From positions 1 to 55,769 of the forward strand of contig NZ_CALMAW010000036.1 of the NCBI RefSeq assembly GCF_937859915.1: a stretch of DNA of 55,769 nucleotides, in the 5' to 3' direction. Positions 1 through 55,769 of this stretch are shown piece by piece; the stretch's first letter is position 1, and the number at the start of each line of letters is the position of its first letter. Source of the stretch: an uncultured Sphingomonas sp. GTDB lineage: Bacteria > Pseudomonadota > Alphaproteobacteria > Sphingomonadales > Sphingomonadaceae. Made by a program: the position numbers and the translations under genes. The notes below the pieces were generated by a model. The model worked only from the letters and a program-made list of their open reading frames with translations, was not told where the DNA came from and searched no databases.

Positions 1-113
1 GTCGCGGCCTGGCTCGGCGTCGCGGCCGGCGTCGTCGGCGCCTGCGCCAGCGCGGCGGCCGGCAGCAGCAGCAGAGCGCCGCCCAGCAGAAGCCTCTTGC
101 GGATCATGGTCAT
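1..113 (-). CDS. Exported protein, N-terminal part only
   Basis: Only the first ~37 codons lie in the window; the gene continues past the left edge. The reading begins MTMIRKRLLLGG, followed by a Leu/Ala-rich core and an ALAQA-type signal peptidase I site, then an Ala/Pro/Thr-rich stretch. This is a textbook Sec signal peptide, so the product is probably periplasmic or outer membrane. An AAGAAGGG ribosome-binding site precedes the ATG at 113; a second in-frame ATG lies at 107. Function cannot be told from this part. Confidence 0.6.
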   Translation of the reverse strand, partial: MTMIRKRLLLGGALLLLPAAALAQAPTTPAATPSQAA

Positions 114-222
114 AATCGAACCCTTCTTCCTGTATCTCGGGCGGCATCGTCGACGACGCGCCGCGACCGAACCAACGGATCGCGCCCGAAACGGTTTCGT
201 TTCCGGTCCGCGCGCCTCGGCG

Positions 223-663
223 TCACTCGAGCCCGGTCAGCATCTTCTCGATCTCGGGCACCGGGTGGCCGGTCACATCCTTGGCGATCTCGCGCCGCAT
301 CCGCTTCTCGACCTCGGGGTGCAGCGACTTGCGCAGCTGACCCAAGGTCTGCGGTGGCGCGACGAGGATCAGGTCCTGATATTCGTTCGCCAGTGCGCCG
401 CGGCGCAGCTCGTCCGCGGTCTCCGCGGCGAACCGGCTCGCCTCGACCTCATGCGCGTCGGCTGAGGGCAGCGCGCCGCCACCCGATACGGGCGACGAGG
501 CGCGGCCCTGCGAATCGGTAACGTGGCGGCGGGTTTCCGGATTGGCGTCCTCGGCAGCGCCGACGACGACGAGGTTGAGCGTGTCGGCGCCGCCCTGGTT
601 GCGGAAGAACAGCCGCTTGCGGCCATCGGTGACGAGCACCAGGCTGTCGGTGGGAATACGCAT
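223..663 (-). CDS. Host-attachment-like protein (AtsE / baeRF-type family)
   Basis: 146 residues. The N-terminus [20 protein letters not shown] is typical of the small alphaproteobacterial 'protein required for attachment to host cells' family, related to archaeal eRF1-like folds. The C-terminal half ([15 protein letters not shown], then [13 protein letters not shown]) matches the usual pattern of that family: a short strand and loop followed by a charged helix. The start at 663 was chosen because the longer upstream reading overlaps serS and has no family resemblance. It diverges from serS with ~90 bases between starts. The biochemical role of the family is not established; the attachment name is historical. 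Confidence 0.75.
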
Positions 664-753
664 CGGCTTCTCCTGTCGCCGGTTGAATGGCAGACCAACG
701 CCGCCGTCCGGCCAGGGTTGCGAAGCCGCCACGTGCCCGCCATAGCCACGAAC

Positions 754-2049
754 ATGCACGACATCCGCCTGCTCCGCGACGATCCCGCCGCCTTCGCCAC
801 CGCCCTGCAACGCCGCGGCACCGCCTTCGATGCGGCCGCTTTTGCCGATCTCGACGGGCAGCGCCGCGCCGCCGCACTCGCCGCCGAAAACGCGCAGGCC
901 GAGCGCAACACGCTCTCCAAGCAGATAGGCCAGGCGTTCTCCAAAGGCGACCGGGCGGGCGGCGAGGCGCTGCAGGCGCGCGTTGCCGACCTCAAGGACA
1001 TCATCGCCGCCGAGGAAGCGCGCGACGCCGATCTCGGGGCGCAGGTCGAGGCGCTGCTGGCGGGGCTGCCCAACCGCGCCGCCGCCGACGTCCCCGAAGG
1101 CGCCGACGAGGACGGCAACGTCATCGTCAAACATTGGGGCGAGGCGACCGATCTCGGCTTCGCTGCCAGGGAGCATGACGATATCGGACGCGCGCTCGGC
1201 ATGGATTTCGACGCCGCCGCCACCGTCTCGGGCGCGCGCTTCGTCTATCTCAAGGGGCCGATCGCCCGCCTCAATCGCGCGCTTGGCCAGTATATGCTGG
1301 ATCACCAGACCCAGCAGCATGGCTATACCGAAGTGGCACCGCCGCTGCTGGTGCGCACCGAGGCGCTGTTCGGCACCGGCCAGCTTCCCAAATTCGCCGA
1401 CGACCTGTTCCAGACCGGCGACGGACGCTGGCTGATCCCGACCGCCGAGGTCAGCCTTACCAACTATGTCCGCGAGCAAATCCTGCCCGAGCAGACGCTG
1501 CCGCTGCGCTTCACCGCGCTCACCGACTGCTTCCGTGCCGAAGCCGGCGCCGCCGGCCGCGACACGCGCGGGATGATCCGCCAGCATCAATTCGAGAAGG
1601 TCGAGCTGGTTTCGATCGTCGCCCCGGAACACTCCGACGCCGAGCATGAGCGAATGACGCTGGCCGCCGAAAGCGTGCTCGAGGCGCTCGGCCTTCCTTA
1701 TCGTCGGATGCTGCTGTGCACCGGCGACATGGGCTTTTCCGCCGCCCGCACGTTCGATCTCGAAGTCTGGCTTCCCGGTCAGCAGCGCTATCGCGAGATC
1801 TCGTCCTGCTCGACCTGCACCGATTTTCAGGCGCGCCGGATGAACACGCGCTTCCGCCCCGCAACGGCGGATGCCGCAGGCAAGAAGGCAGCGACGCGCT
1901 TCGTCCACACGCTCAACGGCTCGGGCCTCGCGGTCGGTCGCACGCTCGTGGCGGTGATCGAGAATTACCAGACCGCCGAGGGCGCGGTACGCGTGCCGGA
2001 TGTGCTGCTGCCGTACATGGGCGGGATCACGCTCATCGAGCCTGCCTGA
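754..2049 (+). CDS. serS: Seryl-tRNA synthetase
   Basis: 431 residues, close to the usual ~425 for bacterial SerRS. It charges tRNA-Ser with serine in the cytosol. The N-terminal ~100 residues form the long antiparallel coiled-coil arm (Glu/Arg/Ala heptads around [17 protein letters not shown]) that grips the tRNA. The class II catalytic core follows, with motif 2 ([20 protein letters not shown]), the QFEKVELV segment, and motif 3 near the end ([18 protein letters not shown]). Start ATG at 754 gives [11 protein letters not shown], the normal SerRS N-terminus; the reading is open further upstream but that part is unrelated. surE follows on the same strand after ~100 bases. Confidence 0.97.
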
Positions 2050-2152
2050 CCCTGATATCCCCGTTCGCACCGGGCGATGTCGAGGCATGGCGGTCGAGCG
2101 GGGCGCGCGGATACACGCCGCGGGCTCGCTCGGAACGAACAAAAGGGACAAT

Positions 2153-2911
2153 ATGCGCATCCTTGTCACCAATGACGACGGCATCCACGCCACCGGCCTC
2201 AAGGTCGCCGAAGCGATCGCGCAGCAGTTCAGCGATGACGTCTGGGTGGTCGCGCCGTCGGAGGAGCAGTCCGGCGCCGGTCATTCGCTCACCCTCACCC
2301 GCCCGCTACGCCTGCGCCGCCATGACGATAGGCGCTTCTCGGTCAGCGGTACGCCGACCGATTCGGTGATGATGGGCCTTCTCGAGGTGCTCGACGGCCC
2401 GCCCGACCTCATCCTCTCCGGCGTCAATCGAGGCGCCAATCTTGGCGAGGACGTGACCTATTCGGGAACCGTCGCCGCCGCGATGGAGGGTGCGCTCGCG
2501 GGCGTCCGCTCGATTGCGCTAAGCCAGGTCTATGCGCGCGAGGGCGCGGGCGACGCGGTGCCGTTCGCCACCGCCGAAGCGTGGGGTGAACGCGCGATCC
2601 GGCCGCTGCTCGACATGCCGTTTGCGCCCGGCACGCTGGTCAACATCAACTTCCCGGCTGTGCCCGCCGACGCGGTCAAGGGTATCCGCGTCGTCGCCCA
2701 GGGCGTGCGCGACTATGGACGCGCGAGCATGGTCAAGAAGCGCGATCCGCGCGGCTTCCCCTATTACTGGCTGTCCTTCCACGGCGTCGTCCAGACCAGC
2801 GGGCACGACACCGATTTAGAGGCGGTCGCCGACGGCTATGTCGCGGTGACTCCGTTGCATCTCGATCTAACCTGCCGCGATGTCATGACGTCACTCGCCG
2901 ACCGCTATTGA
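2153..2911 (+). CDS. surE: 5'/3'-nucleotidase SurE
   Basis: 252 residues, normal for SurE, a metal-dependent nucleoside monophosphate phosphatase. The N-terminal MRILVTNDDGIHATGL carries the Asp-Asp pair that binds the divalent metal; PSEEQSGAGHSLT and LSGVNRGANLGEDVTYSGTVAAA supply further conserved Ser/Asn ligands. The start at 2153 follows an AAAAGGGA ribosome-binding site. An NlpD-like LysM lipoprotein lies next downstream, echoing the surE-(pcm)-nlpD order known in other proteobacteria; pcm is absent here. Confidence 0.96.
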   Translation: MRILVTNDDGIHATGLKVAEAIAQQFSDDVWVVAPSEEQSGAGHSLTLTRPLRLRRHDDRRFSVSGTPTDSVMMGLLEVLDGPPDLILSGVNRGANLGEDVTYSGTVAAAMEGALAGVRSIALSQVYAREGAGDAVPFATAEAWGERAIRPLLDMPFAPGTLVNINFPAVPADAVKGIRVVAQGVRDYGRASMVKKRDPRGFPYYWLSFHGVVQTSGHDTDLEAVADGYVAVTPLHLDLTCRDVMTSLADRY

Positions 2912-2966
2912 TCGCGGGCCATCCGTCAGCGTAAGGCCGTTCACGGGGAAATAGCGGGGGTTATGG

Positions 2967-4103
2967 ATGACGTCGCGTGGCGTTCATCGGTGGCGGGGAC
3001 GTGTGGTCGCGGCGGTAGCGCTGGCGGCGACGAGCGGCTGCATTCCGCACCATGCGCCGCCCGAAGACTATGGTCGTCTCGCCACTCCCACCGACACCCA
3101 ACGCCCTGCGCCATCGCACGGACAGCCGCGGTACGACCGTGACGTACGCGAGCCGGGCGTTCGGACCGCCACGCTGCCCGGTTCCGTCGGTCAGCCGACG
3201 CCCGCCTGGGTCGCCGAGAAGGTCCTGCCCGACGCGCAGACGATCGTCGATACGACATACGTCGTGAAGCCCGGCGATACGCTGCGCGCGATCGGCAACC
3301 GCACCGGTGCCGGCTCGGAGGCGATCGCGCGCGCCAACGCGCTGACCGCGCCCTTCGCGGTACGCACCGGCCAGCGGCTCAAGATCCCGGGCGGCCGCTA
3401 TCATCTCGTCCGCCAGGGCCAGACCGGCGTCGCGATCGCGCGTGCTTATGGCATCGGCTGGTCGACCGTGGCGGACCTCAACGATCTCCAGCCGCCCTAC
3501 ATTCTTCGCAATGGCGAGCGGCTGTTGCTGCCGAGCGCGGCCGAGACCGCCCGGATGACGCCCGAGCAGCGTGCGCAGGCGTTCAGCCTCGACATCGACG
3601 ACCTTGCAACCGGCTCCGAGCCCGCCATTCCCGCGCATGAGGCGCCCAAGGCCGCGACCGCGACGCCGAGGAAGCCCCTCCACGCCGACGTCGCGGTGGC
3701 CACCCCCGCCGCGTTCACCGGGCGGTTCCAGTGGCCGCTGACCGGCGAGATCATCGGCAGGTTCGGCCCTGCCGGCGACGGCCGTCGCAACGACGGAATC
3801 AACATCGCGGCCGATCGCGGCGAAGACATCCATGCCGCCGCCGATGGCGTCGTCGCCTATGCAGGCTCGGCGATCGCGGTCTATGGCGGACTCATCCTGA
3901 TCAAGCATGGCGACGGCTGGATCACCGCCTATGGCCACGCCGAACAGCTGCTCGTCACGCGCGGTCAGAGCGTCAAGCGCGGCGAGGTGATCGGCCATGC
4001 CGGCGCCACCGGCTCGGTCAACCGCCCGCAGCTTCATTTCGAGATCCGCAACAAACGCACCCCGGTCGATCCGTTGCGCTATCTGCCGACGTCGCAGCGC
4101 TAA
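2967..4103 (+). CDS. LysM/M23 lipoprotein, NlpD-like amidase activator
   Basis: 378 residues. The N-terminus has a hydrophobic segment ending in ATSGC, a lipobox-like site, so it is probably a lipoprotein. Two LysM peptidoglycan-binding repeats follow (TYVVKPGDTLRAIG at ~95 and YHLVRQGQTGVAIA at ~145). The C-terminal M23/LytM domain starts near residue 255. Its first zinc motif, normally HxGxD, reads NDGINIA, so the first His and the Asp are lost, while YGH and LHFEIR are kept. Known LytM factors such as E. coli NlpD are similarly degenerate and activate amidases rather than cutting peptidoglycan; by inference this is a cell-division or cell-wall regulator. Location after surE supports the NlpD reading. 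Confidence 0.85.
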   Translation: MTSRGVHRWRGRVVAAVALAATSGCIPHHAPPEDYGRLATPTDTQRPAPSHGQPRYDRDVREPGVRTATLPGSVGQPTPAWVAEKVLPDAQTIVDTTYVVKPGDTLRAIGNRTGAGSEAIARANALTAPFAVRTGQRLKIPGGRYHLVRQGQTGVAIARAYGIGWSTVADLNDLQPPYILRNGERLLLPSAAETARMTPEQRAQAFSLDIDDLATGSEPAIPAHEAPKAATATPRKPLHADVAVATPAAFTGRFQWPLTGEIIGRFGPAGDGRRNDGINIAADRGEDIHAAADGVVAYAGSAIAVYGGLILIKHGDGWITAYGHAEQLLVTRGQSVKRGEVIGHAGATGSVNRPQLHFEIRNKRTPVDPLRYLPTSQR

Positions 4104-4108
4104 TCCGG

Positions 4109-5284
4109 ATGACGATGGCCGCGTTCACTTACGCGACGATGCTGATCGTCACCCTGATCATGGCGGGTGCGATGGCGATCGCCTGGGCGAGCTTCGGGCG
4201 GCCCCGCCACGCGCTGAGCTGGTCGATCGCCTATGCGCTCTACGGACTTGAACTGGTGCTGATGGCGACGATATCGTCGGTCGCCGAGCCGGGGCGGTCG
4301 GTGCTGTGGTCGCTGGCGCTGCTCGCGATCCTGATCGCTGCGGCCTTGCTTGCCGTCGGAGCGCGCCAGCGTGCGGGCCTGCCCGACTGGCGACGACGGT
4401 TTGCGGCGATGATCGGCGTGATGTTCGGCGCGACGCTGCTGGTCCGGCTGATCCCGGCGGCGCTGCCCTTCACGTCGCTCGCCTCGAGCCTGTTCACGCT
4501 GGTCATGCTGCAGATCGTGATTGCCGCGATCCGCCCGCGCGGACGCCGCCCCGATGCCGCCGAATGGGCGCTGATCGGCACGCTCGCGGCCTTCTCGCTG
4601 TACGAGATCGCGTTCATCGCCGTCCGGCTGGCAAGTTGCCTTCATCCCGAGAATGCCGGGCTGCGTGCGGCCTATACCAACATCTATTTGATCGGTCTGG
4701 TGCCGGTTTTCGTCGCAAACGGCATTGCCGGCGTGCTGCTGCTCGCGTCGGATCTGGCGGTCCGGTTGCGGGCGCAGGCCTCGCACGATCCGCTGACCGG
4801 CATCCTCAACCGCCGCGGGTTCCACGAGGCGGCGCTGCGCGCGGTCGCCAATGGCCGGCGCCAGCGCCAGGCGATTGCCGTCGCGATCGCGGACATCGAC
4901 CATTTCAAGGCGATCAACGACCGGTTCGGCCACACCATGGGCGATCGCACGCTCCACTATATCTGTACGCGGCTTTCGAGCGGCCTGCGGGTCGAGGATC
5001 TGGTCGGGCGCGTCGGCGGCGAGGAGTTCGCGCTGCTGCTGGTCAATTCGACCGCCGAGCAGGCCGCACAGGCGATGGAGCGGATCCGGATCGAGGTCGC
5101 AGCCGGTTTCGCCGAGGACGGCGCCCCGGTGCCGGTGACGATCAGTTTCGGCGTCGCCTCGGTACTGATCGGCACCGGCAATGCGGAGACCGCGATGGCG
5201 GAGGCCTTCGACGAGGCGGACCGGGCGCTGTACCGTTCGAAGCTCGGCGGCCGCAACCGCACCACGCTCGCGGCGCTCGCCTGA
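4109..5284 (+). CDS. Membrane-bound GGDEF diguanylate cyclase
   Basis: 391 residues. The first ~220 residues hold about six hydrophobic membrane spans with no recognisable sensory family. The C-terminal ~165 residues are a GGDEF domain: HDPLTGILNRRGF, then DIDHFKAINDRFGH (metal-binding Asp), and the active-site signature GGEEF, which is catalytically competent. It should make cyclic di-GMP from two GTP at the inner membrane. No RxxD inhibitory site is seen just before the signature. ATG at 4109 is taken as start; ATG at 4115 is an alternative. The gene begins five bases after the preceding stop, so the two may be co-transcribed. Confidence 0.9.
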   Translation: MTMAAFTYATMLIVTLIMAGAMAIAWASFGRPRHALSWSIAYALYGLELVLMATISSVAEPGRSVLWSLALLAILIAAALLAVGARQRAGLPDWRRRFAAMIGVMFGATLLVRLIPAALPFTSLASSLFTLVMLQIVIAAIRPRGRRPDAAEWALIGTLAAFSLYEIAFIAVRLASCLHPENAGLRAAYTNIYLIGLVPVFVANGIAGVLLLASDLAVRLRAQASHDPLTGILNRRGFHEAALRAVANGRRQRQAIAVAIADIDHFKAINDRFGHTMGDRTLHYICTRLSSGLRVEDLVGRVGGEEFALLLVNSTAEQAAQAMERIRIEVAAGFAEDGAPVPVTISFGVASVLIGTGNAETAMAEAFDEADRALYRSKLGGRNRTTLAALA

Positions 5285-5342
5285 GCGCTAGACGCGCGAC
5301 CCTAGCAAAATCGGCGGCGCTGCCCTATGTGCGCGCCCTCCC

Positions 5343-6671
5343 ATGGCAACCATCCTCCCCTCCCCGCCGAAAGTCGGCATGGTCTCGCTCGGCTGTCCGA
5401 AGAACCTCGTCGACAGCGAGCGGATTCTGACCAAGCTGCGCGCCGACGGCTATGCCATGTCGCCCGACTATGCCGGCGCCGACATCGTGCTGGTCAACAC
5501 CTGCGGCTTTCTCGATTCCGCCAAGGAAGAGAGCCTCGAGGCGATCGGCGAGGCGATCGCCGAGAATGGCCGGGTCATCGTTACCGGCTGCATGGGCAAG
5601 GAAGCCGAGACGATCCGCGCGCGCTTCCCCAATGTGCTCGCGGTCACCGGCGCGCATGAATATGAACAGGTCGTCGGCGCAGTCCACGAAGCGGCGCCGA
5701 TGCCGCCGAGCGCGTTTCTCAATCTCGTGCCCGAGCGCGACCTCAAGCTGACCCCGCGCCACTACTCCTATCTCAAGATTTCGGAGGGCTGCAACCATCG
5801 CTGCGCCTTCTGCATCATTCCCTCACTGCGCGGCGATCTGGTCAGCCGACGCCCCGACGCGATCCTGCGCGAGGCCGAGCGTCTGGTCGCCGCCGGCACG
5901 CGGGAACTGCTGGTGATCAGCCAGGACACCTCGGCCTACGGGCTCGACCTGCGCCATGCCAGCTGGCCGCTCAAGGGCGGCGGCGAGGTGCGCGCGCACA
6001 TGACCGACCTGTCGCGCGAACTCGGCAAGCTCGGCGCCTGGGTGCGGCTGCACTATGTCTACCCCTATCCGCATGTCGACCAGGTCATTCCGCTGATGGC
6101 CGAGGGGCTGATCCTCCCCTATCTCGACATTCCCTTCCAGCATGCCGCGCCCGCGGTGCTCAAGCGCATGAAGCGCCCGGCCAACGACGCCAAGGTGCTC
6201 GAACGGCTGCGCAGCTGGCGTGCGATCGCGCCCGACATCACGATCCGCTCGACCTTCGTTGTCGGCTTCCCCGGCGAGACGGAAGCGGATTTCCAGTATC
6301 TGCTAGACTGGCTCGACGAAGCGCAGCTCGACCGCGTCGGCGCGTTCCGCTTCGAGCCCGTCGAAGGCGCCGCGGCCAATGTCCTGCCCGACCAAGTGCC
6401 CGAGGCGGTCAAGGAAGAGCGCTACGCCCGGATCATGGAGAAGACCGCCGCAATCTCGGCAGCCAAGCTGCAGGCCAAGATCGGCCGCACGCTCGACGTG
6501 CTGATCGACGCGGCCGATGGGGACGGCGCCACCGGCCGCTCCAAGGCCGATGCACCCGAGATCGATGGCGAAGTGCATCTCCGCGACGCGGGGCATCTCG
6601 CGCAGGGCGACATCGTTCGCGTGCTGATCGAGGACGCCGACGAGCACGATCTGTTCGGGGTGGCGGTGTAA
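5343..6671 (+). CDS. rimO: Ribosomal protein S12 methylthiotransferase RimO
   Basis: 442 residues, usual for RimO, which methylthiolates the conserved Asp of ribosomal protein S12. The N-terminal UPF0004 domain starts [16 protein letters not shown] and has cluster cysteines at [13 protein letters not shown] and TGCMGK. The radical SAM core has CNHRCAFC (CxxxCxxC) around residue 150. A C-terminal TRAM domain follows ([19 protein letters not shown]). The Asn-Leu-Val-Asp after GCPK separates RimO from the tRNA enzyme MiaB. A strong hairpin lies ten bases after the stop. Confidence 0.96.
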
Positions 6672-6680
6672 TCTCCTGAT

Positions 6681-6821
6681 CCTCCCCATGCGAAGCATGG
6701 GGAGGGGGACCGCCGGCGCAGCCGGTGGTGGAGGGGAAGCGTCCACGCGCTGCGCTTGGAGCGGCCGCCCCTCCACCCCTCGCTGCGCGAGCGGTCCGCC
6801 TCCCCATCTGCGTTGGGGAGG
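6681..6821. repeat. Composite palindromic intergenic repeat
   Basis: The unit opens with a perfect 11-base inverted repeat, CCTCCCCATGC-GAA-GCATGGGGAGG (6681-6705). It ends with a related one, CCTCCCCA-TCTGCGT-TGGGGAGG (6799-6821). Between them are further complementary blocks (GGTGGAGGGG against CCCCTCCACC), so the whole element can fold into a nested cruciform or RNA structure. This resembles dispersed REP/MITE-like elements of sphingomonads. The first hairpin could also end rimO transcription, though no T-run follows. Confidence 0.65.
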
Positions 6822-6860
6822 ATGGATGACGCCGCCCGCTTCGCGCGTTAACGATAGCCT

Positions 6861-8258
6861 ATGACCGATTTCTCCTCGCTTCTTATCCCCGATCGCGGCC
6901 AGCCCGGCCATGTCGTCCACCTCGTCCGCGCCGACGGCTTCGATGCGTGGCTGACCGCACAGACCGAGCGTGTCCGCGCCGCGGCGGCGGCGGCGCGCTT
7001 CACCGCCAAACCCGGCACCTTCGCACTGATCCCCGGCAACAAGGCCGACGAATGGTCCGCAGCGCTCGGCATGCCCGACACCCCCGGGCCGTGGGATCTG
7101 GCGCCCGCCGTCGCCAAGCTGCCCGAGGGCCACTATCGCCTCTCCGACCCGACGCCCGGCGCCGCCGCGCTCGGCTGGCTGCTCGCGCACCACCGGTTCG
7201 ATCGCTACAAGCAAGGCGAGCCGGTACCCCAGCGCGTGCTGCTCACCGGCGACCCCGCGCGGATCGACGAGACGGTCGCGCTGGCCGCCGCGGTCGCAAT
7301 GGTCCGTGACCTGGTCGACACGCCTGCCAATGACATGGGGCCCGCGGAGCTGCAGGGTGCGGTCGAGGACCTCGCCAACGCGCATGGCGCCAGCACCCGC
7401 ACCATTCGCGGGGCGACGCTGGAGAGCGACTATCCGATGATCGCCGCGGTCGGGCGCGCCGCCGTTGCCGCGCGTGCGCCGCGCCTGATCGAGCTCGACT
7501 GGGGCGACCTCGCGCATCCGCGCATCGCGATCGTCGGCAAGGGCGTCTGCTTCGATACCGGCGGGCTCGACATCAAGCCGTCGTCGGGCATGCGGATGAT
7601 GAAGAAGGACATGGGCGGCGCCGCGCACGCGCTGGCGCTCGCCGACCTGATCATGCGCCGGCGGCTGCCGGTGCGGCTGCACCTGCTGATCCCCGCGGTC
7701 GAGAATGCGATCGCGGGCGACGCAATGCGGCCCGGCGACATTCTGGCGTCGCGCAAGGGCCTGAGCGTCGAGATCACCAATACCGACGCCGAAGGCCGCC
7801 TCATTCTGGGCGACGCACTGACCAAGGCGGCCGAGGGCGAGGCCGGCGTGAAGCCCGAACTCATTCTCGACTTCGCGACGTTGACCGGCGCGGCACGCGT
7901 CGCGCTCGGCCCCGACCTGCCGGCGCTGCTCGCCAATGATGACTCGCTCGCCGATGCGCTGCTCGCCGCCGGCGAGGCGGTTGCCGATCCGCTGTGGCGG
8001 CTGCCCTTGTGGGCGCCCTATCGCGAGATGATGAAGTCCGACGTCGCCGATCTCAACAACGCGCCCGACGGTGGCTTTGCCGGTACGATTACCGCCGCGC
8101 TGTTCCTCGAAAAATTCGTGCCTGCCGACCAGCCTTGGGCGCATCTCGACACCTTCGCCTGGATGCCGTCGGCCAAGCCCGGCCGGCCCAAGGGCGGCGA
8201 GGCGCTCGGGCTGCGCGCCGCGTGGGCGATGCTCAGCGCGCGCTACCTGGCTGCATGA
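6861..8258 (+). CDS. Leucyl aminopeptidase family protein (M17)
   Basis: 465 residues. The C-terminal catalytic domain carries the M17 hallmark NTDAEGRLILGDAL, the metal-binding KGVCFDTGGLDIKPS and the MKKDMGGAAHALALA segment. These supply the Lys, Asp and Glu ligands for the two-metal site that removes N-terminal residues from peptides. The N-terminal ~165 residues are the variable domain. Several M17 paralogues exist per genome in this group, so pepA is not assigned. It is flanked by the palindromic repeat upstream and a marR gene ~110 bases downstream. Confidence 0.92.
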   Translation: MTDFSSLLIPDRGQPGHVVHLVRADGFDAWLTAQTERVRAAAAAARFTAKPGTFALIPGNKADEWSAALGMPDTPGPWDLAPAVAKLPEGHYRLSDPTPGAAALGWLLAHHRFDRYKQGEPVPQRVLLTGDPARIDETVALAAAVAMVRDLVDTPANDMGPAELQGAVEDLANAHGASTRTIRGATLESDYPMIAAVGRAAVAARAPRLIELDWGDLAHPRIAIVGKGVCFDTGGLDIKPSSGMRMMKKDMGGAAHALALADLIMRRRLPVRLHLLIPAVENAIAGDAMRPGDILASRKGLSVEITNTDAEGRLILGDALTKAAEGEAGVKPELILDFATLTGAARVALGPDLPALLANDDSLADALLAAGEAVADPLWRLPLWAPYREMMKSDVADLNNAPDGGFAGTITAALFLEKFVPADQPWAHLDTFAWMPSAKPGRPKGGEALGLRAAWAMLSARYLAA

Positions 8259-8369
8259 CGCCATTGATCGCACGCTGTTTTTTACGGAATGGAAACGATC
8301 GGCCTGCTCGCGTGTTTTTCCCTGTAAGTCGAGCGGCTACCGCCGCTTGGATCATGGGACATCGAGCGC

Positions 8370-8729
8370 GTGAAAACCGATATGCTCAGTCAATGGATGG
8401 ATACGCTGGTCGCCTATGTGCGCTCGGGCGAGGCCGATCTCACCAACCGGCAGATGGCGCTGCTGCTCGTCGTTTACCGGACCACCGGACCGCACACGGT
8501 ACGCGGGCTCGCGGCGGTGCTGGGGGTATCGAAACCCGTGGTCACGCGCGCCTTGAACACTTTGGGTCGGCTCGGCTATCTGCGGCGCGAACGCGACGAA
8601 CGCGATCGTCGCAACATCTTCGTTACGCGCACCAGCCGGGGAGCGGAATTTCTTGAAGGCTTCAAGGGCCTCATCGCCGGCAAGGAACGCCGTCGCGCTC
8701 CCGCACTCGGCCAGCCGGCGCTCGCCTGA
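8370..8729 (+). CDS. MarR-family transcriptional regulator
   Basis: 119 residues from a GTG at 8370 (ATG at 8382 is an alternative). The winged helix-turn-helix reads TNRQMALLLVVYR, then VRGLAAVLGVSKPVVTRALNTLGRLGYLRRERDERDRRNIFVT, with the Asp-Arg wing typical of MarR. It is shorter than usual (~140) and lacks much of the dimerising C-terminal helix. Its 3' end overlaps the start region of the NlpC/P60 gene, suggesting translational coupling. The ligand and targets are unknown. Confidence 0.82.
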   Translation: MKTDMLSQWMDTLVAYVRSGEADLTNRQMALLLVVYRTTGPHTVRGLAAVLGVSKPVVTRALNTLGRLGYLRRERDERDRRNIFVTRTSRGAEFLEGFKGLIAGKERRRAPALGQPALA

Positions 8730-9582
8730 CCGATTCAGTCTGGCGGGGCCGTCCGCGAACCTCGACCGTCGCATCCACGCGATCCGCGGCGACGTGGCGG
8801 ACGTGGCGCTCGCTGATCGCGTGTTCGCCCCCCATTATGCCTGCCCGCTGGACCACGGCTGCCTGACCGCAACGGCACCGTTGCGGGCGGCCCCCTCGCG
8901 CGACGCGGTTGCCGTTTCCGAAGTTCTGCGCGGCGAGTGTTTCGCGGTGGTCGACGCCAGCGGCGACTGGGCCTGGGGCTATACTCGACACGACGGCTAT
9001 GTCGGCTATGTCGAACTGTCCGCGCTCGGCGAGACCTGCGGCGCGAGCCATGTCGTCGCGACACCCGCCGCCCTGATCTTCGCCGCGCCGGACATCAAGG
9101 CGCCGCTGCTCGGGCGGCTGCCGATGGGCGCCCGGATGGCCGCCCACGAGGACGGCGCGTTCGTCGCCATCGCGGAGGGCGGCTTCGTGCATGTCCGCCA
9201 TGTCGCGCCCATCGACATACCGGCCGAGGATTTCGTCGCCGTCGCGGCGCAACTGACCGGCACGCCCTATCGCTGGGGCGGACGATCGGGCGACGGCATC
9301 GATTGTTCGGGGCTGGTCCAGCTCGCGCTCGGCTTTGCCGGGATCTCGGCGCCGCGCGACAGCGACCAGCAGGCGGCACTCGGCAGCGCACTCGACGACG
9401 GCGCACCGCGCCAGCGTGGCGATCTCGTCTTTTTGCCCGGCCATGTCGGCATCATGGCGAGCGATACCGCGCTGCTCCACGCCAATGCGCATTGGATGCG
9501 CGTTGTCACCGAGCCTCTCGCTGACGTGTTGGCGCGCCAACCCAAGGACGGCGGCATCACCGCGACCAGGAGAATGCTATGA
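8653..9582 (+). CDS. NlpC/P60 endopeptidase with SH3-like domains
   Basis: About 309 residues if started at the TTG at 8653. The family N-terminus is recognised from AGPSANLDRRIHAIRGDVAD, and no ATG or GTG precedes that stretch in frame, so the start is uncertain. The middle holds two SH3-like stretches (WAWGYTRHDGYVGYV). The C-terminal NlpC/P60 domain has the catalytic Cys in DGIDCSGLVQLAL and the His in FLPGHVGIMAS. Such enzymes cut peptidoglycan stem peptides, but no signal peptide is visible. Its stop overlaps the argC start by four bases (ATGA). Confidence 0.85.
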   Translation: MKASRASSPARNAVALPHSASRRSPDRFSLAGPSANLDRRIHAIRGDVADVALADRVFAPHYACPLDHGCLTATAPLRAAPSRDAVAVSEVLRGECFAVVDASGDWAWGYTRHDGYVGYVELSALGETCGASHVVATPAALIFAAPDIKAPLLGRLPMGARMAAHEDGAFVAIAEGGFVHVRHVAPIDIPAEDFVAVAAQLTGTPYRWGGRSGDGIDCSGLVQLALGFAGISAPRDSDQQAALGSALDDGAPRQRGDLVFLPGHVGIMASDTALLHANAHWMRVVTEPLADVLARQPKDGGITATRRML

Positions 9583-10520
9583 CGGTGCGCGTGTTCGTCG
9601 ACGGCGGCGCCGGCACCACCGGGATCGAGATCGTCGAGCGGCTAACGGGGCGCGACGATGTGACGTTGCACCTGCTCGCCGACGAGCATCGCAAGGACGC
9701 CAGCGCGCGGGCCGAGGCGTTGGCCGCGTCGGACATCGCGATCCTGTGCCTGCCCGACGACGCCGCACGCGAGGCGGTCGCGCTCGCCGGCGACCTCGCG
9801 ATCCGTTTTATCGATGCGTCGACCGCGCACCGTACCGATCCCGCCTGGACCTATGGGTTCGCCGAACTCGAGCCCGGTCGCCGGGACGCGATCACAGGCG
9901 CGCGCTTCGTCACCAATCCGGGCTGCTACCCCACCGGTTTCCTGGCGCTGGTCCGTCCGCTGGTGCGCGCGGGGCTGCTGCCCGCCGCTACGCCGCTCGC
10001 CACCAACGCGACCTCGGGCTATTCGGGCGGCGGCAAGGCGATGGTCGCGGAATTCGAACGGGGTCCGGCCCCGACCGCCTTCCGCAGCTACGGCCTGTCG
10101 CTCGAGCACAAGCATGTGCCCGAGATGCAGCGCCACGCCGGCCTATCGATTCCGCCGATCTTCGCGCCGGCGGTCGCGAACAGCTATCGCGGCATGCTCG
10201 TCGAGGTGCCGCTGCATATGTCGCAGCTCACCGCGAGCACCTCGGTAGACCAGGTCCATGCCGTGCTTGCCGACGCCTATGCCGGATCCGCGCTGGTGAC
10301 GGTCGCCTCGCTCGCCGACAGCGCCGCGCGCACCGCGCTGACGATCGAGGACGTCGCCGGCACCGATCGGCTTAACCTCTATGTCTTCGCCAACGCGCGG
10401 ACTGGCCATCTCCGGCTCGCTGCGACGCTCGACAATCTTGGCAAGGGCGCGAGCGGGGCGGCGGTGCAGAACCTCAACCTGATGGCGGGGCTGGACGAGA
10501 CACGCGGGCTGCAGCTTTGA
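9579..10520 (+). CDS. argC: N-acetyl-gamma-glutamyl-phosphate reductase
   Basis: 313 residues, matching the shorter type of ArgC. It reduces N-acetylglutamyl phosphate to the semialdehyde in arginine synthesis, using NADPH. The N-terminal FVDGGAGTTGIEI is the nucleotide-binding loop, the catalytic Cys lies in TNPGCYPTGF, and HKHVPEMQRHAG follows. The C-terminal VFANARTGHLRLAATLDNLGKGASGAAVQNLN is characteristic. It overlaps the preceding gene by four bases and the following one by four, so the run is translationally coupled. Confidence 0.94.
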   Translation: MTVRVFVDGGAGTTGIEIVERLTGRDDVTLHLLADEHRKDASARAEALAASDIAILCLPDDAAREAVALAGDLAIRFIDASTAHRTDPAWTYGFAELEPGRRDAITGARFVTNPGCYPTGFLALVRPLVRAGLLPAATPLATNATSGYSGGGKAMVAEFERGPAPTAFRSYGLSLEHKHVPEMQRHAGLSIPPIFAPAVANSYRGMLVEVPLHMSQLTASTSVDQVHAVLADAYAGSALVTVASLADSAARTALTIEDVAGTDRLNLYVFANARTGHLRLAATLDNLGKGASGAAVQNLNLMAGLDETRGLQL

Positions 10521-11122
10521 CCACACGCACGCTATTCGCGACGCGCTTCTACGACGGCGTGATCGCGGACGACGCGCTGATCGCCGAACTCGACGCCGCT
10601 GCACTCGACCTCGCTGCACAGGATCGCGCGGGACGCGGCTGGTGCAAGGCGCACGCCTATCCGGGCTATACCTCCTATGCATCGCTGAACGATCTGCCGG
10701 TGCGCAGCCCGGTGTTCGACGATCTGCGCCGCGTGCTCGACAAGCATGTGCGCCGCTTCGCCGACGAGGCGTTTCTCGATCTCGGCGGGCGCCGGCTCAA
10801 GCTCGACAGCCTGTGGGTCAATGTTCTCAAGGGCAATGCCGGCGGCCATTCGGGGCATATTCATCCGCACAGCGCCGTGTCGGGCACGGTCTATGTCCGC
10901 GTGCCCGAGGGGGCGGCGGGCCTCAAGCTCGAGGATCCGCGGCTGCCGATGATGATGGCCGCTCCGCTGCGCCGCGACGACGCCCCGGAGGATGCGCGCA
11001 GCTTCGTCTATGCGACGCCCAAGGTCGGCAGCGTCTTCCTGTGGGAGAGCTGGCTGCGGCACGAAGTGCCCGCGGGTCGTGCCAAGAGCGAACGGATCAG
11101 CATCAGCTTCAACTATCGGTGA
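10517..11122 (+). CDS. Putative 2OG-Fe(II) oxygenase (TIGR02466-like)
   Basis: 201 residues starting from TTG at 10517, which overlaps the argC stop (TTGA). It resembles the small family of putative 2-oxoglutarate/iron oxygenases: candidate iron ligands lie in HSGHIHPHSAVSGTVYV, a distal His in WLRHEVPAG, and an Arg in ERISISFNYR that would hold 2-oxoglutarate. The substrate is unknown. Coupling to argC suggests a link to arginine or amino-acid metabolism, but that is inference only. Confidence 0.8.
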   Translation: MTTRTLFATRFYDGVIADDALIAELDAAALDLAAQDRAGRGWCKAHAYPGYTSYASLNDLPVRSPVFDDLRRVLDKHVRRFADEAFLDLGGRRLKLDSLWVNVLKGNAGGHSGHIHPHSAVSGTVYVRVPEGAAGLKLEDPRLPMMMAAPLRRDDAPEDARSFVYATPKVGSVFLWESWLRHEVPAGRAKSERISISFNYR

Positions 11123-11254
11123 GGGCGCGCCAAGCCCTCTCCTTCTGGGAGACGGTTGGGTGAGCGTCTCCGACGTCGGATAATGCCACACGCCGACCAC
11201 GCGCCGGCTTCGTTGCTCCCCCTCACCCCCCTTCTGGGGAGAAGGAGAGTGCCC
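11123..11254. repeat. Intergenic repeat DNA between convergent genes
   Basis: This gap lies between the oxygenase gene and mltG, whose 3' ends face each other. It holds C- and G-rich blocks of the dispersed type: CCCTCTCCTTCTGGGAG at the left and CCCCTTCTGGGGAGAAGGAGAG at the right, the latter able to fold as CCCCTTCT/GGAGAAGG. No gene is seen. It probably separates the two transcripts. Confidence 0.45.
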
Positions 11255-12214
11255 CTACATCTCGCCCCTCGCCCGCCGGATCGCGAACCATTTTTGCACA
11301 TTGGCATTATGCTCGGCGAGCGTATCGGCGAAAACATGACCGCCCTGGCCGTTGGCGACGAAGTAGAGCGCCTTGGTCATCGCCGGATGCAGCACCGCAT
11401 GGATCGAGGCGCGCCCCGGATTGCAGATCGGGCCAAGCGGCAGCCCGACCTCGGCATAGGTATTGTAGCCGTTCCTGGCGTGCAGCTCGGACTCGAGGAT
11501 GCGGCGGCCGAGCGGACGCCCCTTGGTGATTGGATAGATCACGGTCGGATCGGCCTGGAGCGGCATGCCGAGCTTGACGCGATTGCCGTAGACGCCCGCC
11601 ACCATCGTGCGCTCGGACGCAATCCCGGTTTCCTTCTCGACGATCGAGGCGAGGATCAACGCCTGTTTCGGGGTCGACACCGCGAGCCCGGTGCCCCGCG
11701 CCACCCATTCGGCGGCGAGCGCGCGGTCCATCGCCTTCTGCATCCGCTGGACGAGCGCCAGCCGCGTCTCGCCGGGCAGATAGGCATAGGAATCCGGCAG
11801 CACCGATCCTTCCGGCGGCACCGCGACCGTACCGGAGAGCGCGGTGGTCGCGATCAGCCGATCGTGGACGATCGCTGACGGCATGCCCTCGGGGATCGTC
11901 ACCAGCCGCAGCGTTGGGCGGCCATGCTGGAGCGTATCGAGGATCGCGGCGGCGCTGGCGTGCGCAGGGACCGCGAACTCGCCCGCGCGGATCGGATCAT
12001 GCGATCCCAGCCGGCCGGCGAGCCCCCGGAACCAGGTCGCGCTGCGGATCGCGTGCGCTTGCGCCAGGATATGCGAGGCGGAGCCGATCGTGGCGCCTTC
12101 GGGAATCCGCACCGTCGTCGGCTGCGCGAGCGGCCCCGGGCCGCGCCACATGAACATCGGCACGCCGATCGCCAGCGCCGCGAGCGCGAGGAGGAGGATC
12201 AGCAGACGCTTCAT
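11255..12214 (-). CDS. mltG: Endolytic murein transglycosylase MltG
   Basis: 319 residues. A single N-terminal membrane segment (LLILLLALAALAIGVPMFMW) anchors it to the inner membrane. A LysM-like subdomain follows, then the YceG catalytic domain with LASIVEKETGIASER holding the catalytic Glu, and ending in GLPLGPICNPGRASIHAVLHP. MltG cuts nascent glycan strands to end their elongation. It is the last gene of the fab cluster on the minus strand; linkage of mltG to fabF and acpP is common in proteobacteria. Confidence 0.95.
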   Translation of the reverse strand: MKRLLILLLALAALAIGVPMFMWRGPGPLAQPTTVRIPEGATIGSASHILAQAHAIRSATWFRGLAGRLGSHDPIRAGEFAVPAHASAAAILDTLQHGRPTLRLVTIPEGMPSAIVHDRLIATTALSGTVAVPPEGSVLPDSYAYLPGETRLALVQRMQKAMDRALAAEWVARGTGLAVSTPKQALILASIVEKETGIASERTMVAGVYGNRVKLGMPLQADPTVIYPITKGRPLGRRILESELHARNGYNTYAEVGLPLGPICNPGRASIHAVLHPAMTKALYFVANGQGGHVFADTLAEHNANVQKWFAIRRARGEM

Positions 12215-12310
12215 CGCGGGTGTCCCACTCCGTCGTTCCCCGGCGAAGGCCGGGGTCCAGGCTCAACGCTTACGACTGGCCCCCGGCCCTCGCCGGGGAA
12301 CAGAAGAATA
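12215..12310. repeat. Short palindromic repeat between fabF and mltG
   Basis: The gap contains GTTCCCCGGCGAAGGCCGGGG and, ~30 bases on, CCCCGGCCCTCGCCGGGGAAC: two GC-rich blocks that are inverted copies of one another. This is a well-known style of dispersed repeat in sphingomonad genomes. It could attenuate transcription between fabF and mltG. Confidence 0.5.
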
Positions 12311-13570
12311 TCAGATCGCGCGCATCACCAGGCTGGCGTTGGTGCCACCGAACCCGAACGAATTGTTGAGCACCGCGGTCACCTTGCGCTTCTTGGCGAC
12401 GTGCGGAACGAGGTCGACACCAAGGCAGCTATCGCTCGGATTGTCGAGGTTGAGCGTCGGCGGGACGATCTGATCGCGGATCGCGAGGATGCAGAAGATC
12501 GATTCGACCGCACCCGCGCCGCCGAGCAGATGCCCGATCGCCGACTTGGTCGACGACATCGACACGGTGTCGAGCGCGTCGCCGAACAGCTTGCGGACCG
12601 CACCGAGTTCGAGCTCGTCGCCGAGCGGGGTCGAGGTGCCGTGCGCGTTGATATAGTCGATATCCTCGGGCTTGAGCCCCGACTTCTTCATCGCCATCTG
12701 CATCGAGCGGAATGCGCCGTCGCCCTCGGGATGCGGCGCGGTGACATGATAGGCGTCGCCCGACAGGCCGTAGCCGATCACTTCGGCATAGATCTTTGCG
12801 CCGCGCGCCTTGGCGTGCTCATATTCCTCGAGCACGATCACGCCCGCACCCTCGCCCATCACGAAGCCGTCGCGATCCTTGTCATAGGGGCGGCTGGCCT
12901 TTTCAGGCGTATCGTTGAACCCGGTCGACAGCGCGCGCGCCTGCGCGAAGCCGGCGACGCCGAGCGGACAGATCGTGGCTTCCGCGCCGCCCGCGAGCAT
13001 GACGTCGGCATCGTCCATCGCGATCATCCGCGCGGCGTCGCCGATCGCATGCGCGCCGGTCGAGCAGGCGGTGACGACCGCATGATTGGGGCCTCGCAGG
13101 CCATATTTGATCGAAACCTGACCCGAAATCAGGTTGATCAGGCGGCCGTGGACGAAATGCGGTGAGACGCGACCAGGGCCCTTGTCGTGGAGCACGATCG
13201 ATTCGCGCTCGATTCCCGGCAGGCCGCCAATGCCCGATCCGATCGACACGCCCGCGCGCCACGATTCTTCGAGCGTCATCTCGGTCAGCCCGGCATCTTC
13301 GAGCGCCTGGCCTGCAGCGTCGATGCCGAAGACGATGAAGGGATCGACCTGGCGCTGGACCTTGTGATCGACGCGCTTGGCGGGATCGAAGCCATATTCA
13401 TGGTCCGGACCCTTCACCTCGCAGGCGATGTGGCACTTCTGGTCACTCGCATCGAAATGCGTGATCTTGGCCGCACCGGACTTGCCGGCGAGCAGATTGG
13501 CCCAGCTCGTCTCGACATCGCCGCCAAGCGGCGTGACGAGACCCAGACCAGTGACGACGACGCGGCGCAT
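12311..13570 (-). CDS. fabF: Beta-ketoacyl-ACP synthase II
   Basis: 419 residues, normal for FabF, which elongates acyl-ACP by condensing it with malonyl-ACP. MRRVVVTGLGLVTPLG is the family N-terminus. The catalytic Cys lies in VTACSTGAHAIG, and the two His in NAHGTSTPLGD and KSAIGHLLGGAGA. The end NSFGFGGTNASLV is typical. An AGGA-type ribosome-binding site precedes the ATG. It follows acpP with a terminator-like hairpin in between, so fabF may be expressed below acpP. Confidence 0.97.
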   Translation of the reverse strand: MRRVVVTGLGLVTPLGGDVETSWANLLAGKSGAAKITHFDASDQKCHIACEVKGPDHEYGFDPAKRVDHKVQRQVDPFIVFGIDAAGQALEDAGLTEMTLEESWRAGVSIGSGIGGLPGIERESIVLHDKGPGRVSPHFVHGRLINLISGQVSIKYGLRGPNHAVVTACSTGAHAIGDAARMIAMDDADVMLAGGAEATICPLGVAGFAQARALSTGFNDTPEKASRPYDKDRDGFVMGEGAGVIVLEEYEHAKARGAKIYAEVIGYGLSGDAYHVTAPHPEGDGAFRSMQMAMKKSGLKPEDIDYINAHGTSTPLGDELELGAVRKLFGDALDTVSMSSTKSAIGHLLGGAGAVESIFCILAIRDQIVPPTLNLDNPSDSCLGVDLVPHVAKKRKVTAVLNNSFGFGGTNASLVMRAI

Positions 13571-13579
13571 ATTCCTCTC

Positions 13580-13619
13580 CCAAAAACAAAACAGGCCCAG
13601 CCCGGTCGGGCTGAGCCTG
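13580..13619 (-). terminator. Hairpin plus U-tract between acpP and fabF
   Basis: Read on the minus strand, a 12-pair stem (CAGGCTCAGCCC / GGGCTGGGCCTG, with one G-U pair) and a GACC loop are followed by TTTTGTTTTTGG. This is the form of an intrinsic terminator, sited after the acpP stop and just before fabF. It could let acpP be made in excess while allowing some read-through to fabF. The stem matches a repeat block common in sphingomonads (GGCTCAGCCCGACC), so a mobile repeat may have been co-opted. Confidence 0.75.
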
Positions 13620-13696
13620 TCGAAGCCCCGTTCCGCCCTTGTCGCCCGGCGAGAAGGGCAACCCCTTCGGCGAGCGCAGGGGCGAACGGCGTGGGC

Positions 13697-13933
13697 TCAG
13701 CTCTTGTGGCTGTCGATGTAGCTGATCGCGTCCTTGACGGTCGTGATCTTCTCGGCGGCGTCGTCGGGGATCTCGACACCGAACTCTTCCTCGAACGCCA
13801 TCACCAGCTCGACGATGTCGAGGCTGTCGGCGCCGAGATCGTCGATGAAGCTCGCGTCCTCGGTGACCTTGTCGGCCTCGACGCCGAGATGCTCGACGAC
13901 GATCTTCTTCACGCGCTCGGCGGTCTCGCTCAT
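13697..13933 (-). CDS. acpP: Acyl carrier protein
   Basis: 78 residues, strongly acidic. The phosphopantetheine attachment Ser is in [13 protein letters not shown]. The start [12 protein letters not shown] at 13933 is the standard ACP N-terminus; an upstream extension in the same frame is not family-like. It carries acyl chains for the Fab enzymes encoded on both sides. Transcription runs fabD-fabG-acpP-fabF. Confidence 0.97.
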
Positions 13934-14037
13934 GTGCTGCCTTCCCGTTTCATAAGGGGTTTTGTTGCGGGCTTGCCTAGACGCGGCGGCGGAGGCTGGC
14001 AAGAGGCCGCCGCGCCGCCGCGCACGCCATTATCATC

Positions 14038-14778
14038 TCAGATCATCGCCATGCCGCCGTTGACGTGCAACGTCTGGCCGGTGACGTAGCCGGCCTCGCG
14101 GCTAGCGAGATATGCGACCGCGGCGCCGATGTCGGCGCGGGCCCCGAGATCGCCGGCGGGGATTTTGGTGAGGATCGCCGCCTTCTGCGCGTCGCTGAGC
14201 GCATCGGTCATCGCCGAGCGAATGAACCCCGGCGCGACGCAGTTGACGGTGATGCTGCGGCTGGCGAGCTCCTGCGCGAGGCTCTTCGACATGCCGATCA
14301 GCCCGGCCTTGGACGCGGCATAATTGGCCTGTCCCGGATTGCCGGTGACGCCGACCACCGAGGTGATCGACACGATCCGCCCGAAGCGCTGCTTCATCAT
14401 CGGTCGCGCCGCCGCGCGGATCAGTCGGAACGCCGCCTCGAGATTGACCGAGAGCACCTGCGCCCATTCCTCGTCCTTCATCCGCATAATTAGATTGTCG
14501 CGGGTGATTCCGGCATTGTTAACGAGGATATCGAGCCGCCCGCCCAGTGCCTCGACCGCGCGCGGCACGAGCCCGTCGACCTCGGCGGCGTCGGACAGGT
14601 TGCAGGTCAGCGTCACGGGATCATTGGGCAAGCCCGACGCCACCTCCGCGAGCACCGGCTCGCGCGTGCCGGAGAGCGCGACGCGCGCACCCTGTGCAGC
14701 CAGCGCCATGGCGGTTGCCGAGCCCAGCCCACCAGAAGCCCCCGTAACCAACGCGGTCATGCCTGTAAGGTCGAACAT
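14038..14778 (-). CDS. fabG: 3-oxoacyl-ACP reductase
   Basis: 246 residues, a short-chain dehydrogenase that reduces 3-oxoacyl-ACP with NADPH. TGASGGLGSA is the dinucleotide-binding loop, NNAGITRDNL follows, and the catalytic Ser and Tyr-x-x-x-Lys appear in SITSVVGVTGNPGQANYAASKAG. It ends GYVTGQTLHVNGGMAMI as FabG does. ATG at 14778 gives MFDLTGMTALVTG; a GTG one codon earlier is possible. The setting between fabD and acpP confirms the assignment. Confidence 0.96.
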   Translation of the reverse strand: MFDLTGMTALVTGASGGLGSATAMALAAQGARVALSGTREPVLAEVASGLPNDPVTLTCNLSDAAEVDGLVPRAVEALGGRLDILVNNAGITRDNLIMRMKDEEWAQVLSVNLEAAFRLIRAAARPMMKQRFGRIVSITSVVGVTGNPGQANYAASKAGLIGMSKSLAQELASRSITVNCVAPGFIRSAMTDALSDAQKAAILTKIPAGDLGARADIGAAVAYLASREAGYVTGQTLHVNGGMAMI

Positions 14779-14920
14779 CACTTGCTTCCTTCTTGTTCGT
14801 CATCCCCGACTTGATCCGGGATCCATAAACGCGGCCTCGCCCAAGGAAGCGCTGCGGGTATGGATTCCCGCCTTCGCGGGAACGACGGCCTTCCTAAAAT
14901 GCGCGTCGTCACCGACGGCG
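14779..14920. repeat. Dispersed repeat between fabD and fabG
   Basis: The gap contains GTCATCCCCGACTTGATCCGGGATCCA and, ~45 bases on, TGGATTCCCGCCTTCGCGGGAACGACG. These are the two halves of a common dispersed palindromic repeat of sphingomonads (each half starts or ends with the same CATCCCC/GGGAACGACG style). The second half alone can fold as TTCCCGCC-TTC-GCGGGAA. No gene is present. Confidence 0.55.
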
Positions 14921-15850
14921 TCACAAGGTCTTCGCGAACGCCTCGATGTCGCTCATCGTCACCACGCTCGTCGCCGTGGCGTCGGGCGCGATGCGCTTGA
15001 CCATCGGCCCCAGCACCTTGCCGCCGAACTCGACGAACTCGGTCACCCCCGCCGCCGCCATCGCCAGCACGCTCTCGCGCCAGCGCACCGTGCCGGTAAC
15101 CTGATCGACCAGCAGCGTGCGGATCGCCGCGGGATCAGCGACCGGCGCGGCGGTGACGTTGGCGTAGAGCGGCACCAGCGGCGCGCGCAGATCGGCCTTG
15201 GCCAGCGCCTGCTCCATCACGCGCGCGGCCGGCTCCATCAGCGAGCAGTGGAACGGCGCCGAGACCGGCAGGATCATCGCGCGCTTGCCGCCGCGCACCT
15301 TGGCAAGTTCGACCGCGCGCTCGACCGCGGCCTTCGAGCCCGAGATCACCACCTGTCCCGGCGCATTGTCGTTGGCGGCCTCGCACACCTGGTTCTCGGC
15401 GGCATCGGCAGCGATCGCCTGCGCGGCGGCAAAGTCGAGGCCGAGCAATGCCGCCATCGCGCCCTCGCCGACCGGCACCGCCGCCTGCATCGCCTGCCCC
15501 CGCACGCGCAACAGTTTGGCGGTCGCCGCAAGCCCGAGCGCTTCGGCCGCGCAGAGCGCACTATATTCGCCGAGGCTGTGGCCCGCGACATACTCCGCCT
15601 TGTCGGCGAGCCGGATGCCGCCCTCGAGCACGCGCAGCGTCGCCAGCGCATTAGCCATGATCGCGGGCTGGGCATTCTCGGTCAGCAGCAAATCCTCGGG
15701 CGGTCCTTCGACCATCAACCGGAAGAGATTCTGTCCCAGCGCCTCATCGACCTCCTGGAACAGTTCGCGGGCCGCCACGCTGGCAGCGGCAAGCGCCTGG
15801 CCCATGCCGACGGCCTGGCTGCCCTGACCGGGAAAGATGAACGCGCGCAT
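14921..15850 (-). CDS. fabD: Malonyl-CoA:ACP transacylase
   Basis: 309 residues, usual for FabD, which moves malonate from CoA to ACP. MRAFIFPGQGSQAVGMG is the family start. The catalytic Ser lies in VAGHSLGEYSALCAAEAL and the His in APFHCSLMEPA. The start at 15850 follows a strong AAGGAGAGG ribosome-binding site. It is the first gene of the cluster and diverges from the acid phosphatase gene, with ~73 bases between starts. Confidence 0.97.
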   Translation of the reverse strand: MRAFIFPGQGSQAVGMGQALAAASVAARELFQEVDEALGQNLFRLMVEGPPEDLLLTENAQPAIMANALATLRVLEGGIRLADKAEYVAGHSLGEYSALCAAEALGLAATAKLLRVRGQAMQAAVPVGEGAMAALLGLDFAAAQAIAADAAENQVCEAANDNAPGQVVISGSKAAVERAVELAKVRGGKRAMILPVSAPFHCSLMEPAARVMEQALAKADLRAPLVPLYANVTAAPVADPAAIRTLLVDQVTGTVRWRESVLAMAAAGVTEFVEFGGKVLGPMVKRIAPDATATSVVTMSDIEAFAKTL

Positions 15851-15923
15851 GATCCTCTCCTTATAAGCCGGTCGCGATAGAAAGCTGGACGGCCGAGCGC
15901 AAGCCGTGGCACCCAACGTTGCC

Positions 15924-16715
15924 ATGATCCCCCGCCTACCCGCGGCCCGTCCGCTCATCGCCCTCGCGCTCGGCGCGGCCCTGCTCGCCACCGGCCTCGG
16001 CGCCGAAAAACCGCATGGCTACCTTGCCGACGGCGCGTTCGATATTCTCCAGGTGCTGCCGCCCGCCCCGGTCAAGGGCGACGCACGCTACAGGGCGGAC
16101 CGCACGATCTTCAAGCAGACGCGCGCGATGATCGGCACCCCGCGCTACGCGCTCGCGACCGCGGACGCGGTCTACGAGCAGCCCGCGCTGATGGCCGATT
16201 TCTCCTGCGCGGTCGGCGTGGCACTCACGCCGCAGGATGCGCCGCGCACCAAGGCGCTGGTCGATCGCGCGCTGCTCGATACCGAAGGCCAGACGGTGCG
16301 TGCCAAGAATTTCTACAAGCGCAAACGTCCCTTTCTGATCGACAAGGGCGACATTTGCGAACCCAAGCAAGAGCTGGCGAAGAGCTATGACTACCCTTCC
16401 GGCCACACCACGCTGGGGTGGACCTGGGCACTGATCCTCTCCGATCTGCTTCCCGATCGCGCCACACAGATCCTTGCGCGCGGCCGCGCCTATGGCGACA
16501 GTCGCTTCATCTGCGGCGCGCACAATGAAAGCGCGGTCGAGGGCAGCAAGCTGTCCGCTGGCTCGACGATGGCCGTGGTGCGGACGACCGCGCCCTATCA
16601 GGCCGACGCGGCTGGCGCGCGCGCCGAGCTGCGGGCGCTGGCGGCCGACCCGCTGGTCCCGCGGCCGACCGGATGCGACGCGGAAGCCAAGCTGGTCGCG
16701 CAGCGGGTGCTGTAG
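15924..16715 (+). CDS. Class A non-specific acid phosphatase (PAP2)
   Basis: 263 residues. The N-terminal [18 protein letters not shown] is a signal peptide, so it acts in the periplasm. The three phosphatase motifs are all present in order: KRKRPF (K...RP), [10 protein letters not shown] and [16 protein letters not shown], the last being SRxxxGAH. Such enzymes remove phosphate from many monoesters. ATG at 15924 gives the natural signal peptide; a GTG at 15906 is an alternative. Its relation to neighbours is not evident. Confidence 0.9.
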
Positions 16716-16812
16716 CAACATCCCCCCGAGCACGCGCGGGGAGGATGCGCTACCCCCGCTTGCTTTTCCCCGCGTCTTCCGCCATAGGCCCGCGCTTCCG
16801 GACGCGCTCAGC

Positions 16813-16845
16813 GCCCCGGAGCTACTGCAAGACAGCCGGAGGGGC
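16813..16845 (+). promoter_or_regulatory. Possible S6:S18-binding leader hairpin of the rpsF operon
   Basis: 53 bases upstream of rpsF lies a fold: GCCCC (16813-16817) pairs with GGGGC (16841-16845), and an inner CTG(CAAGA)CAG hairpin is set off by an internal loop whose 3' side reads CCGGA. A hairpin with an unpaired CCG element before rpsF is the general form of the autoregulatory leader bound by the S6:S18 pair in many bacteria. The match here is by eye only. Confidence 0.35.
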
Positions 16846-16897
16846 ACCGCGACGGTCGCGGGACGCCAACGATCGGCCAACATGGAAGGACGACCAC

Positions 16898-17338
16898 ATG
16901 GCTCTGTACGAGCATGTGTTTCTCGCGCGTCAGGACCTCGCCCAGGCGCAGGTCGACGCGCTGACCGAAACCGCCACCAAGATCATCGAAGAGTTCGGCG
17001 GACGCATCGTCAAGTCCGAGACCTGGGGCCTGCGCACGCTCGCCTATCGGATCGCCAAGAACCGCAAGGCGCATTATGTGATGCTCGAGATCGACGGCCC
17101 CGCGGCTGCGATCAACGAGCTCGAGCGCCAGATCGCGATCAACGAGGACATCATCCGCTACATGACGGTGCGGACCGAGACTCACGAGGAAGGCCCGTCG
17201 GCGATGATGCGCCGCAACGAGCGCAGCGAACGCGGCGATCGCGGTGGTCGTGGCGACCGCGGTGATCGTGGCGACCGCGGCGACCGCGGCCCCCGTCGCG
17301 ACGACCGTGGCGAGCGCCCCGAGCGCGACGCCGCCTGA
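16898..17338 (+). CDS. rpsF: 30S ribosomal protein S6
   Basis: 146 residues, longer than the usual ~100-130. [18 protein letters not shown] opens the S6 fold, with [23 protein letters not shown] in the middle; S6 pairs with S18 in the 30S platform. After residue ~110 comes a disordered tail of Gly-Asp-Arg repeats ([13 protein letters not shown]) that ends in Glu/Arg/Asp-rich sequence. The start follows a GGAAGGA ribosome-binding site. It leads the rpsF-rpsR-rplI operon. Confidence 0.96.
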
Positions 17339-17366
17339 GCCCGAACACGAGATTTAGGAACCAACG

Positions 17367-17591
17367 ATGGCCCGTCCATTTTTCCGCCGCCGCAAGAGCT
17401 GCCCCTTTTCCGCCAAGGATGCCCCCCGGATCGACTATAAGGACGTCCGGTTGCTGCAGGGCTTCGTGTCCGAGCGCGGCAAGATCGTCCCCAGCCGTAT
17501 CACGGCGGTATCCGCCAAGAAGCAGCGTGAGCTGGCCCGCGAGATCAAGCGCGCGCGCCATCTCGGCCTGCTCCCCTATGTCGTCAAGTAA
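17367..17591 (+). CDS. rpsR: 30S ribosomal protein S18
   Basis: 74 residues, standard for S18. [20 protein letters not shown] is the family start, and [25 protein letters not shown] carries the RNA-binding core. It sits 28 bases after rpsF and 12 before rplI, so the three genes form one operon. It binds 16S rRNA together with S6. Confidence 0.97.
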
Positions 17592-17603
17592 GGAGCACAG
17601 ACC

Positions 17604-18206
17604 ATGGAAGTGATCCTGCTCGAGCGCGTCGAGAAGCTCGGCGCCATCGGCGACATCGTCACCGTGAAGAACGGCTATGCCCGTAACTTCCTGCTGCCGA
17701 ACAAGAAGGCGCTGCGCTCCAACGCCGCCAACCGCAAGGTGTTCGAGGCCAATCGCGCCACGATCGAGGCCGATAACGCCAAGCGCCGCGACGTGGCCGT
17801 CACCGAGTCGAAGGACATCGACGGCAAGACGCTGACGCTGATCCGCCAGGCGTCGAACGTCGGCCAGCTCTACGGCTCGGTCTCGGCGCGCGATCTCGCG
17901 GAGCTTCTCGCCGCCGACGGCGCGCACATCACCCGGAGCCAGGTCGTGCTCGACAAGCCGATCAAGTCGATCGGCGTGCACACGGTCCGCGTCGTGCTCC
18001 ACGCCGAGGTCTCGGTGTCGATCAAGGTCAACGTCGCGCGTTCGCCCGAAGAGGCGGATCTGCAGGCGAAGGGCGTCGATGTCATGGCCGAGATGTTCGA
18101 GCGTGACGAAGCCGGCTTCACCGAAGACTATGACCCCAACGCAGAGCCCGGCGCCACCGCCGACGCCCCGCGCGAGGACCGCGAAGAGGAGCAGGCCGAG
18201 GCCTGA
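17604..18206 (+). CDS. rplI: 50S ribosomal protein L9
   Basis: 200 residues, with the N-terminal domain MEVILLERVEKLGAIGDIVTVKNGYARNFLLP, the long connecting helix and the C-terminal RNA-binding domain (GQLYGSVSARDLAELL). It is longer than E. coli L9 (~150) because of a Glu/Asp-rich C-terminal tail that starts around residue 165, as is common in alphaproteobacteria. An intrinsic terminator follows ~40 bases after the stop. Confidence 0.97.
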   Translation: MEVILLERVEKLGAIGDIVTVKNGYARNFLLPNKKALRSNAANRKVFEANRATIEADNAKRRDVAVTESKDIDGKTLTLIRQASNVGQLYGSVSARDLAELLAADGAHITRSQVVLDKPIKSIGVHTVRVVLHAEVSVSIKVNVARSPEEADLQAKGVDVMAEMFERDEAGFTEDYDPNAEPGATADAPREDREEEQAEA

Positions 18207-18243
18207 TCTTCTATCGCTTGAGACTCGGGTGACCGGGACAGAA

Positions 18244-18279
18244 GAGGCCGCTCCTGGAAGGGGGCGGCCTTTTTTGTTT
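18244..18279 (+). terminator. Intrinsic terminator of the rpsF-rpsR-rplI operon
   Basis: AGGCCGC (18245-18251) pairs with GCGGCCT (18264-18270), and a run TTTTTGTTTG follows immediately. It is placed between rplI and the 3' end of the convergent radical SAM gene. Confidence 0.88.
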
Positions 18280-18360
18280 GGCCCTATCGGTGGGCCGAAG
18301 ATGTGCGGCGCGCGGTGCCGGAGCCACGGTTCACCGACTGTCGACCGACCGGGTCGACGG

Positions 18361-19386
18361 TCACGCTACTATGCGTTCGATGGCATGTGGCAGTGCGGTT
18401 GCTCGCGGCTGCTTCGCAGCGGCCTGCATCGCGACGATCGCCTTGGCGGGACATTGCAGCGCCGCCCGATCGTCCATGTGCCAGCCCGAAAGCCATTGCG
18501 CGTAACGCTCGTTCAATCTGATCACGCCGTCCGAGCCGATGCGCCCGACCGCATTGTGCGCAGCGTTCAACGCTACCGTGCACATCTGTACGGCGCCATC
18601 GGCGCGGATGACGAAGCTGTTGGGCGTTGCAGCATAGCAGACATGCTCCTCGTCGGCATCCGCGCCCGATGCCGCCTTGCCGAGACCGGCCAGGCGATCC
18701 TCGAGCATCCGGGCGGCGTCCTGGAAGCGACCGCGGGACATCGGGCGGATCGTGTCGGGCAGCGCGCGGCCATAATTGCCCAGCATTTCGAAGGCGAACG
18801 ACACCCGGGGATCCTGCACGATCGTACCGAGTTCGGCGAGCAGGTCGTCGAACCGTGGAACGCTGATCTCGTCGAGGTGGATCCGCAGGGTGATCGCGAA
18901 GAGGAGATCAGAGGCACAGGCGGCGTGAAGGTTGGCGAGGATGGTCGCGAGGTCGCCCGCACCCTTGGCTTGACGTCGGCGGGCATTGTGGACGTCTGCC
19001 GGGCCGTCGATCGTGATCTGATATTGGGAGACCCCAAGCGCGCAGAGCCGTCGCAATCGTGGCAGGGTCAGGAGATGGCCGTTGGTCGTCGCGCCCGAAT
19101 GCAGCCGGATCGCGTGTTCGGCGGCGCTGTCATTTGCCGCCTGCATGATCTTCTCGATCACCGCCATGGCGAGCAACGGTTCGCCGCCGAACCAGGAAAT
19201 GGTGAGTTGATCGAGCAGCGGCGCACGGCTGGCGACCAGCCGGACGATGCCGTCGGAAACGCTATCCGCCATCCGCCCCTGCTCAAAATCCTCGTAACAA
19301 TAGACGCACCGGTAATTGCATTTCTCGGTTGGCATTATGATCAGCCCGAGACGTTTGTTGAGGAAGGCGGCGGCAAGATGGCTCAT
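18361..19386 (-). CDS. Radical SAM peptide maturase with partial SPASM/twitch tail
   Basis: 341 residues. The radical SAM cluster motif CNYRCVYC holds Cys23, Cys27 and Cys30, preceded by IIMPTEK and followed by YEDFEQGRM. FGGEP (66-70) binds SAM, and ITIDGP (124-129) is the family barrel strand. The tail has Cys250 and a G264-x4-Cys269 motif (the opening SPASM pattern), then a single Cys312 in QCPAKAI. The CxxCx5Cx3C and final Cys of a full SPASM domain are missing, so it fits a partial SPASM or twitch domain. ATG at 19386 has AAGGA eight bases upstream. It lies 25 bases after a 69-residue peptide gene with a Cys-containing tail. Inference: it modifies that peptide, perhaps by a thioether or carbon-carbon link. 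Class and product are not recognised. Confidence 0.85.
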   Translation of the reverse strand: MSHLAAAFLNKRLGLIIMPTEKCNYRCVYCYEDFEQGRMADSVSDGIVRLVASRAPLLDQLTISWFGGEPLLAMAVIEKIMQAANDSAAEHAIRLHSGATTNGHLLTLPRLRRLCALGVSQYQITIDGPADVHNARRRQAKGAGDLATILANLHAACASDLLFAITLRIHLDEISVPRFDDLLAELGTIVQDPRVSFAFEMLGNYGRALPDTIRPMSRGRFQDAARMLEDRLAGLGKAASGADADEEHVCYAATPNSFVIRADGAVQMCTVALNAAHNAVGRIGSDGVIRLNERYAQWLSGWHMDDRAALQCPAKAIVAMQAAAKQPRATALPHAIERIVA

Positions 19387-19411
19387 AAAGACGTTCCTTC
19401 GATCGATCGTC

Positions 19412-19621
19412 TCATTCGTCGGCGCAACTCTTGATATTGACGCACAGGGACTGCGAATTGGTCGACGCGTCCTCGAAGGCCTCGGCGGAGGGGAGCGCAC
19501 GCAGTGCCTCAGCCACCTGCTGATCCTCAATATGGACCCGGCCGTCCGCCGTCACCGACACATGCCCCGGATCGATCGTCGACAATATATTCTTGATGTC
19601 TTCAACATTTGAATCGGACAT
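19412..19621 (-). CDS. Candidate RiPP precursor peptide
   Basis: 69 residues, not recognised as a known family. The start MSDSNVEDIKNIL at 19621 is set by a GGAG six bases upstream; longer starts at 19645 and beyond lack this. Residues 1-50 are acidic, with a predicted helix and a VSVTADGRVHIED strand pair, as expected for a leader. The last ~17 residues are Ser/Asn/Cys-rich and contain the only two cysteines (C60 and C66, SLCVNIKSCADE), a plausible core. It is followed after 25 bases by the radical SAM gene, so both are probably one transcript. No transporter or protease gene is next to them. The precursor role is inferred from size, context and cysteine placement. Confidence 0.7.
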   Translation of the reverse strand: MSDSNVEDIKNILSTIDPGHVSVTADGRVHIEDQQVAEALRALPSAEAFEDASTNSQSLCVNIKSCADE

Positions 19622-20220
19622 GGATATCTCCATAATAGACATGGTATATTCGTTCGCCATAGATTGCATCGATCATCGTATTTGAGCGATTCTCTATAGC
19701 GCTAATATTGATAACATCTGACAGTCGACTCGCAAGCGGCGATCCGCGCCAGTCTGACGTTGTTTATTGTTGACAATTGAGGCGCTTAACTGTTGATGGG
19801 CGCATATTGGCTCTAATGGCATCGAGATCGCTCGCGCCCGCTCGACGCCTGTCGTGCCAAACGAAGACTCGCATCTAATCGGGGGTCCGCTCCGACCGGG
19901 ATCGCATCGCGTCCGCGCTCCAACGCCCCGGTCTCCTAGGACGCAAGGCGTCGGCCGCCGGCGCAGACGACGGCCCCCGCGGGATCCGCGGCCCCGCACT
20001 TTCCCGCATGCATGAGACACGCCAGGGCGCCGACCGTTTCGCTCGCTTGGTCGTACGACAAAAGGCGGACGACGCGCGTCCGCACATTTTGCATGCGCCA
20101 TAGCTCCGCGGGGGGGAGGTAGGGCCTCACATCTCTAAAATTGCGCGGTGCTCGCGACCGGTCCCGGACCCGGGCCCCGGCAATCGCGGGCGAACGAGGA
20201 CGCGCGCTGGCGGGGCTCCG
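19622..20220. other. Upstream region of the RiPP-like locus, with little evidence of genes
   Basis: About 600 bases without a convincing gene. The part next to the precursor (19622-19800) is clearly richer in A and T than its surroundings and probably holds the promoter. On the minus strand TTGCGA, then ~16 bases and TTATCA, is a weak -35/-10 candidate. The remainder is GC-rich. One reading (GTG at 20130 to 19936) gives 64 residues with natural composition and Cys-containing text (ALACLMHAGKCG), but no ribosome-binding site is seen, so it is listed separately at low confidence. Confidence 0.5.
19936..20130 (-). CDS. Doubtful small ORF upstream of the RiPP-like locus
   Basis: 64 residues from GTG. 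The text LLSYDQASETVGALACLMHAGKCG has a natural amino-acid mix, unlike the Arg-rich alternative frames. Three Cys occur in the C-terminal half, the last in GAVVCAGG. There is no good ribosome-binding site and no family is recognised. It could be a decayed gene or chance. Confidence 0.2.
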   Translation of the reverse strand: MRPYLPPAELWRMQNVRTRVVRLLSYDQASETVGALACLMHAGKCGAADPAGAVVCAGGRRLAS

Positions 20221-21438
20221 CTATTCCGCCGTCATCACCGCAATCGCCGCCTCGGCCTGGCGCGCAAATGTCATGCCGTTGCCGATGCCGGCATAATAGC
20301 CGAGGAACAGCGCCATCTCGCGGAGTTGATCAACGGTGAACTCGGCCTGGTGGCGCGCGCCGTCGAGCTGGACCTCGAGCAGGTCGGCGCGGCCCAACAT
20401 CGTTGTCACGCCGAGCGCGAGCAGGCGCCGGTCGCGCATCGTGAGATGGCCCCGCGCCCATATCTCGCCGAACAGATGTTCGACCGTGTCGGTCAGCCCC
20501 GGCGTCCGCGGTGCGGCGTCGAGCCGGTCCGCGACCGCCGGCGCATAGACCCGCGCCATCGATGCGATCCCGCGCGCCCACGGATCGTCCGCGCGCGGCG
20601 GCGCGGCCTCGCCGGCGAGCGTCGCGCGCATCTTCGGGCGGACGACGTCGGCGATCGGCGTCTCGATCCCGGCGGCGCCCGCAAACTGCTGGACCGCGGC
20701 CAGATCCTTCTGGACCAGCCGATCGACCGCGGCGACCTGCTCGTCTGACCAGCGCGTGCCCGTCAGCTGCGCCTCGAGCCGCGAATGCGGCGCGGTGCCC
20801 CCCTCGGTCGCGGACTTGAGCACCGCGAGCAGCATCGCGGGATCGGCGCCGCCCGCCGTCGCGAGCTCCACCGCCTCGTGGATCACCGCCCAGCTCGCAT
20901 AGGTGACGTGGTTGCGTGCGAGCTTGACGATCATCCCCGTACCGAGCCCGCCGCAATGGACGACGGTCTTGGAAAAGGCCTCGAGCACGGGTCGGATGCG
21001 CTCGATCGTCGCGGGCTCGCCGCCGACCATCGTCACCAGACGGCCCTGCCCCGCCTGGGTCACGCCCGCATCGACCAGCGTCGCGCCATGCTGCGCGCAG
21101 ATCGCGGCGAACTCGTGGATCGCTGCCAGATCGAGCGTCGAGAGGATGACGACGACCAGCCCGGGCTTGGCGATCGACAGCAGCCCTTGGTCGCCAAGCA
21201 GCACGTCGCGCACCTGCTTCGCGTCGATCACGGCGATCATCACGACGTCGGCGCGCCGCGCGACCTCGGCCGGCGCGGCGCAGACGGTGACGCCGTCGAG
21301 TCCGTCCGCGGCATCGGCCCGGACGTCGAACAGGATGGGGTCGTGGCCCGCCGCGGCGAGCTGGAGTGCGACCCCTCGGCCGATCATACCGAGCCCGACG
21401 ACGCCGGGCCTCAGCTGCTGCGATACGGCGTCGGTCAT
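20221..21438 (-). CDS. HIBADH-type dehydrogenase fused to carboxymuconolactone decarboxylase-like domain
   Basis: 405 residues from ATG at 21438, chosen because GGGAG lies six bases ahead (ATG at 21444 is also open). Residues ~10-275 are a 3-hydroxyisobutyrate dehydrogenase-like NAD(P) enzyme: GVVGLGMIGRGVA at the start, then DAGVTQAGQGRL and GMIVKLARNHVTY with the conserved Lys and Asn. Residues ~280-405 match the carboxymuconolactone decarboxylase/AhpD fold (RDRRLLALGVTTMLGR, EFTVDQLREMALFLGYYAGIGN). The CxxC of AhpD peroxidases is not seen. The substrate is unknown. The fusion suggests two steps of one catabolic route. Confidence 0.82.
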   Translation of the reverse strand: MTDAVSQQLRPGVVGLGMIGRGVALQLAAAGHDPILFDVRADAADGLDGVTVCAAPAEVARRADVVMIAVIDAKQVRDVLLGDQGLLSIAKPGLVVVILSTLDLAAIHEFAAICAQHGATLVDAGVTQAGQGRLVTMVGGEPATIERIRPVLEAFSKTVVHCGGLGTGMIVKLARNHVTYASWAVIHEAVELATAGGADPAMLLAVLKSATEGGTAPHSRLEAQLTGTRWSDEQVAAVDRLVQKDLAAVQQFAGAAGIETPIADVVRPKMRATLAGEAAPPRADDPWARGIASMARVYAPAVADRLDAAPRTPGLTDTVEHLFGEIWARGHLTMRDRRLLALGVTTMLGRADLLEVQLDGARHQAEFTVDQLREMALFLGYYAGIGNGMTFARQAEAAIAVMTAE

Positions 21439-21529
21439 GTCCATCTCCCGGTGTCGCGGCGGCCCCTTACGAGCTCATCCGATCTGGATCGCGTCGGCGC
21501 CGGTCACCCCGCAGGGGTGTCGCGCCCAC

Positions 21530-22141
21530 TCAATAGCCCATCAGGCCCATCACCTCGCGGCGGCTGCGCTGGTCGTCGCGGAAGCAGCCGAGCACGCGGC
21601 TGGTGGTCATTCCGACGCCGGGGGTGCGCACGCCGCGCGCGGTCATGCAGGCGTGGCTCGCCTCGATCACGACGGCGACGCCCTGGGGTTTGAGATGCTC
21701 CCAGATACAGTCGGCGACCTGTGCGGTCAGCCGCTCCTGGACCTGGAGCCGGCGGGCGAACCCCTGGAGGACGCGGGCAAGCTTGGAGATGCCGACAACG
21801 CGGTCGCTCGGCAGATAGGCGATCGACGCCTTGCCGATGATCGGCGCCATATGATGTTCGCAGTGCGACTGGAACGGAATGTCCTTGAGCAGCACGACAT
21901 TGTCGTAGCCGCCGACCTCCTCGAAGGTGCGGTAGAGATGACGCGCGGGATCCTCGCCATAGCCGCTGCAATATTCCTTCCAGGCGCGCGCGACGCGCTT
22001 GGGCGTGTCGAGCAGGCCCTCGCGCTCGGGATCGTCGCCCGACCAGCGGATCAGCGTGCGGATCGCGTCGGCGACCTCGTCGGGCACGGGAATCTTGGGG
22101 CTCTCGGCGACGAGATCGCCATCTTCGGGGTCCTGGGTCAT
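21530..22141 (-). CDS. folE: GTP cyclohydrolase I
   Basis: 203 residues. It turns GTP into dihydroneopterin triphosphate, the first step of folate and pterin synthesis. Zinc ligands are visible in FQSHCEHHMAPIIGK and EASHACMTARGV, and the GISKLARVLQGFARRLQVQERLT block is the family signature. ATG at 22141 gives MTQDPEDGD; upstream readings are GC-rich extensions. wrbA follows upstream on the same strand. Confidence 0.96.
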   Translation of the reverse strand: MTQDPEDGDLVAESPKIPVPDEVADAIRTLIRWSGDDPEREGLLDTPKRVARAWKEYCSGYGEDPARHLYRTFEEVGGYDNVVLLKDIPFQSHCEHHMAPIIGKASIAYLPSDRVVGISKLARVLQGFARRLQVQERLTAQVADCIWEHLKPQGVAVVIEASHACMTARGVRTPGVGMTTSRVLGCFRDDQRSRREVMGLMGY

Positions 22142-22199
22142 GCCCCCTGCTATCGGGTCGCGCCGCCCGCCTGGCAAGAGCCGGGCGGCGCGAAACCGC

Positions 22200-22799
22200 T
22201 CAGGCGAACAGCTTGGCCGCGGTCTCGGCGACGAGCTTGCCCTGGAAGCGTGCGCCATCGAGCTCTTCCGCCTCGGGCTGCCGCGCGCCGTCGCCGCCCG
22301 CGATCGTCGTCGCGCCATAGGGCGCACCGCCGCGGACCTTGTCGACGCCCATCTGCGCCTGGAAGCTGTACGGCAGGCCGACGATGGTCAGGCCGAAATG
22401 CAGCAGGTTGGTGATGATCGAGAACAGCGTCGTTTCCTGCCCGCCATGCTGGCTGCCGGTCGAGACGAACGCCGCGCCGACCTTGCCGTTGAGCGCTCCC
22501 GACGCCCACAACCCGCCGGCCTGGTCGAGAAACGCCGCTAGCTGCGACGACATCCGACCGAAACGCGTGCCGGTGCCGACGATGATCGCGTCATAGTCGG
22601 CGAGCTCGGCGATCGTCGCGACCTGCGCCTTCTGATCGAGCTTGAAATGATTGGCCTTGGCGACCTCTTCGGGAACGGTTTCGGGCACGCGGCGGATTGC
22701 GACCTCGGCGCCGGCGCTGCGCGCGCCTTCCGCCATCGCCTCGGCCATCTGCTCGACATGACCGTAGGACGAATAATAGAGAACCAGAACCTTCGCCAT
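22200..22799 (-). CDS. wrbA: NAD(P)H:quinone oxidoreductase, WrbA type
   Basis: 199 residues, normal for WrbA, an FMN-binding two-electron quinone reductase in the cytosol. The flavodoxin loop is [20 protein letters not shown], and [22 protein letters not shown] plus [16 protein letters not shown] are WrbA hallmarks. The ATG at 22799 follows GAGGAG. It lies upstream of folE on the same strand with a 58-base gap. Confidence 0.94.
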
Positions 22800-23151
22800 C
22801 GACTTGCTCCTCGAAAAACCTGACCGGCAGGCTATGCGCGTCGACGAAGTCGGGATCGAGACGCATAATGCCGATTTGATCGTTCGAGATTGTCGAATAG
22901 TGGCGAGGCCGGCGCCGGTACGCCCGCCATTCCCACACAGGCAGCGCTTGGCGCTCGCGTCTGACGTTGTGACGCTGCGTCTATGGATCCCGGATCAGCC
23001 GTCCTGAGCGTGTCGAAGGACCCGGAATGACGAAGATGGCGGGGAAGGAAAGCCCACCACCGCGTCTTCAAAAGTCCTTGTCACGCCGCGCCCGCTTGCG
23101 CATCCGCATCCCAGACCCGCGGCCCCGTCGCGAACCGAGGAACACCCGTCG
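22800..23151. other. Gene-free gap with a dispersed repeat
   Basis: About 350 bases between the divergent wrbA and MFS genes. It includes GGATCCCGGATCAGCCGTCCTGAGCGTGTCGAAGGACCCGGAATGACG (about 22984-23030), a well-known kind of dispersed sphingomonad repeat. Promoters of both flanking genes should lie here, but none can be fixed by eye. No convincing reading frame was seen. Confidence 0.5.
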
Positions 23152-24429
23152 ATGGCGTCGATCACATCCCCCAGGTCCCCCGTCACCGCCGGCGACGTCG
23201 TGCGGATTGCGAGCGGCAATTTCCTCGAAATGTACGACTTCATGGTGTTCGGCTATTTCGCCGCCGCGATCGGTGCCGCCTTCTTCCCGACCGGCGACGC
23301 CGCCAGCGCGCTGCTCAAATCGCTCGCCACCTTCGGCGCGGGCTTCCTGATGCGGCCGCTCGGTGCGCTGGTGCTGGGCGCGTTCACCGATCGCCACGGC
23401 CGCCGCGCCGGGCTGTTGCTGACGCTGGCGCTGATGAGCGTCGGCATCGTCACGCTGACGGTGACGCCCAGCTATGCGACGATCGGCGTGCTCGCCCCGA
23501 TCCTGGTGCTCGGCGGCCGGCTGATCCAGGGATTTTCCGCGGGTGCGGAGCTCGGCAACGTCTCGGTCTATCTCGCCGAGATCGCCCCGCCCGGCCGGAC
23601 CGGCTTCTATGTCTCGTGGCAATCGGCCTCGCAGCAGGTCGCGGTGGTGGTCGCAGCGCTCGTCGGCGTCGCGCTGGCGGGCGTGCTGGGGCCGGCACAG
23701 CTGGCGGCCTGGGGCTGGCGCGTCCCGCTGGCGCTCGGCTGCCTGCTCGTCCCCCTGCTGTTCGTGCTGCGCCGCCATCTGCGGGAAAGCGACGCGTTCG
23801 CACAGCGGCCGCCGCCCGCCGATCTCGCCGCCATTGCCCGCCAGCTGTGGCAGGCGCGCGCAATCGTACTGGCGGGATTGGGGCTGGTGCTGATGACCAC
23901 GGTCAGCTTCTACATGATCACCGCCTACACCCCGACCTTCGGCAAGCTGCTCCATCTGCCCGAGCAGGCCAATTTGTGGGTCACCGCGGGCGTCGGCGCG
24001 TCCAATCTGCTGTGGCTGCCGACGATGGGCGCGCTGTCCGACCGGATCGGACGCAAGCCGATCCTGATCGCCTGCACGCTGCTGATGCTGCTGACCGCCT
24101 ATCCCGCCATGGCGTGGCTGACCGCGGCGCCGAGCGTCGCCCGTCTGATCGCGGTCGAACTGTGGCTGTCGGCGCTCTATGCCAGCTACAATTCGGCGAT
24201 GGTGGTCTATTTGACCGAGATCGTGCCGGCGGCGGTGCGCGCCTCGGGGTTCAGCCTCGCCTACAGCCTCGCGACCGCGGTCGGCGGCTTCACGCCGTTC
24301 GTCGTGACCTGGCTGATCGGCGTCACCGGAAACCGCGCCATCCCCGGCGTCTGGCTCAGCGTAGCGGCGCTGCTCAGCCTGTGGGCGATTTTCGCCACCC
24401 GTCACTCCCACGAAGGCGGGACTCCTTAG
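23152..24429 (+). CDS. MFS transporter, citrate/tricarballylate:proton symporter type
   Basis: 425 residues with about twelve membrane spans. The start of the first span, SGNFLEMYDFMVFGYFAAAIG, and the loop GALVLGAFTDRHGRRAGLL are typical of the metabolite:H+ symporter group that includes CitA, TcuC, ShiA and ProP. GRLIQGFSAGAELGNVSVYLAEIAP is the family span-4/5 motif. It would import an organic acid or similar compound through the inner membrane. The exact substrate cannot be told. The ribosome-binding site is weak, so the start is uncertain. Confidence 0.88.
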   Translation: MASITSPRSPVTAGDVVRIASGNFLEMYDFMVFGYFAAAIGAAFFPTGDAASALLKSLATFGAGFLMRPLGALVLGAFTDRHGRRAGLLLTLALMSVGIVTLTVTPSYATIGVLAPILVLGGRLIQGFSAGAELGNVSVYLAEIAPPGRTGFYVSWQSASQQVAVVVAALVGVALAGVLGPAQLAAWGWRVPLALGCLLVPLLFVLRRHLRESDAFAQRPPPADLAAIARQLWQARAIVLAGLGLVLMTTVSFYMITAYTPTFGKLLHLPEQANLWVTAGVGASNLLWLPTMGALSDRIGRKPILIACTLLMLLTAYPAMAWLTAAPSVARLIAVELWLSALYASYNSAMVVYLTEIVPAAVRASGFSLAYSLATAVGGFTPFVVTWLIGVTGNRAIPGVWLSVAALLSLWAIFATRHSHEGGTP

Positions 24430-24481
24430 ACTCTGCGCGTGATGATCGCGCGGCGCACCCATGGATCCCGGCACAATCGCT

Positions 24482-25246
24482 TCACAACAGGCGCCCCTGA
24501 ATCGGACGCGGCACGTCCGGCAGCGCCGACACCTCCCCCGTCTCGCGCCGCGCCAACTCGGTCTGCGCGGAAAAGCGAACATCCTCGTCGCGGTCGCGCG
24601 CGAACCCCTGCACCGTCTCGGTCGGAAGTTCGCGCCAATAGCGCCCGCGCTCGGGGCCGGCGGGCACGCGCGGCAGCAGCCCGGGCTCGTCGCTCCACGC
24701 CAGCAGCTGCTCGAGTGAGGCCTCACTCAGCATGTCGCGCAGATGATGCGCGGTCACATAGGCGTCGGGCATCGCGCGGTGGACGGGCAGTCCGATCGCG
24801 CGATCGAGCCCCTCGGGCATCCGCCAGTAGCGCAACACCTGGTTGGAGAAACTGGGCGAGCCCGGCCACAGCCGCAGCGCGCATTTCCAGGTGCAGATCC
24901 AGCGCGCCCCGCCCGACAGCGCCGGGGTGCAGAAACGCTGCTCGAAGCTTGCCCGGTGCGCCGCCAGCGCGACCGCCCCGCCTTCGGGCTTAAGCACCCC
25001 CGGTGCAACGTCGCGCCAATAGCCGGCGTCGGCAACGTCGGCATCGATGATATGGTGGACCGCCATCGTCACCGGCGGGATTGGCCGTCCCGGATTGACC
25101 AGGATCGCACCGCGTTCGTCATCGACCGCCCAGCGCCCGTCGGCACCGAGCACGACATCCTGCCAACCGATCTCGCACACGTCGTGCGCGGGCGGGCGGG
25201 AACCGGTAGTCTCCAGATCGACGACTCGGACGCGGGTGACGCTCAT
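24482..25246 (-). CDS. DEDDh 3'-5' exonuclease family protein
   Basis: 254 residues. VRVVDLETTGSRP is exonuclease motif I (Asp-x-Glu) and HRAMPDAYVTAHHLRDML is motif III with the His and Asp. The middle (AVHHIIDADVA, ALAAHRASFEQRF) fits motif II. The catalytic DEDDh set appears complete. Such proteins are like DnaQ or RNase T and trim single-stranded nucleic acid. The last ~70 residues (RYWRELPTETVQGFARDRDEDVRFSA) are a C-terminal extension seen in alphaproteobacterial relatives. It converges on the MFS gene. Confidence 0.85.
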   Translation of the reverse strand: MSVTRVRVVDLETTGSRPPAHDVCEIGWQDVVLGADGRWAVDDERGAILVNPGRPIPPVTMAVHHIIDADVADAGYWRDVAPGVLKPEGGAVALAAHRASFEQRFCTPALSGGARWICTWKCALRLWPGSPSFSNQVLRYWRMPEGLDRAIGLPVHRAMPDAYVTAHHLRDMLSEASLEQLLAWSDEPGLLPRVPAGPERGRYWRELPTETVQGFARDRDEDVRFSAQTELARRETGEVSALPDVPRPIQGRLL

Positions 25247-25353
25247 CGGTCGGATATGGGCGGTACCGTCGCATATCCAAGCGCCGCGGCCCCTTTCCCG
25301 CGCCGTGCAGGCGGCCTAGCATCGCGCCCGATACATAAAAAATGGAGCGGATG

Positions 25354-26478
25354 ATGACCTTCACGGCACGCGAACTGCGATCGACGATCGACGAGGACGG
25401 CAACCTCCGCCTGTCGCTGGAGACGGTCGAGATCAACGATCCCGGTGACGACGAGATCGTCGTCCGGATCGAGGCGGCGCCGATCAATCCCAGCGACATC
25501 GGGCTGTTGATCGGGCCAGCCGACATATCGACGCTCTCCGCGACCCCAGGCGACCGCGCCGGCGTGACGATGACGGTACCACGCGGCCGGCTCGGCGGCG
25601 TCAAGGCGCGGATCGGGCAGTCGTTGCCGACCGGCAACGAAGGCGCCGGCACCGTCGTCGCGGCGGGCAAGAATGCGAAGGCGCTCGAGGGCCGGCTGGT
25701 CGGCATGGTCGGCGGCGGCATGTATGCCGACTATCGCCGCATCCGCGCCCGCGAGGTCGTGCCACTGCCCGCGGGCGCCACCGCCGCCGACGGCGCCTCG
25801 ATGTTCGTCAATCCGCTCACCGCGCTCGGCTTCGTCGAGACCGCGCGGCGCGACGGCCACGCCGCGATCATCCACACCGCGGCCGCGTCCAATCTCGGCC
25901 AGATGCTGCAGAAGATCTGCCTCGCCGACGGCATCCCGCTGATCAACATCGTCCGTTCACCCGCGCAGGCGGAGATCCTGCGCGGCATCGGCGCGACCCA
26001 TGTGCTCGACAGCACCGCCGACGGCTTCGCCGCCGCATTGACCGAGGCGATCGTCGAGACCGGGGCGACGGTGGCGTTCGACGCGATCGGCGGCGGCACG
26101 GTCGGCAGCGACATCGTCCAGGCCATGGAGCGCGCCGCGGTACGCCGGATGACCGAATATAGCCGCTACGGCTCGGATACGTTCAAGCAGCTCTATATCT
26201 ACGGCGCGCTCGACATAGCGCCGACGACGCTCAACCGGCTCGCCTTCGGTTTCCAGTGGAGCGTGTCGGGCTGGCTACTCTTTCCTTTCCTGCGCACGGC
26301 CTCGCGCGAGACAGCCGAGCGGATGCGCAAGCGCGTGTCGGACGAGCTCACCTCCACCTTCGCGAGCCATTACAGCCGCGTGATCGGTCTGGCCGAGGCG
26401 CTCGAGCCCGAGGTGGTGCGCGGCTATGAGCGTAAGGCGACGGGGGAGAAATATCTGATCGATCCCACGCGCGGCTGA
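25354..26478 (+). CDS. MDR-family NAD(P)-dependent oxidoreductase
   Basis: 374 residues from ATG at 25354 (GGAG six bases upstream; ATG at 25342 or 25351 possible). Medium-chain dehydrogenase/reductase fold: substrate domain with EIVVRIEAAPINPSDIGLL and LPTGNEGAGTVVAAG; nucleotide domain with AAIIHTAAASNLGQMLQKIC, a variant of the usual Gly-rich loop. No zinc ligand Cys cluster is visible, so it is closer to quinone oxidoreductase or enoyl reductase than to zinc alcohol dehydrogenases. The substrate is unknown. It diverges from the exonuclease gene. Confidence 0.85.
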   Translation: MTFTARELRSTIDEDGNLRLSLETVEINDPGDDEIVVRIEAAPINPSDIGLLIGPADISTLSATPGDRAGVTMTVPRGRLGGVKARIGQSLPTGNEGAGTVVAAGKNAKALEGRLVGMVGGGMYADYRRIRAREVVPLPAGATAADGASMFVNPLTALGFVETARRDGHAAIIHTAAASNLGQMLQKICLADGIPLINIVRSPAQAEILRGIGATHVLDSTADGFAAALTEAIVETGATVAFDAIGGGTVGSDIVQAMERAAVRRMTEYSRYGSDTFKQLYIYGALDIAPTTLNRLAFGFQWSVSGWLLFPFLRTASRETAERMRKRVSDELTSTFASHYSRVIGLAEALEPEVVRGYERKATGEKYLIDPTRG

Positions 26479-26563
26479 ACGCGGCCCCGTTGGTGTTGGG
26501 CCCATCGCCGCCGTCGCTTGGGACGGCTGGCGATGGGCTCGCCGCGGACACACGCGGCGCCTG

Positions 26564-26986
26564 TTAGCCCTTGAGGCTGTCGGGCACCTTGCCGCCATTG
26601 TCGGCGAGCTTCTGCATCACCGCCTTATGGAGCGCGATATTTTCCTCGGCGGTCCCGTCGGCACCGACATGGACGGCAAGCTCGCCGGCGAGGTCCTTGC
26701 GTGCTTGCAGGCTCGAATCCATGTCGAGCAGCTTGAGCAGGTCGACGATCGAGCGCTGCCAGTCGAGGCTTTTGCCCTTCGACGCTGCCATCTGCGTCAG
26801 CACCGCTTCGACGTCGACCGGCTGCGCCGGTGCGGCGGCGGGCGTCGCGGGTGCAGTCGGCGCGGCGGTGGGTGCGGTGGGCTGAGCTGCCGGAGCCGGT
26901 GCGGCAGCCGGCGCCGGAGCGGCAACAGGCGCCGCCGGCTGGCCGTGGTGAAAGATCTTGGTCATGATCGTGCCGAAGATGCTCAT
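26564..26986 (-). CDS. DUF3597 domain protein
   Basis: 140 residues. MSIFGTIMTKIFHH is followed by a ~45-residue Ala/Pro/Thr linker and then the DUF3597 domain (VDVEAVLTQMAASKGKSLDWQRSIVDLLKLL), ending with LADNGGKVPDSLKG. The family is small and stress-associated by context in some genomes but has no proven function. The start at 26986 is the family start. No signal peptide is seen. Confidence 0.85.
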   Translation of the reverse strand: MSIFGTIMTKIFHHGQPAAPVAAPAPAAAPAPAAQPTAPTAAPTAPATPAAAPAQPVDVEAVLTQMAASKGKSLDWQRSIVDLLKLLDMDSSLQARKDLAGELAVHVGADGTAEENIALHKAVMQKLADNGGKVPDSLKG

Positions 26987-27194
26987 CTCGCGTCCTTGTG
27001 CTGGGAAGCTCCCGGAGCGATCGCGGCATCGCGTTGTTCCGCCCCGCCGCGGCACGTCCTTGCGGAAGCGCGCGATTGGCGACGAGTGATGGCGGCGATC
27101 GGCTGAAGCGCCCGAATCCCGCCGACATGCTCGCCAGATCCATCGACACCAAACGCCGCGTCGATCGTTGGGGCGGAGCGTAGAGGAGGTGTCG

Positions 27195-27425
27195 ATGGCA
27201 CACAGATTGGCGGAAGCGCAGTTCAAGTCGGACGTTGCGCGGATCAGGTCGCACGCGCGAGACGAGGCTGCCAAAGAGGCGGTCGCGCGCGATGCACGCG
27301 CCGAACGGCATGCCCGCCGCGTCGGCAAGGCCAAGGCCGTGTCGGCGCCGGCGATCGTCGCCCTGACCGCGCTGGGCGGTGTCGCGCTAGGCTGGCGGCG
27401 CCGCGCGAAGGTAGCCGCCGAATAG
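27195..27425 (+). CDS. Small hypothetical protein with C-terminal hydrophobic stretch
   Basis: 76 residues from ATG at 27195, with a GGAGG site ahead. The first ~45 residues are a charged Ala/Arg/Glu helix (FKSDVARIRSHARDEAAKEAV). APAIVALTALGGVALGW then forms one membrane-length hydrophobic stretch, followed by RRRAKVAAE. It may be a small tail-anchored inner-membrane protein. No family is recognised. Confidence 0.55.
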   Translation: MAHRLAEAQFKSDVARIRSHARDEAAKEAVARDARAERHARRVGKAKAVSAPAIVALTALGGVALGWRRRAKVAAE

Positions 27426-27439
27426 GCACCGGAAGCGCG

Positions 27440-27955
27440 TCAGCTCTGCCGGATGCCGGTCGCATCGGCCTCCGTAAACGTCGCGATCGGCGCGATCGGT
27501 GTCATCATCACCAGCGGCAGGATCCGCGCCGTCGAGGCCTGATAATTGGCATAGAAAGGGTGGCAGTCGATGAGGAATGCCCAGATCTTGTCGCGCTCGT
27601 CACCCGCCGGCTCGCGCCACGTCGCGCGAAACGCCTGGCTGGCGATCTGGAAGGCGATCTCGTCGGCGCTTTCGAGATTGAGGTACCAGGCGGGATGCGC
27701 GTCGGCACCGCCCTTCGACGCGCAGATCACGACCTCGCCGCCAATGTCGGCATAGCAAAGCGGGGTGATGAACACTTTGCCGCTCTTGCGCCCGACATAT
27801 TTGATCAGGCAGTGAGTCGCGAACGCCCGCCCGCCGACGGGCGTGATGTCCATGATATGGCCTTGGGTGCCGCCAGAGCGAAGATACAGTTCGCGATGCT
27901 CGGTGACCCAGTCGCGGCGGACTGCGGTGATCGCGGCGGCGGATTCGTCGCTCAT
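27440..27955 (-). CDS. Deazaflavin-dependent (DDN/nitroreductase-type) oxidoreductase
   Basis: 171 residues of the split-barrel family that includes F420-dependent Ddn. The signature LIKYVGRKSGKVFITPLCYADIGGEVVICASKGGADAHPAWYLNL matches: RKSG, then the 'A-SKGG' turn and HPAWYLNL. The C-terminal half carries a flavin-facing RATWREPAGDERDKIW. ATG at 27955 follows AGGAAGG. It is the third minus-strand gene after the UGSC pair, 83 bases on. Whether it uses F420 or FMN cannot be seen; F420 is uncommon in this group. Confidence 0.8.
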   Translation of the reverse strand: MSDESAAAITAVRRDWVTEHRELYLRSGGTQGHIMDITPVGGRAFATHCLIKYVGRKSGKVFITPLCYADIGGEVVICASKGGADAHPAWYLNLESADEIAFQIASQAFRATWREPAGDERDKIWAFLIDCHPFYANYQASTARILPLVMMTPIAPIATFTEADATGIRQS

Positions 27956-28038
27956 GGCATGTGCCTTCCTGACCTGCTTCCCACGCAAACGGGCCGGCTG
28001 CTCTTCGTCAGCCTGGCCCGCCGGGTCTGCCAGATTCG

Positions 28039-29205
28039 CTATGCCGCCGCTACCGCCCCGGCTGCAGGCACCGCCGTCGCGATACTCTTGGTCTGCGCCA
28101 GTGCGCTGCCGAAGCTGTGCAGGCCGAGCGCGTGCAATCCGCCGAGCCCGCCGCAGACGAACAGCACCAGATCCTTGGGCTCGGGAGTCGCATAGACGTA
28201 GCCGTCGCCGCGGACCCGGCCCTGATCCTCGAGCTGGCCGCGGTGCAACCCCTGAAGCCAGTCCGCCGACACGCGTGCGTGCTTCCAGATGATCTCCTGC
28301 ACGTCCTCGAGCCTGGGCACTTCGCGCGCGACGAGGTCGGCGCAGATCGGATTGATCCCGATCGTCATCTCCGAAAACTCCATCGCCGGCGAATAGCAGT
28401 TGGCACCTGCATAGGAGACCGACTTTCCGATCATCTCGAGGAACGCCATCGCACCCGTCGAGGTCGTGTCGAGGATGTTCATCGTCCCCATCGTGCTGAA
28501 CGCGGTGACCGCGTTGCCCGCGATCCCGGCACGGCGTTCGGCGAGCGGCGCCCAGGGCGACTTCTCCTCCCACTCGCCCATCAGCAGCCCGGCGGTGCGT
28601 CCGGGCGAGCCAAAGGTTGTCTGCGAGCTGACGCCGGCGACCTGGCCGGCGACGTTGCGCAAGATCAGCCGGATCGCGCGTCCGATCGCATTGGCCCGGG
28701 TCGCGACGCCGCCGGCGCAGCCATAGCCATAGGGGATGTCGAGCGCGTCGCGCACCGGGCCGTTGACGATGAAGCCGGGATAGACCGATGCGGTCGTCGC
28801 ATTGACGCCGTACAATTCGAAATCGGGCTCGCTGATCGCCGCGATCGCCGCGATGATCAGCTCGAGCGAGGCGGCGGGCGCGCCTGCCATCACCGCGTTG
28901 ATCACGATCTTCTCGACGGTGCATTCCGAGCTGTCGGGCATCCGCGCGATCAGCTCGTCGGGATAGCGATCGTTCGCCGACAGGAACGTGCGAACGCGCG
29001 CGTCGGTCGGCGGGATCAGCGGCAGCCCGTCGCCCCAGCCCTGCTCGAGCGAGAATGTCGTGAACGCCTCGATATCGTCCTCCGCATCGAACCGCCGGCT
29101 GGTCAGCCAGTCGACCTCGCAGCCCGCCGGACCGCAATCGCGGCTGACGAGCAGCTTGGGAGTCGAGACGCCGCGATGCGACGGCGTGATCCTATGGATC
29201 GTCAC
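28039..29205 (-). CDS. Unrecognised protein partnered with UGSC-family protein
   Basis: 388 residues, no named family recognised. The N-terminal region has a CGPAGC motif (RDCGPAGCEVDW), then GWGDGLPLIPPTDARV. A second Gly/Cys-rich motif is PYGYGCAGGVATRANAIG, and a third Cys lies in GANCYSPAMEF. Long Ala/Gly/Ile stretches suggest an alpha/beta fold. Its start overlaps the UGSC gene stop by four bases, so they are translationally coupled and may form a complex. The Cys motifs suggest redox or metal chemistry. This is inference. Confidence 0.75.
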   Translation of the reverse strand: MTIHRITPSHRGVSTPKLLVSRDCGPAGCEVDWLTSRRFDAEDDIEAFTTFSLEQGWGDGLPLIPPTDARVRTFLSANDRYPDELIARMPDSSECTVEKIVINAVMAGAPAASLELIIAAIAAISEPDFELYGVNATTASVYPGFIVNGPVRDALDIPYGYGCAGGVATRANAIGRAIRLILRNVAGQVAGVSSQTTFGSPGRTAGLLMGEWEEKSPWAPLAERRAGIAGNAVTAFSTMGTMNILDTTSTGAMAFLEMIGKSVSYAGANCYSPAMEFSEMTIGINPICADLVAREVPRLEDVQEIIWKHARVSADWLQGLHRGQLEDQGRVRGDGYVYATPEPKDLVLFVCGGLGGLHALGLHSFGSALAQTKSIATAVPAAGAVAAA

Positions 29206-29762
29206 GCCGCCTGCTCCCGCGCAGTCAGGCTCGCGCCCATGACGCCGAGCAGGCCGTCGAAATAGGCTTCGGCAACGGGCTCGACTTCCTCGCGCGACAG
29301 TTCGTTGAGCGGATAGGGCAGGACGTGGACACGCAGCCCCGATCGCCCGCCCCGTGCCGCCAGCTCATGCGCGAACTCCTCGAAATTCTTGGTCGCCACC
29401 GCCACCGTCGGAACGCCGCTATTCGCGGCCGCGATCGCGTCGCGGATCGTCCAGCCCGTGCACGAGCCGCAATTGGCCAGACCCGAGACGACGATGTCGA
29501 CGGTCTTGAGCCAGGCTTCGAGCGACCGCGCCTGGTCCTCGCCCTCCTCGCCGGAGCGGTTGGTCGAGCGCCAATAGGTCACGGTCGCGCCGGCCGTCTC
29601 GAACTTCTGCGCCCAATTCTCGCTGATCAGATCCCAGCAGCGCCAGATCTGGTCGAGGCGGAAGCCGACCCGCTTGCCCGCGAGTTCGCCCGCATCGGGT
29701 CCGGGGCTGGCATTGTCGTCCATACGCTTGGCGGTGGGGTCGAGGATCTTTATCGAGGCCAT
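29202..29762 (-). CDS. UGSC-family protein with Cys in place of selenocysteine
   Basis: 186 residues. The key motif LANCGSCTGWTIRD is CGSC followed by T, where selenoprotein relatives have UGSC; no in-frame TGA occurs, so this is the Cys form. LAGKRVGFRLDQIWRCWDLIS and VPTVAVATKNFEEFAHELAA are the other family blocks. A thiol/selenol pair implies redox chemistry, but the reaction is unknown. ATG at 29762 follows AGGAG. It leads a three-gene minus-strand operon and diverges from a LysR gene 168 bases away. Confidence 0.8.
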   Translation of the reverse strand: MASIKILDPTAKRMDDNASPGPDAGELAGKRVGFRLDQIWRCWDLISENWAQKFETAGATVTYWRSTNRSGEEGEDQARSLEAWLKTVDIVVSGLANCGSCTGWTIRDAIAAANSGVPTVAVATKNFEEFAHELAARGGRSGLRVHVLPYPLNELSREEVEPVAEAYFDGLLGVMGASLTAREQAA

Positions 29763-29896
29763 CGTTCGTCTCCTGGTCTGCCGTGGCGACCTTGTCGGTC
29801 CGGGAGCGATGGTCGCCGGTCATCCACTCCGTAGCGGCTGATCGCCGCCGTCTTATGCAGTGCAGGCTTGCAGAGGCATGGCGGCGCGTCCAATGC

Positions 29897-29913
29897 ATTT
29901 GACGAGGTCAAAT
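29897..29913. promoter_or_regulatory. Operator-like palindrome before the LysR gene
   Basis: ATTTGAC-GAG-GTCAAAT is a perfect inverted repeat with 7-base arms and a 3-base spacer. It contains a T-N11-A LysR box (29900 to 29912). It lies 17 bases before the lysR ATG and 134 bases before the UGSC gene, in the shared divergent promoter region. It is probably bound by the LysR protein. This is inferred from form and position. Confidence 0.65.
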
Positions 29914-29930
29914 GATACGTCTGGCGCATC

Positions 29931-30815
29931 ATGCTCGAACTCCGTCACCTGCGAAACTTGACCGTGCTGGCGCGGCGGCTCAACTATGCCCGCGCCGCCG
30001 AAGAATTGGGGCTGACCCAGCCGACGCTCAGCCGCTCGATCCAAGCGCTCGAACGACAGCTCGGTCTGCAATTGTTCGATCGTGACCGCGGCGGCGTCAG
30101 CCTGACGCCGCAGGGCCGGCTGTTCGCGGAGCGCGCAAGCTTCCTGCTCGCCGACGCCGATGATCTCGAACGCCAGTCGCAGCTGAGCGCCGCGGGCGAC
30201 GCCGGCCGCATCCGCTTCGGCATGGCGCCGATGCCGGCGCGCGCGTTGCTCTCTGCGGTTTTGTCGCAACGGATCGCGGCGGCGCCCGAGGTCGCCAACG
30301 AGGTCATTGTCCGCGATGTCGAGGCGCTGTGGCAGCTGCTGCTCGCCGGCGAGATCGAGTTCTTCGTCAGCCAGGACGGCTTGCTCCACGACGTCTCGCA
30401 GGCGCGCGTCGATCTGCTCGGCCACTTCCCGCTCAGCCTGATCGTGCGCGCCGGGCATCCGCTGCTCGACGCGCCGGACAGCGATCGCCGCTTCCCGATC
30501 CTGCGCTCGAGCTGGGCGGGCCTGCCGCTGCCCCCGGCGATCCGCGATCATGTCCAGGGTGCGCCCAATGTCGTCGAGGATTTCGGCACGCTCGCCGAAC
30601 TCACCGCCGCGACCGATGCGATCTGGTTCTCGTCCGCCTACGCCGCCGCGCAGGAATTGGCCGACGGCCGGCTGTGCGAACTGCCGCAGCCGCATCGGCA
30701 CGAGGTCCGGGTGGTGATGTATACGCTCGCGCGGCGATCCCTGTCGCCGCTGGCCCGCGCGTTCAAGAAGGCGCTCCGCCAGCATATTGCGATACGCGCC
30801 CACCCGCCCGCCTGA
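29931..30815 (+). CDS. LysR-family transcriptional regulator
   Basis: 294 residues. The N-terminal winged helix-turn-helix is standard: MLELRHLRNLTVLARRLNYARAAEELGLTQPTLSRSIQALERQLG, LFDRDRGGVSLTPQG. The effector domain starts near residue 90 (GRIRFGMAPMPARALL). It is divergent from the UGSC operon and has a palindromic site just ahead of its start, so it most likely controls both. The ligand is unknown. Confidence 0.93.
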   Translation: MLELRHLRNLTVLARRLNYARAAEELGLTQPTLSRSIQALERQLGLQLFDRDRGGVSLTPQGRLFAERASFLLADADDLERQSQLSAAGDAGRIRFGMAPMPARALLSAVLSQRIAAAPEVANEVIVRDVEALWQLLLAGEIEFFVSQDGLLHDVSQARVDLLGHFPLSLIVRAGHPLLDAPDSDRRFPILRSSWAGLPLPPAIRDHVQGAPNVVEDFGTLAELTAATDAIWFSSAYAAAQELADGRLCELPQPHRHEVRVVMYTLARRSLSPLARAFKKALRQHIAIRAHPPA

Positions 30816-30959
30816 CCCGTATCAGAGCGATGCTTGCGGATCGCGGCGTGCCCCGGCAAAGGGTCCGCCCGCTTGGCGCTGCCAGCTGATGAGGATCGCC
30901 GAGATGCGCCGCCTGCCCGCCCCCCATCCTGCGCCACGCGCCGACGCGGAGCGGCGGCG

Positions 30960-32252
30960 ATGACGGGCGCCGGCCCGGTCGTGGGGCTCGACTTCGGCAC
31001 GACCAACACCGTCGTCGCGCTCGCGCGGGACGGCGGCGCCGAGATGGTCGCCTTCGAAGGGCCGCATATGCGCGACACCGCGTTCCGCTCAGCGCTGTGT
31101 TTCTGGCAGGACGATGCGGTGCGCGGCGGTCTCGCGTCGGATGCCGGCCCCTGGGCGATCTCGGAATATCTCGAATATCCGGAAGAAAGCCGGTTCATCC
31201 AGTCGTTCAAGACCGTCGCCGCAAGCGCCAGCTTCGAGACCGCCTCGATCTTCCACAGACGCTACCGTTTCGATGAGCTTGGCCACATCTTCCTTGACCG
31301 GCTCAAGGCGCACGCCGGTCGCACGCTCGACACGTCGCCAGCGCGCGTCATCGTCGGGCGACCGGTCGAATATGCCGGCGGCCGGCCCGATCCGGCGCTC
31401 GCGCGCACCCGCTACGACGCGATGTTCACGGGCTTCGGCGGCGAGGTCCACTATGTCTACGAGCCGCTCGGCGCCGCCTACAGCTATGCGTCGCGACTGA
31501 CCGAGCCCGCGACGATCCTCGTCGCCGACTTCGGCGGCGGCACCAGCGACTTCTCGGTGGTGCGCGTCGCCGCCGCGGGATCGTCCAAGCGCTGCATCCC
31601 GCTTGGCCATGCCGGCATCGGCATTGCAGGCGACCGATTCGATTTCCACATTCTCGACCGGCTGGTGCTGCCGCTGCTCGGCAAGGGCAGCCAGTATCGC
31701 TCGTTCGACAAGATCCTGGAGATCCCGCGCAGCTGGTATCACGACTTCGCCGACTGGTCGCGGCTCGCCCTGATGCGGACGCCCAAGATCCTCGCAGAAC
31801 TCGATCGCCTGCGCCGCAGCGCGATCGACGGCGAGGCGATCGGCCGGATGATCGCGGTGATCGAACGCGAGCAGGGCTATCCCCTCTATGAGGCGGTGGG
31901 CCGGGCTAAGCGTGCGCTGTCCACCGCGGACGAGACGATCTTCGCCTTCACCGGCGGCGGGCTCGACATCACGGCAGCGCTCGACCGCCGCGCTTTCGAG
32001 GCGTGGATCGCCGCGGACGTCGCCAAACTGGAGGCGACGGTCGACCGCGCGCTCGACATCGCCGCGGTGACGCCGGCCGAGATCGATCGCGTGTTCCTGA
32101 CCGGGGGCACCTCGCTGATCCCGCGCATCCGCCGGATCTTCGCCGACCGGTTCGGGGACGCGGTGATCGACGGCGGCGGCGAGCTGACCTCGATCGCGCA
32201 CGGTCTTGCGCTGATCGGCGCAGAGGATGACCTCGAGGCGTGGACCGCTTGA
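30960..32252 (+). CDS. Hsp70 family protein, YegD-like
   Basis: 430 residues, much shorter than DnaK (~640) because there is only the actin-like ATPase domain. VVGLDFGTTNTVVAL is phosphate-1, LVADFGGGTSDFSVVRV is phosphate-2, and VFLTGGTSLIPRIRRIFADRFG is the adenosine motif. It resembles YegD-type orphan chaperones with no substrate-binding domain and no J partner nearby. ATG at 30960 follows GGAGCGG. Its ending meets the end of the convergent TetR remnant. Confidence 0.88.
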   Translation: MTGAGPVVGLDFGTTNTVVALARDGGAEMVAFEGPHMRDTAFRSALCFWQDDAVRGGLASDAGPWAISEYLEYPEESRFIQSFKTVAASASFETASIFHRRYRFDELGHIFLDRLKAHAGRTLDTSPARVIVGRPVEYAGGRPDPALARTRYDAMFTGFGGEVHYVYEPLGAAYSYASRLTEPATILVADFGGGTSDFSVVRVAAAGSSKRCIPLGHAGIGIAGDRFDFHILDRLVLPLLGKGSQYRSFDKILEIPRSWYHDFADWSRLALMRTPKILAELDRLRRSAIDGEAIGRMIAVIEREQGYPLYEAVGRAKRALSTADETIFAFTGGGLDITAALDRRAFEAWIAADVAKLEATVDRALDIAAVTPAEIDRVFLTGGTSLIPRIRRIFADRFGDAVIDGGGELTSIAHGLALIGAEDDLEAWTA

Positions 32253-32268
32253 TCGCCAACTTGGCGCA

Positions 32269-32787
32269 TCACTCGGGTGGCACATCGCCGCGGTCCTCGC
32301 CTTCGTCGACGATCGCCTGCAGCGTCGCCGCCAGCCAGGCGATCGACTGCGGCGCCGCGACGCCGCCGATGCCCTGGCTCTGGATCGCCCATCCGGTCAG
32401 CAGCGCGAACATCGTCTCCGCGCGTTCCTCGGCATGCGGCGGGCCGAGCCACTGCGCGAGCGGGGCGATCATGTGTTGCTGCGCGACCCGCGTCGCGACC
32501 GTCCGCGCCTCGGGATCGGCGAGCGCGAGGACCAGCATCACGGTGATGTCCATCGAGCCCCGCTCGGTCGACAGCCGGCTCATCACCTCGCCGAACCGAT
32601 CCTTGTCGCGCGTGAAGACGCTGTGCTCGGCGATGGTACGGATCAGCGCCGCCTCGAACAGCCCGGCCTTGCTGCCGAAATAGCGCACCAGCAAGGCCGA
32701 GGTCACGCCGGCGTCGGCGGCGATCTCGCGAAGCCCGGTGCGCCCATAGCCGGACCGCGAGAAACTGCGCTGCGCTGAGTCAAGGCT
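32269..32787 (-). pseudogene. TetR regulator, 5' end missing
   Basis: The reading runs from LDSAQRSFSRSGYGRTGLRE (up to 32784) through IAADAGVTSALLVRYFGSKAGLF, an intact TetR DNA-binding helix set, into a normal effector domain ending DEGEDRGDVPPE. No ATG, GTG or TTG precedes this text in frame before a stop at 32842-32844; the only start is a GTG at 32706 inside the helix-turn-helix. The first ~10-20 codons and the promoter are lost. The break lies at ~32784, exactly where the neighbouring oxidoreductase text begins. Confidence 0.75.
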
Positions 32788-34691
32788 ATACCTGCCCGAA
32801 GGGTCGCGCGATCGGGAAGCTGCATCACCATCCGAGCGCGATCACGCAGCCGATGATGCGCCGCGGCGGCAAGCTTGTCCCGGTCAGCTGGGACGAATGC
32901 CTCGACGATCTCGCCGGCCGGCTGAAGACGGTGATCGACACGCACGGTCCCAATGCGATCGGCGTCTATTTTGGCAGCGGGCTCGGCATGGATGCGGCGG
33001 GCTTCAAGATGGGCGAGGCCTTCTACACCGCGCTCGGTGCACCGCCCAAATTTTCGCCGCTGACGATCGACGGCACCGCCAAGCTGCTCGTCACCACGAT
33101 GGTCGGCGGCTTTCCGGGGCTGAGCGGCAAGACCGACTATGACGATGCGACGATGCTGCTCTATGTCGGCGTCAACCCGATGGTCAGCCACGGCCACAAT
33201 ACCGGCATGTTCAATCCCGCCGGCCCGATCCGCGCGATGGTCAAGCGCGGCGGCGAAATCTGGACGATCGATCCGCTGCGCACCGAGACCGCGAAATTCT
33301 CCAGCCGCCATATCGCACCCTATCCGGGCAAGGATTATGCGATCCTCGCCTGGCTGGTGCGCGAGGTGATCGACGGCGGCCCGGTCACGCTCGCTCAGCC
33401 CGTCCAAGGACTGGACGATCTGCGCGCCGCGCTCGACGGCTTCGACCGCGCGACCGCCGCGCGGATTGCCGGAGTCGAGGAGCAGGAGCTCGACGATCTG
33501 CTCGCCGCGATCCGTCGCAAGGGCGGGGTCGTCGTCGAAACCGGTACCGGGCTGACGATGGCGTCGACCGCCAATGTCACCCAATGGTTCGCGACCGTCC
33601 TGACGATCTTGACCGGCAAGATGAACCGCAAGGGCGGGATCTGGTACCACCCCGGCTTTCTCACCTGCTACGACAGTTTCGAACTGCCGGTGATGGACGA
33701 TCCGTTCTCGCCCGGCCCGCCGACGATGCCGGACGTATCGGGCATTATCGGCGACTGGCCGTGCGCCGCGCTGCCCGGCGAGATCACGGCGGGGAACATC
33801 CGCGCCTTCGTCAATCTCGGCGGCAGCATGGTCCGCTCCTTCCCCGACGCCAACAGGCTGGTGCCCGCGCTCGGCACGCTCGACGTGCTGGTGTCGCTCG
33901 AGGTCGTCCACAATGAGACCACCGCGCTGTCGACCCACGTCCTGCCGACCAAGGACCAGGTCGAGCGCCCCGACATCTCGGTCTGGGATACGCTCTCGGG
34001 CAGCCTGTCGATGCTCTACTCGCCGCCCGTGGTCGAGCCGATGGGCGAGCGACGATCGGCATGGTGGATCCTCTCGCAGCTGATGCGGCGAATGGGGCTT
34101 CCCGTCCCTGACGACGTCCCGCACGACGATCGCATCCCGGGCGCCGACGACGCCATGCTCGCGCGGCTGATGACCTATGCGCGTTGCGGCTTCGACGATC
34201 TGCGCGACAAGGGCCAGGTGACGCTGCCACTCGAATTTCCGGGCGCTTGGGTCGATGCCTATATCGAAAGGATCGGCGGCTGGCGGCTGGCCCCTGCCCC
34301 GCTGGTCGCATTCTGGCACGAGATCCGCGCCGCCGACGAGGCGGCGATGCTCGATCCGGTTCCGCTGCGTTTCATCTCGCGCCGCCAACGCCGCAAGCTC
34401 AACGCGTCGCTCAGCTTTCTCGGCAGCCCCGCGGACGTCATCCTCCACCCGGACGATGCACGCACTTATGGTGTCGAGGATGGCCAGCGTGTCCGCGTGT
34501 GGACGTCCAGTGGCGAGATCGTCCTCACCGCCAATGTCAGCGACACGATCCGGCGCGGTGTCGCGTCGATCCCGCATGGGCATGAAACCGCCAACGTCAA
34601 TCTGCTGACCAGCGTTGACCATGTCGATCGCATGACCGGTATGGTGCGCTATACCGGCGTTCCGATCCGGATCGCGCCGGTCGCGGCGTAA
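32784..34691 (+). pseudogene. Molybdopterin oxidoreductase (FDH/DMSO reductase family), 5' end missing
   Basis: Family text starts at GYTCPKGRAIGKLHHHPSAI (32784), the last part of the N-terminal Fe4S4 domain, and continues uninterrupted through MMRRGGKLVPVSWDECLDDL to the C-terminal pterin-binding region (PADVILHPDDARTYGVEDGQRVRV). Only the last Cys of the four cluster ligands remains. The usual ~40-50 residues ahead, with the other Cys, and any promoter are missing; upstream is TetR sequence on the other strand. ATG at 32850/32853 could start a shortened protein. It would be an incomplete enzyme, perhaps once a formate dehydrogenase-like or related reductase. Confidence 0.75.
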
Positions 34692-34742
34692 CTAGCCGGC
34701 CGCCGGTCGAGCACCGACGGACCAGCCTCGCCACCGATAATG

Positions 34743-34794
34743 TTGCGTTGCAGCAACAATGTTACGCAATTTGCGATTCAGGTTGCGATGCAAC
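34743..34794. promoter_or_regulatory. Nested inverted repeats before the TonB receptor
   Basis: TTGCGT (34743-34748) and ACGCAA (34764-34769) enclose GTTGC-A-GCAAC (34747-34757). A third palindrome GTTGC-GAT-GCAAC lies at 34782-34794, 90 bases before the receptor start. All share a GTTGC/GCAAC core, as expected for operators of a dimeric regulator. The regulator is not identified. Confidence 0.55.
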
Positions 34795-34883
34795 GTAGCT
34801 GTCACGACCGCTCGCCATTAGGAGCCCCGCATCACGCCGCCCCGGACACATGAGGGCGCGGACGGTTCTTTTGGGGGTTACAC

Positions 34884-37280
34884 ATGACTATCTCGAAGAC
34901 GGCGACGCTGCTGCTCGCCGGTATCGCCACGTTCGTCACGGTGTCTGCTGCGCAGGCGCAAGCGGTCGACACGCCGCCGACGCCGGATGCCGCCAAGGAC
35001 GGCGGCGCGATCATTGTCACCGCGCAGCGCCGCTCCGAGAATACGATGAGCGTGCCGATCTCGGTCTCGGTGCTAAACGCCGACAAGCTCAATGACTATG
35101 CCGCGGCCGGTGGCGACACGCTGTTGTCGCTGTCGGGCAAGGTGCCCAGCCTTTATGCCGAAACTTCGACGGGCCGCATCTTCCCGCGCTTCTACATCCG
35201 CGGGCTCGGCAATATCGATTTCTATCTCGGCGCCTCGCAGCCGGTCGAGATCGTCATGGACGATGTCGTCGAAGAGCATGTCGTGATGAAATCGAACCCG
35301 GCGTTCGATATCGCGCAGGTCGAAGTGCTCACGGGGCCGCAGGGCTCGCTGTTCGGTCGCAACACGACCGCCGGCATCATCAAGTTCGACACCGCGCAGC
35401 CGACCGCCACCTGGCAGGGCCAAGGCTCGGTGAGCTACGGGACCTTCAACAGCGTCAACGCCGATCTCGGCATCGGCGGCCCGCTCAACAAGGACGGCAC
35501 GCTGAGCTTCCGTCTGTCGGGCCTGTACCAGCATCGCGACAATTGGATCAGCAACACCTATGCCGGCCCATCCGACGACGGCACCAAGCCCGGCCACAAT
35601 GTGCTCGACGGCTTCGACGAGCGCGACGTCCGCCTGCAGATTCTCGCCAAGCCGTCCGACCGGCTGAGCATCCGCCTGTCCGGCCATTACCGCGACTATG
35701 ACGGCTCGGCGTCGATCTTCTATCGCGGCTCGATCGTGAAGGGCACGGATCAGGTGCCGGACTCGTTCGATCGCAAGGTCGTCGCCTATGACGAGGCGCA
35801 GAATAACCCGCAGGCCTATAAGACCCACGGCGTGTCGCTGAAGGCGGACTATGATTTCGACGCTGCGACGCTGACCTCGATCACCGCGTGGGAGCATCTG
35901 TCGGGCTACAGCCGCGGCGACACCGACGGCGGCGTCGGCGTCAATTTCCCGCTTACCGCCGGGGGCGCACCGTTCGGCTTCGGCGAGTCGCAGGGCCGCG
36001 TCCGCGGGCTCAATCAATGGACTCAGGAGGTTCGCCTCGCCAGCTCGGGCACGGGTCCGTTCAAATGGCAGATCGGCGGCATCTATTTCGACCAGCGCGA
36101 CAATACCGAGTTCGACCAGCGCACCTTCTTCCTGACCAGCAACGTCTTCGGCGGCGCCGCGAACGCGCCCAATCCGAAGAATTTCGTGCTGCTTCACGAC
36201 ATCAACACCAGCTATGCTGGCTTCGGCCAGGCGAGCTACGATCTCACCAGCCGGCTGACGCTGACCGGCGGCGTGCGCGTGACCCGCGACAGCAAGAGCA
36301 CCGATCTGGTCCTCCACCCCAATATCGCGGCGCTGAGCGTTCCCGGGACGGCGCCCGCTTCGTCGTTCAGCTGCGGCACCTCGACCTATTGCCATCTCGC
36401 CGACACCAAGCCGAGCTTCGATGCGAGCCTGCTCTACAAGATCGATCCGAGCGTCAGCGTCTATGCGCGCGTTGCCCGCGGCTTCCGCGGCCCGACGATC
36501 CAGGGTCGCTCGGCGGTGTTCGGCACCGCCTACACCACCGCCAATTCGGAAACCAACACCAGCTACGAGGCCGGTATCAAGACCTCGGCGCTGAACGGCA
36601 CGGTGCATTTCAACGCGGCCGGCTTCTACTATAACGTCGACCACATCCAGCTCAACGGCAACGACAGCAACGGCAATGGTGTGCTGTTCAATGCCAACAA
36701 AGGAACGGGCTACGGCCTCGAGGCCGAGATGGAGGCGCGGCCGGTCCAGAATTTCCGCTTCAACGTGGGCTTCAGCTGGCTGCACACCAAGATCGACGGC
36801 AACGTCTTCGCGCAGGTCGGTGCGGTCAACCTCGGGACGGCCGCGGCCCCCAATGTCGTGCTGGCGGAGACGGTGCTCAATCCGGTCACGGCCGGCACCG
36901 GCGGCAACGCCAACCTCCGCTTCGCGAACGTCAACGGCAACCCGTTCCCGAACGCGCCGAAATACAACGTCAACATCGACGCCCGCTACGATCTCCCGAT
37001 CGGCGGCGGCGACAGCAAGCTGTTCGTGTCGGGCGACTTCAACATGCAGGGCGAGACCTATTACACGCTCTACAAGTCCGTCGAATATCGCTCGAACGGC
37101 AATTACGAATTGGGCGCCAAGGCCGGCTACGCCTTCCGCAAATATGAGATCGCGGTGTTCGCCCGCAACATCACCAACACCAAGAACCTGATCGACGTGA
37201 TCGACACCAACAACTATCGCGCGGGCATCTATAATGATCCGCGCGTGGTCGGCGTCATGCTCAGCGGGTCGTTCCGCTAA
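34884..37280 (+). CDS. TonB-dependent outer-membrane receptor
   Basis: 798 residues. Signal peptide MTISKTATLLLAGIATFVTV ends at AQA. A TonB-box-like GAIIVTAQRRSE follows, then the plug (PVEIVMDDVV, LTGPQGSLFGRNTTAGIIKF) and a 22-strand-type barrel with a C-terminal aromatic residue (SGSFR). It would import a substrate through the outer membrane using the TonB complex. The substrate is unknown. It follows a broken oxidoreductase gene. Confidence 0.93.
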   Translation: MTISKTATLLLAGIATFVTVSAAQAQAVDTPPTPDAAKDGGAIIVTAQRRSENTMSVPISVSVLNADKLNDYAAAGGDTLLSLSGKVPSLYAETSTGRIFPRFYIRGLGNIDFYLGASQPVEIVMDDVVEEHVVMKSNPAFDIAQVEVLTGPQGSLFGRNTTAGIIKFDTAQPTATWQGQGSVSYGTFNSVNADLGIGGPLNKDGTLSFRLSGLYQHRDNWISNTYAGPSDDGTKPGHNVLDGFDERDVRLQILAKPSDRLSIRLSGHYRDYDGSASIFYRGSIVKGTDQVPDSFDRKVVAYDEAQNNPQAYKTHGVSLKADYDFDAATLTSITAWEHLSGYSRGDTDGGVGVNFPLTAGGAPFGFGESQGRVRGLNQWTQEVRLASSGTGPFKWQIGGIYFDQRDNTEFDQRTFFLTSNVFGGAANAPNPKNFVLLHDINTSYAGFGQASYDLTSRLTLTGGVRVTRDSKSTDLVLHPNIAALSVPGTAPASSFSCGTSTYCHLADTKPSFDASLLYKIDPSVSVYARVARGFRGPTIQGRSAVFGTAYTTANSETNTSYEAGIKTSALNGTVHFNAAGFYYNVDHIQLNGNDSNGNGVLFNANKGTGYGLEAEMEARPVQNFRFNVGFSWLHTKIDGNVFAQVGAVNLGTAAAPNVVLAETVLNPVTAGTGGNANLRFANVNGNPFPNAPKYNVNIDARYDLPIGGGDSKLFVSGDFNMQGETYYTLYKSVEYRSNGNYELGAKAGYAFRKYEIAVFARNITNTKNLIDVIDTNNYRAGIYNDPRVVGVMLSGSFR

Positions 37281-37285
37281 GACAG

Positions 37286-37318
37286 TGTCTCCGCGCGTCG
37301 ACGTGGCGCGCGGAGACA
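37286..37318 (+). terminator. Strong hairpin after the TonB receptor
   Basis: TGTCTCCGCGCG and CGCGCGGAGACA form a perfect 12-base stem with a 9-base loop, starting five bases after the receptor stop. No T-run follows, so it may act as a transcript-stabilising or Rho-assisted stop rather than a classic intrinsic terminator. Confidence 0.6.
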
Positions 37319-37572
37319 GACGCGTACCGGGCTTCGCGGACAGGCAGCGGTCGCGCGCTGAAGTGTTGGAGAATGTCCTCGCCCAAAGAAGCGGCCGGCC
37401 GGTCTGTGACGCGGCCGGCCCAGTCAAGGGAGGAGTGCCAGAGGGACAACGACATCTGGCACTGACGACGATGGCGGCTGCCGGTTAATCAAATCTTCCT
37501 GGCCGCCCCGCGTCGCCGCATAGTGCGACCATCGTCTAGACCCACGCTCGCCAGCCGCACGGAGTTGGTCGT

Positions 37573-37890
37573 CTAGTTGACGGGATTGAACCCGACTCCG
37601 TCCGCGCAGTGATAGGTCTTGAGCACCACAATCTGCTGCTTGGGCGGACTGTTGCCGTCGGCGATCACGGCGACGTTGGCACCGGACTTCGCCGCCTTGT
37701 CCATCGCGGTCGACAGCGCCTTCTGCGCCGCGTCGTCGGGGTTTCGGCCGCTTGCGCGGCTCTCCGTGATCGTACCGACCGCGGTGCACGAGCCGATCTG
37801 ATCCGCGCTCAGCAATCGGACGTCCCGGCTCCCCGGCGACGCATAGGCCGGTGCAACGAGGACGATGGCCAGCACGGCTGCGCGTATCAT
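37573..37890 (-). CDS. Small exported protein with a stress-type (YjfN/DUF-like) core
   Basis: 105 residues from ATG at 37890 (GGAGAAG ahead). MIRAAVLAIVLVAPAYA is a signal peptide, then SADQIGSCTAVGTITESRASGRNPDDAAQKALSTAMDKAAKSGAN. Two cysteines (C in SCTAV and in YHCAD) may pair in the periplasm. The body resembles small periplasmic DUF4156/YjfN-like proteins, but I cannot name a family with confidence. Confidence 0.65.
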   Translation of the reverse strand: MIRAAVLAIVLVAPAYASPGSRDVRLLSADQIGSCTAVGTITESRASGRNPDDAAQKALSTAMDKAAKSGANVAVIADGNSPPKQQIVVLKTYHCADGVGFNPVN

Positions 37891-38047
37891 TCGCTTCTCC
37901 TGGAGTCGGCCTCTTCCATGCGCGTGCAACGTGGCCAGATTGGCCCGGCTGCGCATAGTCGCTGCCCGCTCTACCCGCTCCGGGATTACCGGCGGTTGGA
38001 CATTTGGTTACAGGCGCCGGCGACGCAGCGCCCGCGCCCGTCGAGAC

Positions 38048-38623
38048 TTACCAGCTGTCGCGACCCGCATCGTCGAAGCCTTCGCCGTCGCCATAATTGT
38101 TGACGATCACCTCGTCCGGCTGGCTCGCAAAGCCCTGGCCGCCGCCGAACATCCCGCCATGATGGCCGAACATGTCGGACAGCCCGTTGAACAGCATCTC
38201 GCCACCGGCGACACCCGCGGCGGTCGTGCCGGCGTTGCGCAGGAAGCTGCCGAGCCCGCTATCCGCCGAGAACAGTCCCGGCCGTTGCTGCGCGGGCATC
38301 GGCTCGTAATTTTCGGGGATTGGCGAATAGGCAGGCGCCTGACGCTGGCCCCACGGACTCGGATCGCGCGATGCCGGCAGGAAACTCGGCGCTTGCGGCG
38401 CGGATGGCCGTAGCTGCGCCTCGAGTTCGGCGATGCGCGCCTGGGCGGCATGAAGCGATTGGTCGGCAACGATCGCGTGCTGGACCAGAGCATAGGCCGC
38501 ATCGGGATTCGCAGCGATCGTCTGCCGGATCCGTTCGTCGGCCTCGGCGTCTTTGGCGATACCCCGCGCGGCATTGAGATCGCTGAGGAAGCGGGAAAGC
38601 AGGTCACGTTCGTCCGGCGTCAT
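38048..38623 (-). CDS. DUF2076 domain protein
   Basis: 191 residues from ATG at 38623, where GGAGG lies five bases ahead. MTPDERDLLSRFLSDLNAA and the Ala/Gln-rich helix (ADQSLHAAQARIAELEAQL) are the DUF2076 N-terminal pattern. A Pro-rich linker and a Gly-rich hydrophobic tail (GTTAAGVAGGEMLFNGLSDMFG) follow, ending in acidic residues. Function is unknown. Some relatives are periplasmic-ligand-like by name only. Confidence 0.78.
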   Translation of the reverse strand: MTPDERDLLSRFLSDLNAARGIAKDAEADERIRQTIAANPDAAYALVQHAIVADQSLHAAQARIAELEAQLRPSAPQAPSFLPASRDPSPWGQRQAPAYSPIPENYEPMPAQQRPGLFSADSGLGSFLRNAGTTAAGVAGGEMLFNGLSDMFGHHGGMFGGGQGFASQPDEVIVNNYGDGEGFDDAGRDSW

Positions 38624-38722
38624 GCGTACCTCCATCCAAAGCGGCGAAAGATGCGGACGATACGCCGACGATCAAGCACGTTCCGACAGATGGCGATAAT
38701 TTAACCGACGGATGCCGGTATC

Positions 38723-39058
38723 CTATTTGAGTTCCTTGAGCATCATCGCCCGGAGCGCGGCGCGTGCCTGGTCGCCGTTACGCCGTGTGAAATCGGCGGG
38801 ATCGGCCACCTTGTAGAGCTGGGCTAGCGTGGTCAGCGAGCCGCGATAGGCGGACTCGCGCGCTTCGCAGGCTGCCATCGCCAGATCCGCGACCTTCTCA
38901 TGGTCCGCCGATGCATGCGCCTTCCTGTGCGTCTCCTTGAGTGTGCATGTCCGCCATTCGGCGTAGTCGAACACTTCGCTCGCCGTTACCCGATCCTGAT
39001 CGCTCTGCGCGGACGAGGTCGAGGCATTCGCCGCGGCAAGTTGCGCGATCAGCAGCAT
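38723..39058 (-). CDS. Small exported hypothetical protein
   Basis: 111 residues from ATG at 39058. MLLIAQLAAANASTSSAQ resembles a short signal peptide. The rest is helical, with two cysteines (EWRTCTLKE and MAACEARES) and a Lys/Ala-rich middle. No family is recognised. Confidence 0.5.
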   Translation of the reverse strand: MLLIAQLAAANASTSSAQSDQDRVTASEVFDYAEWRTCTLKETHRKAHASADHEKVADLAMAACEARESAYRGSLTTLAQLYKVADPADFTRRNGDQARAALRAMMLKELK

Positions 39059-39802
39059 GATCACGACATCACGATCCCGGCGCCCGCATTCGCAATCGCC
39101 GGACGGCGCGGCGATCGCCCGCCGGCGCGCCAATCGGACGATTCGCGGTCAGAGAGAAAGATCGGCCGACATATGCAGCGTCGATGGGGGCGGTTCATCC
39201 CCAAGCTACTAGCCGCCGCGCCGGCCATGGCCAAGCTGCGCCGAGATCGGGTGCGCCAACTCGCACCCGCCGTAGTGCCAACATTGCAGATCATGCGGGT
39301 GAACGCGGTCGAACGGATTGCACGAAAAGCGGGCCTGTTCCGCTATCAGCTCAGCGTTGGCCCGACACTCACATGTCCGCTCGGCAGGCCAAATGGTCAC
39401 TTTGGCGACTGCGGCGTTGCCAAACAGCTATGCGGCACTTCTAGCCGGTTTCGGCGCGCCACGACCTTTTTCATCGTCTCAAGGTCCTCCCGACGCCGGT
39501 TGGGCCGATCACGCCACTCGATCATTAGTAATTAAATCGCCATCCGTTTTTGCAACGCAGCGCGAACGACGAAGGTGAATGCGCCAGTTCCGGCGTGCTG
39601 GGATGACAGCGCCGTCAACCCAGCAGGTTTCGCGCGCTAAACTTCGATGTCGGCCCCGGTATCTAGCTCAAACAGCAGCTAAACCGCATCCTGCATGTTG
39701 CAATGCAACATTCGCACGACCGAATGGGGCGTTTGATTACGCTTGCGTGACATTAACTATCCGACCACTATGCTGGAAAATGGAGAGGCTGCTTTGCACG
39801 AT
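39059..39802. other. Long gap with no convincing gene, partly A/T-richer
   Basis: About 740 bases. Readings in both directions are short or Arg/Pro-rich and lack ribosome-binding sites. A 42-residue minus-strand reading (MIEWRDRPNRRREDLE...) starts near 39528 and a GPTGVGRT text sits in another frame there, which may be a trace of a lost ATPase-type gene, but it is too short to call. The right half is less GC-rich and contains a perfect 17-base palindrome. Confidence 0.4.
39695..39711. promoter_or_regulatory. Perfect palindrome ATGTTGC-AAT-GCAACAT
   Basis: 7-base arms and a 3-base spacer. Its core GTTGC-N3-GCAAC is the same as the palindrome ahead of the TonB receptor at 34782. It lies ~92 bases before a short peptide reading on the plus strand, which it might control. 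Confidence 0.5.
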
Positions 39803-39910
39803 ATGAAAAAGCTGAGCTACCGCACGTCGATCGCGGCGATCGCCACGGCTAATCTAGGACTGTGGGTTGCCGTAGCCGGGCTGGCCGAGCTAGCGCTTGC
39901 GCACGTTTGA
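39803..39910 (+). CDS. Possible small hydrophobic peptide
   Basis: 35 residues from ATG at 39803, or 38 from an in-frame TTG at 39794 that has GGAGAGG ahead. MKKLSYRTSIAAIATANLGLWVAVAGLAELALAHV is positively charged at the N-terminus, then one long hydrophobic stretch: the form of a small membrane peptide or a bare signal segment. It follows the palindrome at 39695 in an A/T-richer patch. It could be chance. Confidence 0.28.
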   Translation: MKKLSYRTSIAAIATANLGLWVAVAGLAELALAHV

Positions 39911-39940
39911 GCTGATGGCGGGTTCGCCGGGCGCCGCCGG

Positions 39941-40363
39941 CTAGCCACGAAGTTGGCGCGGTCCCACCAACGGTGCAACGCGCGGCCAACGGCCCGGAGT
40001 GCCCGCCCTTTCCACTCCTAGCGCCGTCGGTGATAGGCGCTGCCGAGCAGCGCGCCACCTTGCGCCTTGGTCTGCCGACGATCGAAATGTAGCGATGGAC
40101 CGCCGCGGATACGCAGGCGGCTGCAATCGGCACAGGTGCGGCGCCCGAACACGCAGTATTCCGCAAAGTGCAGCAGCCCAAACCTGCGATCGCGGGCTGC
40201 TGCCTTGGCAATGCGCGCCGCTTTGATTGTGATCGTTGCCGTGACCATGATCGCCACCGCGACCAGGATTGTGGTCGCCCCAGCTTCGGTCATGGCCGTG
40301 CCAGCATCCGCTAAGGCTCAGCCCGGTGGCGGTGAGAGCGATTGCCAAAAGCACCTTACGCAT
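39941..40363 (-). CDS. His-rich lipoprotein, 3' part uncertain
   Basis: Starts at ATG 40363 (AGGAGA seven bases ahead). MRKVLLAIALTATGLSLSGCWHG gives a signal with lipobox LSGC, followed by a His/Gly/Asp-rich stretch (RGGDHGHGNDHN) that could bind metals. After ~residue 45 the text turns unnatural (Arg/Pro-rich), while a neighbouring frame reads more protein-like (RFGLLHFAEYCVFGRRTC). A frameshift or decay may have altered the 3' end, so the end coordinate is weak. Confidence 0.4.
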   Translation of the reverse strand: MRKVLLAIALTATGLSLSGCWHGHDRSWGDHNPGRGGDHGHGNDHNQSGAHCQGSSPRSQVWAAALCGILRVRAPHLCRLQPPAYPRRSIATFRSSADQGARWRAARQRLSPTALGVERAGTPGRWPRVAPLVGPRQLRG

Positions 40364-40640
40364 CCTCATTCTCCTATGCTGTTCGCACGACGCGTTGCCC
40401 GTTCATCAATGAACCTAGGCTGAGGGGCATGAGGCATCCCTCGCGCGACGACACGCGGCGGCACGCGCCGCGACCGCGATCCGATCGCCGCTTGGACGCA
40501 CATGTCGCGCCGGTACCGCATGCCATGGCGGGACCGTCATGCATGGGTGATCCGGGAAGCGGCGAGCGCCGATCGAGGCAGAAGCGAGCGAGGACGAGGC
40601 TATGGCGTCGACGCTTGAACAGGACCTCGACGTGCGTGGA

Positions 40641-40717
40641 TGGTGGCCCCAGCAGGACTCGAACCTGCGACCTTCGGTTTAGGAAACCGCTGCTCTGTCC
40701 AGCTGAGCTATGGAGCC
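40641..40717 (-). tRNA. tRNA-Arg (anticodon CCT)
   Basis: Minus-strand cloverleaf: acceptor GGCTCCA/TGGGGCC, D-arm GCTC...GAGC, anticodon loop TTCCTAA with CCT reading AGG, T-arm GCAGG-TTCGAGT-CCTGC. The CCA end is encoded (40641-40643). Confidence 0.95.
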
Positions 40718-41131
40718 AATCGGCGATGGCCTAGTTTTCCGCGGCTTGCCCGTCAACGCGGATCGCATCCGACCCGATCGGCAGCCGCGCAAGGGCTATG
40801 ACTCGCGCGCCGGCTCAGCAGCGGCCTGCACAACGCTTATGTTGGTAAAGTCTTGGCCGACTTTGCCGTCAACCCCGCGAGCGAAAGCTCCCGGCGCGCC
40901 TTGATATGCTCCCTGCACCCCAGCGCGCGCCGGTAAATCTTTCGCCCGTCGCGGAAGCGCAACCGCCCTCCGCCGGATCGCGGGAGGTATCGACGTCCGG
41001 CACACAGGCGAAGTCTCGCATCGAGGATCGCCGACGTCGGATGGGTCAAGTGAATCGCAGCGGTCGCTGTCTGTTCGGGACCCTGCCGGCCAATGACCGC
41101 CGGCATGGACACCGTTTCTTCTGCGGGCCGG
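40718..41131. other. Gap between two tRNA genes
   Basis: About 410 bases. On the minus strand a reading from ~41112 to 40837 includes GGGRLRFRDGRKIYRRALG and ends LAGLTAKSAKTLPT, with a natural look but no clear ribosome-binding site and no family known to me. Nothing else stands out. Confidence 0.4.
40837..41112 (-). CDS. Doubtful small hypothetical protein
   Basis: 91 residues from GTG at 41112 (ATG at 41106 also open). The C-terminal half (RFRDGRKIYRRALGCREHIKARREL) is basic and helical. It overlaps no other call. No ribosome-binding site is seen, and another frame is also open, so it may not be real. Confidence 0.25.
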   Translation of the reverse strand: MSMPAVIGRQGPEQTATAAIHLTHPTSAILDARLRLCAGRRYLPRSGGGRLRFRDGRKIYRRALGCREHIKARRELSLAGLTAKSAKTLPT

Positions 41132-41206
<75 letters not shown>

Positions 41207-41316
41207 ACGGCCCGCGTCGCGTCCGGCTGGCGGAAGCGAGTGGCGCCTATGGAGAATGCAGGCGGTGCCGTCAAGGCAGCTTGCGGAGCCATGCTGCATT
41301 TGCCTAGGCTTCGCGG

Positions 41317-41445
41317 ATGGATGCCAAAACCGATCGCGCAAAACGGCTTGTCGAAGCCCTTCGTGAGAACCTGCGCCGCCGCAAGGCGCAGGCGCGAGAC
41401 CCCGTCGCGCCGGCCGCGGCCGCGGCAACGGACGAGCCCGCCTAG
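41317..41445 (+). CDS. Small conserved-looking basic protein
   Basis: 42 residues: MDAKTDRAKRLVEALRENLRRRKAQARD, then an Ala/Pro tail. The first 28 residues form a strongly amphipathic, basic helix of the kind seen in very small alphaproteobacterial proteins. There is no strong ribosome-binding site. It converges on the aminopeptidase P gene. Confidence 0.55.
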   Translation: MDAKTDRAKRLVEALRENLRRRKAQARDPVAPAAAAATDEPA

Positions 41446-41462
41446 CGCCGGACTGCGCCGCG

Positions 41463-43259
41463 TCAGCCGAGTGGTGCCGTCGCCGAGGCCAACCAGTCAC
41501 GGACGTCGGCGGGGACCAGCGGCCCGATCTCCGCGGCGACACGCGCGTGGTAGGCGTCGAGCCAATCGCGTTCGTCAGCGCTGATCAGCGACAGGTCGAC
41601 GAGCCGGCGATCGATCGGCGCCAAGGTCAGCGTGTGGAAGCCCAGCAGCGGCTTCTCGGCACCCTGGACCTCGCGCGGCACGACCAGCACCAGATTCTCG
41701 ATCCGGATGCCATAGGCGCCGGTCTTGTAGTAGCCAGGTTCGTTGGACAAGATCATGCCCGCGGCCAACGGCTCGTCGCCGCCCGATTGCCCACCCGACG
41801 GCGAGGCGATGCGCTGCGGCCCCTCATGCACGCCGAGATAGGAGCCGACGCCGTGGCCGGTGCCATGTGCGTAATCGAGCCCGACCGCCCAAAGATATTG
41901 CCGCGCCAGCGTGTCCAGCTGGCCACCGCGCGTACCCACCGGGAACACCGCGCGGGCCAGGGCGATATGGCCCTTGAGCACGCGCGTGAAGCGGTCCTTC
42001 ATCTCGGCGGTCGGTTCTCCGATCGGGAGGGTCCGCGTGATATCGGTCGTACCGTCGGCATATTGGCCGCCCGAATCGACGAGATAGAGCGTGCCGGGCT
42101 CGATCGGCCGCACGGTCGCCTCCGAAACGCGGTAATGAACGACCGCACCGTTGGGCCCCGCCCCGGAGATCGTGTCGAACGACAGATCCCTGAGCGCACC
42201 CGTTTCGGCGCGGAACGCCTCGAGCCGCGCGGCCGCGGTGAGTTCATCCTGCCCGCCGCTAGCGGCGACGGTGTCGACCCAATGTAGGAAGCGTGTGGCC
42301 GCGGCGCCGTCCCGGACGTGCGCGGCTGTCGTGCCTGCGATCTCGGCGTGATTCTTGATCGCCTTGGGCAGCACGACCGGGTCGCGCGCCTCGACGATAT
42401 GGGCCCCCCCTTCGGCGAGCTGCTCGAAGATCGCCGCCACCGCACGATCGGGATCGACCGTCACCGTCTGGCCGCCGAGCCCGGCGAGCGCGCCGGCAAA
42501 GGCCTCGCGCGGCTGGACCCGCACCGCATTGCCGAGATGCGCGGCCACGGCCTCGTCGATCTTGCCCGGATCGACGAACAGATCGGCGGTCGCGTCGGCG
42601 CGAACCAGCGCATAAGCGAGCGCGACGGGCGTGCGGCTGACGTCCTGCCCGCGGACGTTGAAGGCCCATGCGATCGAATCGAGCGCCGACAGGACCACGA
42701 CGTCGACGCCGTCGCGGGTCAGCATATCGGCGATTTCCTGGCGTTTGGTCGCCGCCGAGACCCCGGCGAGCGTGTCCGGCTGGACGATCAGCCGCGCGTC
42801 GGACGGCGCGGGTTGATCGGGCCAGACCGCATCGATCGGGTTGGTCTCGACCGCGACCAATTCAGCTCCGCGCGTCGCCAGCGCCTTGGCCGCGGCGGTC
42901 ACCCAGCGCTTGGTATGCAGCCAGGGGTCGTAGCCGATCCGACCGCCGCGCGGCGCATGTGCCTTGAGCCAGTCCGCGATCGACGTGTCGGGGACCGACT
43001 GGTAGCTCCACGCGTCAGCCGACACCTGTTCGCGGACCTGCAGCGTATAGCGGCCATCGACGAAAATCGCGGCCGCCTCGGACAGGACCACGGCGGCACC
43101 GGCCGAGCCCTCGAATCCGGTCAGCCAAGCGAGCCGCTGCGCATAGGCACCGACATATTCGCTCATATGCTCGTCGGTGAGCGGGACGACGAAGCCGTCG
43201 AGACGGCGGCGGGCGAGTTCGTCGCGAAGCGCGGCGAGGCGGTCTTGATAGGTCGACAT
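41463..43259 (-). CDS. Xaa-Pro aminopeptidase (aminopeptidase P family, M24)
   Basis: 598 residues, the long form with two N-terminal creatinase-like domains before the pita-bread catalytic domain. Metal ligands appear in DSGGQYADGTTDITRT (two Asp), HGTGHGVGSYLGVHEGP (His), ILSNEPGYY (Glu) and GIRIENLVLV (Glu). It removes N-terminal residues ahead of proline, in the cytosol. The start MSTYQDRLAALRDELARR is family-like. Confidence 0.93.
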   Translation of the reverse strand: MSTYQDRLAALRDELARRRLDGFVVPLTDEHMSEYVGAYAQRLAWLTGFEGSAGAAVVLSEAAAIFVDGRYTLQVREQVSADAWSYQSVPDTSIADWLKAHAPRGGRIGYDPWLHTKRWVTAAAKALATRGAELVAVETNPIDAVWPDQPAPSDARLIVQPDTLAGVSAATKRQEIADMLTRDGVDVVVLSALDSIAWAFNVRGQDVSRTPVALAYALVRADATADLFVDPGKIDEAVAAHLGNAVRVQPREAFAGALAGLGGQTVTVDPDRAVAAIFEQLAEGGAHIVEARDPVVLPKAIKNHAEIAGTTAAHVRDGAAATRFLHWVDTVAASGGQDELTAAARLEAFRAETGALRDLSFDTISGAGPNGAVVHYRVSEATVRPIEPGTLYLVDSGGQYADGTTDITRTLPIGEPTAEMKDRFTRVLKGHIALARAVFPVGTRGGQLDTLARQYLWAVGLDYAHGTGHGVGSYLGVHEGPQRIASPSGGQSGGDEPLAAGMILSNEPGYYKTGAYGIRIENLVLVVPREVQGAEKPLLGFHTLTLAPIDRRLVDLSLISADERDWLDAYHARVAAEIGPLVPADVRDWLASATAPLG

Positions 43260-43297
43260 GCGGCTACGATACGCGCCTTCCGCTTAACGGCAAAGCC

Positions 43298-43579
43298 TCA
43301 CTCGGCTTGACGCTTGCCCTCGCCGTCCGGCCGCTCGAAGTTCGGCACGACCTGTTCGAGGAAGGTCCAGGCGCGGAAGCGGTCCTGGTCCGACTGCAGC
43401 TCGACGACGATCGTCGTGGCGGTCTTGAGAAACTCGTCGTCGTCGAGCTTGCCGATGGCATGGAGCTGGGCGATGAGCTTGAGGATCAGGTTCACTGCGA
43501 GCCGCCCCTCGGTCACCGCCTCCTCGATCGGCAGGATGCGCGTCTCGAGATCCGGCTGCTTCTGCTCGTCATCCGCCAT
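43298..43579 (-). CDS. Small acidic hypothetical protein
   Basis: 93 residues, MADDEQKQPDLETRILPIEEAV, then a Leu/Ile-rich helix (LAVNLILKLIAQLHAIGKLDDDEFL) and an aromatic stretch (RFRAWTFLEQVVPNFERP). It lies 38 bases ahead of pepP on the same strand, so the two are probably co-transcribed. No function is known to me. Confidence 0.65.
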   Translation of the reverse strand: MADDEQKQPDLETRILPIEEAVTEGRLAVNLILKLIAQLHAIGKLDDDEFLKTATTIVVELQSDQDRFRAWTFLEQVVPNFERPDGEGKRQAE

Positions 43580-43689
43580 CTGCTTATTCTCCAGTCTGTC
43601 GCCGCCGAACGATCATAGGTCGCGCAGGGTCCCTCAGGTCGTCGGATGGCCGCTTGCACATGCGGCGGGGCGACCCCACAAGACGCCGC

Positions 43690-45756
43690 ATGATCGATCC
43701 TGCCCGACTTCCCGCGCCGCCGCGGGCGAACCAAATCTCCCACAGCTACGAGCGCCACGGCCGCACCGTCACCGACGACTATGCGTGGCTCAAGGACGCC
43801 GGCTACCCTCAGGTCACCGACGAGGCCGTGCTCTCCTACCTCAAGGAGGAGAACGCCTATTTCGAGGCGGCGATGGCGCCGGTCCGGCCCTTGGTTGACA
43901 CGCTGTTCGCCGAGATGAAGGGGCGGATGAAGGAGGACGATTCCTCCGTGCCGCGCAAGGACGGCGAATGGCTCTATTGGTGGGCGTTCCAGACCGGGGC
44001 GCAATACCGCTGCTGGTGGCGCCGCCGCGCCGACGGATCGGGCGGAGACGAAGTGCTGCTGGACGAGGTCAGCGAGGCCGAAGGCCACGACTATTTCCGG
44101 CTCGGGGCGCTGTCGGTCAGCCCTGACGGCCGGCTGCTGGCGTGGACCGCGGACGCCAGCGGCGCCGAGCGTTTCACGCTACGCATCCGCGACCTGGCGA
44201 CGGCCGGCGACATCGAGACGGTGAGCGAAATCGTCAACGGCGGCGTGGTGTGGGGCACGGGTTCGGACATCGTCGCCTATACCGAAGTCAACGACAATTG
44301 GCGGACGTTCCGCGCGCGGGCACACACGCTCGGCAGCGATGCGGCGGGCGATCCGACGCTGTACGAAGAGACCGCCGACATCGGCTTCAACGTCCATCTC
44401 GGCCGCACCCACGACCGCCGGTGGATCATCGTCGGCACCAACGATCATGAGACCAGCGAGCTGCGCCTGCTGCCCGCCGACGATCTCACCGCCGAGCCGC
44501 TGCTGGTCTCGCCCCGCCAGGCGAAGCGCCAATACAGCATCGATTCCGCGCACGAAAAATTGTGGATCCTGACCAACGACGACCACGTCAATTTCCGCCT
44601 TGCCTCGGCAGATCCGGCGGCGCCCGGGGACTGGACGACGGTGATCGCGGGATCCGACAGCGTCTATCTGCGCGGCGTCACCAGCTTCGCGCGGCATCTC
44701 GTCGTCGAGGAGCGCGTCGACGGGCTCGATCAGGTCCGGCTGCGGACCTATGATGGCGACGGGCATCGCGTCGCCTTCCCCGAGGCGAGCTATACAGCGG
44801 GGCTCGGCACCAATCCGGAATTCGACACGCCCGACTATCGCATCGGCTATGCTTCGATGGTCACCCCGGGCACCGTCTACGATTATGATCCCGACGCAAA
44901 GACGCTGGCCGTCCGCAAGGTGCGCGAGGTGCCCTCGGGCTACGACGCCGCGCTCTACGCGACCGAACGGCTGATGATCCCCACGCGCGACGGCAAGAAC
45001 GTGCCGGTCTCGATCGTGTATCGCAAAGGGTTCGAGAAGACCGCTCGCGCCCCACTCTATCTCTATGCCTATGGCGCCTATGGCTTCGCCTTCCCGCCGG
45101 GCTTTTCCGCCGATCGCCTCAGCCTGCTCGATCGCGGCTGGGCGTGCGCGATCGCGCATATCCGCGGCGGCGACGATCTCGGTTACGGCTGGTATCTCGA
45201 CGGCAAGGCCGAGGCGCGCTGGAACACCTTCCACGACTTTTCGGATGCCGCGAAGGGGCTCGTCGAGGCGGGCTTCGCCTCTCCCGGACGGATCGCGATC
45301 CAGGGCGGCTCGGCGGGCGGCGAGCTGATGGGCGTCGTCGCCAATACCGATCCCGAGCTGTGGGGCGCGATCGTCGCCGACGTGCCGTTCGTCGACGTGC
45401 TCAACACGATGCAGGACGAGAGCCTGCCGCTCACCCCCGGCGAATGGCCCGAATGGGGCAATCCGATCACCGACCCGGCCGCCTTCGACCTCATCGCCAG
45501 CTATTCGCCCTATGATAATGTCGCGGCGCAAAATTATCCGCCGATGCTGATCACGGGCGGCCTCAACGATCCGCGCGTCACCTATTGGGAGCCTGCGAAA
45601 TGGGCGGCGCGGCTGCGCAGCGTCAAGACCGACGCCAACCCGTTGCTGCTCAAGATCAATATGGGGGCCGGGCACGGCGGCAAGTCGGGTCGCTACGAGG
45701 CGATCACCGAGAAAGCCGAGGCCTATGCGTTCATGATCGAGGCGCTCGGGACGTGA
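43690..45756 (+). CDS. Prolyl oligopeptidase family serine peptidase (S9A, oligopeptidase B-like)
   Basis: 688 residues. The N-terminal ~400 residues form the seven-blade propeller; the hydrolase domain follows. The catalytic Ser is in IQGGSAGGELMGVVA, the Asp in TGGLNDPRVTYWEPAKW, the His in MGAGHGGKSGRYE. YGAYGFAFPPGFSADRLSLLDRG is the family oxyanion block. It cuts short peptides, probably after basic or proline residues. ATG at 43690 gives MIDPARLPAPP; no signal peptide. Confidence 0.93.
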   Translation: MIDPARLPAPPRANQISHSYERHGRTVTDDYAWLKDAGYPQVTDEAVLSYLKEENAYFEAAMAPVRPLVDTLFAEMKGRMKEDDSSVPRKDGEWLYWWAFQTGAQYRCWWRRRADGSGGDEVLLDEVSEAEGHDYFRLGALSVSPDGRLLAWTADASGAERFTLRIRDLATAGDIETVSEIVNGGVVWGTGSDIVAYTEVNDNWRTFRARAHTLGSDAAGDPTLYEETADIGFNVHLGRTHDRRWIIVGTNDHETSELRLLPADDLTAEPLLVSPRQAKRQYSIDSAHEKLWILTNDDHVNFRLASADPAAPGDWTTVIAGSDSVYLRGVTSFARHLVVEERVDGLDQVRLRTYDGDGHRVAFPEASYTAGLGTNPEFDTPDYRIGYASMVTPGTVYDYDPDAKTLAVRKVREVPSGYDAALYATERLMIPTRDGKNVPVSIVYRKGFEKTARAPLYLYAYGAYGFAFPPGFSADRLSLLDRGWACAIAHIRGGDDLGYGWYLDGKAEARWNTFHDFSDAAKGLVEAGFASPGRIAIQGGSAGGELMGVVANTDPELWGAIVADVPFVDVLNTMQDESLPLTPGEWPEWGNPITDPAAFDLIASYSPYDNVAAQNYPPMLITGGLNDPRVTYWEPAKWAARLRSVKTDANPLLLKINMGAGHGGKSGRYEAITEKAEAYAFMIEALGT

Positions 45757-45829
45757 GCCACCCGCCCATACTTCCAACCCCGTTCGTCCTGAGTGCGAAC
45801 GGGTTTTGGGATGCCGATAGGTTCAGAGC

Positions 45830-46240
45830 ATGATCTCCCGCCCCGTCTTCGAAACCAGCTTCGAGGCGACGCCTGGCGACATCGACGAACTTGGCCATGT
45901 CAACAATGCCGTCTGGGTGCGGTGGATCCAGGAGGCGGCGGTCGCGCATTGGTATGCCGGCGCACACCCCGCGCATGTCGCCACCTATGTGTGGGTCGTG
46001 ATGCGCCACGAGATCGACTATCGCCGCGGGCTGGGCCCGGGCGGCAGGGTCACCGCACGCACCTGGGTCGAGGGCAGCCCGGTCGGCGCGCGATTCGACC
46101 GGATCGTCGAGTTCGTCGGCGACGACGCCGCCAAGCCCTATGTCCGCGCGCGCACGACCTGGGCAATCCTGGATCGCGCGACCGGCCGACCGGTACGTAT
46201 CCCGAGCGAGGTGGCCGCGCCGTTCCTGTCGGCGGCCTGA
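45830..46240 (+). CDS. Acyl-CoA thioesterase, 4HBT/FatA-type hotdog fold
   Basis: 136 residues. The strand-helix start ETSFEATPGDIDELGHVNNAVWVRWIQEAA has the Asp-x-x-(Asp/Glu)-x-x-x-His-x-x-Asn pattern of 4-hydroxybenzoyl-CoA thioesterases. It hydrolyses an acyl-CoA. The exact substrate is unknown. It starts 73 bases after the oligopeptidase. Confidence 0.87.
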   Translation: MISRPVFETSFEATPGDIDELGHVNNAVWVRWIQEAAVAHWYAGAHPAHVATYVWVVMRHEIDYRRGLGPGGRVTARTWVEGSPVGARFDRIVEFVGDDAAKPYVRARTTWAILDRATGRPVRIPSEVAAPFLSAA

Positions 46241-46340
46241 ACAAAGCGCTTGCCTTCCCGATCTCTGGTCGCTGTATTGCCGGGGTGGAGCGGGCGCCGG
46301 GGGGCGCGGTCCACGCATGCTCCGACAGACAGGATCCTCG

Positions 46341-48004
46341 ATGCGCTATCGCTTCCGCTTGCCCCTCCTCGCGCTCGCCGCCACGCTGAGCTTCCCGGCG
46401 CTTGCCGCCTCGCCAAAGCCCACCGATGCCAAGGGCGACAAGCCCGACATCGCCAAGGCGCACCAGCAGGAAAAGGAGGACGCAGCCGAGGCCGGCTGGA
46501 TCAAGCCGCCCGTCGACGAGCAGGCGGTCGCGACGCACCATGTCGCGCAGACCCAGGCGGGTGCGATCAAATATACCGCGACCGCCGGCACGCTCACGAT
46601 CCGCGACGACGACGCCAAGCCGATCGCCTCGGTCTTCTACGTCGCCTACACCGCCGACGGCGTGAAGGACTATGCCCACCGCCCGGTCACCTTCTTCTAC
46701 AATGGCGGCCCCGGCTCCTCGACCTTGTGGCTCCACATGGGCAGCTTCGCGCCCGACCGCGTGCAGACCGCCAACCCCGAATATATCCGCCCCGCCCCCT
46801 ATGCGTTCGGCGCCAACCACGACACGCTGCTCGACAAGTCCGACCTCGTCTTCGTCGACGCGATCGGCACCGGCTATTCGCGCGCGCTCGGCGACAAGAA
46901 GGACAAGGATTTCTGGGGCGTCGACCAGGATGCCGACGGTTTTGCCCGTGCGATCATGCGCTACGTCACGCGCAACGCCCGCTGGCAGTCCCCCAAGTTC
47001 ATCTTCGGCGAGAGCTACGGCACGACGCGCTCGGGGGTGCTCTCCAACATGCTGCAGGAGCGCGGCATGGCCTTGAACGGCGTGATCATCCTGTCGTCGA
47101 TCCTCAACTACGGCGTCCGCCAGCCGGGCTTCGACAATGTCTATGTGAGCTATCTGCCGAGCTATGCGGCGACCGCCTGGTATCACCACAAGGTGCCCAA
47201 CCCGCCCGCCGACGTCGCCACCTTCGTGCAACAGGCGCGCGAATTCGCCGCGGGCCCCTATTCCGCCGCGCTCGCGCAGGGCTCCGCCCTGGATCCGGCG
47301 ACGCGCGACCGGATCGCGCAGCAGCTTTCCGGCTTCACCGGATTGTCGGTCAGCTATCTGCTCGCCGCCAACCTGCGCGTCGATCTCGGCCGCTTCGAGA
47401 AGGAGTTGCTGCGCGACCAGCGGCTGACCACCGGCCGCTACGACAGCCGCTACACCGGCATCGACGCCGACGCGGCAGGCGAGCGCCCCGAATATGACGC
47501 GTCCGACACCGCGATCAGCGGCGCGTTCATCGCCAGCTTCCAGGACTACATGCAGCGCGATCTCCACTACAAGACCGACATGCCCTACCGCGTCTCGGCC
47601 TATGGGCTCGACGCTTCAAATGGGATTTCCAGCACAAGGCGCCGGGCAACAGCGGCGGGCGCGGATCGCAGACCACGCCTGACGTCGCGATCGACATCTC
47701 GGCGGCGATGCGCACCAACCCCTATCTGCATCTGCTGTCGCTCAACGGCTATTATGACATGGCGACGCCCTTCTTCGGCACCGAATATGACCTCAAGCAT
47801 ATGGGGCTTGATCCGGCGCAGTCGAAGAATGTCGAGTTCCGCTATTATCCGTCTGGCCACATGGCCTATCTCAACCCCGACGCGCTCCACATGCTCCACC
47901 GCGACCTTGCCGCTTTCTACGACGAGACGGTGCGCAGCGCGGAGACGGGACGGCCGCACGGCAAGCCAATGCTCAGCGGCGGCGGCGCGGGTGGGCCGAG
48001 CTGA
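46341..48004 (+). pseudogene. S10 serine carboxypeptidase-like gene with a frameshift
   Basis: Signal peptide at the start (LPLLALAATLSFPALAA). The S10 hallmarks are FFYNGGPGSST and FGESYGTTRS (catalytic Ser225). After codon 424 (GAC at 47610) the frame is lost: from 47615 the expected text FKWDFQHKAPGN continues in the next frame, so one base is missing at about 47613-47614. The second frame carries the Asp (NGYYDMATP) and His (YPSGHMAYL) and ends at 48004. Without the missing base the protein lacks two of three catalytic residues. It is either a recent mutation or a sequencing error. Confidence 0.85.
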
Positions 48005-48116
48005 TAGGCCAAACCCTCTCCCTCAGGAGAGTCTACAACCTCGGGGCGGGATGCGACGCTGAAGCGTCGCTCCCCCTACCCCGACCCTTTGGCCAACGGG
48101 AAGAGGGCGTTTCCCT
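48005..48116. repeat. Gap with a perfect palindrome between convergent genes
   Basis: GCGACGCT-GA-AGCGTCGC (48053-48070) is a perfect 8-base inverted repeat. It is flanked by CCCTCTCCCTCAGGAGAG and CCCTTTGGCCAACGGGAAGAGGGCG, both of the dispersed-repeat type. It likely helps end the two converging transcripts. Confidence 0.5.
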
Positions 48117-49148
48117 TCAGCACGCTGCGCTGAGCACCGCTCGCACGCCGCTGTGTGCGGGGTCGTAGACAAGCTCCGCCTGAAGGCTCTGCGCCATCGC
48201 GCGGATGACCTTGGTGCCGAGCCCGGTGCCCTTGGGCCGGGCCCCCGCCTCAATCCCGCAGCCATCGTCCTCGACATGCAGGACGAAGCGATCCTCGCCG
48301 TCGCGGACCAACGCGATGCGGACCTCGCCCGCAGCGGTTGGCGCATAGGCATATTTGCACGCATTCGAGACGAGCTCGTTGACGATGACGCCGAGCGACA
48401 CCGCACGGTCGGTCTTCATCCGGATCGGCTCGCTCGCGAGCGTCAGCCGGCGCGGCGCGGTCGGGGTCGACCAGGTTTCCTGCAGTTCATCGATCAGCGC
48501 CGACAGATAGTCGTCCATCGCGACCGCATCGACGCCGTCACCGGTGTAGAGCCGCCGGTGAACCTGCGCCACTGCCTGGATCCGCCGTTGCGTGTCCTGG
48601 AGGGCCGCCTTGGCGATCGGATCGGGCAAGGCCGCCGACTGCATGTGGACGAACGCGGAAACCAGCTGCAGCGAGTTGGCGACGCGGTGGTTGACCTCCT
48701 TGAGCAGCGTCTCGAGCCGCGCATTGGATTGGCGCAGATCCTCGTCGAGCGCGGCCTTGTCCTCGGCAAGTTTGCGCGTCGCGAGCGCCTGGGTGAAGGC
48801 GCTGTCGAGCAGCGAGAAGAAATCCTCGCCGATCGATTTCACGACATAGTCGACCGCACCCGCCTTGAGCGCGGCGACCGCGATCCGGCTCTCCTCCGAA
48901 CCCGTCACATAGACCACCGGTGGCGCGTTCGGCAGAGCACGCAGCTCGGCAAGCGTCGCGAGCCCGTCCTGTCCCGGCATGAAATGATCGACCGCGATCA
49001 GGTCGAACGTCGCGGCGGTCGCCTTGTCGACACCTTCCGGCCCACTCATCGCGGTCTCGACGATATAGCCCAATCTTTGAAGCGCACGCGTCGCCAGCCG
49101 GCACAGACCGGCATCGTCGTCGATGTATAGGACGCGCGCGGTCGCCAT
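48117..49148 (-). CDS. Response regulator fused to HisKA_2-type histidine kinase
   Basis: 343 residues. Residues 1-120 are a receiver domain: LYIDDDAGL (acidic pocket), DLIAVDHFMPG (phospho-Asp), YVTGS and DYVVKSIGE (Lys). Residues ~135-343 are a HisKA_2 kinase: LLKEVNHRVANSLQLVSAFVHMQ holds the phospho-His, NELVSNACKYAY and GTGLGTKVIRAMA are the ATP-binding N and G boxes. Such response-regulator-kinase fusions in this order occur in the alphaproteobacterial general stress and light-signalling networks. It overlaps the preceding regulator stop by one base (TGATG). Confidence 0.88.
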   Translation of the reverse strand: MATARVLYIDDDAGLCRLATRALQRLGYIVETAMSGPEGVDKATAATFDLIAVDHFMPGQDGLATLAELRALPNAPPVVYVTGSEESRIAVAALKAGAVDYVVKSIGEDFFSLLDSAFTQALATRKLAEDKAALDEDLRQSNARLETLLKEVNHRVANSLQLVSAFVHMQSAALPDPIAKAALQDTQRRIQAVAQVHRRLYTGDGVDAVAMDDYLSALIDELQETWSTPTAPRRLTLASEPIRMKTDRAVSLGVIVNELVSNACKYAYAPTAAGEVRIALVRDGEDRFVLHVEDDGCGIEAGARPKGTGLGTKVIRAMAQSLQAELVYDPAHSGVRAVLSAAC

Positions 49149-49597
49149 CAGGCGTCGGGCTCGATCACCGGGACCTGGATCACCGACAGGAACAGCCCAA
49201 GCTGACGGATCGCGGTGGCGAAATTCTCATAGTCCACCGGCTTGGTGATGTAGACGTTCGCGCCGAGATCGTAGCAGCGCTGGATCTCGATCTTGTCGTC
49301 GGTCGTGGTCAGCACGATCACCGGCGTACGCCGCAACGGACTGGCCTCGGCCTTGATCCGGATGAGGATGTCGGTGCCGCTCATATCGGGAAGGTTGAGA
49401 TCGAGCAGGATCAGTGCCGGACCGTTCAGCGCCGGGCCTTCGGGCGAATTGTAGAGATAGTCGAGCGCCGATGTGCCGTCGGTGAAATGCCGGATGTCGT
49501 TCGAGATGCCGGCGCGCCGGATGTTCTTCTCGATCAGGCGGGCATGGCCCTCGTCGTCCTCGATCATGACGATGTTGACGGGCTGATGCGTGTTCAC
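49148..49597 (-). CDS. Single-domain response regulator, Rcp1-like
   Basis: 149 residues from GTG at 49597 (AAGGAT ahead). NIVMIEDDEGHARLIEKNIRR, LILLDLNLPDMSGTDIL (phospho-Asp), VLTTTDDK and YITKPVDYE (Lys) are a complete receiver domain without an output domain. The Glu-Asp-Asp-x-x-His start and the 'NLPD' loop resemble Rcp1, the partner of phytochrome kinases. It lies just after the kinase gene and before the fusion regulator, so phosphate probably passes along these proteins. Confidence 0.9.
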   Translation of the reverse strand: MNTHQPVNIVMIEDDEGHARLIEKNIRRAGISNDIRHFTDGTSALDYLYNSPEGPALNGPALILLDLNLPDMSGTDILIRIKAEASPLRRTPVIVLTTTDDKIEIQRCYDLGANVYITKPVDYENFATAIRQLGLFLSVIQVPVIEPDA

Positions 49598-49601
49598 AGG
49601 G

Positions 49602-51104
49602 TCATCCTTGGTTAACAACGGGTTGCGCAGGAATCGACAGGGTGAAGGTGGCCCCCTCGCCCAAAGCAGAGCGGCAGTCAATCAGGCCGCCCAGCCGATA
49701 GGCCAGTGCGCGGACGTGCGCGAGACCGATCCCTTCGCCAGGTTGGTCCTGCTGGCCCGATCGACGGAACAGGTCGAAGATACGATCGTGATCGCGCGGA
49801 TCGATACCACGGCCATTGTCGGCGATATCGATGACGACGCGGTCGCGGTCGGTCCGGGCCGAGACGATGATCCGGCCCGGCCGCCCCGGCTGAAGGTATT
49901 TGACCGCGTTTTCGATCAGATTGGACAGGATCTGTTCGACCGCAAGCCGATCGGCGACCAGCGCCGGCATCGGCCGCTCGATCGTCACCATCGTGCCAAG
50001 CGCGTCGAGGCGGTGCTGCAGCGTGGCGACGATCGTCTCGGACAGCATCGCGAGATCGACGGCCTCGGGCAGCAAGGTCCGGCGCCCCTCACGCGAGAGC
50101 CGCAAGATGGCGTTGATCAGCCGGTCCATCTTCTGCGTCGAGGTCCGGATGAAGCGGATCGACTCCGGCAGATCCTCGCGCGCCGCGGTCGTCGCATCGG
50201 GATCGCTCAGATGCGGCGCTTCGAGCGCGACGCGATCGACCAGCGCCGCCAACGGCCGCGTCGCCGCCTCGAGCTCGCCGGTGAAGCCCATCACATTGAC
50301 CAGCGGCGAGCGCAGATCATGGCTGACGATATAGGCGAAACGCTGGATCTCGTCGTTGGCGCGGGTCAGTTCGTAGGTTCGCGCCCGGACCCGATCCTCC
50401 AACTCCTCCGCCAGCGCCCGCTCGGCGTCACGGGCCTCGACGAGGCTGCGCGTGTAGCGTCGCAGGATGGCGATCGACAGCAGCGCGACCACGATCGCAA
50501 GCACACCGAACGCCGTCAGGATCGCGAATAGCACACGCACCGTCTGACGCTGCGCGGCGATCCGCAGCACGAGCAGACGATTCTCCTCGGCTCGCATCGC
50601 GTCGGTCGTCCAACGCAGCTGGCGGGTAAGGCCAAGTGCCGAATCATGGTTGAAGGCGGCGATCGCTGCAGCAGGGTCGTGATCGGCGAGGACGATCGAC
50701 GCGGACTGAAGACGGAACTGCTCTGCAACCAGTCGCTCGACCAGTGTGAGGTTCGCCTGCTGCACCGGATTGTCGGTGGTGAGCCTGCGGATCTTTTCGA
50801 TCAGCAGCGGCTCCGCCCTTACTGTATCGAGAAACGTCCGTTTGGCCAGAGCCCTATGCGACAGCAGATAGCCGCGCCGCGTCGCCTCCAGCCGCTCGAC
50901 CAGCACGCGCAGCGTCGACACACGCTGCTCGACCTCATAGGTGTGCTCGACCCAGCGTGCATGATCCTGTGCCCGCACGACGGTCCAGCCCGCAGCCGCC
51001 GCCGAGCCGATCAGCGCGAGGAATCCAAGCGACACGCAGGCCAGCACGAAGCGGCTGAACTGGCGCTCCGATCGGAGCAGAGGGATGGTCCAATGCGTGC
51101 GCAC
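49602..51104 (-). CDS. CHASE3 sensor histidine kinase
   Basis: About 500 residues from a GTG at 51104; ATG at 51254 would add 50 residues of doubtful text. Two membrane spans (FVLACVSLGFLALIGSA and VLFAILTAFGVLAIVVAL) enclose a CHASE3 domain (TLRVLVERLEATRRGYLLSH). A coiled-coil leads to HisKA (RFAYIVSHDLRSPLVNVMGF) and the ATPase domain (NLIENAVKYLQPG, DNGRGIDPRD, GIGLAHVRALA). It senses an unknown external cue. It ends just before the Rcp1-like gene. Confidence 0.86.
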   Translation of the reverse strand: MRTHWTIPLLRSERQFSRFVLACVSLGFLALIGSAAAAGWTVVRAQDHARWVEHTYEVEQRVSTLRVLVERLEATRRGYLLSHRALAKRTFLDTVRAEPLLIEKIRRLTTDNPVQQANLTLVERLVAEQFRLQSASIVLADHDPAAAIAAFNHDSALGLTRQLRWTTDAMRAEENRLLVLRIAAQRQTVRVLFAILTAFGVLAIVVALLSIAILRRYTRSLVEARDAERALAEELEDRVRARTYELTRANDEIQRFAYIVSHDLRSPLVNVMGFTGELEAATRPLAALVDRVALEAPHLSDPDATTAAREDLPESIRFIRTSTQKMDRLINAILRLSREGRRTLLPEAVDLAMLSETIVATLQHRLDALGTMVTIERPMPALVADRLAVEQILSNLIENAVKYLQPGRPGRIIVSARTDRDRVVIDIADNGRGIDPRDHDRIFDLFRRSGQQDQPGEGIGLAHVRALAYRLGGLIDCRSALGEGATFTLSIPAQPVVNQG

Positions 51105-51289
51105 CGCGGCAGGCGTTATCAGGCGCCGCGCCAAAAGCAACGGCGCGCGTCGGTAATCCTTCGTCCATGCGACGCCGACGCCGTTGACGCGCTGCGGCAC
51201 GCCGCATCGGTCGGCGCTGTTTTGGTGCTGGATTTCAAGGCTGCGACACGCCATAGCGCGCCGCCTTGCCCGCGCCTCGCGGCCAGCGC

Positions 51290-53224
51290 ATGAGAATGCA
51301 CGATCGTATGTCGGACCCGAGCCAGACGATATCCGGAACCGCGGCCGCAGATGCGGACGGGCATGAAACGCATGGCAAGCTGCTGCCGCTCGCGGTCGGC
51401 GCGATTGGCGTCGTATTCGGCGACATCGGCACCTCGCCGCTCTATTCGCTGAAAGAGAGTTTCGCGGGTCCTCACCCGCTGCTGATCGACCGGCCGCACA
51501 TCTTCGGCGTGCTCAGCCTGATCTTCTGGACGATGACGCTGGTCGTCACGATCAAATATGTGTTCGTCACCATGCGCGCCGACAATGACGGCGAAGGCGG
51601 CAGCCTCGCGCTGCTCGCGTTGATCGTGCGCCACCGCGACAAGGTGAAGTGGACGCGCGGCATCGTGCTGCTCGGCGTGCTAGCCACCGCCTTGTTCTAC
51701 GGCGACGCGATCATCACGCCCGCAATTTCGGTGTTGTCCGCAGTCGAGGGCATCGAGACGGTGAGCCCCAGCTTCGCGCCGTATATCGTCCCCGCCTCCT
51801 TGCTGATCCTGATCGGCCTGTTCCTGATCCAGTCGCGCGGTACTGCCAAGGTTGGGCTCGTATTCGGGCCGATCATGCTGTTCTATTTCGTCGTGATCGG
51901 CGTGATGGGCGTGTTCGGTATCATCCGCGATCCGCGGATCCTCGGCGCGGTCAATCCCTATTGGGCGCTGAACTTCTTCCTGCTCGACCCGATGCTCGCC
52001 TTCCTCGCACTGGGCTCGGTGGTATTGGCGGTGACCGGCGCCGAAGCGCTTTATGCCGATATGGGCCATTTCGGGCGCAAGTCGATCAGCATCGCCTGGC
52101 TGTACGTCGCCTTTCCCTGCCTGCTGCTCAACTATCTCGGCCAGTCGGCGCTGCTGCTCGACGACCCGTCGGCGATCGACAATCCCTTCTTCCGCATGGC
52201 GCCAGACTGGGCGCGGCTTCCGCTCGTGGCGCTTGCGACAATGGCGACGGTGATCGCCTCGCAGGCGGTGATTTCGGGCGCCTTCTCGGTGACGCAACAG
52301 GCGATCCAGCTCGGCTTCCTGCCGCGTCTCCGGATCACGCACACGAGCGCCAAGGCGGCGGGACAGATTTATGTGCCGCTCGTCAACTGGCTGCTGCTGG
52401 GCTTCGTGCTGCTGCTGGTGCTGGGCTTCCGCTCCTCGGGCAATTTGGCATCGGCCTATGGCATTGCGGTCACCGGCACGATGTTCATCACCTCGTGCAT
52501 GCTCGCGGTGCTGTTGTTCACGATCTGGAACTGGAACCGCTGGGCGGCGGGCCTGATGATCGGGTCGTTCCTGATCGTCGATGGCGCCTATTTCGCCTCC
52601 AACATCACCAAAATCCCCGATGGCGGCTGGTTCCCGCTGCTGGTCGGCGCCTGCGCGTTCACGATGCTGACGACCTGGTCGACCGGGCGCCGGCTGATGC
52701 GCGAGCGGCTGTTCGAGAATGCGATGCCGCTCGAGCTGTTCATCCAGTCCGCAATGAAGTCGGTCAAGCGCGTGTCGGGCACCGCGGTGTTCCTATCCGC
52801 CTCGCCGGAAGGCGCACCGCCCGCGCTGCTCCACAACCTCAAGCACAACAAGGTGCTGCACGAGCGGATCGTGATCCTGACCGTCAAGATCATGGGCCGC
52901 CCGATCGTCGATCAGTCGGATTGCGTCGAGGTCACCGAGCTCGCCCACGACTTCTTCCGCATCGTGCTGCGCTATGGATTCATGCAGGAGATCGATATCC
53001 CGGCAGCGCTCGCGACCGCACATAAATGCGGGCCGCCGTTCAAGCTGATGGAGACGAGCTTCTTCCTCGGCCGCCAGACGCTGATCGCCTCCGAGCGGCC
53101 CGGCATGGCGCTATGGCGGGAAAAGGTGTTCGCCTGGATGATGCGCAACGCGGAAAGCGCGATGGAATTCTTCAAGCTCCCGCCCAACCGCGTGGTCGAG
53201 CTTGGCAGCCAGCTCGAGATTTGA
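51290..53224 (+). CDS. kup: KUP-family potassium transporter
   Basis: 644 residues from ATG at 51290 (51296 and 51308 are other possible starts). [25 protein letters not shown] is the Kup signature, with about twelve membrane spans to residue ~430 and a cytoplasmic C-terminal domain ([23 protein letters not shown]). It takes up K+ with protons through the inner membrane. It diverges from the histidine kinase gene. Such Kup proteins serve K+ uptake under hyperosmotic or acid stress in other bacteria. Confidence 0.95.
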
Positions 53225-53349
53225 CGCGAATCTCCGTCGTCCCGGTCCGCGTCGGCAAGAGCCTCATGGACACGGAACGATCGAGACTCGGAAGCGCCTT
53301 AGCTAGATGCCCTGGGCTTCGCCTGCGAAGACGGATCCGGGTTCTTCGT

Positions 53350-53997
53350 TCAGCCGATCGCGGGCGGCTTGATCGCCATCCCGCGCTGCACCGCCGGCCG
53401 CGCAGCGAGGTCGGCCATCCAGCGCACGATCCCGTCTTTGCCAGCCAGCGCCTCGGCAAGCACGTCCTTCATCAGGGTCGTCGCGCCCACCATCCACGGA
53501 TAGCAGGCGATATCGGCGATCGTATAATCGTCGCCCGCCAGATAGCGTGTCTCGCATAGCCGCCGATCGAGCACGCCGAGCAGCCGGCCCGCCTCCTCGG
53601 TGAAGCGTTCGATCGCGAGCGGCGCCTTGTCGGTCGAGCGCACCGCAAAAAAGCCGAGTTGGCCCAGCATCGGCCCAAGCGACCCGACCTGCCAATATAG
53701 CCATTCCAGCGTCTTCCAACGTGCATGGCCTGACGGTGCCAAAAACGCTCCGCCATGCTTGTCGGCGAGATATTCGAGGATCGCGCCACTCTCGAAGATC
53801 GACAGCGGGCCGCCCTCGGCGCCATGATCGACCAGCGCGGGGATCTTGTTGTTCGGCGAGATTGCGAGGAAGCTCGGGTCGAACTGCTCGCCCTTGGCGA
53901 TGTCGACGAAGTGGAGTTCGTAGGCGAGGCCGAGCTCCTCCATCAGGATCGGCACTTTCTTTCCGTTGGGCGTCGTCCAGGTGTGCAGCACCAGCAT
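53350..53997 (-). CDS. Glutathione S-transferase family protein (YfcG/Ure2p-like)
   Basis: 215 residues. MLVLHTWTTPNGKKVPILMEELG is the N-terminal thioredoxin-fold start, with SPNNKIPALVD (cis-Pro) and GPLSIFESGAILEYLADK (Glu-Ser glutathione contact). The C-terminal helical domain follows. No Cys or Ser active site; Thr-Pro-Asn is typical of the Nu class that has disulfide-bond reductase activity. It converges on kup. Confidence 0.9.
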   Translation of the reverse strand: MLVLHTWTTPNGKKVPILMEELGLAYELHFVDIAKGEQFDPSFLAISPNNKIPALVDHGAEGGPLSIFESGAILEYLADKHGGAFLAPSGHARWKTLEWLYWQVGSLGPMLGQLGFFAVRSTDKAPLAIERFTEEAGRLLGVLDRRLCETRYLAGDDYTIADIACYPWMVGATTLMKDVLAEALAGKDGIVRWMADLAARPAVQRGMAIKPPAIG

Positions 53998-54111
53998 GTC
54001 GTTGTCCTCGACCGGTTTCCCGCTATCCTAGACCCGCTGCGCAGCGATCTCCAGCGCCGGAGCGATCACGATTTCGCTTGCACTTGCCCTAGAAATCGCC
54101 ATCTGCCCGCG

Positions 54112-55769
54112 ATGCCCTTTTCCACACTCCCCGCCTCGCTCGCCGAGGCTCTAGTCGCGCGCGGATACGCCGCACCCACCGCCGTGCAGGCCGCCGTGAT
54201 CGAGCCCGACGCGCAGGGACGCGATCTGATCGTCTCCGCACAGACCGGTTCCGGCAAGACGGTCGCCTTCGGTATCGCCATGGCCGAGCAGCTGCTCGAC
54301 GCCGACGGCCACGCCGGCCCGTCCGGAAAGCCGGGTGCGCTGATCATCGCGCCGACGCGCGAGCTCGCGCTTCAGGTCAGCCGCGAATTGATCTGGCTCT
54401 ACAAGGATGCGCGCGCCTGGGTCGCGACCTGCGTCGGCGGCATGGACGCCTCGAAGGAGCGGCGCGCGCTGTCGCATGGTGCGCATATCGTCGTCGGCAC
54501 GCCCGGCCGCCTGCGCGATCATCTCGAGCGTGGCGCGCTCGACCTGTCGGGTCTCAAAGTCGCGGTGCTCGACGAGGCCGACGAGATGCTCGACATGGGC
54601 TTCCGCGACGATCTCGAGCAGATCCTCGACGCCTCGCCGGCTGCCCGCCGCACGATGCTGTTCTCCGCGACGATGCCGCGCCCGATCGTGGCGCTCGCCA
54701 AGCGCTACCAGAAGGACGCGTTGCGCATCTCGACCGTGGGCGAGGATCGCGGCCATGGCGACATCAGCTATCAGGCGGTGACCGTTGCCCCCTCCGACAT
54801 CGAGAATGCGGTGGTCAATCTGCTCCGCCTGCACGAGCCCGACACGGCGATCCTGTTCTGTGCGACCCGCGACGCGGTGCGGCACCTGCACGCCAACCTC
54901 GTCGATCGCGGCTTCTCCGCGGTGGCGCTGTCGGGCGAGCACAGCCAGTCCGAACGCAACAACGCGCTGCAGGCGCTGCGCGACAAGCGTGCGCGGGTCT
55001 GCGTCGCGACCGACGTCGCCGCGCGCGGCCTCGACCTCCCCTCGCTCAGCCTCGTCGTGCATGTCGAGTTGCCCCGCGACGCCGAGGCCCTCCAGCACCG
55101 CTCCGGCCGCACCGGCCGCGCGGGTCGCAAGGGCATCGCCGCGCTGATCGTCCCCTATCAGCGCCGCCGCCGCGTCGACATGATGCTCAAAGGCGCCAAG
55201 ATCGATGCCAAGTGGATGAACGCGCCGACCGTCGACGACGTGATGAAGGCGGATCGCGAGCGCCTGCTCGAGACGCTGCTGATGCCGATCGAGGTCGAGG
55301 ACGAGGATCGCGTGCTCGCGGCGCGGCTGATCGCCGAGCGCACCCCCGAGGATATCGCGGCGGCACTCGTCCACGCGCACCGCGCCCGCCTGCCCGCGCC
55401 CGAATCGATGGTCGAGCAGAGCAATGACGGCCCGCCGCGGCGCGACGACCGCCAGGGCGGCGCGCGCGAGGGCGACGGCGGCGTCTGGTTCCGCATGGAC
55501 ATCGGTCGCGCACAGAATGCCGATCCGCGCTGGCTGCTACCGCTGATCTGCCGCCGCGGCCATATCACCAAGCAGGAGATTGGCGCGATCCGCATCGCGC
55601 AGGACGAGACCCTGTTCGAGATCGATCCCAATGCCGCGCAGCGCTTCTCCGTCGCGATCCGGAAGTCTGCGGGCCAGGACGAGAATGGCGACGTGAGCAT
55701 CGTACCGGCCGGCGGCCCGCCCGCGCGCGGACCGGCTCCCCAGCGCCGTGGTCCGCCGCAGGCGGGCGC
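54112..55769 (+). CDS. DEAD-box RNA helicase (DeaD/CsdA-like), 3' end outside window
   Basis: At least 552 residues; open to the right edge. Motifs in order: AQTGSGKT (I), PTREL (Ia), TPGRLRDHL (Ib), DEAD (II), SAT (III), and HRSGRTGRAGRKG (VI). A C-terminal region (VWFRMDIGRAQNADPRWLLPLICRRG) is the DbpA/CsdA RNA-binding domain, followed by a Gly/Pro/Arg-rich tail. It unwinds RNA in ribosome assembly or cold response. ATG at 54112 gives MPFSTLPASLAEALVARGY, a natural start. deaD-type is likely, but the symbol is not assigned. Confidence 0.92.
   Translation, partial: MPFSTLPASLAEALVARGYAAPTAVQAAVIEPDAQGRDLIVSAQTGSGKTVAFGIAMAEQLLDADGHAGPSGKPGALIIAPTRELALQVSRELIWLYKDARAWVATCVGGMDASKERRALSHGAHIVVGTPGRLRDHLERGALDLSGLKVAVLDEADEMLDMGFRDDLEQILDASPAARRTMLFSATMPRPIVALAKRYQKDALRISTVGEDRGHGDISYQAVTVAPSDIENAVVNLLRLHEPDTAILFCATRDAVRHLHANLVDRGFSAVALSGEHSQSERNNALQALRDKRARVCVATDVAARGLDLPSLSLVVHVELPRDAEALQHRSGRTGRAGRKGIAALIVPYQRRRRVDMMLKGAKIDAKWMNAPTVDDVMKADRERLLETLLMPIEVEDEDRVLAARLIAERTPEDIAAALVHAHRARLPAPESMVEQSNDGPPRRDDRQGGAREGDGGVWFRMDIGRAQNADPRWLLPLICRRGHITKQEIGAIRIAQDETLFEIDPNAAQRFSVAIRKSAGQDENGDVSIVPAGGPPARGPAPQRRGPPQAG

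Follow-up and report, generated by a model that had tools for sequence, protein, structure and literature searches.

A probably acquired gene pair for a Cys-tailed peptide and a compact radical SAM enzyme in an uncultured Sphingomonas, with an Asn-Cys thioether as candidate product

The window analyzed here is a stretch of 55,769 nucleotides from an uncultured Sphingomonas sp., and the locus that concerns us is a pair of minus-strand genes: a 69-codon peptide gene and, 25 bases after its stop, the gene of a predicted radical SAM enzyme (Table 1). The peptide has two cysteines only, C60 and C66, both within its last ten residues (tail SLCVNIKSCADE), while the enzyme carries C23NYRC27VYC30, GGEP at 67-70, C250, G264-x4-C269 and C312. 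A sequence-only reading of this DNA had already described the two genes, the good ribosome-binding site of the first and the motifs of the second, and our coordinates and sequence inspection confirm them, as does the match of the enzyme to Pfam Radical_SAM (PF04055; E 1.4e-12, 48.5 bits, above the cut-off of 29.5).

Table 1. Features of the gene pair and of the segment around it, in window coordinates
Feature	Coordinates	Strand	Details and basis
Precursor peptide gene (predicted)	19412..19621	-	69 aa; ATG at 19621, stop ends 19412; leader-motif score 19.0 bits, own motif left out
GGAG ribosome-binding site, peptide gene	19628..19631	-	Sequence; six bases before ATG
Leader motif VSVTADGRVHI (residues 21-31)	19529..19561	-	Ungapped, as in 26 other seed peptides, picked for the motif
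Core CVNIKSC, C60 to C66, candidate acceptor N62	19424..19444	-	CxNxxxC counts; CLNIRNC of L063 similar
Compact radical SAM peptide maturase (predicted)	18361..19386	-	341 aa; ATG at 19386, stop ends 18361; Pfam, NCBIfam, AlphaFold
AAGGA ribosome-binding site, enzyme gene	19395..19399	-	Sequence; eight bases before ATG
CxxxCxxC (C23, C27, C30), AdoMet iron-sulfur cluster ligands	19297..19320	-	Invariant in 51/51
Tail with post-core C250, C269, C312, then P313	18451..18639	-	Invariant in 51/51; aligned with SPASM Cys of sister class
Probable inserted segment, rplI to folE	18279..21529 (approximate ends, about 3.25 kb)		Congener comparison

The family had not been recognized from the letters alone, and our searches found no named family for it either. 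No curated NCBIfam cut-off is passed by the enzyme, whose best matches all lie far below: TIGR04334 at 119.5 bits (cut-off 600), TIGR04463 at 111.9 (525), TIGR04280 at 99.9 (400), NF038107 at 94.9 (600) and NF047865, PapB, at 86.2 (340). Even the best E-value obtained against NCBIfam by any of 51 enzymes of its kind (the compact kind defined below), 1.5e-46, was judged too weak for cut-offs of 340-600 bits. As for the peptide, it matched nothing in NCBIfam up to E 1 and had a single Pfam match, under the cut-off. When eight peptides were searched as a set (A2, with that of the window among them), five NCBIfam and seven Pfam matches were obtained, each by one peptide, with best E-values of 0.047 and 0.0085. 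The NCBIfam matches of eight further peptides were all under cut-off, the best being to bacteriocin/RiPP leader families around the double glycine (NF038167, E 0.00058, 20 bits, cut-off 32). In 60 genomes, its own included, the peptide as query found no other match below E 0.068 and no close orthologue, and the enzyme searched against its own genome at E 0.001 found only itself.

Used alone against assembled genome contigs, the window enzyme had no match; with an alignment as query, at least 507 loci encoding a relative were obtained, of which 80 were kept. Together with the best eight of 63 viral-contig loci, eight plasmid loci and six loci from kin genomes, the window included, they make up the 102 loci studied. 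Plasmid records with relatives number at least 79 (best identity 38.5% among the matches listed with a query coverage of 80% or more). A match at 1e-20 is found in 5/197 kin genomes, and an enzyme match in 2/385 genomes of the class, the own genome being included in both counts.

These relatives are of two kinds, one compact (65 loci) and one with a full SPASM domain (37 loci). In the compact kind a median of 36 residues is possible before the CxxxCxxC (fewer than 85 in 61/65) and three regular cysteines follow the core; in the full kind the median is 114 (fewer than 85 in 1/37), and all 29 aligned enzymes show the seven-Cys SPASM pattern. The count of 65 takes in L097 and also L020, a misfiled, frame-broken Deinococcus copy close to the full-SPASM L019; removing the latter, the copies L032, L108 and L002 and the cut contig L110, and keeping the window, leaves 60 distinct compact loci. 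In a tree of 96 of the 102 loci (L110, L111, L020, L032, L108 and L002 left out), rooted at midpoint, the compact rows share one starred branch (100/96) that also takes in L097, and the full-type L019 from Deinococcus is its neighbor. Without the tail columns the tree needs 2 label changes, against a mean of 29.6 for shuffled labels. A single origin of the compact kind may be what these sequences reflect. By their labels of origin, its members occur in Pseudomonadota, Actinomycetota, Bacillota, Cyanobacteriota, Myxococcota, Bdellovibrionota, Verrucomicrobiota, Planctomycetota, Acidobacteriota, Bacteroidota, Thermodesulfobacteriota and Candidatus Eiseniibacteriota, as well as in archaea (Microcaldota and Marsarchaeota), the latter being metagenome bins in which misbinning is possible. 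The three cysteines of the tail, first described as a partial SPASM, are all there, and what changes is their meaning: as judged from the alignments, this is the regular state of a broad compact kind of which the window enzyme is one member.

The alignment of 51 compact enzymes has 29 invariant columns, which include C23, C27, C30, GGEP 67-70, C250, C269, N278, C312 and P313. The window enzyme retains 29/29 of the columns invariant in the 50 others of this alignment (A4) and 56/59 of those at least 90% conserved, the exceptions being Y25, V195 and M268, the last of which is Lys in 48/50 other enzymes. The seven-Cys pattern (Cx9-15Gx4C..Cx2Cx5Cx3C..C) is absent from the window enzyme; C250, C269 and C312 are all that remains of it after the core, so the enzyme would bind at most one auxiliary cluster. 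Its AlphaFold model (mean pLDDT 91.8, pTM 0.89) begins with one short helix (3-8) followed by the first barrel strand (12-17), and with a single short helix before the barrel we see no RRE in it. The model of a full-SPASM relative (L088, pLDDT 92.0) has instead four strands, helices 38-47, 59-66 and 77-89 and a short strand 70-72 before the barrel, an order of elements resembling the RRE make-up given in PMC8326336, by description and with folds not superposed. (Articles are cited by PMC number, in each case for the part of the text available to us.) The N-terminal domain of the nearest relatives would, on this model, be RRE-like.

Among PDB structures, Foldseek ranked CteB first (5why, TM-score 0.64 by query), with anSME (4k39) and ChlB (9gm3) also at the top, SkfB (6efn) at rank 21 and the epimerase EpeE further matched. 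Comparing the profiles of the compact and full kinds (hhalign) matched 313 columns at 100% probability. SPASM cysteines one and two of the full kind are the aligned counterparts of C250 and C269, and C312 aligns with the Cys before Pro (MAFFT genafpair; CP pair in hhalign); MAFFT localpair instead places C312 on the second Cys of CxxC, with P313 on the Pro in both MAFFT runs. In TrnC, as aligned to CteB by the authors, Aux I is likely bound by SPASM cysteines one and two together with the penultimate one, and Aux II likely by the remaining four (PMC12093266). Aux I of CteB has an open site, occupied in the crystal by a substrate Cys (PMC6231123). We infer from these alignments that, in compact enzymes, Aux I has been kept together with its open site and Aux II has been lost.

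An ungapped leader motif, approximately [IVLF]x[IVLF][DN]xxGx[IV]x[IVL], is present in 27 seed peptides from 27 compact loci; the seeds were chosen for it, and the matrix used to score a locus always excluded that locus. A near ORF on the same strand with the motif and a Cys after it was found in 47/60 compact loci at 8 bits, 41/60 at 10 and 39/60 at 12 (45/64 at 10 bits in an earlier run, with L097 filed as full), as opposed to 3/37, 2/37 and 0/37 full-SPASM loci by the same scan. Counted by ORFs, those that score 10 bits or more and have a Cys following the motif amount to 46/916 near the enzyme and 14/6749 far from it, and seven of the 14 resemble additional precursors (L058 has four of them, and L033, L034 and L059 have one apiece). 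The 33 held-out loci, containing no seed or seed copy, yield 20 at 8 bits, 16 at 10 and 13 at 15; in nine of the 16 an NxxC follows the motif, and in eleven an NxxC or NxxxC does. Some matches of 8-10 bits are doubtful, such as that of L092. In L033 a motif ORF lies 3 kb away, and L061, L081 and L094 have look-alikes at 6-7 bits.

A small leader-core gene adjoining a modifying enzyme thus recurs in 41/60 loci and in 16/33 held-out ones, and the radical SAM-modified RiPP pair that was first proposed from one locus is, as a precursor with its maturase, well supported by this recurrence of a leader-motif peptide beside compact enzymes. Whether the peptide always precedes the enzyme had been raised as a check, with homologues lacking it as the danger: it is often beside the enzyme, but 13/60 compact loci have no motif ORF at 8 bits. 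The small ORF could be a chance neighbor of an enzyme that acts on something else, which is how those 13 loci might be read; against this stand the pairing itself, at 10 bits in both the full and the held-out sets, and the score of the window peptide, 19.0 bits with its own motif left out, the highest of the 590 ORFs in the window (the next has 11.7). We consider such a coincidence extremely unlikely. A resemblance of the leader to a displaced RRE hairpin was also followed and set aside as a look-alike: the leader matrix scored better there than in the rest of the protein in only 10/29 full-SPASM N-termini, and shuffled RRE-like N-termini of those 29 enzymes reach the leader-matrix score in 9.6% of cases on average.

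We gathered 53 peptides by hand, a Cys near the end, not an Asn, being the condition of collection; under that condition 51/53 have at least two Cys after the motif. Asn stands at -3 of 71/154 cysteines and at -4 of 41/153, against a background of 9.8%, and of the offsets from -9 to -1 these are the only two far above background. NxxC occurs in 42/53 peptides (shuffle mean 14.8, sd 2.9; reached in 0/1000 shuffles), compared with NxxxC in 23 (mean 14.0), NxC in 14 (13.9) and NxxxxC in 17 (13.3), and with DxxC in 7 (8.5), GxxC in 9 (16.0), SxxC in 6 (12.4) and TxxC in 12 (9.3). An automatic set, free of hand-picking, gives NxxC in 34/47 (mean 10.5, largest of 2000 shuffles 21), NxxxC in 20/47 (mean 10.0, largest 19), NxC in 12 (10.1) and NxxxxC in 13 (9.7); NxC and NxxxxC deviate from the shuffled mean by about 1.4 sd at most. 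Taking a single peptide from each enzyme cluster gives 16/24 for NxxC (mean 6.5, largest 12) and 11/24 for NxxxC (mean 6.0, largest 14, so that some shuffles reach it), a strict test because 24 enzymes fell into the same cluster under single linkage at 50% identity.

The core of the window peptide, CVNIKSC, has NxxxC and lacks NxxC. Its register, CxNxxxC, is found in 9/53 peptides (shuffle mean 2.9, largest of 2000 shuffles 9), from seven loci but only four enzyme clusters, and where two Cys are six apart, Asn occupies the second place in 14/22. There is CLNIRNC in an archaeal candidate (L063, 8.7 bits) and VNIKDC in one from Paludibacter (L099). Seen by eye and uncounted, short ORFs ending in NTNCGGC, NGNCGIC and NVNCLC lie at the full-SPASM sister loci L044, L080 and L098. 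With such tails beside full-SPASM enzymes too, they are not special to the compact kind, and the Asn-Cys habit may be older than it.

By analogy, the bond formed is probably an Asn-Cys thioether, a reading drawn from the NxxC enrichment together with the precedent of NxxcA from Streptococcus, in which Cys23 is joined to the C-beta of Asn20 (PMC8326336; the same bond type is told in PMC13361665). Against it counts that the window peptide has NxxxC and not the commoner NxxC. The crosslinked Cys tail proposed in the sequence-only reading is in this sense retained as the likely target, with the amendment that the likely acceptor is the Asn three or four residues before the Cys. A maturase of sactipeptide type would use the same pair of genes to join the Cys sulfur to an alpha carbon, as the Twitch-domain sactisynthase SkfB does (PMC6231123). 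The window tail offers several possible acceptors, and SkfB is among the fold matches. Yet the group prefers Asn at two fixed spacings, as in the C-beta system NxxcA, and SkfB has an RRE and a cluster-binding CXC (PMC6231123), the latter absent from the window enzyme; we regard this alternative as unlikely. Rather improbable, too, is a modification of the Asn or a neighbor with no cross-link to Cys (epimerization, hydroxylation or dehydrogenation), in which the cysteines would serve as disulfide or metal ligands. Enzymes of this fold have many activities, EpeE being one of the matches, and 51/53 collected cores have at least two cysteines, but the position of the Asn is tied to the Cys, far above background at -3 and -4 only.

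Many of the relatives come with genes for export. Among 100 co-directional neighbor ORFs of compact loci (of 104 selected, four overlapping peptide genes being left out; an earlier set had 214) there are 13 Peptidase_C39, 13 ABC and 7 HlyD domains. A tblastn with two C39 domains found them at 20/65 compact loci (19 without the copy L032) and 0/37 full-SPASM loci. In the 47 loci with a collected peptide, a double-glycine leader goes with C39 (9/14 with it versus 6/33 without; Fisher p 0.005), by a crude pattern that misses the clear cases L036, L045 and L055. At the window locus there is neither C39 nor a double-glycine leader, and no transporter or peptidase adjoins the pair, as had been noticed from the start; no C39 domain was found in the genome, which is 80% complete. 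Export and function of the peptide product are putative.

That the pair was acquired had been suggested from its base composition, and horizontal transfer is probably right: none of nine congeners has an enzyme match at 1e-20. The 1-kb bin of lowest G+C in the window is 19001-20000 (58.6%). The DNA beyond rplI was compared in six congeners. In two of them (G002 and G009) the parts of rplI and folE that align are separated by about 90 and 110 bp, versus about 3.25 kb in the window; in G007, whose rplI stretch is 94.7% identical, the space between the two is taken up by about 2.8 kb of unrelated DNA. In G001, G004 and G005, folE was not aligned within the stretch fetched beyond rplI, so the rplI-folE order is not fixed in the genus. 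The segment also encodes a fusion of a 3-hydroxyisobutyrate dehydrogenase-like protein and a carboxymuconolactone decarboxylase, and holds no tRNA; repeats at the segment were searched over 18150-20300. An acquired pair might be decaying here, the peptide kind being a real RiPP substrate elsewhere: exporter and peptidase are absent nearby, C39 was not found in the genome, and the window enzyme sits on a long branch of the tree. Both frames are nonetheless intact, with good ribosome-binding sites, and the invariant and nearly invariant positions are retained as described above, which makes a relic very unlikely.

Pairing, shared leader motif, Asn-Cys spacing, cysteine set, absence of an RRE from the model, absence of a congener match and exporters in many relatives were computed directly. 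The reading that we favor, with moderate confidence, is a two-gene RiPP operon, probably acquired, whose enzyme joins a side-chain carbon of Asn62 to a Cys sulfur in the manner of NxxcA and NxxcB. Residues 1 to about 45 of the peptide would be the leader and the last ten or so the core. The hairpin-like motif VSVTADGRVHI would be recognized by an enzyme devoid of an RRE, both its binding and its hairpin form being conjectural; AdoMet would be cleaved at the cluster of C23, C27 and C30, and a hydrogen abstracted from the side chain of Asn62, most likely at C-beta. The resulting Asn62 carbon would then be joined to sulfur, most likely that of C66 (NxxxC), with one auxiliary cluster, ligated by C250, C269 and C312, presumably offering its open site to the substrate Cys. 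More tentatively, we propose a large class of RiPPs in which compact radical SAM enzymes, from which the RRE and a second auxiliary cluster have been lost, directly read a hairpin leader ([IV]x[IVL][DN]xxGx[IV]x[IVL]) and install Asn-to-Cys C-beta thioethers on cores of the type N-x(2,3)-C. The class would extend over many bacterial phyla and archaea, and the window would contain a minimal single-ring member.

If this is true, there is a widespread kind of peptide-crosslinking enzyme that is very small, lacking an RRE and having no more than one auxiliary cluster. One could then test directly which of the auxiliary clusters is required by a thioether maturase, and by what means a leader is read when there is no RRE. 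For the production of cyclic peptides, small enzymes whose acceptor rule is as short as Asn, two or three residues and Cys would be of use, and the listed loci provide many natural precursor-enzyme pairs for comparison.

In our searches of open-licence literature we found no description of this kind of enzyme and peptide. More than 250 clusters of the parent enzyme family have been mapped, limited to enzymes of 340-450 aa (PMC9062424), and these may hold the compact kind unnamed. Its nearest NCBIfam models are TIGR04463, Clo7bot (TIGR04334) and CefB (NF038107), each matched by 51/51 compact enzymes at E 1e-20 or better; the window enzyme reaches 94.9-119.5 bits against their cut-offs of 525-600, and its matches start at model positions 77-80, so the N-terminal part of these models is missing from it. 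CteB, the thermocellin maturase (5why/5wgg; 5why is titled for thioether formation), is the best fold match and, unlike what is predicted for compact enzymes, has an RRE and a second auxiliary cluster (PMC6231123). The Twitch-type SkfB and TrnD have one auxiliary cluster instead of two, a state with which the cysteine set of the window enzyme would be compatible; they differ from it in having an RRE, or a variant RRE, at the N-terminus and in their cysteine spacings, CXC in SkfB and Cx2Cx5C in TrnD (PMC12093266, PMC6231123). PapB (NF047865), the radical SAM thioether maturase of freyrasin, is matched at E 2.4e-24, with the start of the window enzyme near that of the 330-position model, though 86.2 bits is far from its cut-off of 340; in PapA the order is Cys-X3-Asp/Glu, Cys before acceptor (PMC9413430), whereas here Asn comes before Cys. 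Closest in chemistry would be NxxcA and NxxcB of Streptococcus orisratti and S. porci, a C-beta thioether ranthipeptide system. There are differences: the streptococcal systems are linked to Rgg/SHP regulators (PMC13361665), NxxcB, compared by description only, is listed as SPASM (PMC9012708) as opposed to the three tail cysteines of compact enzymes, and the NxxC core gives way to NxxxC in the window tail. In both cases, however, a radical SAM enzyme with an auxiliary-cluster region goes with a small precursor, and the spacing of NxxcA, an Asn three residues before the Cys (PMC8326336), is the one carried by 42 of the 53 peptides collected here.

The rplI-folE site, which in the window holds the probable inserted segment, carries different DNA in a congener (G007), including the open reading frame listed below, which resembles a PIN/VapC-type protein. 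Since other DNA stands there in this congener, the position may be a hot spot for insertions. Within the window's segment, no convincing gene was seen in the ~530 bases that separate the peptide gene from the next one (19694-20220).

Features at the rplI-folE site in the window and in the congener G007
Feature	Location	Strand	Remark
3-hydroxyisobutyrate dehydrogenase-like + carboxymuconolactone decarboxylase domain fusion gene	window 20221-21444	-	within probable inserted segment
ORF in G007	L180 (stretch fetched from G007) ~4574-5221		

Small cysteine-containing ORFs accompany relatives of the enzyme elsewhere. Among the best 8 of 63 loci from contigs classed as viral, L105-L109 and L111 carry the compact enzyme together with Cys peptide ORFs, and two of them, L106 and L107, have two precursors each. 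The locus of Massilia sp. CF038 (L058) contains four extra precursor-like ORFs, rich in Cys and Asn and bearing the same leader motif as the enzyme-adjacent ORF, with stops 3.9-4.9 kb past the enzyme's first cluster Cys. Beside enzymes of the full-SPASM sister kind (L044, L075, L080, L082 and L098), short ORFs with terminal tails resembling NTNCGGC, NGNCGIC and NVNCLC were noticed by eye.

The leader motif was also found on Deinococcus plasmids, in one small ORF each of the full-SPASM locus L019 (30.2 bits) and its close frame-broken copy L020 (28.1 bits), on the opposite strand and ~1.8 kb ahead of the radical SAM core. In L020 this ORF adjoins a split lantibiotic dehydratase cluster, so this type of leader may be common to the compact radical SAM loci and another class of RiPP enzyme.
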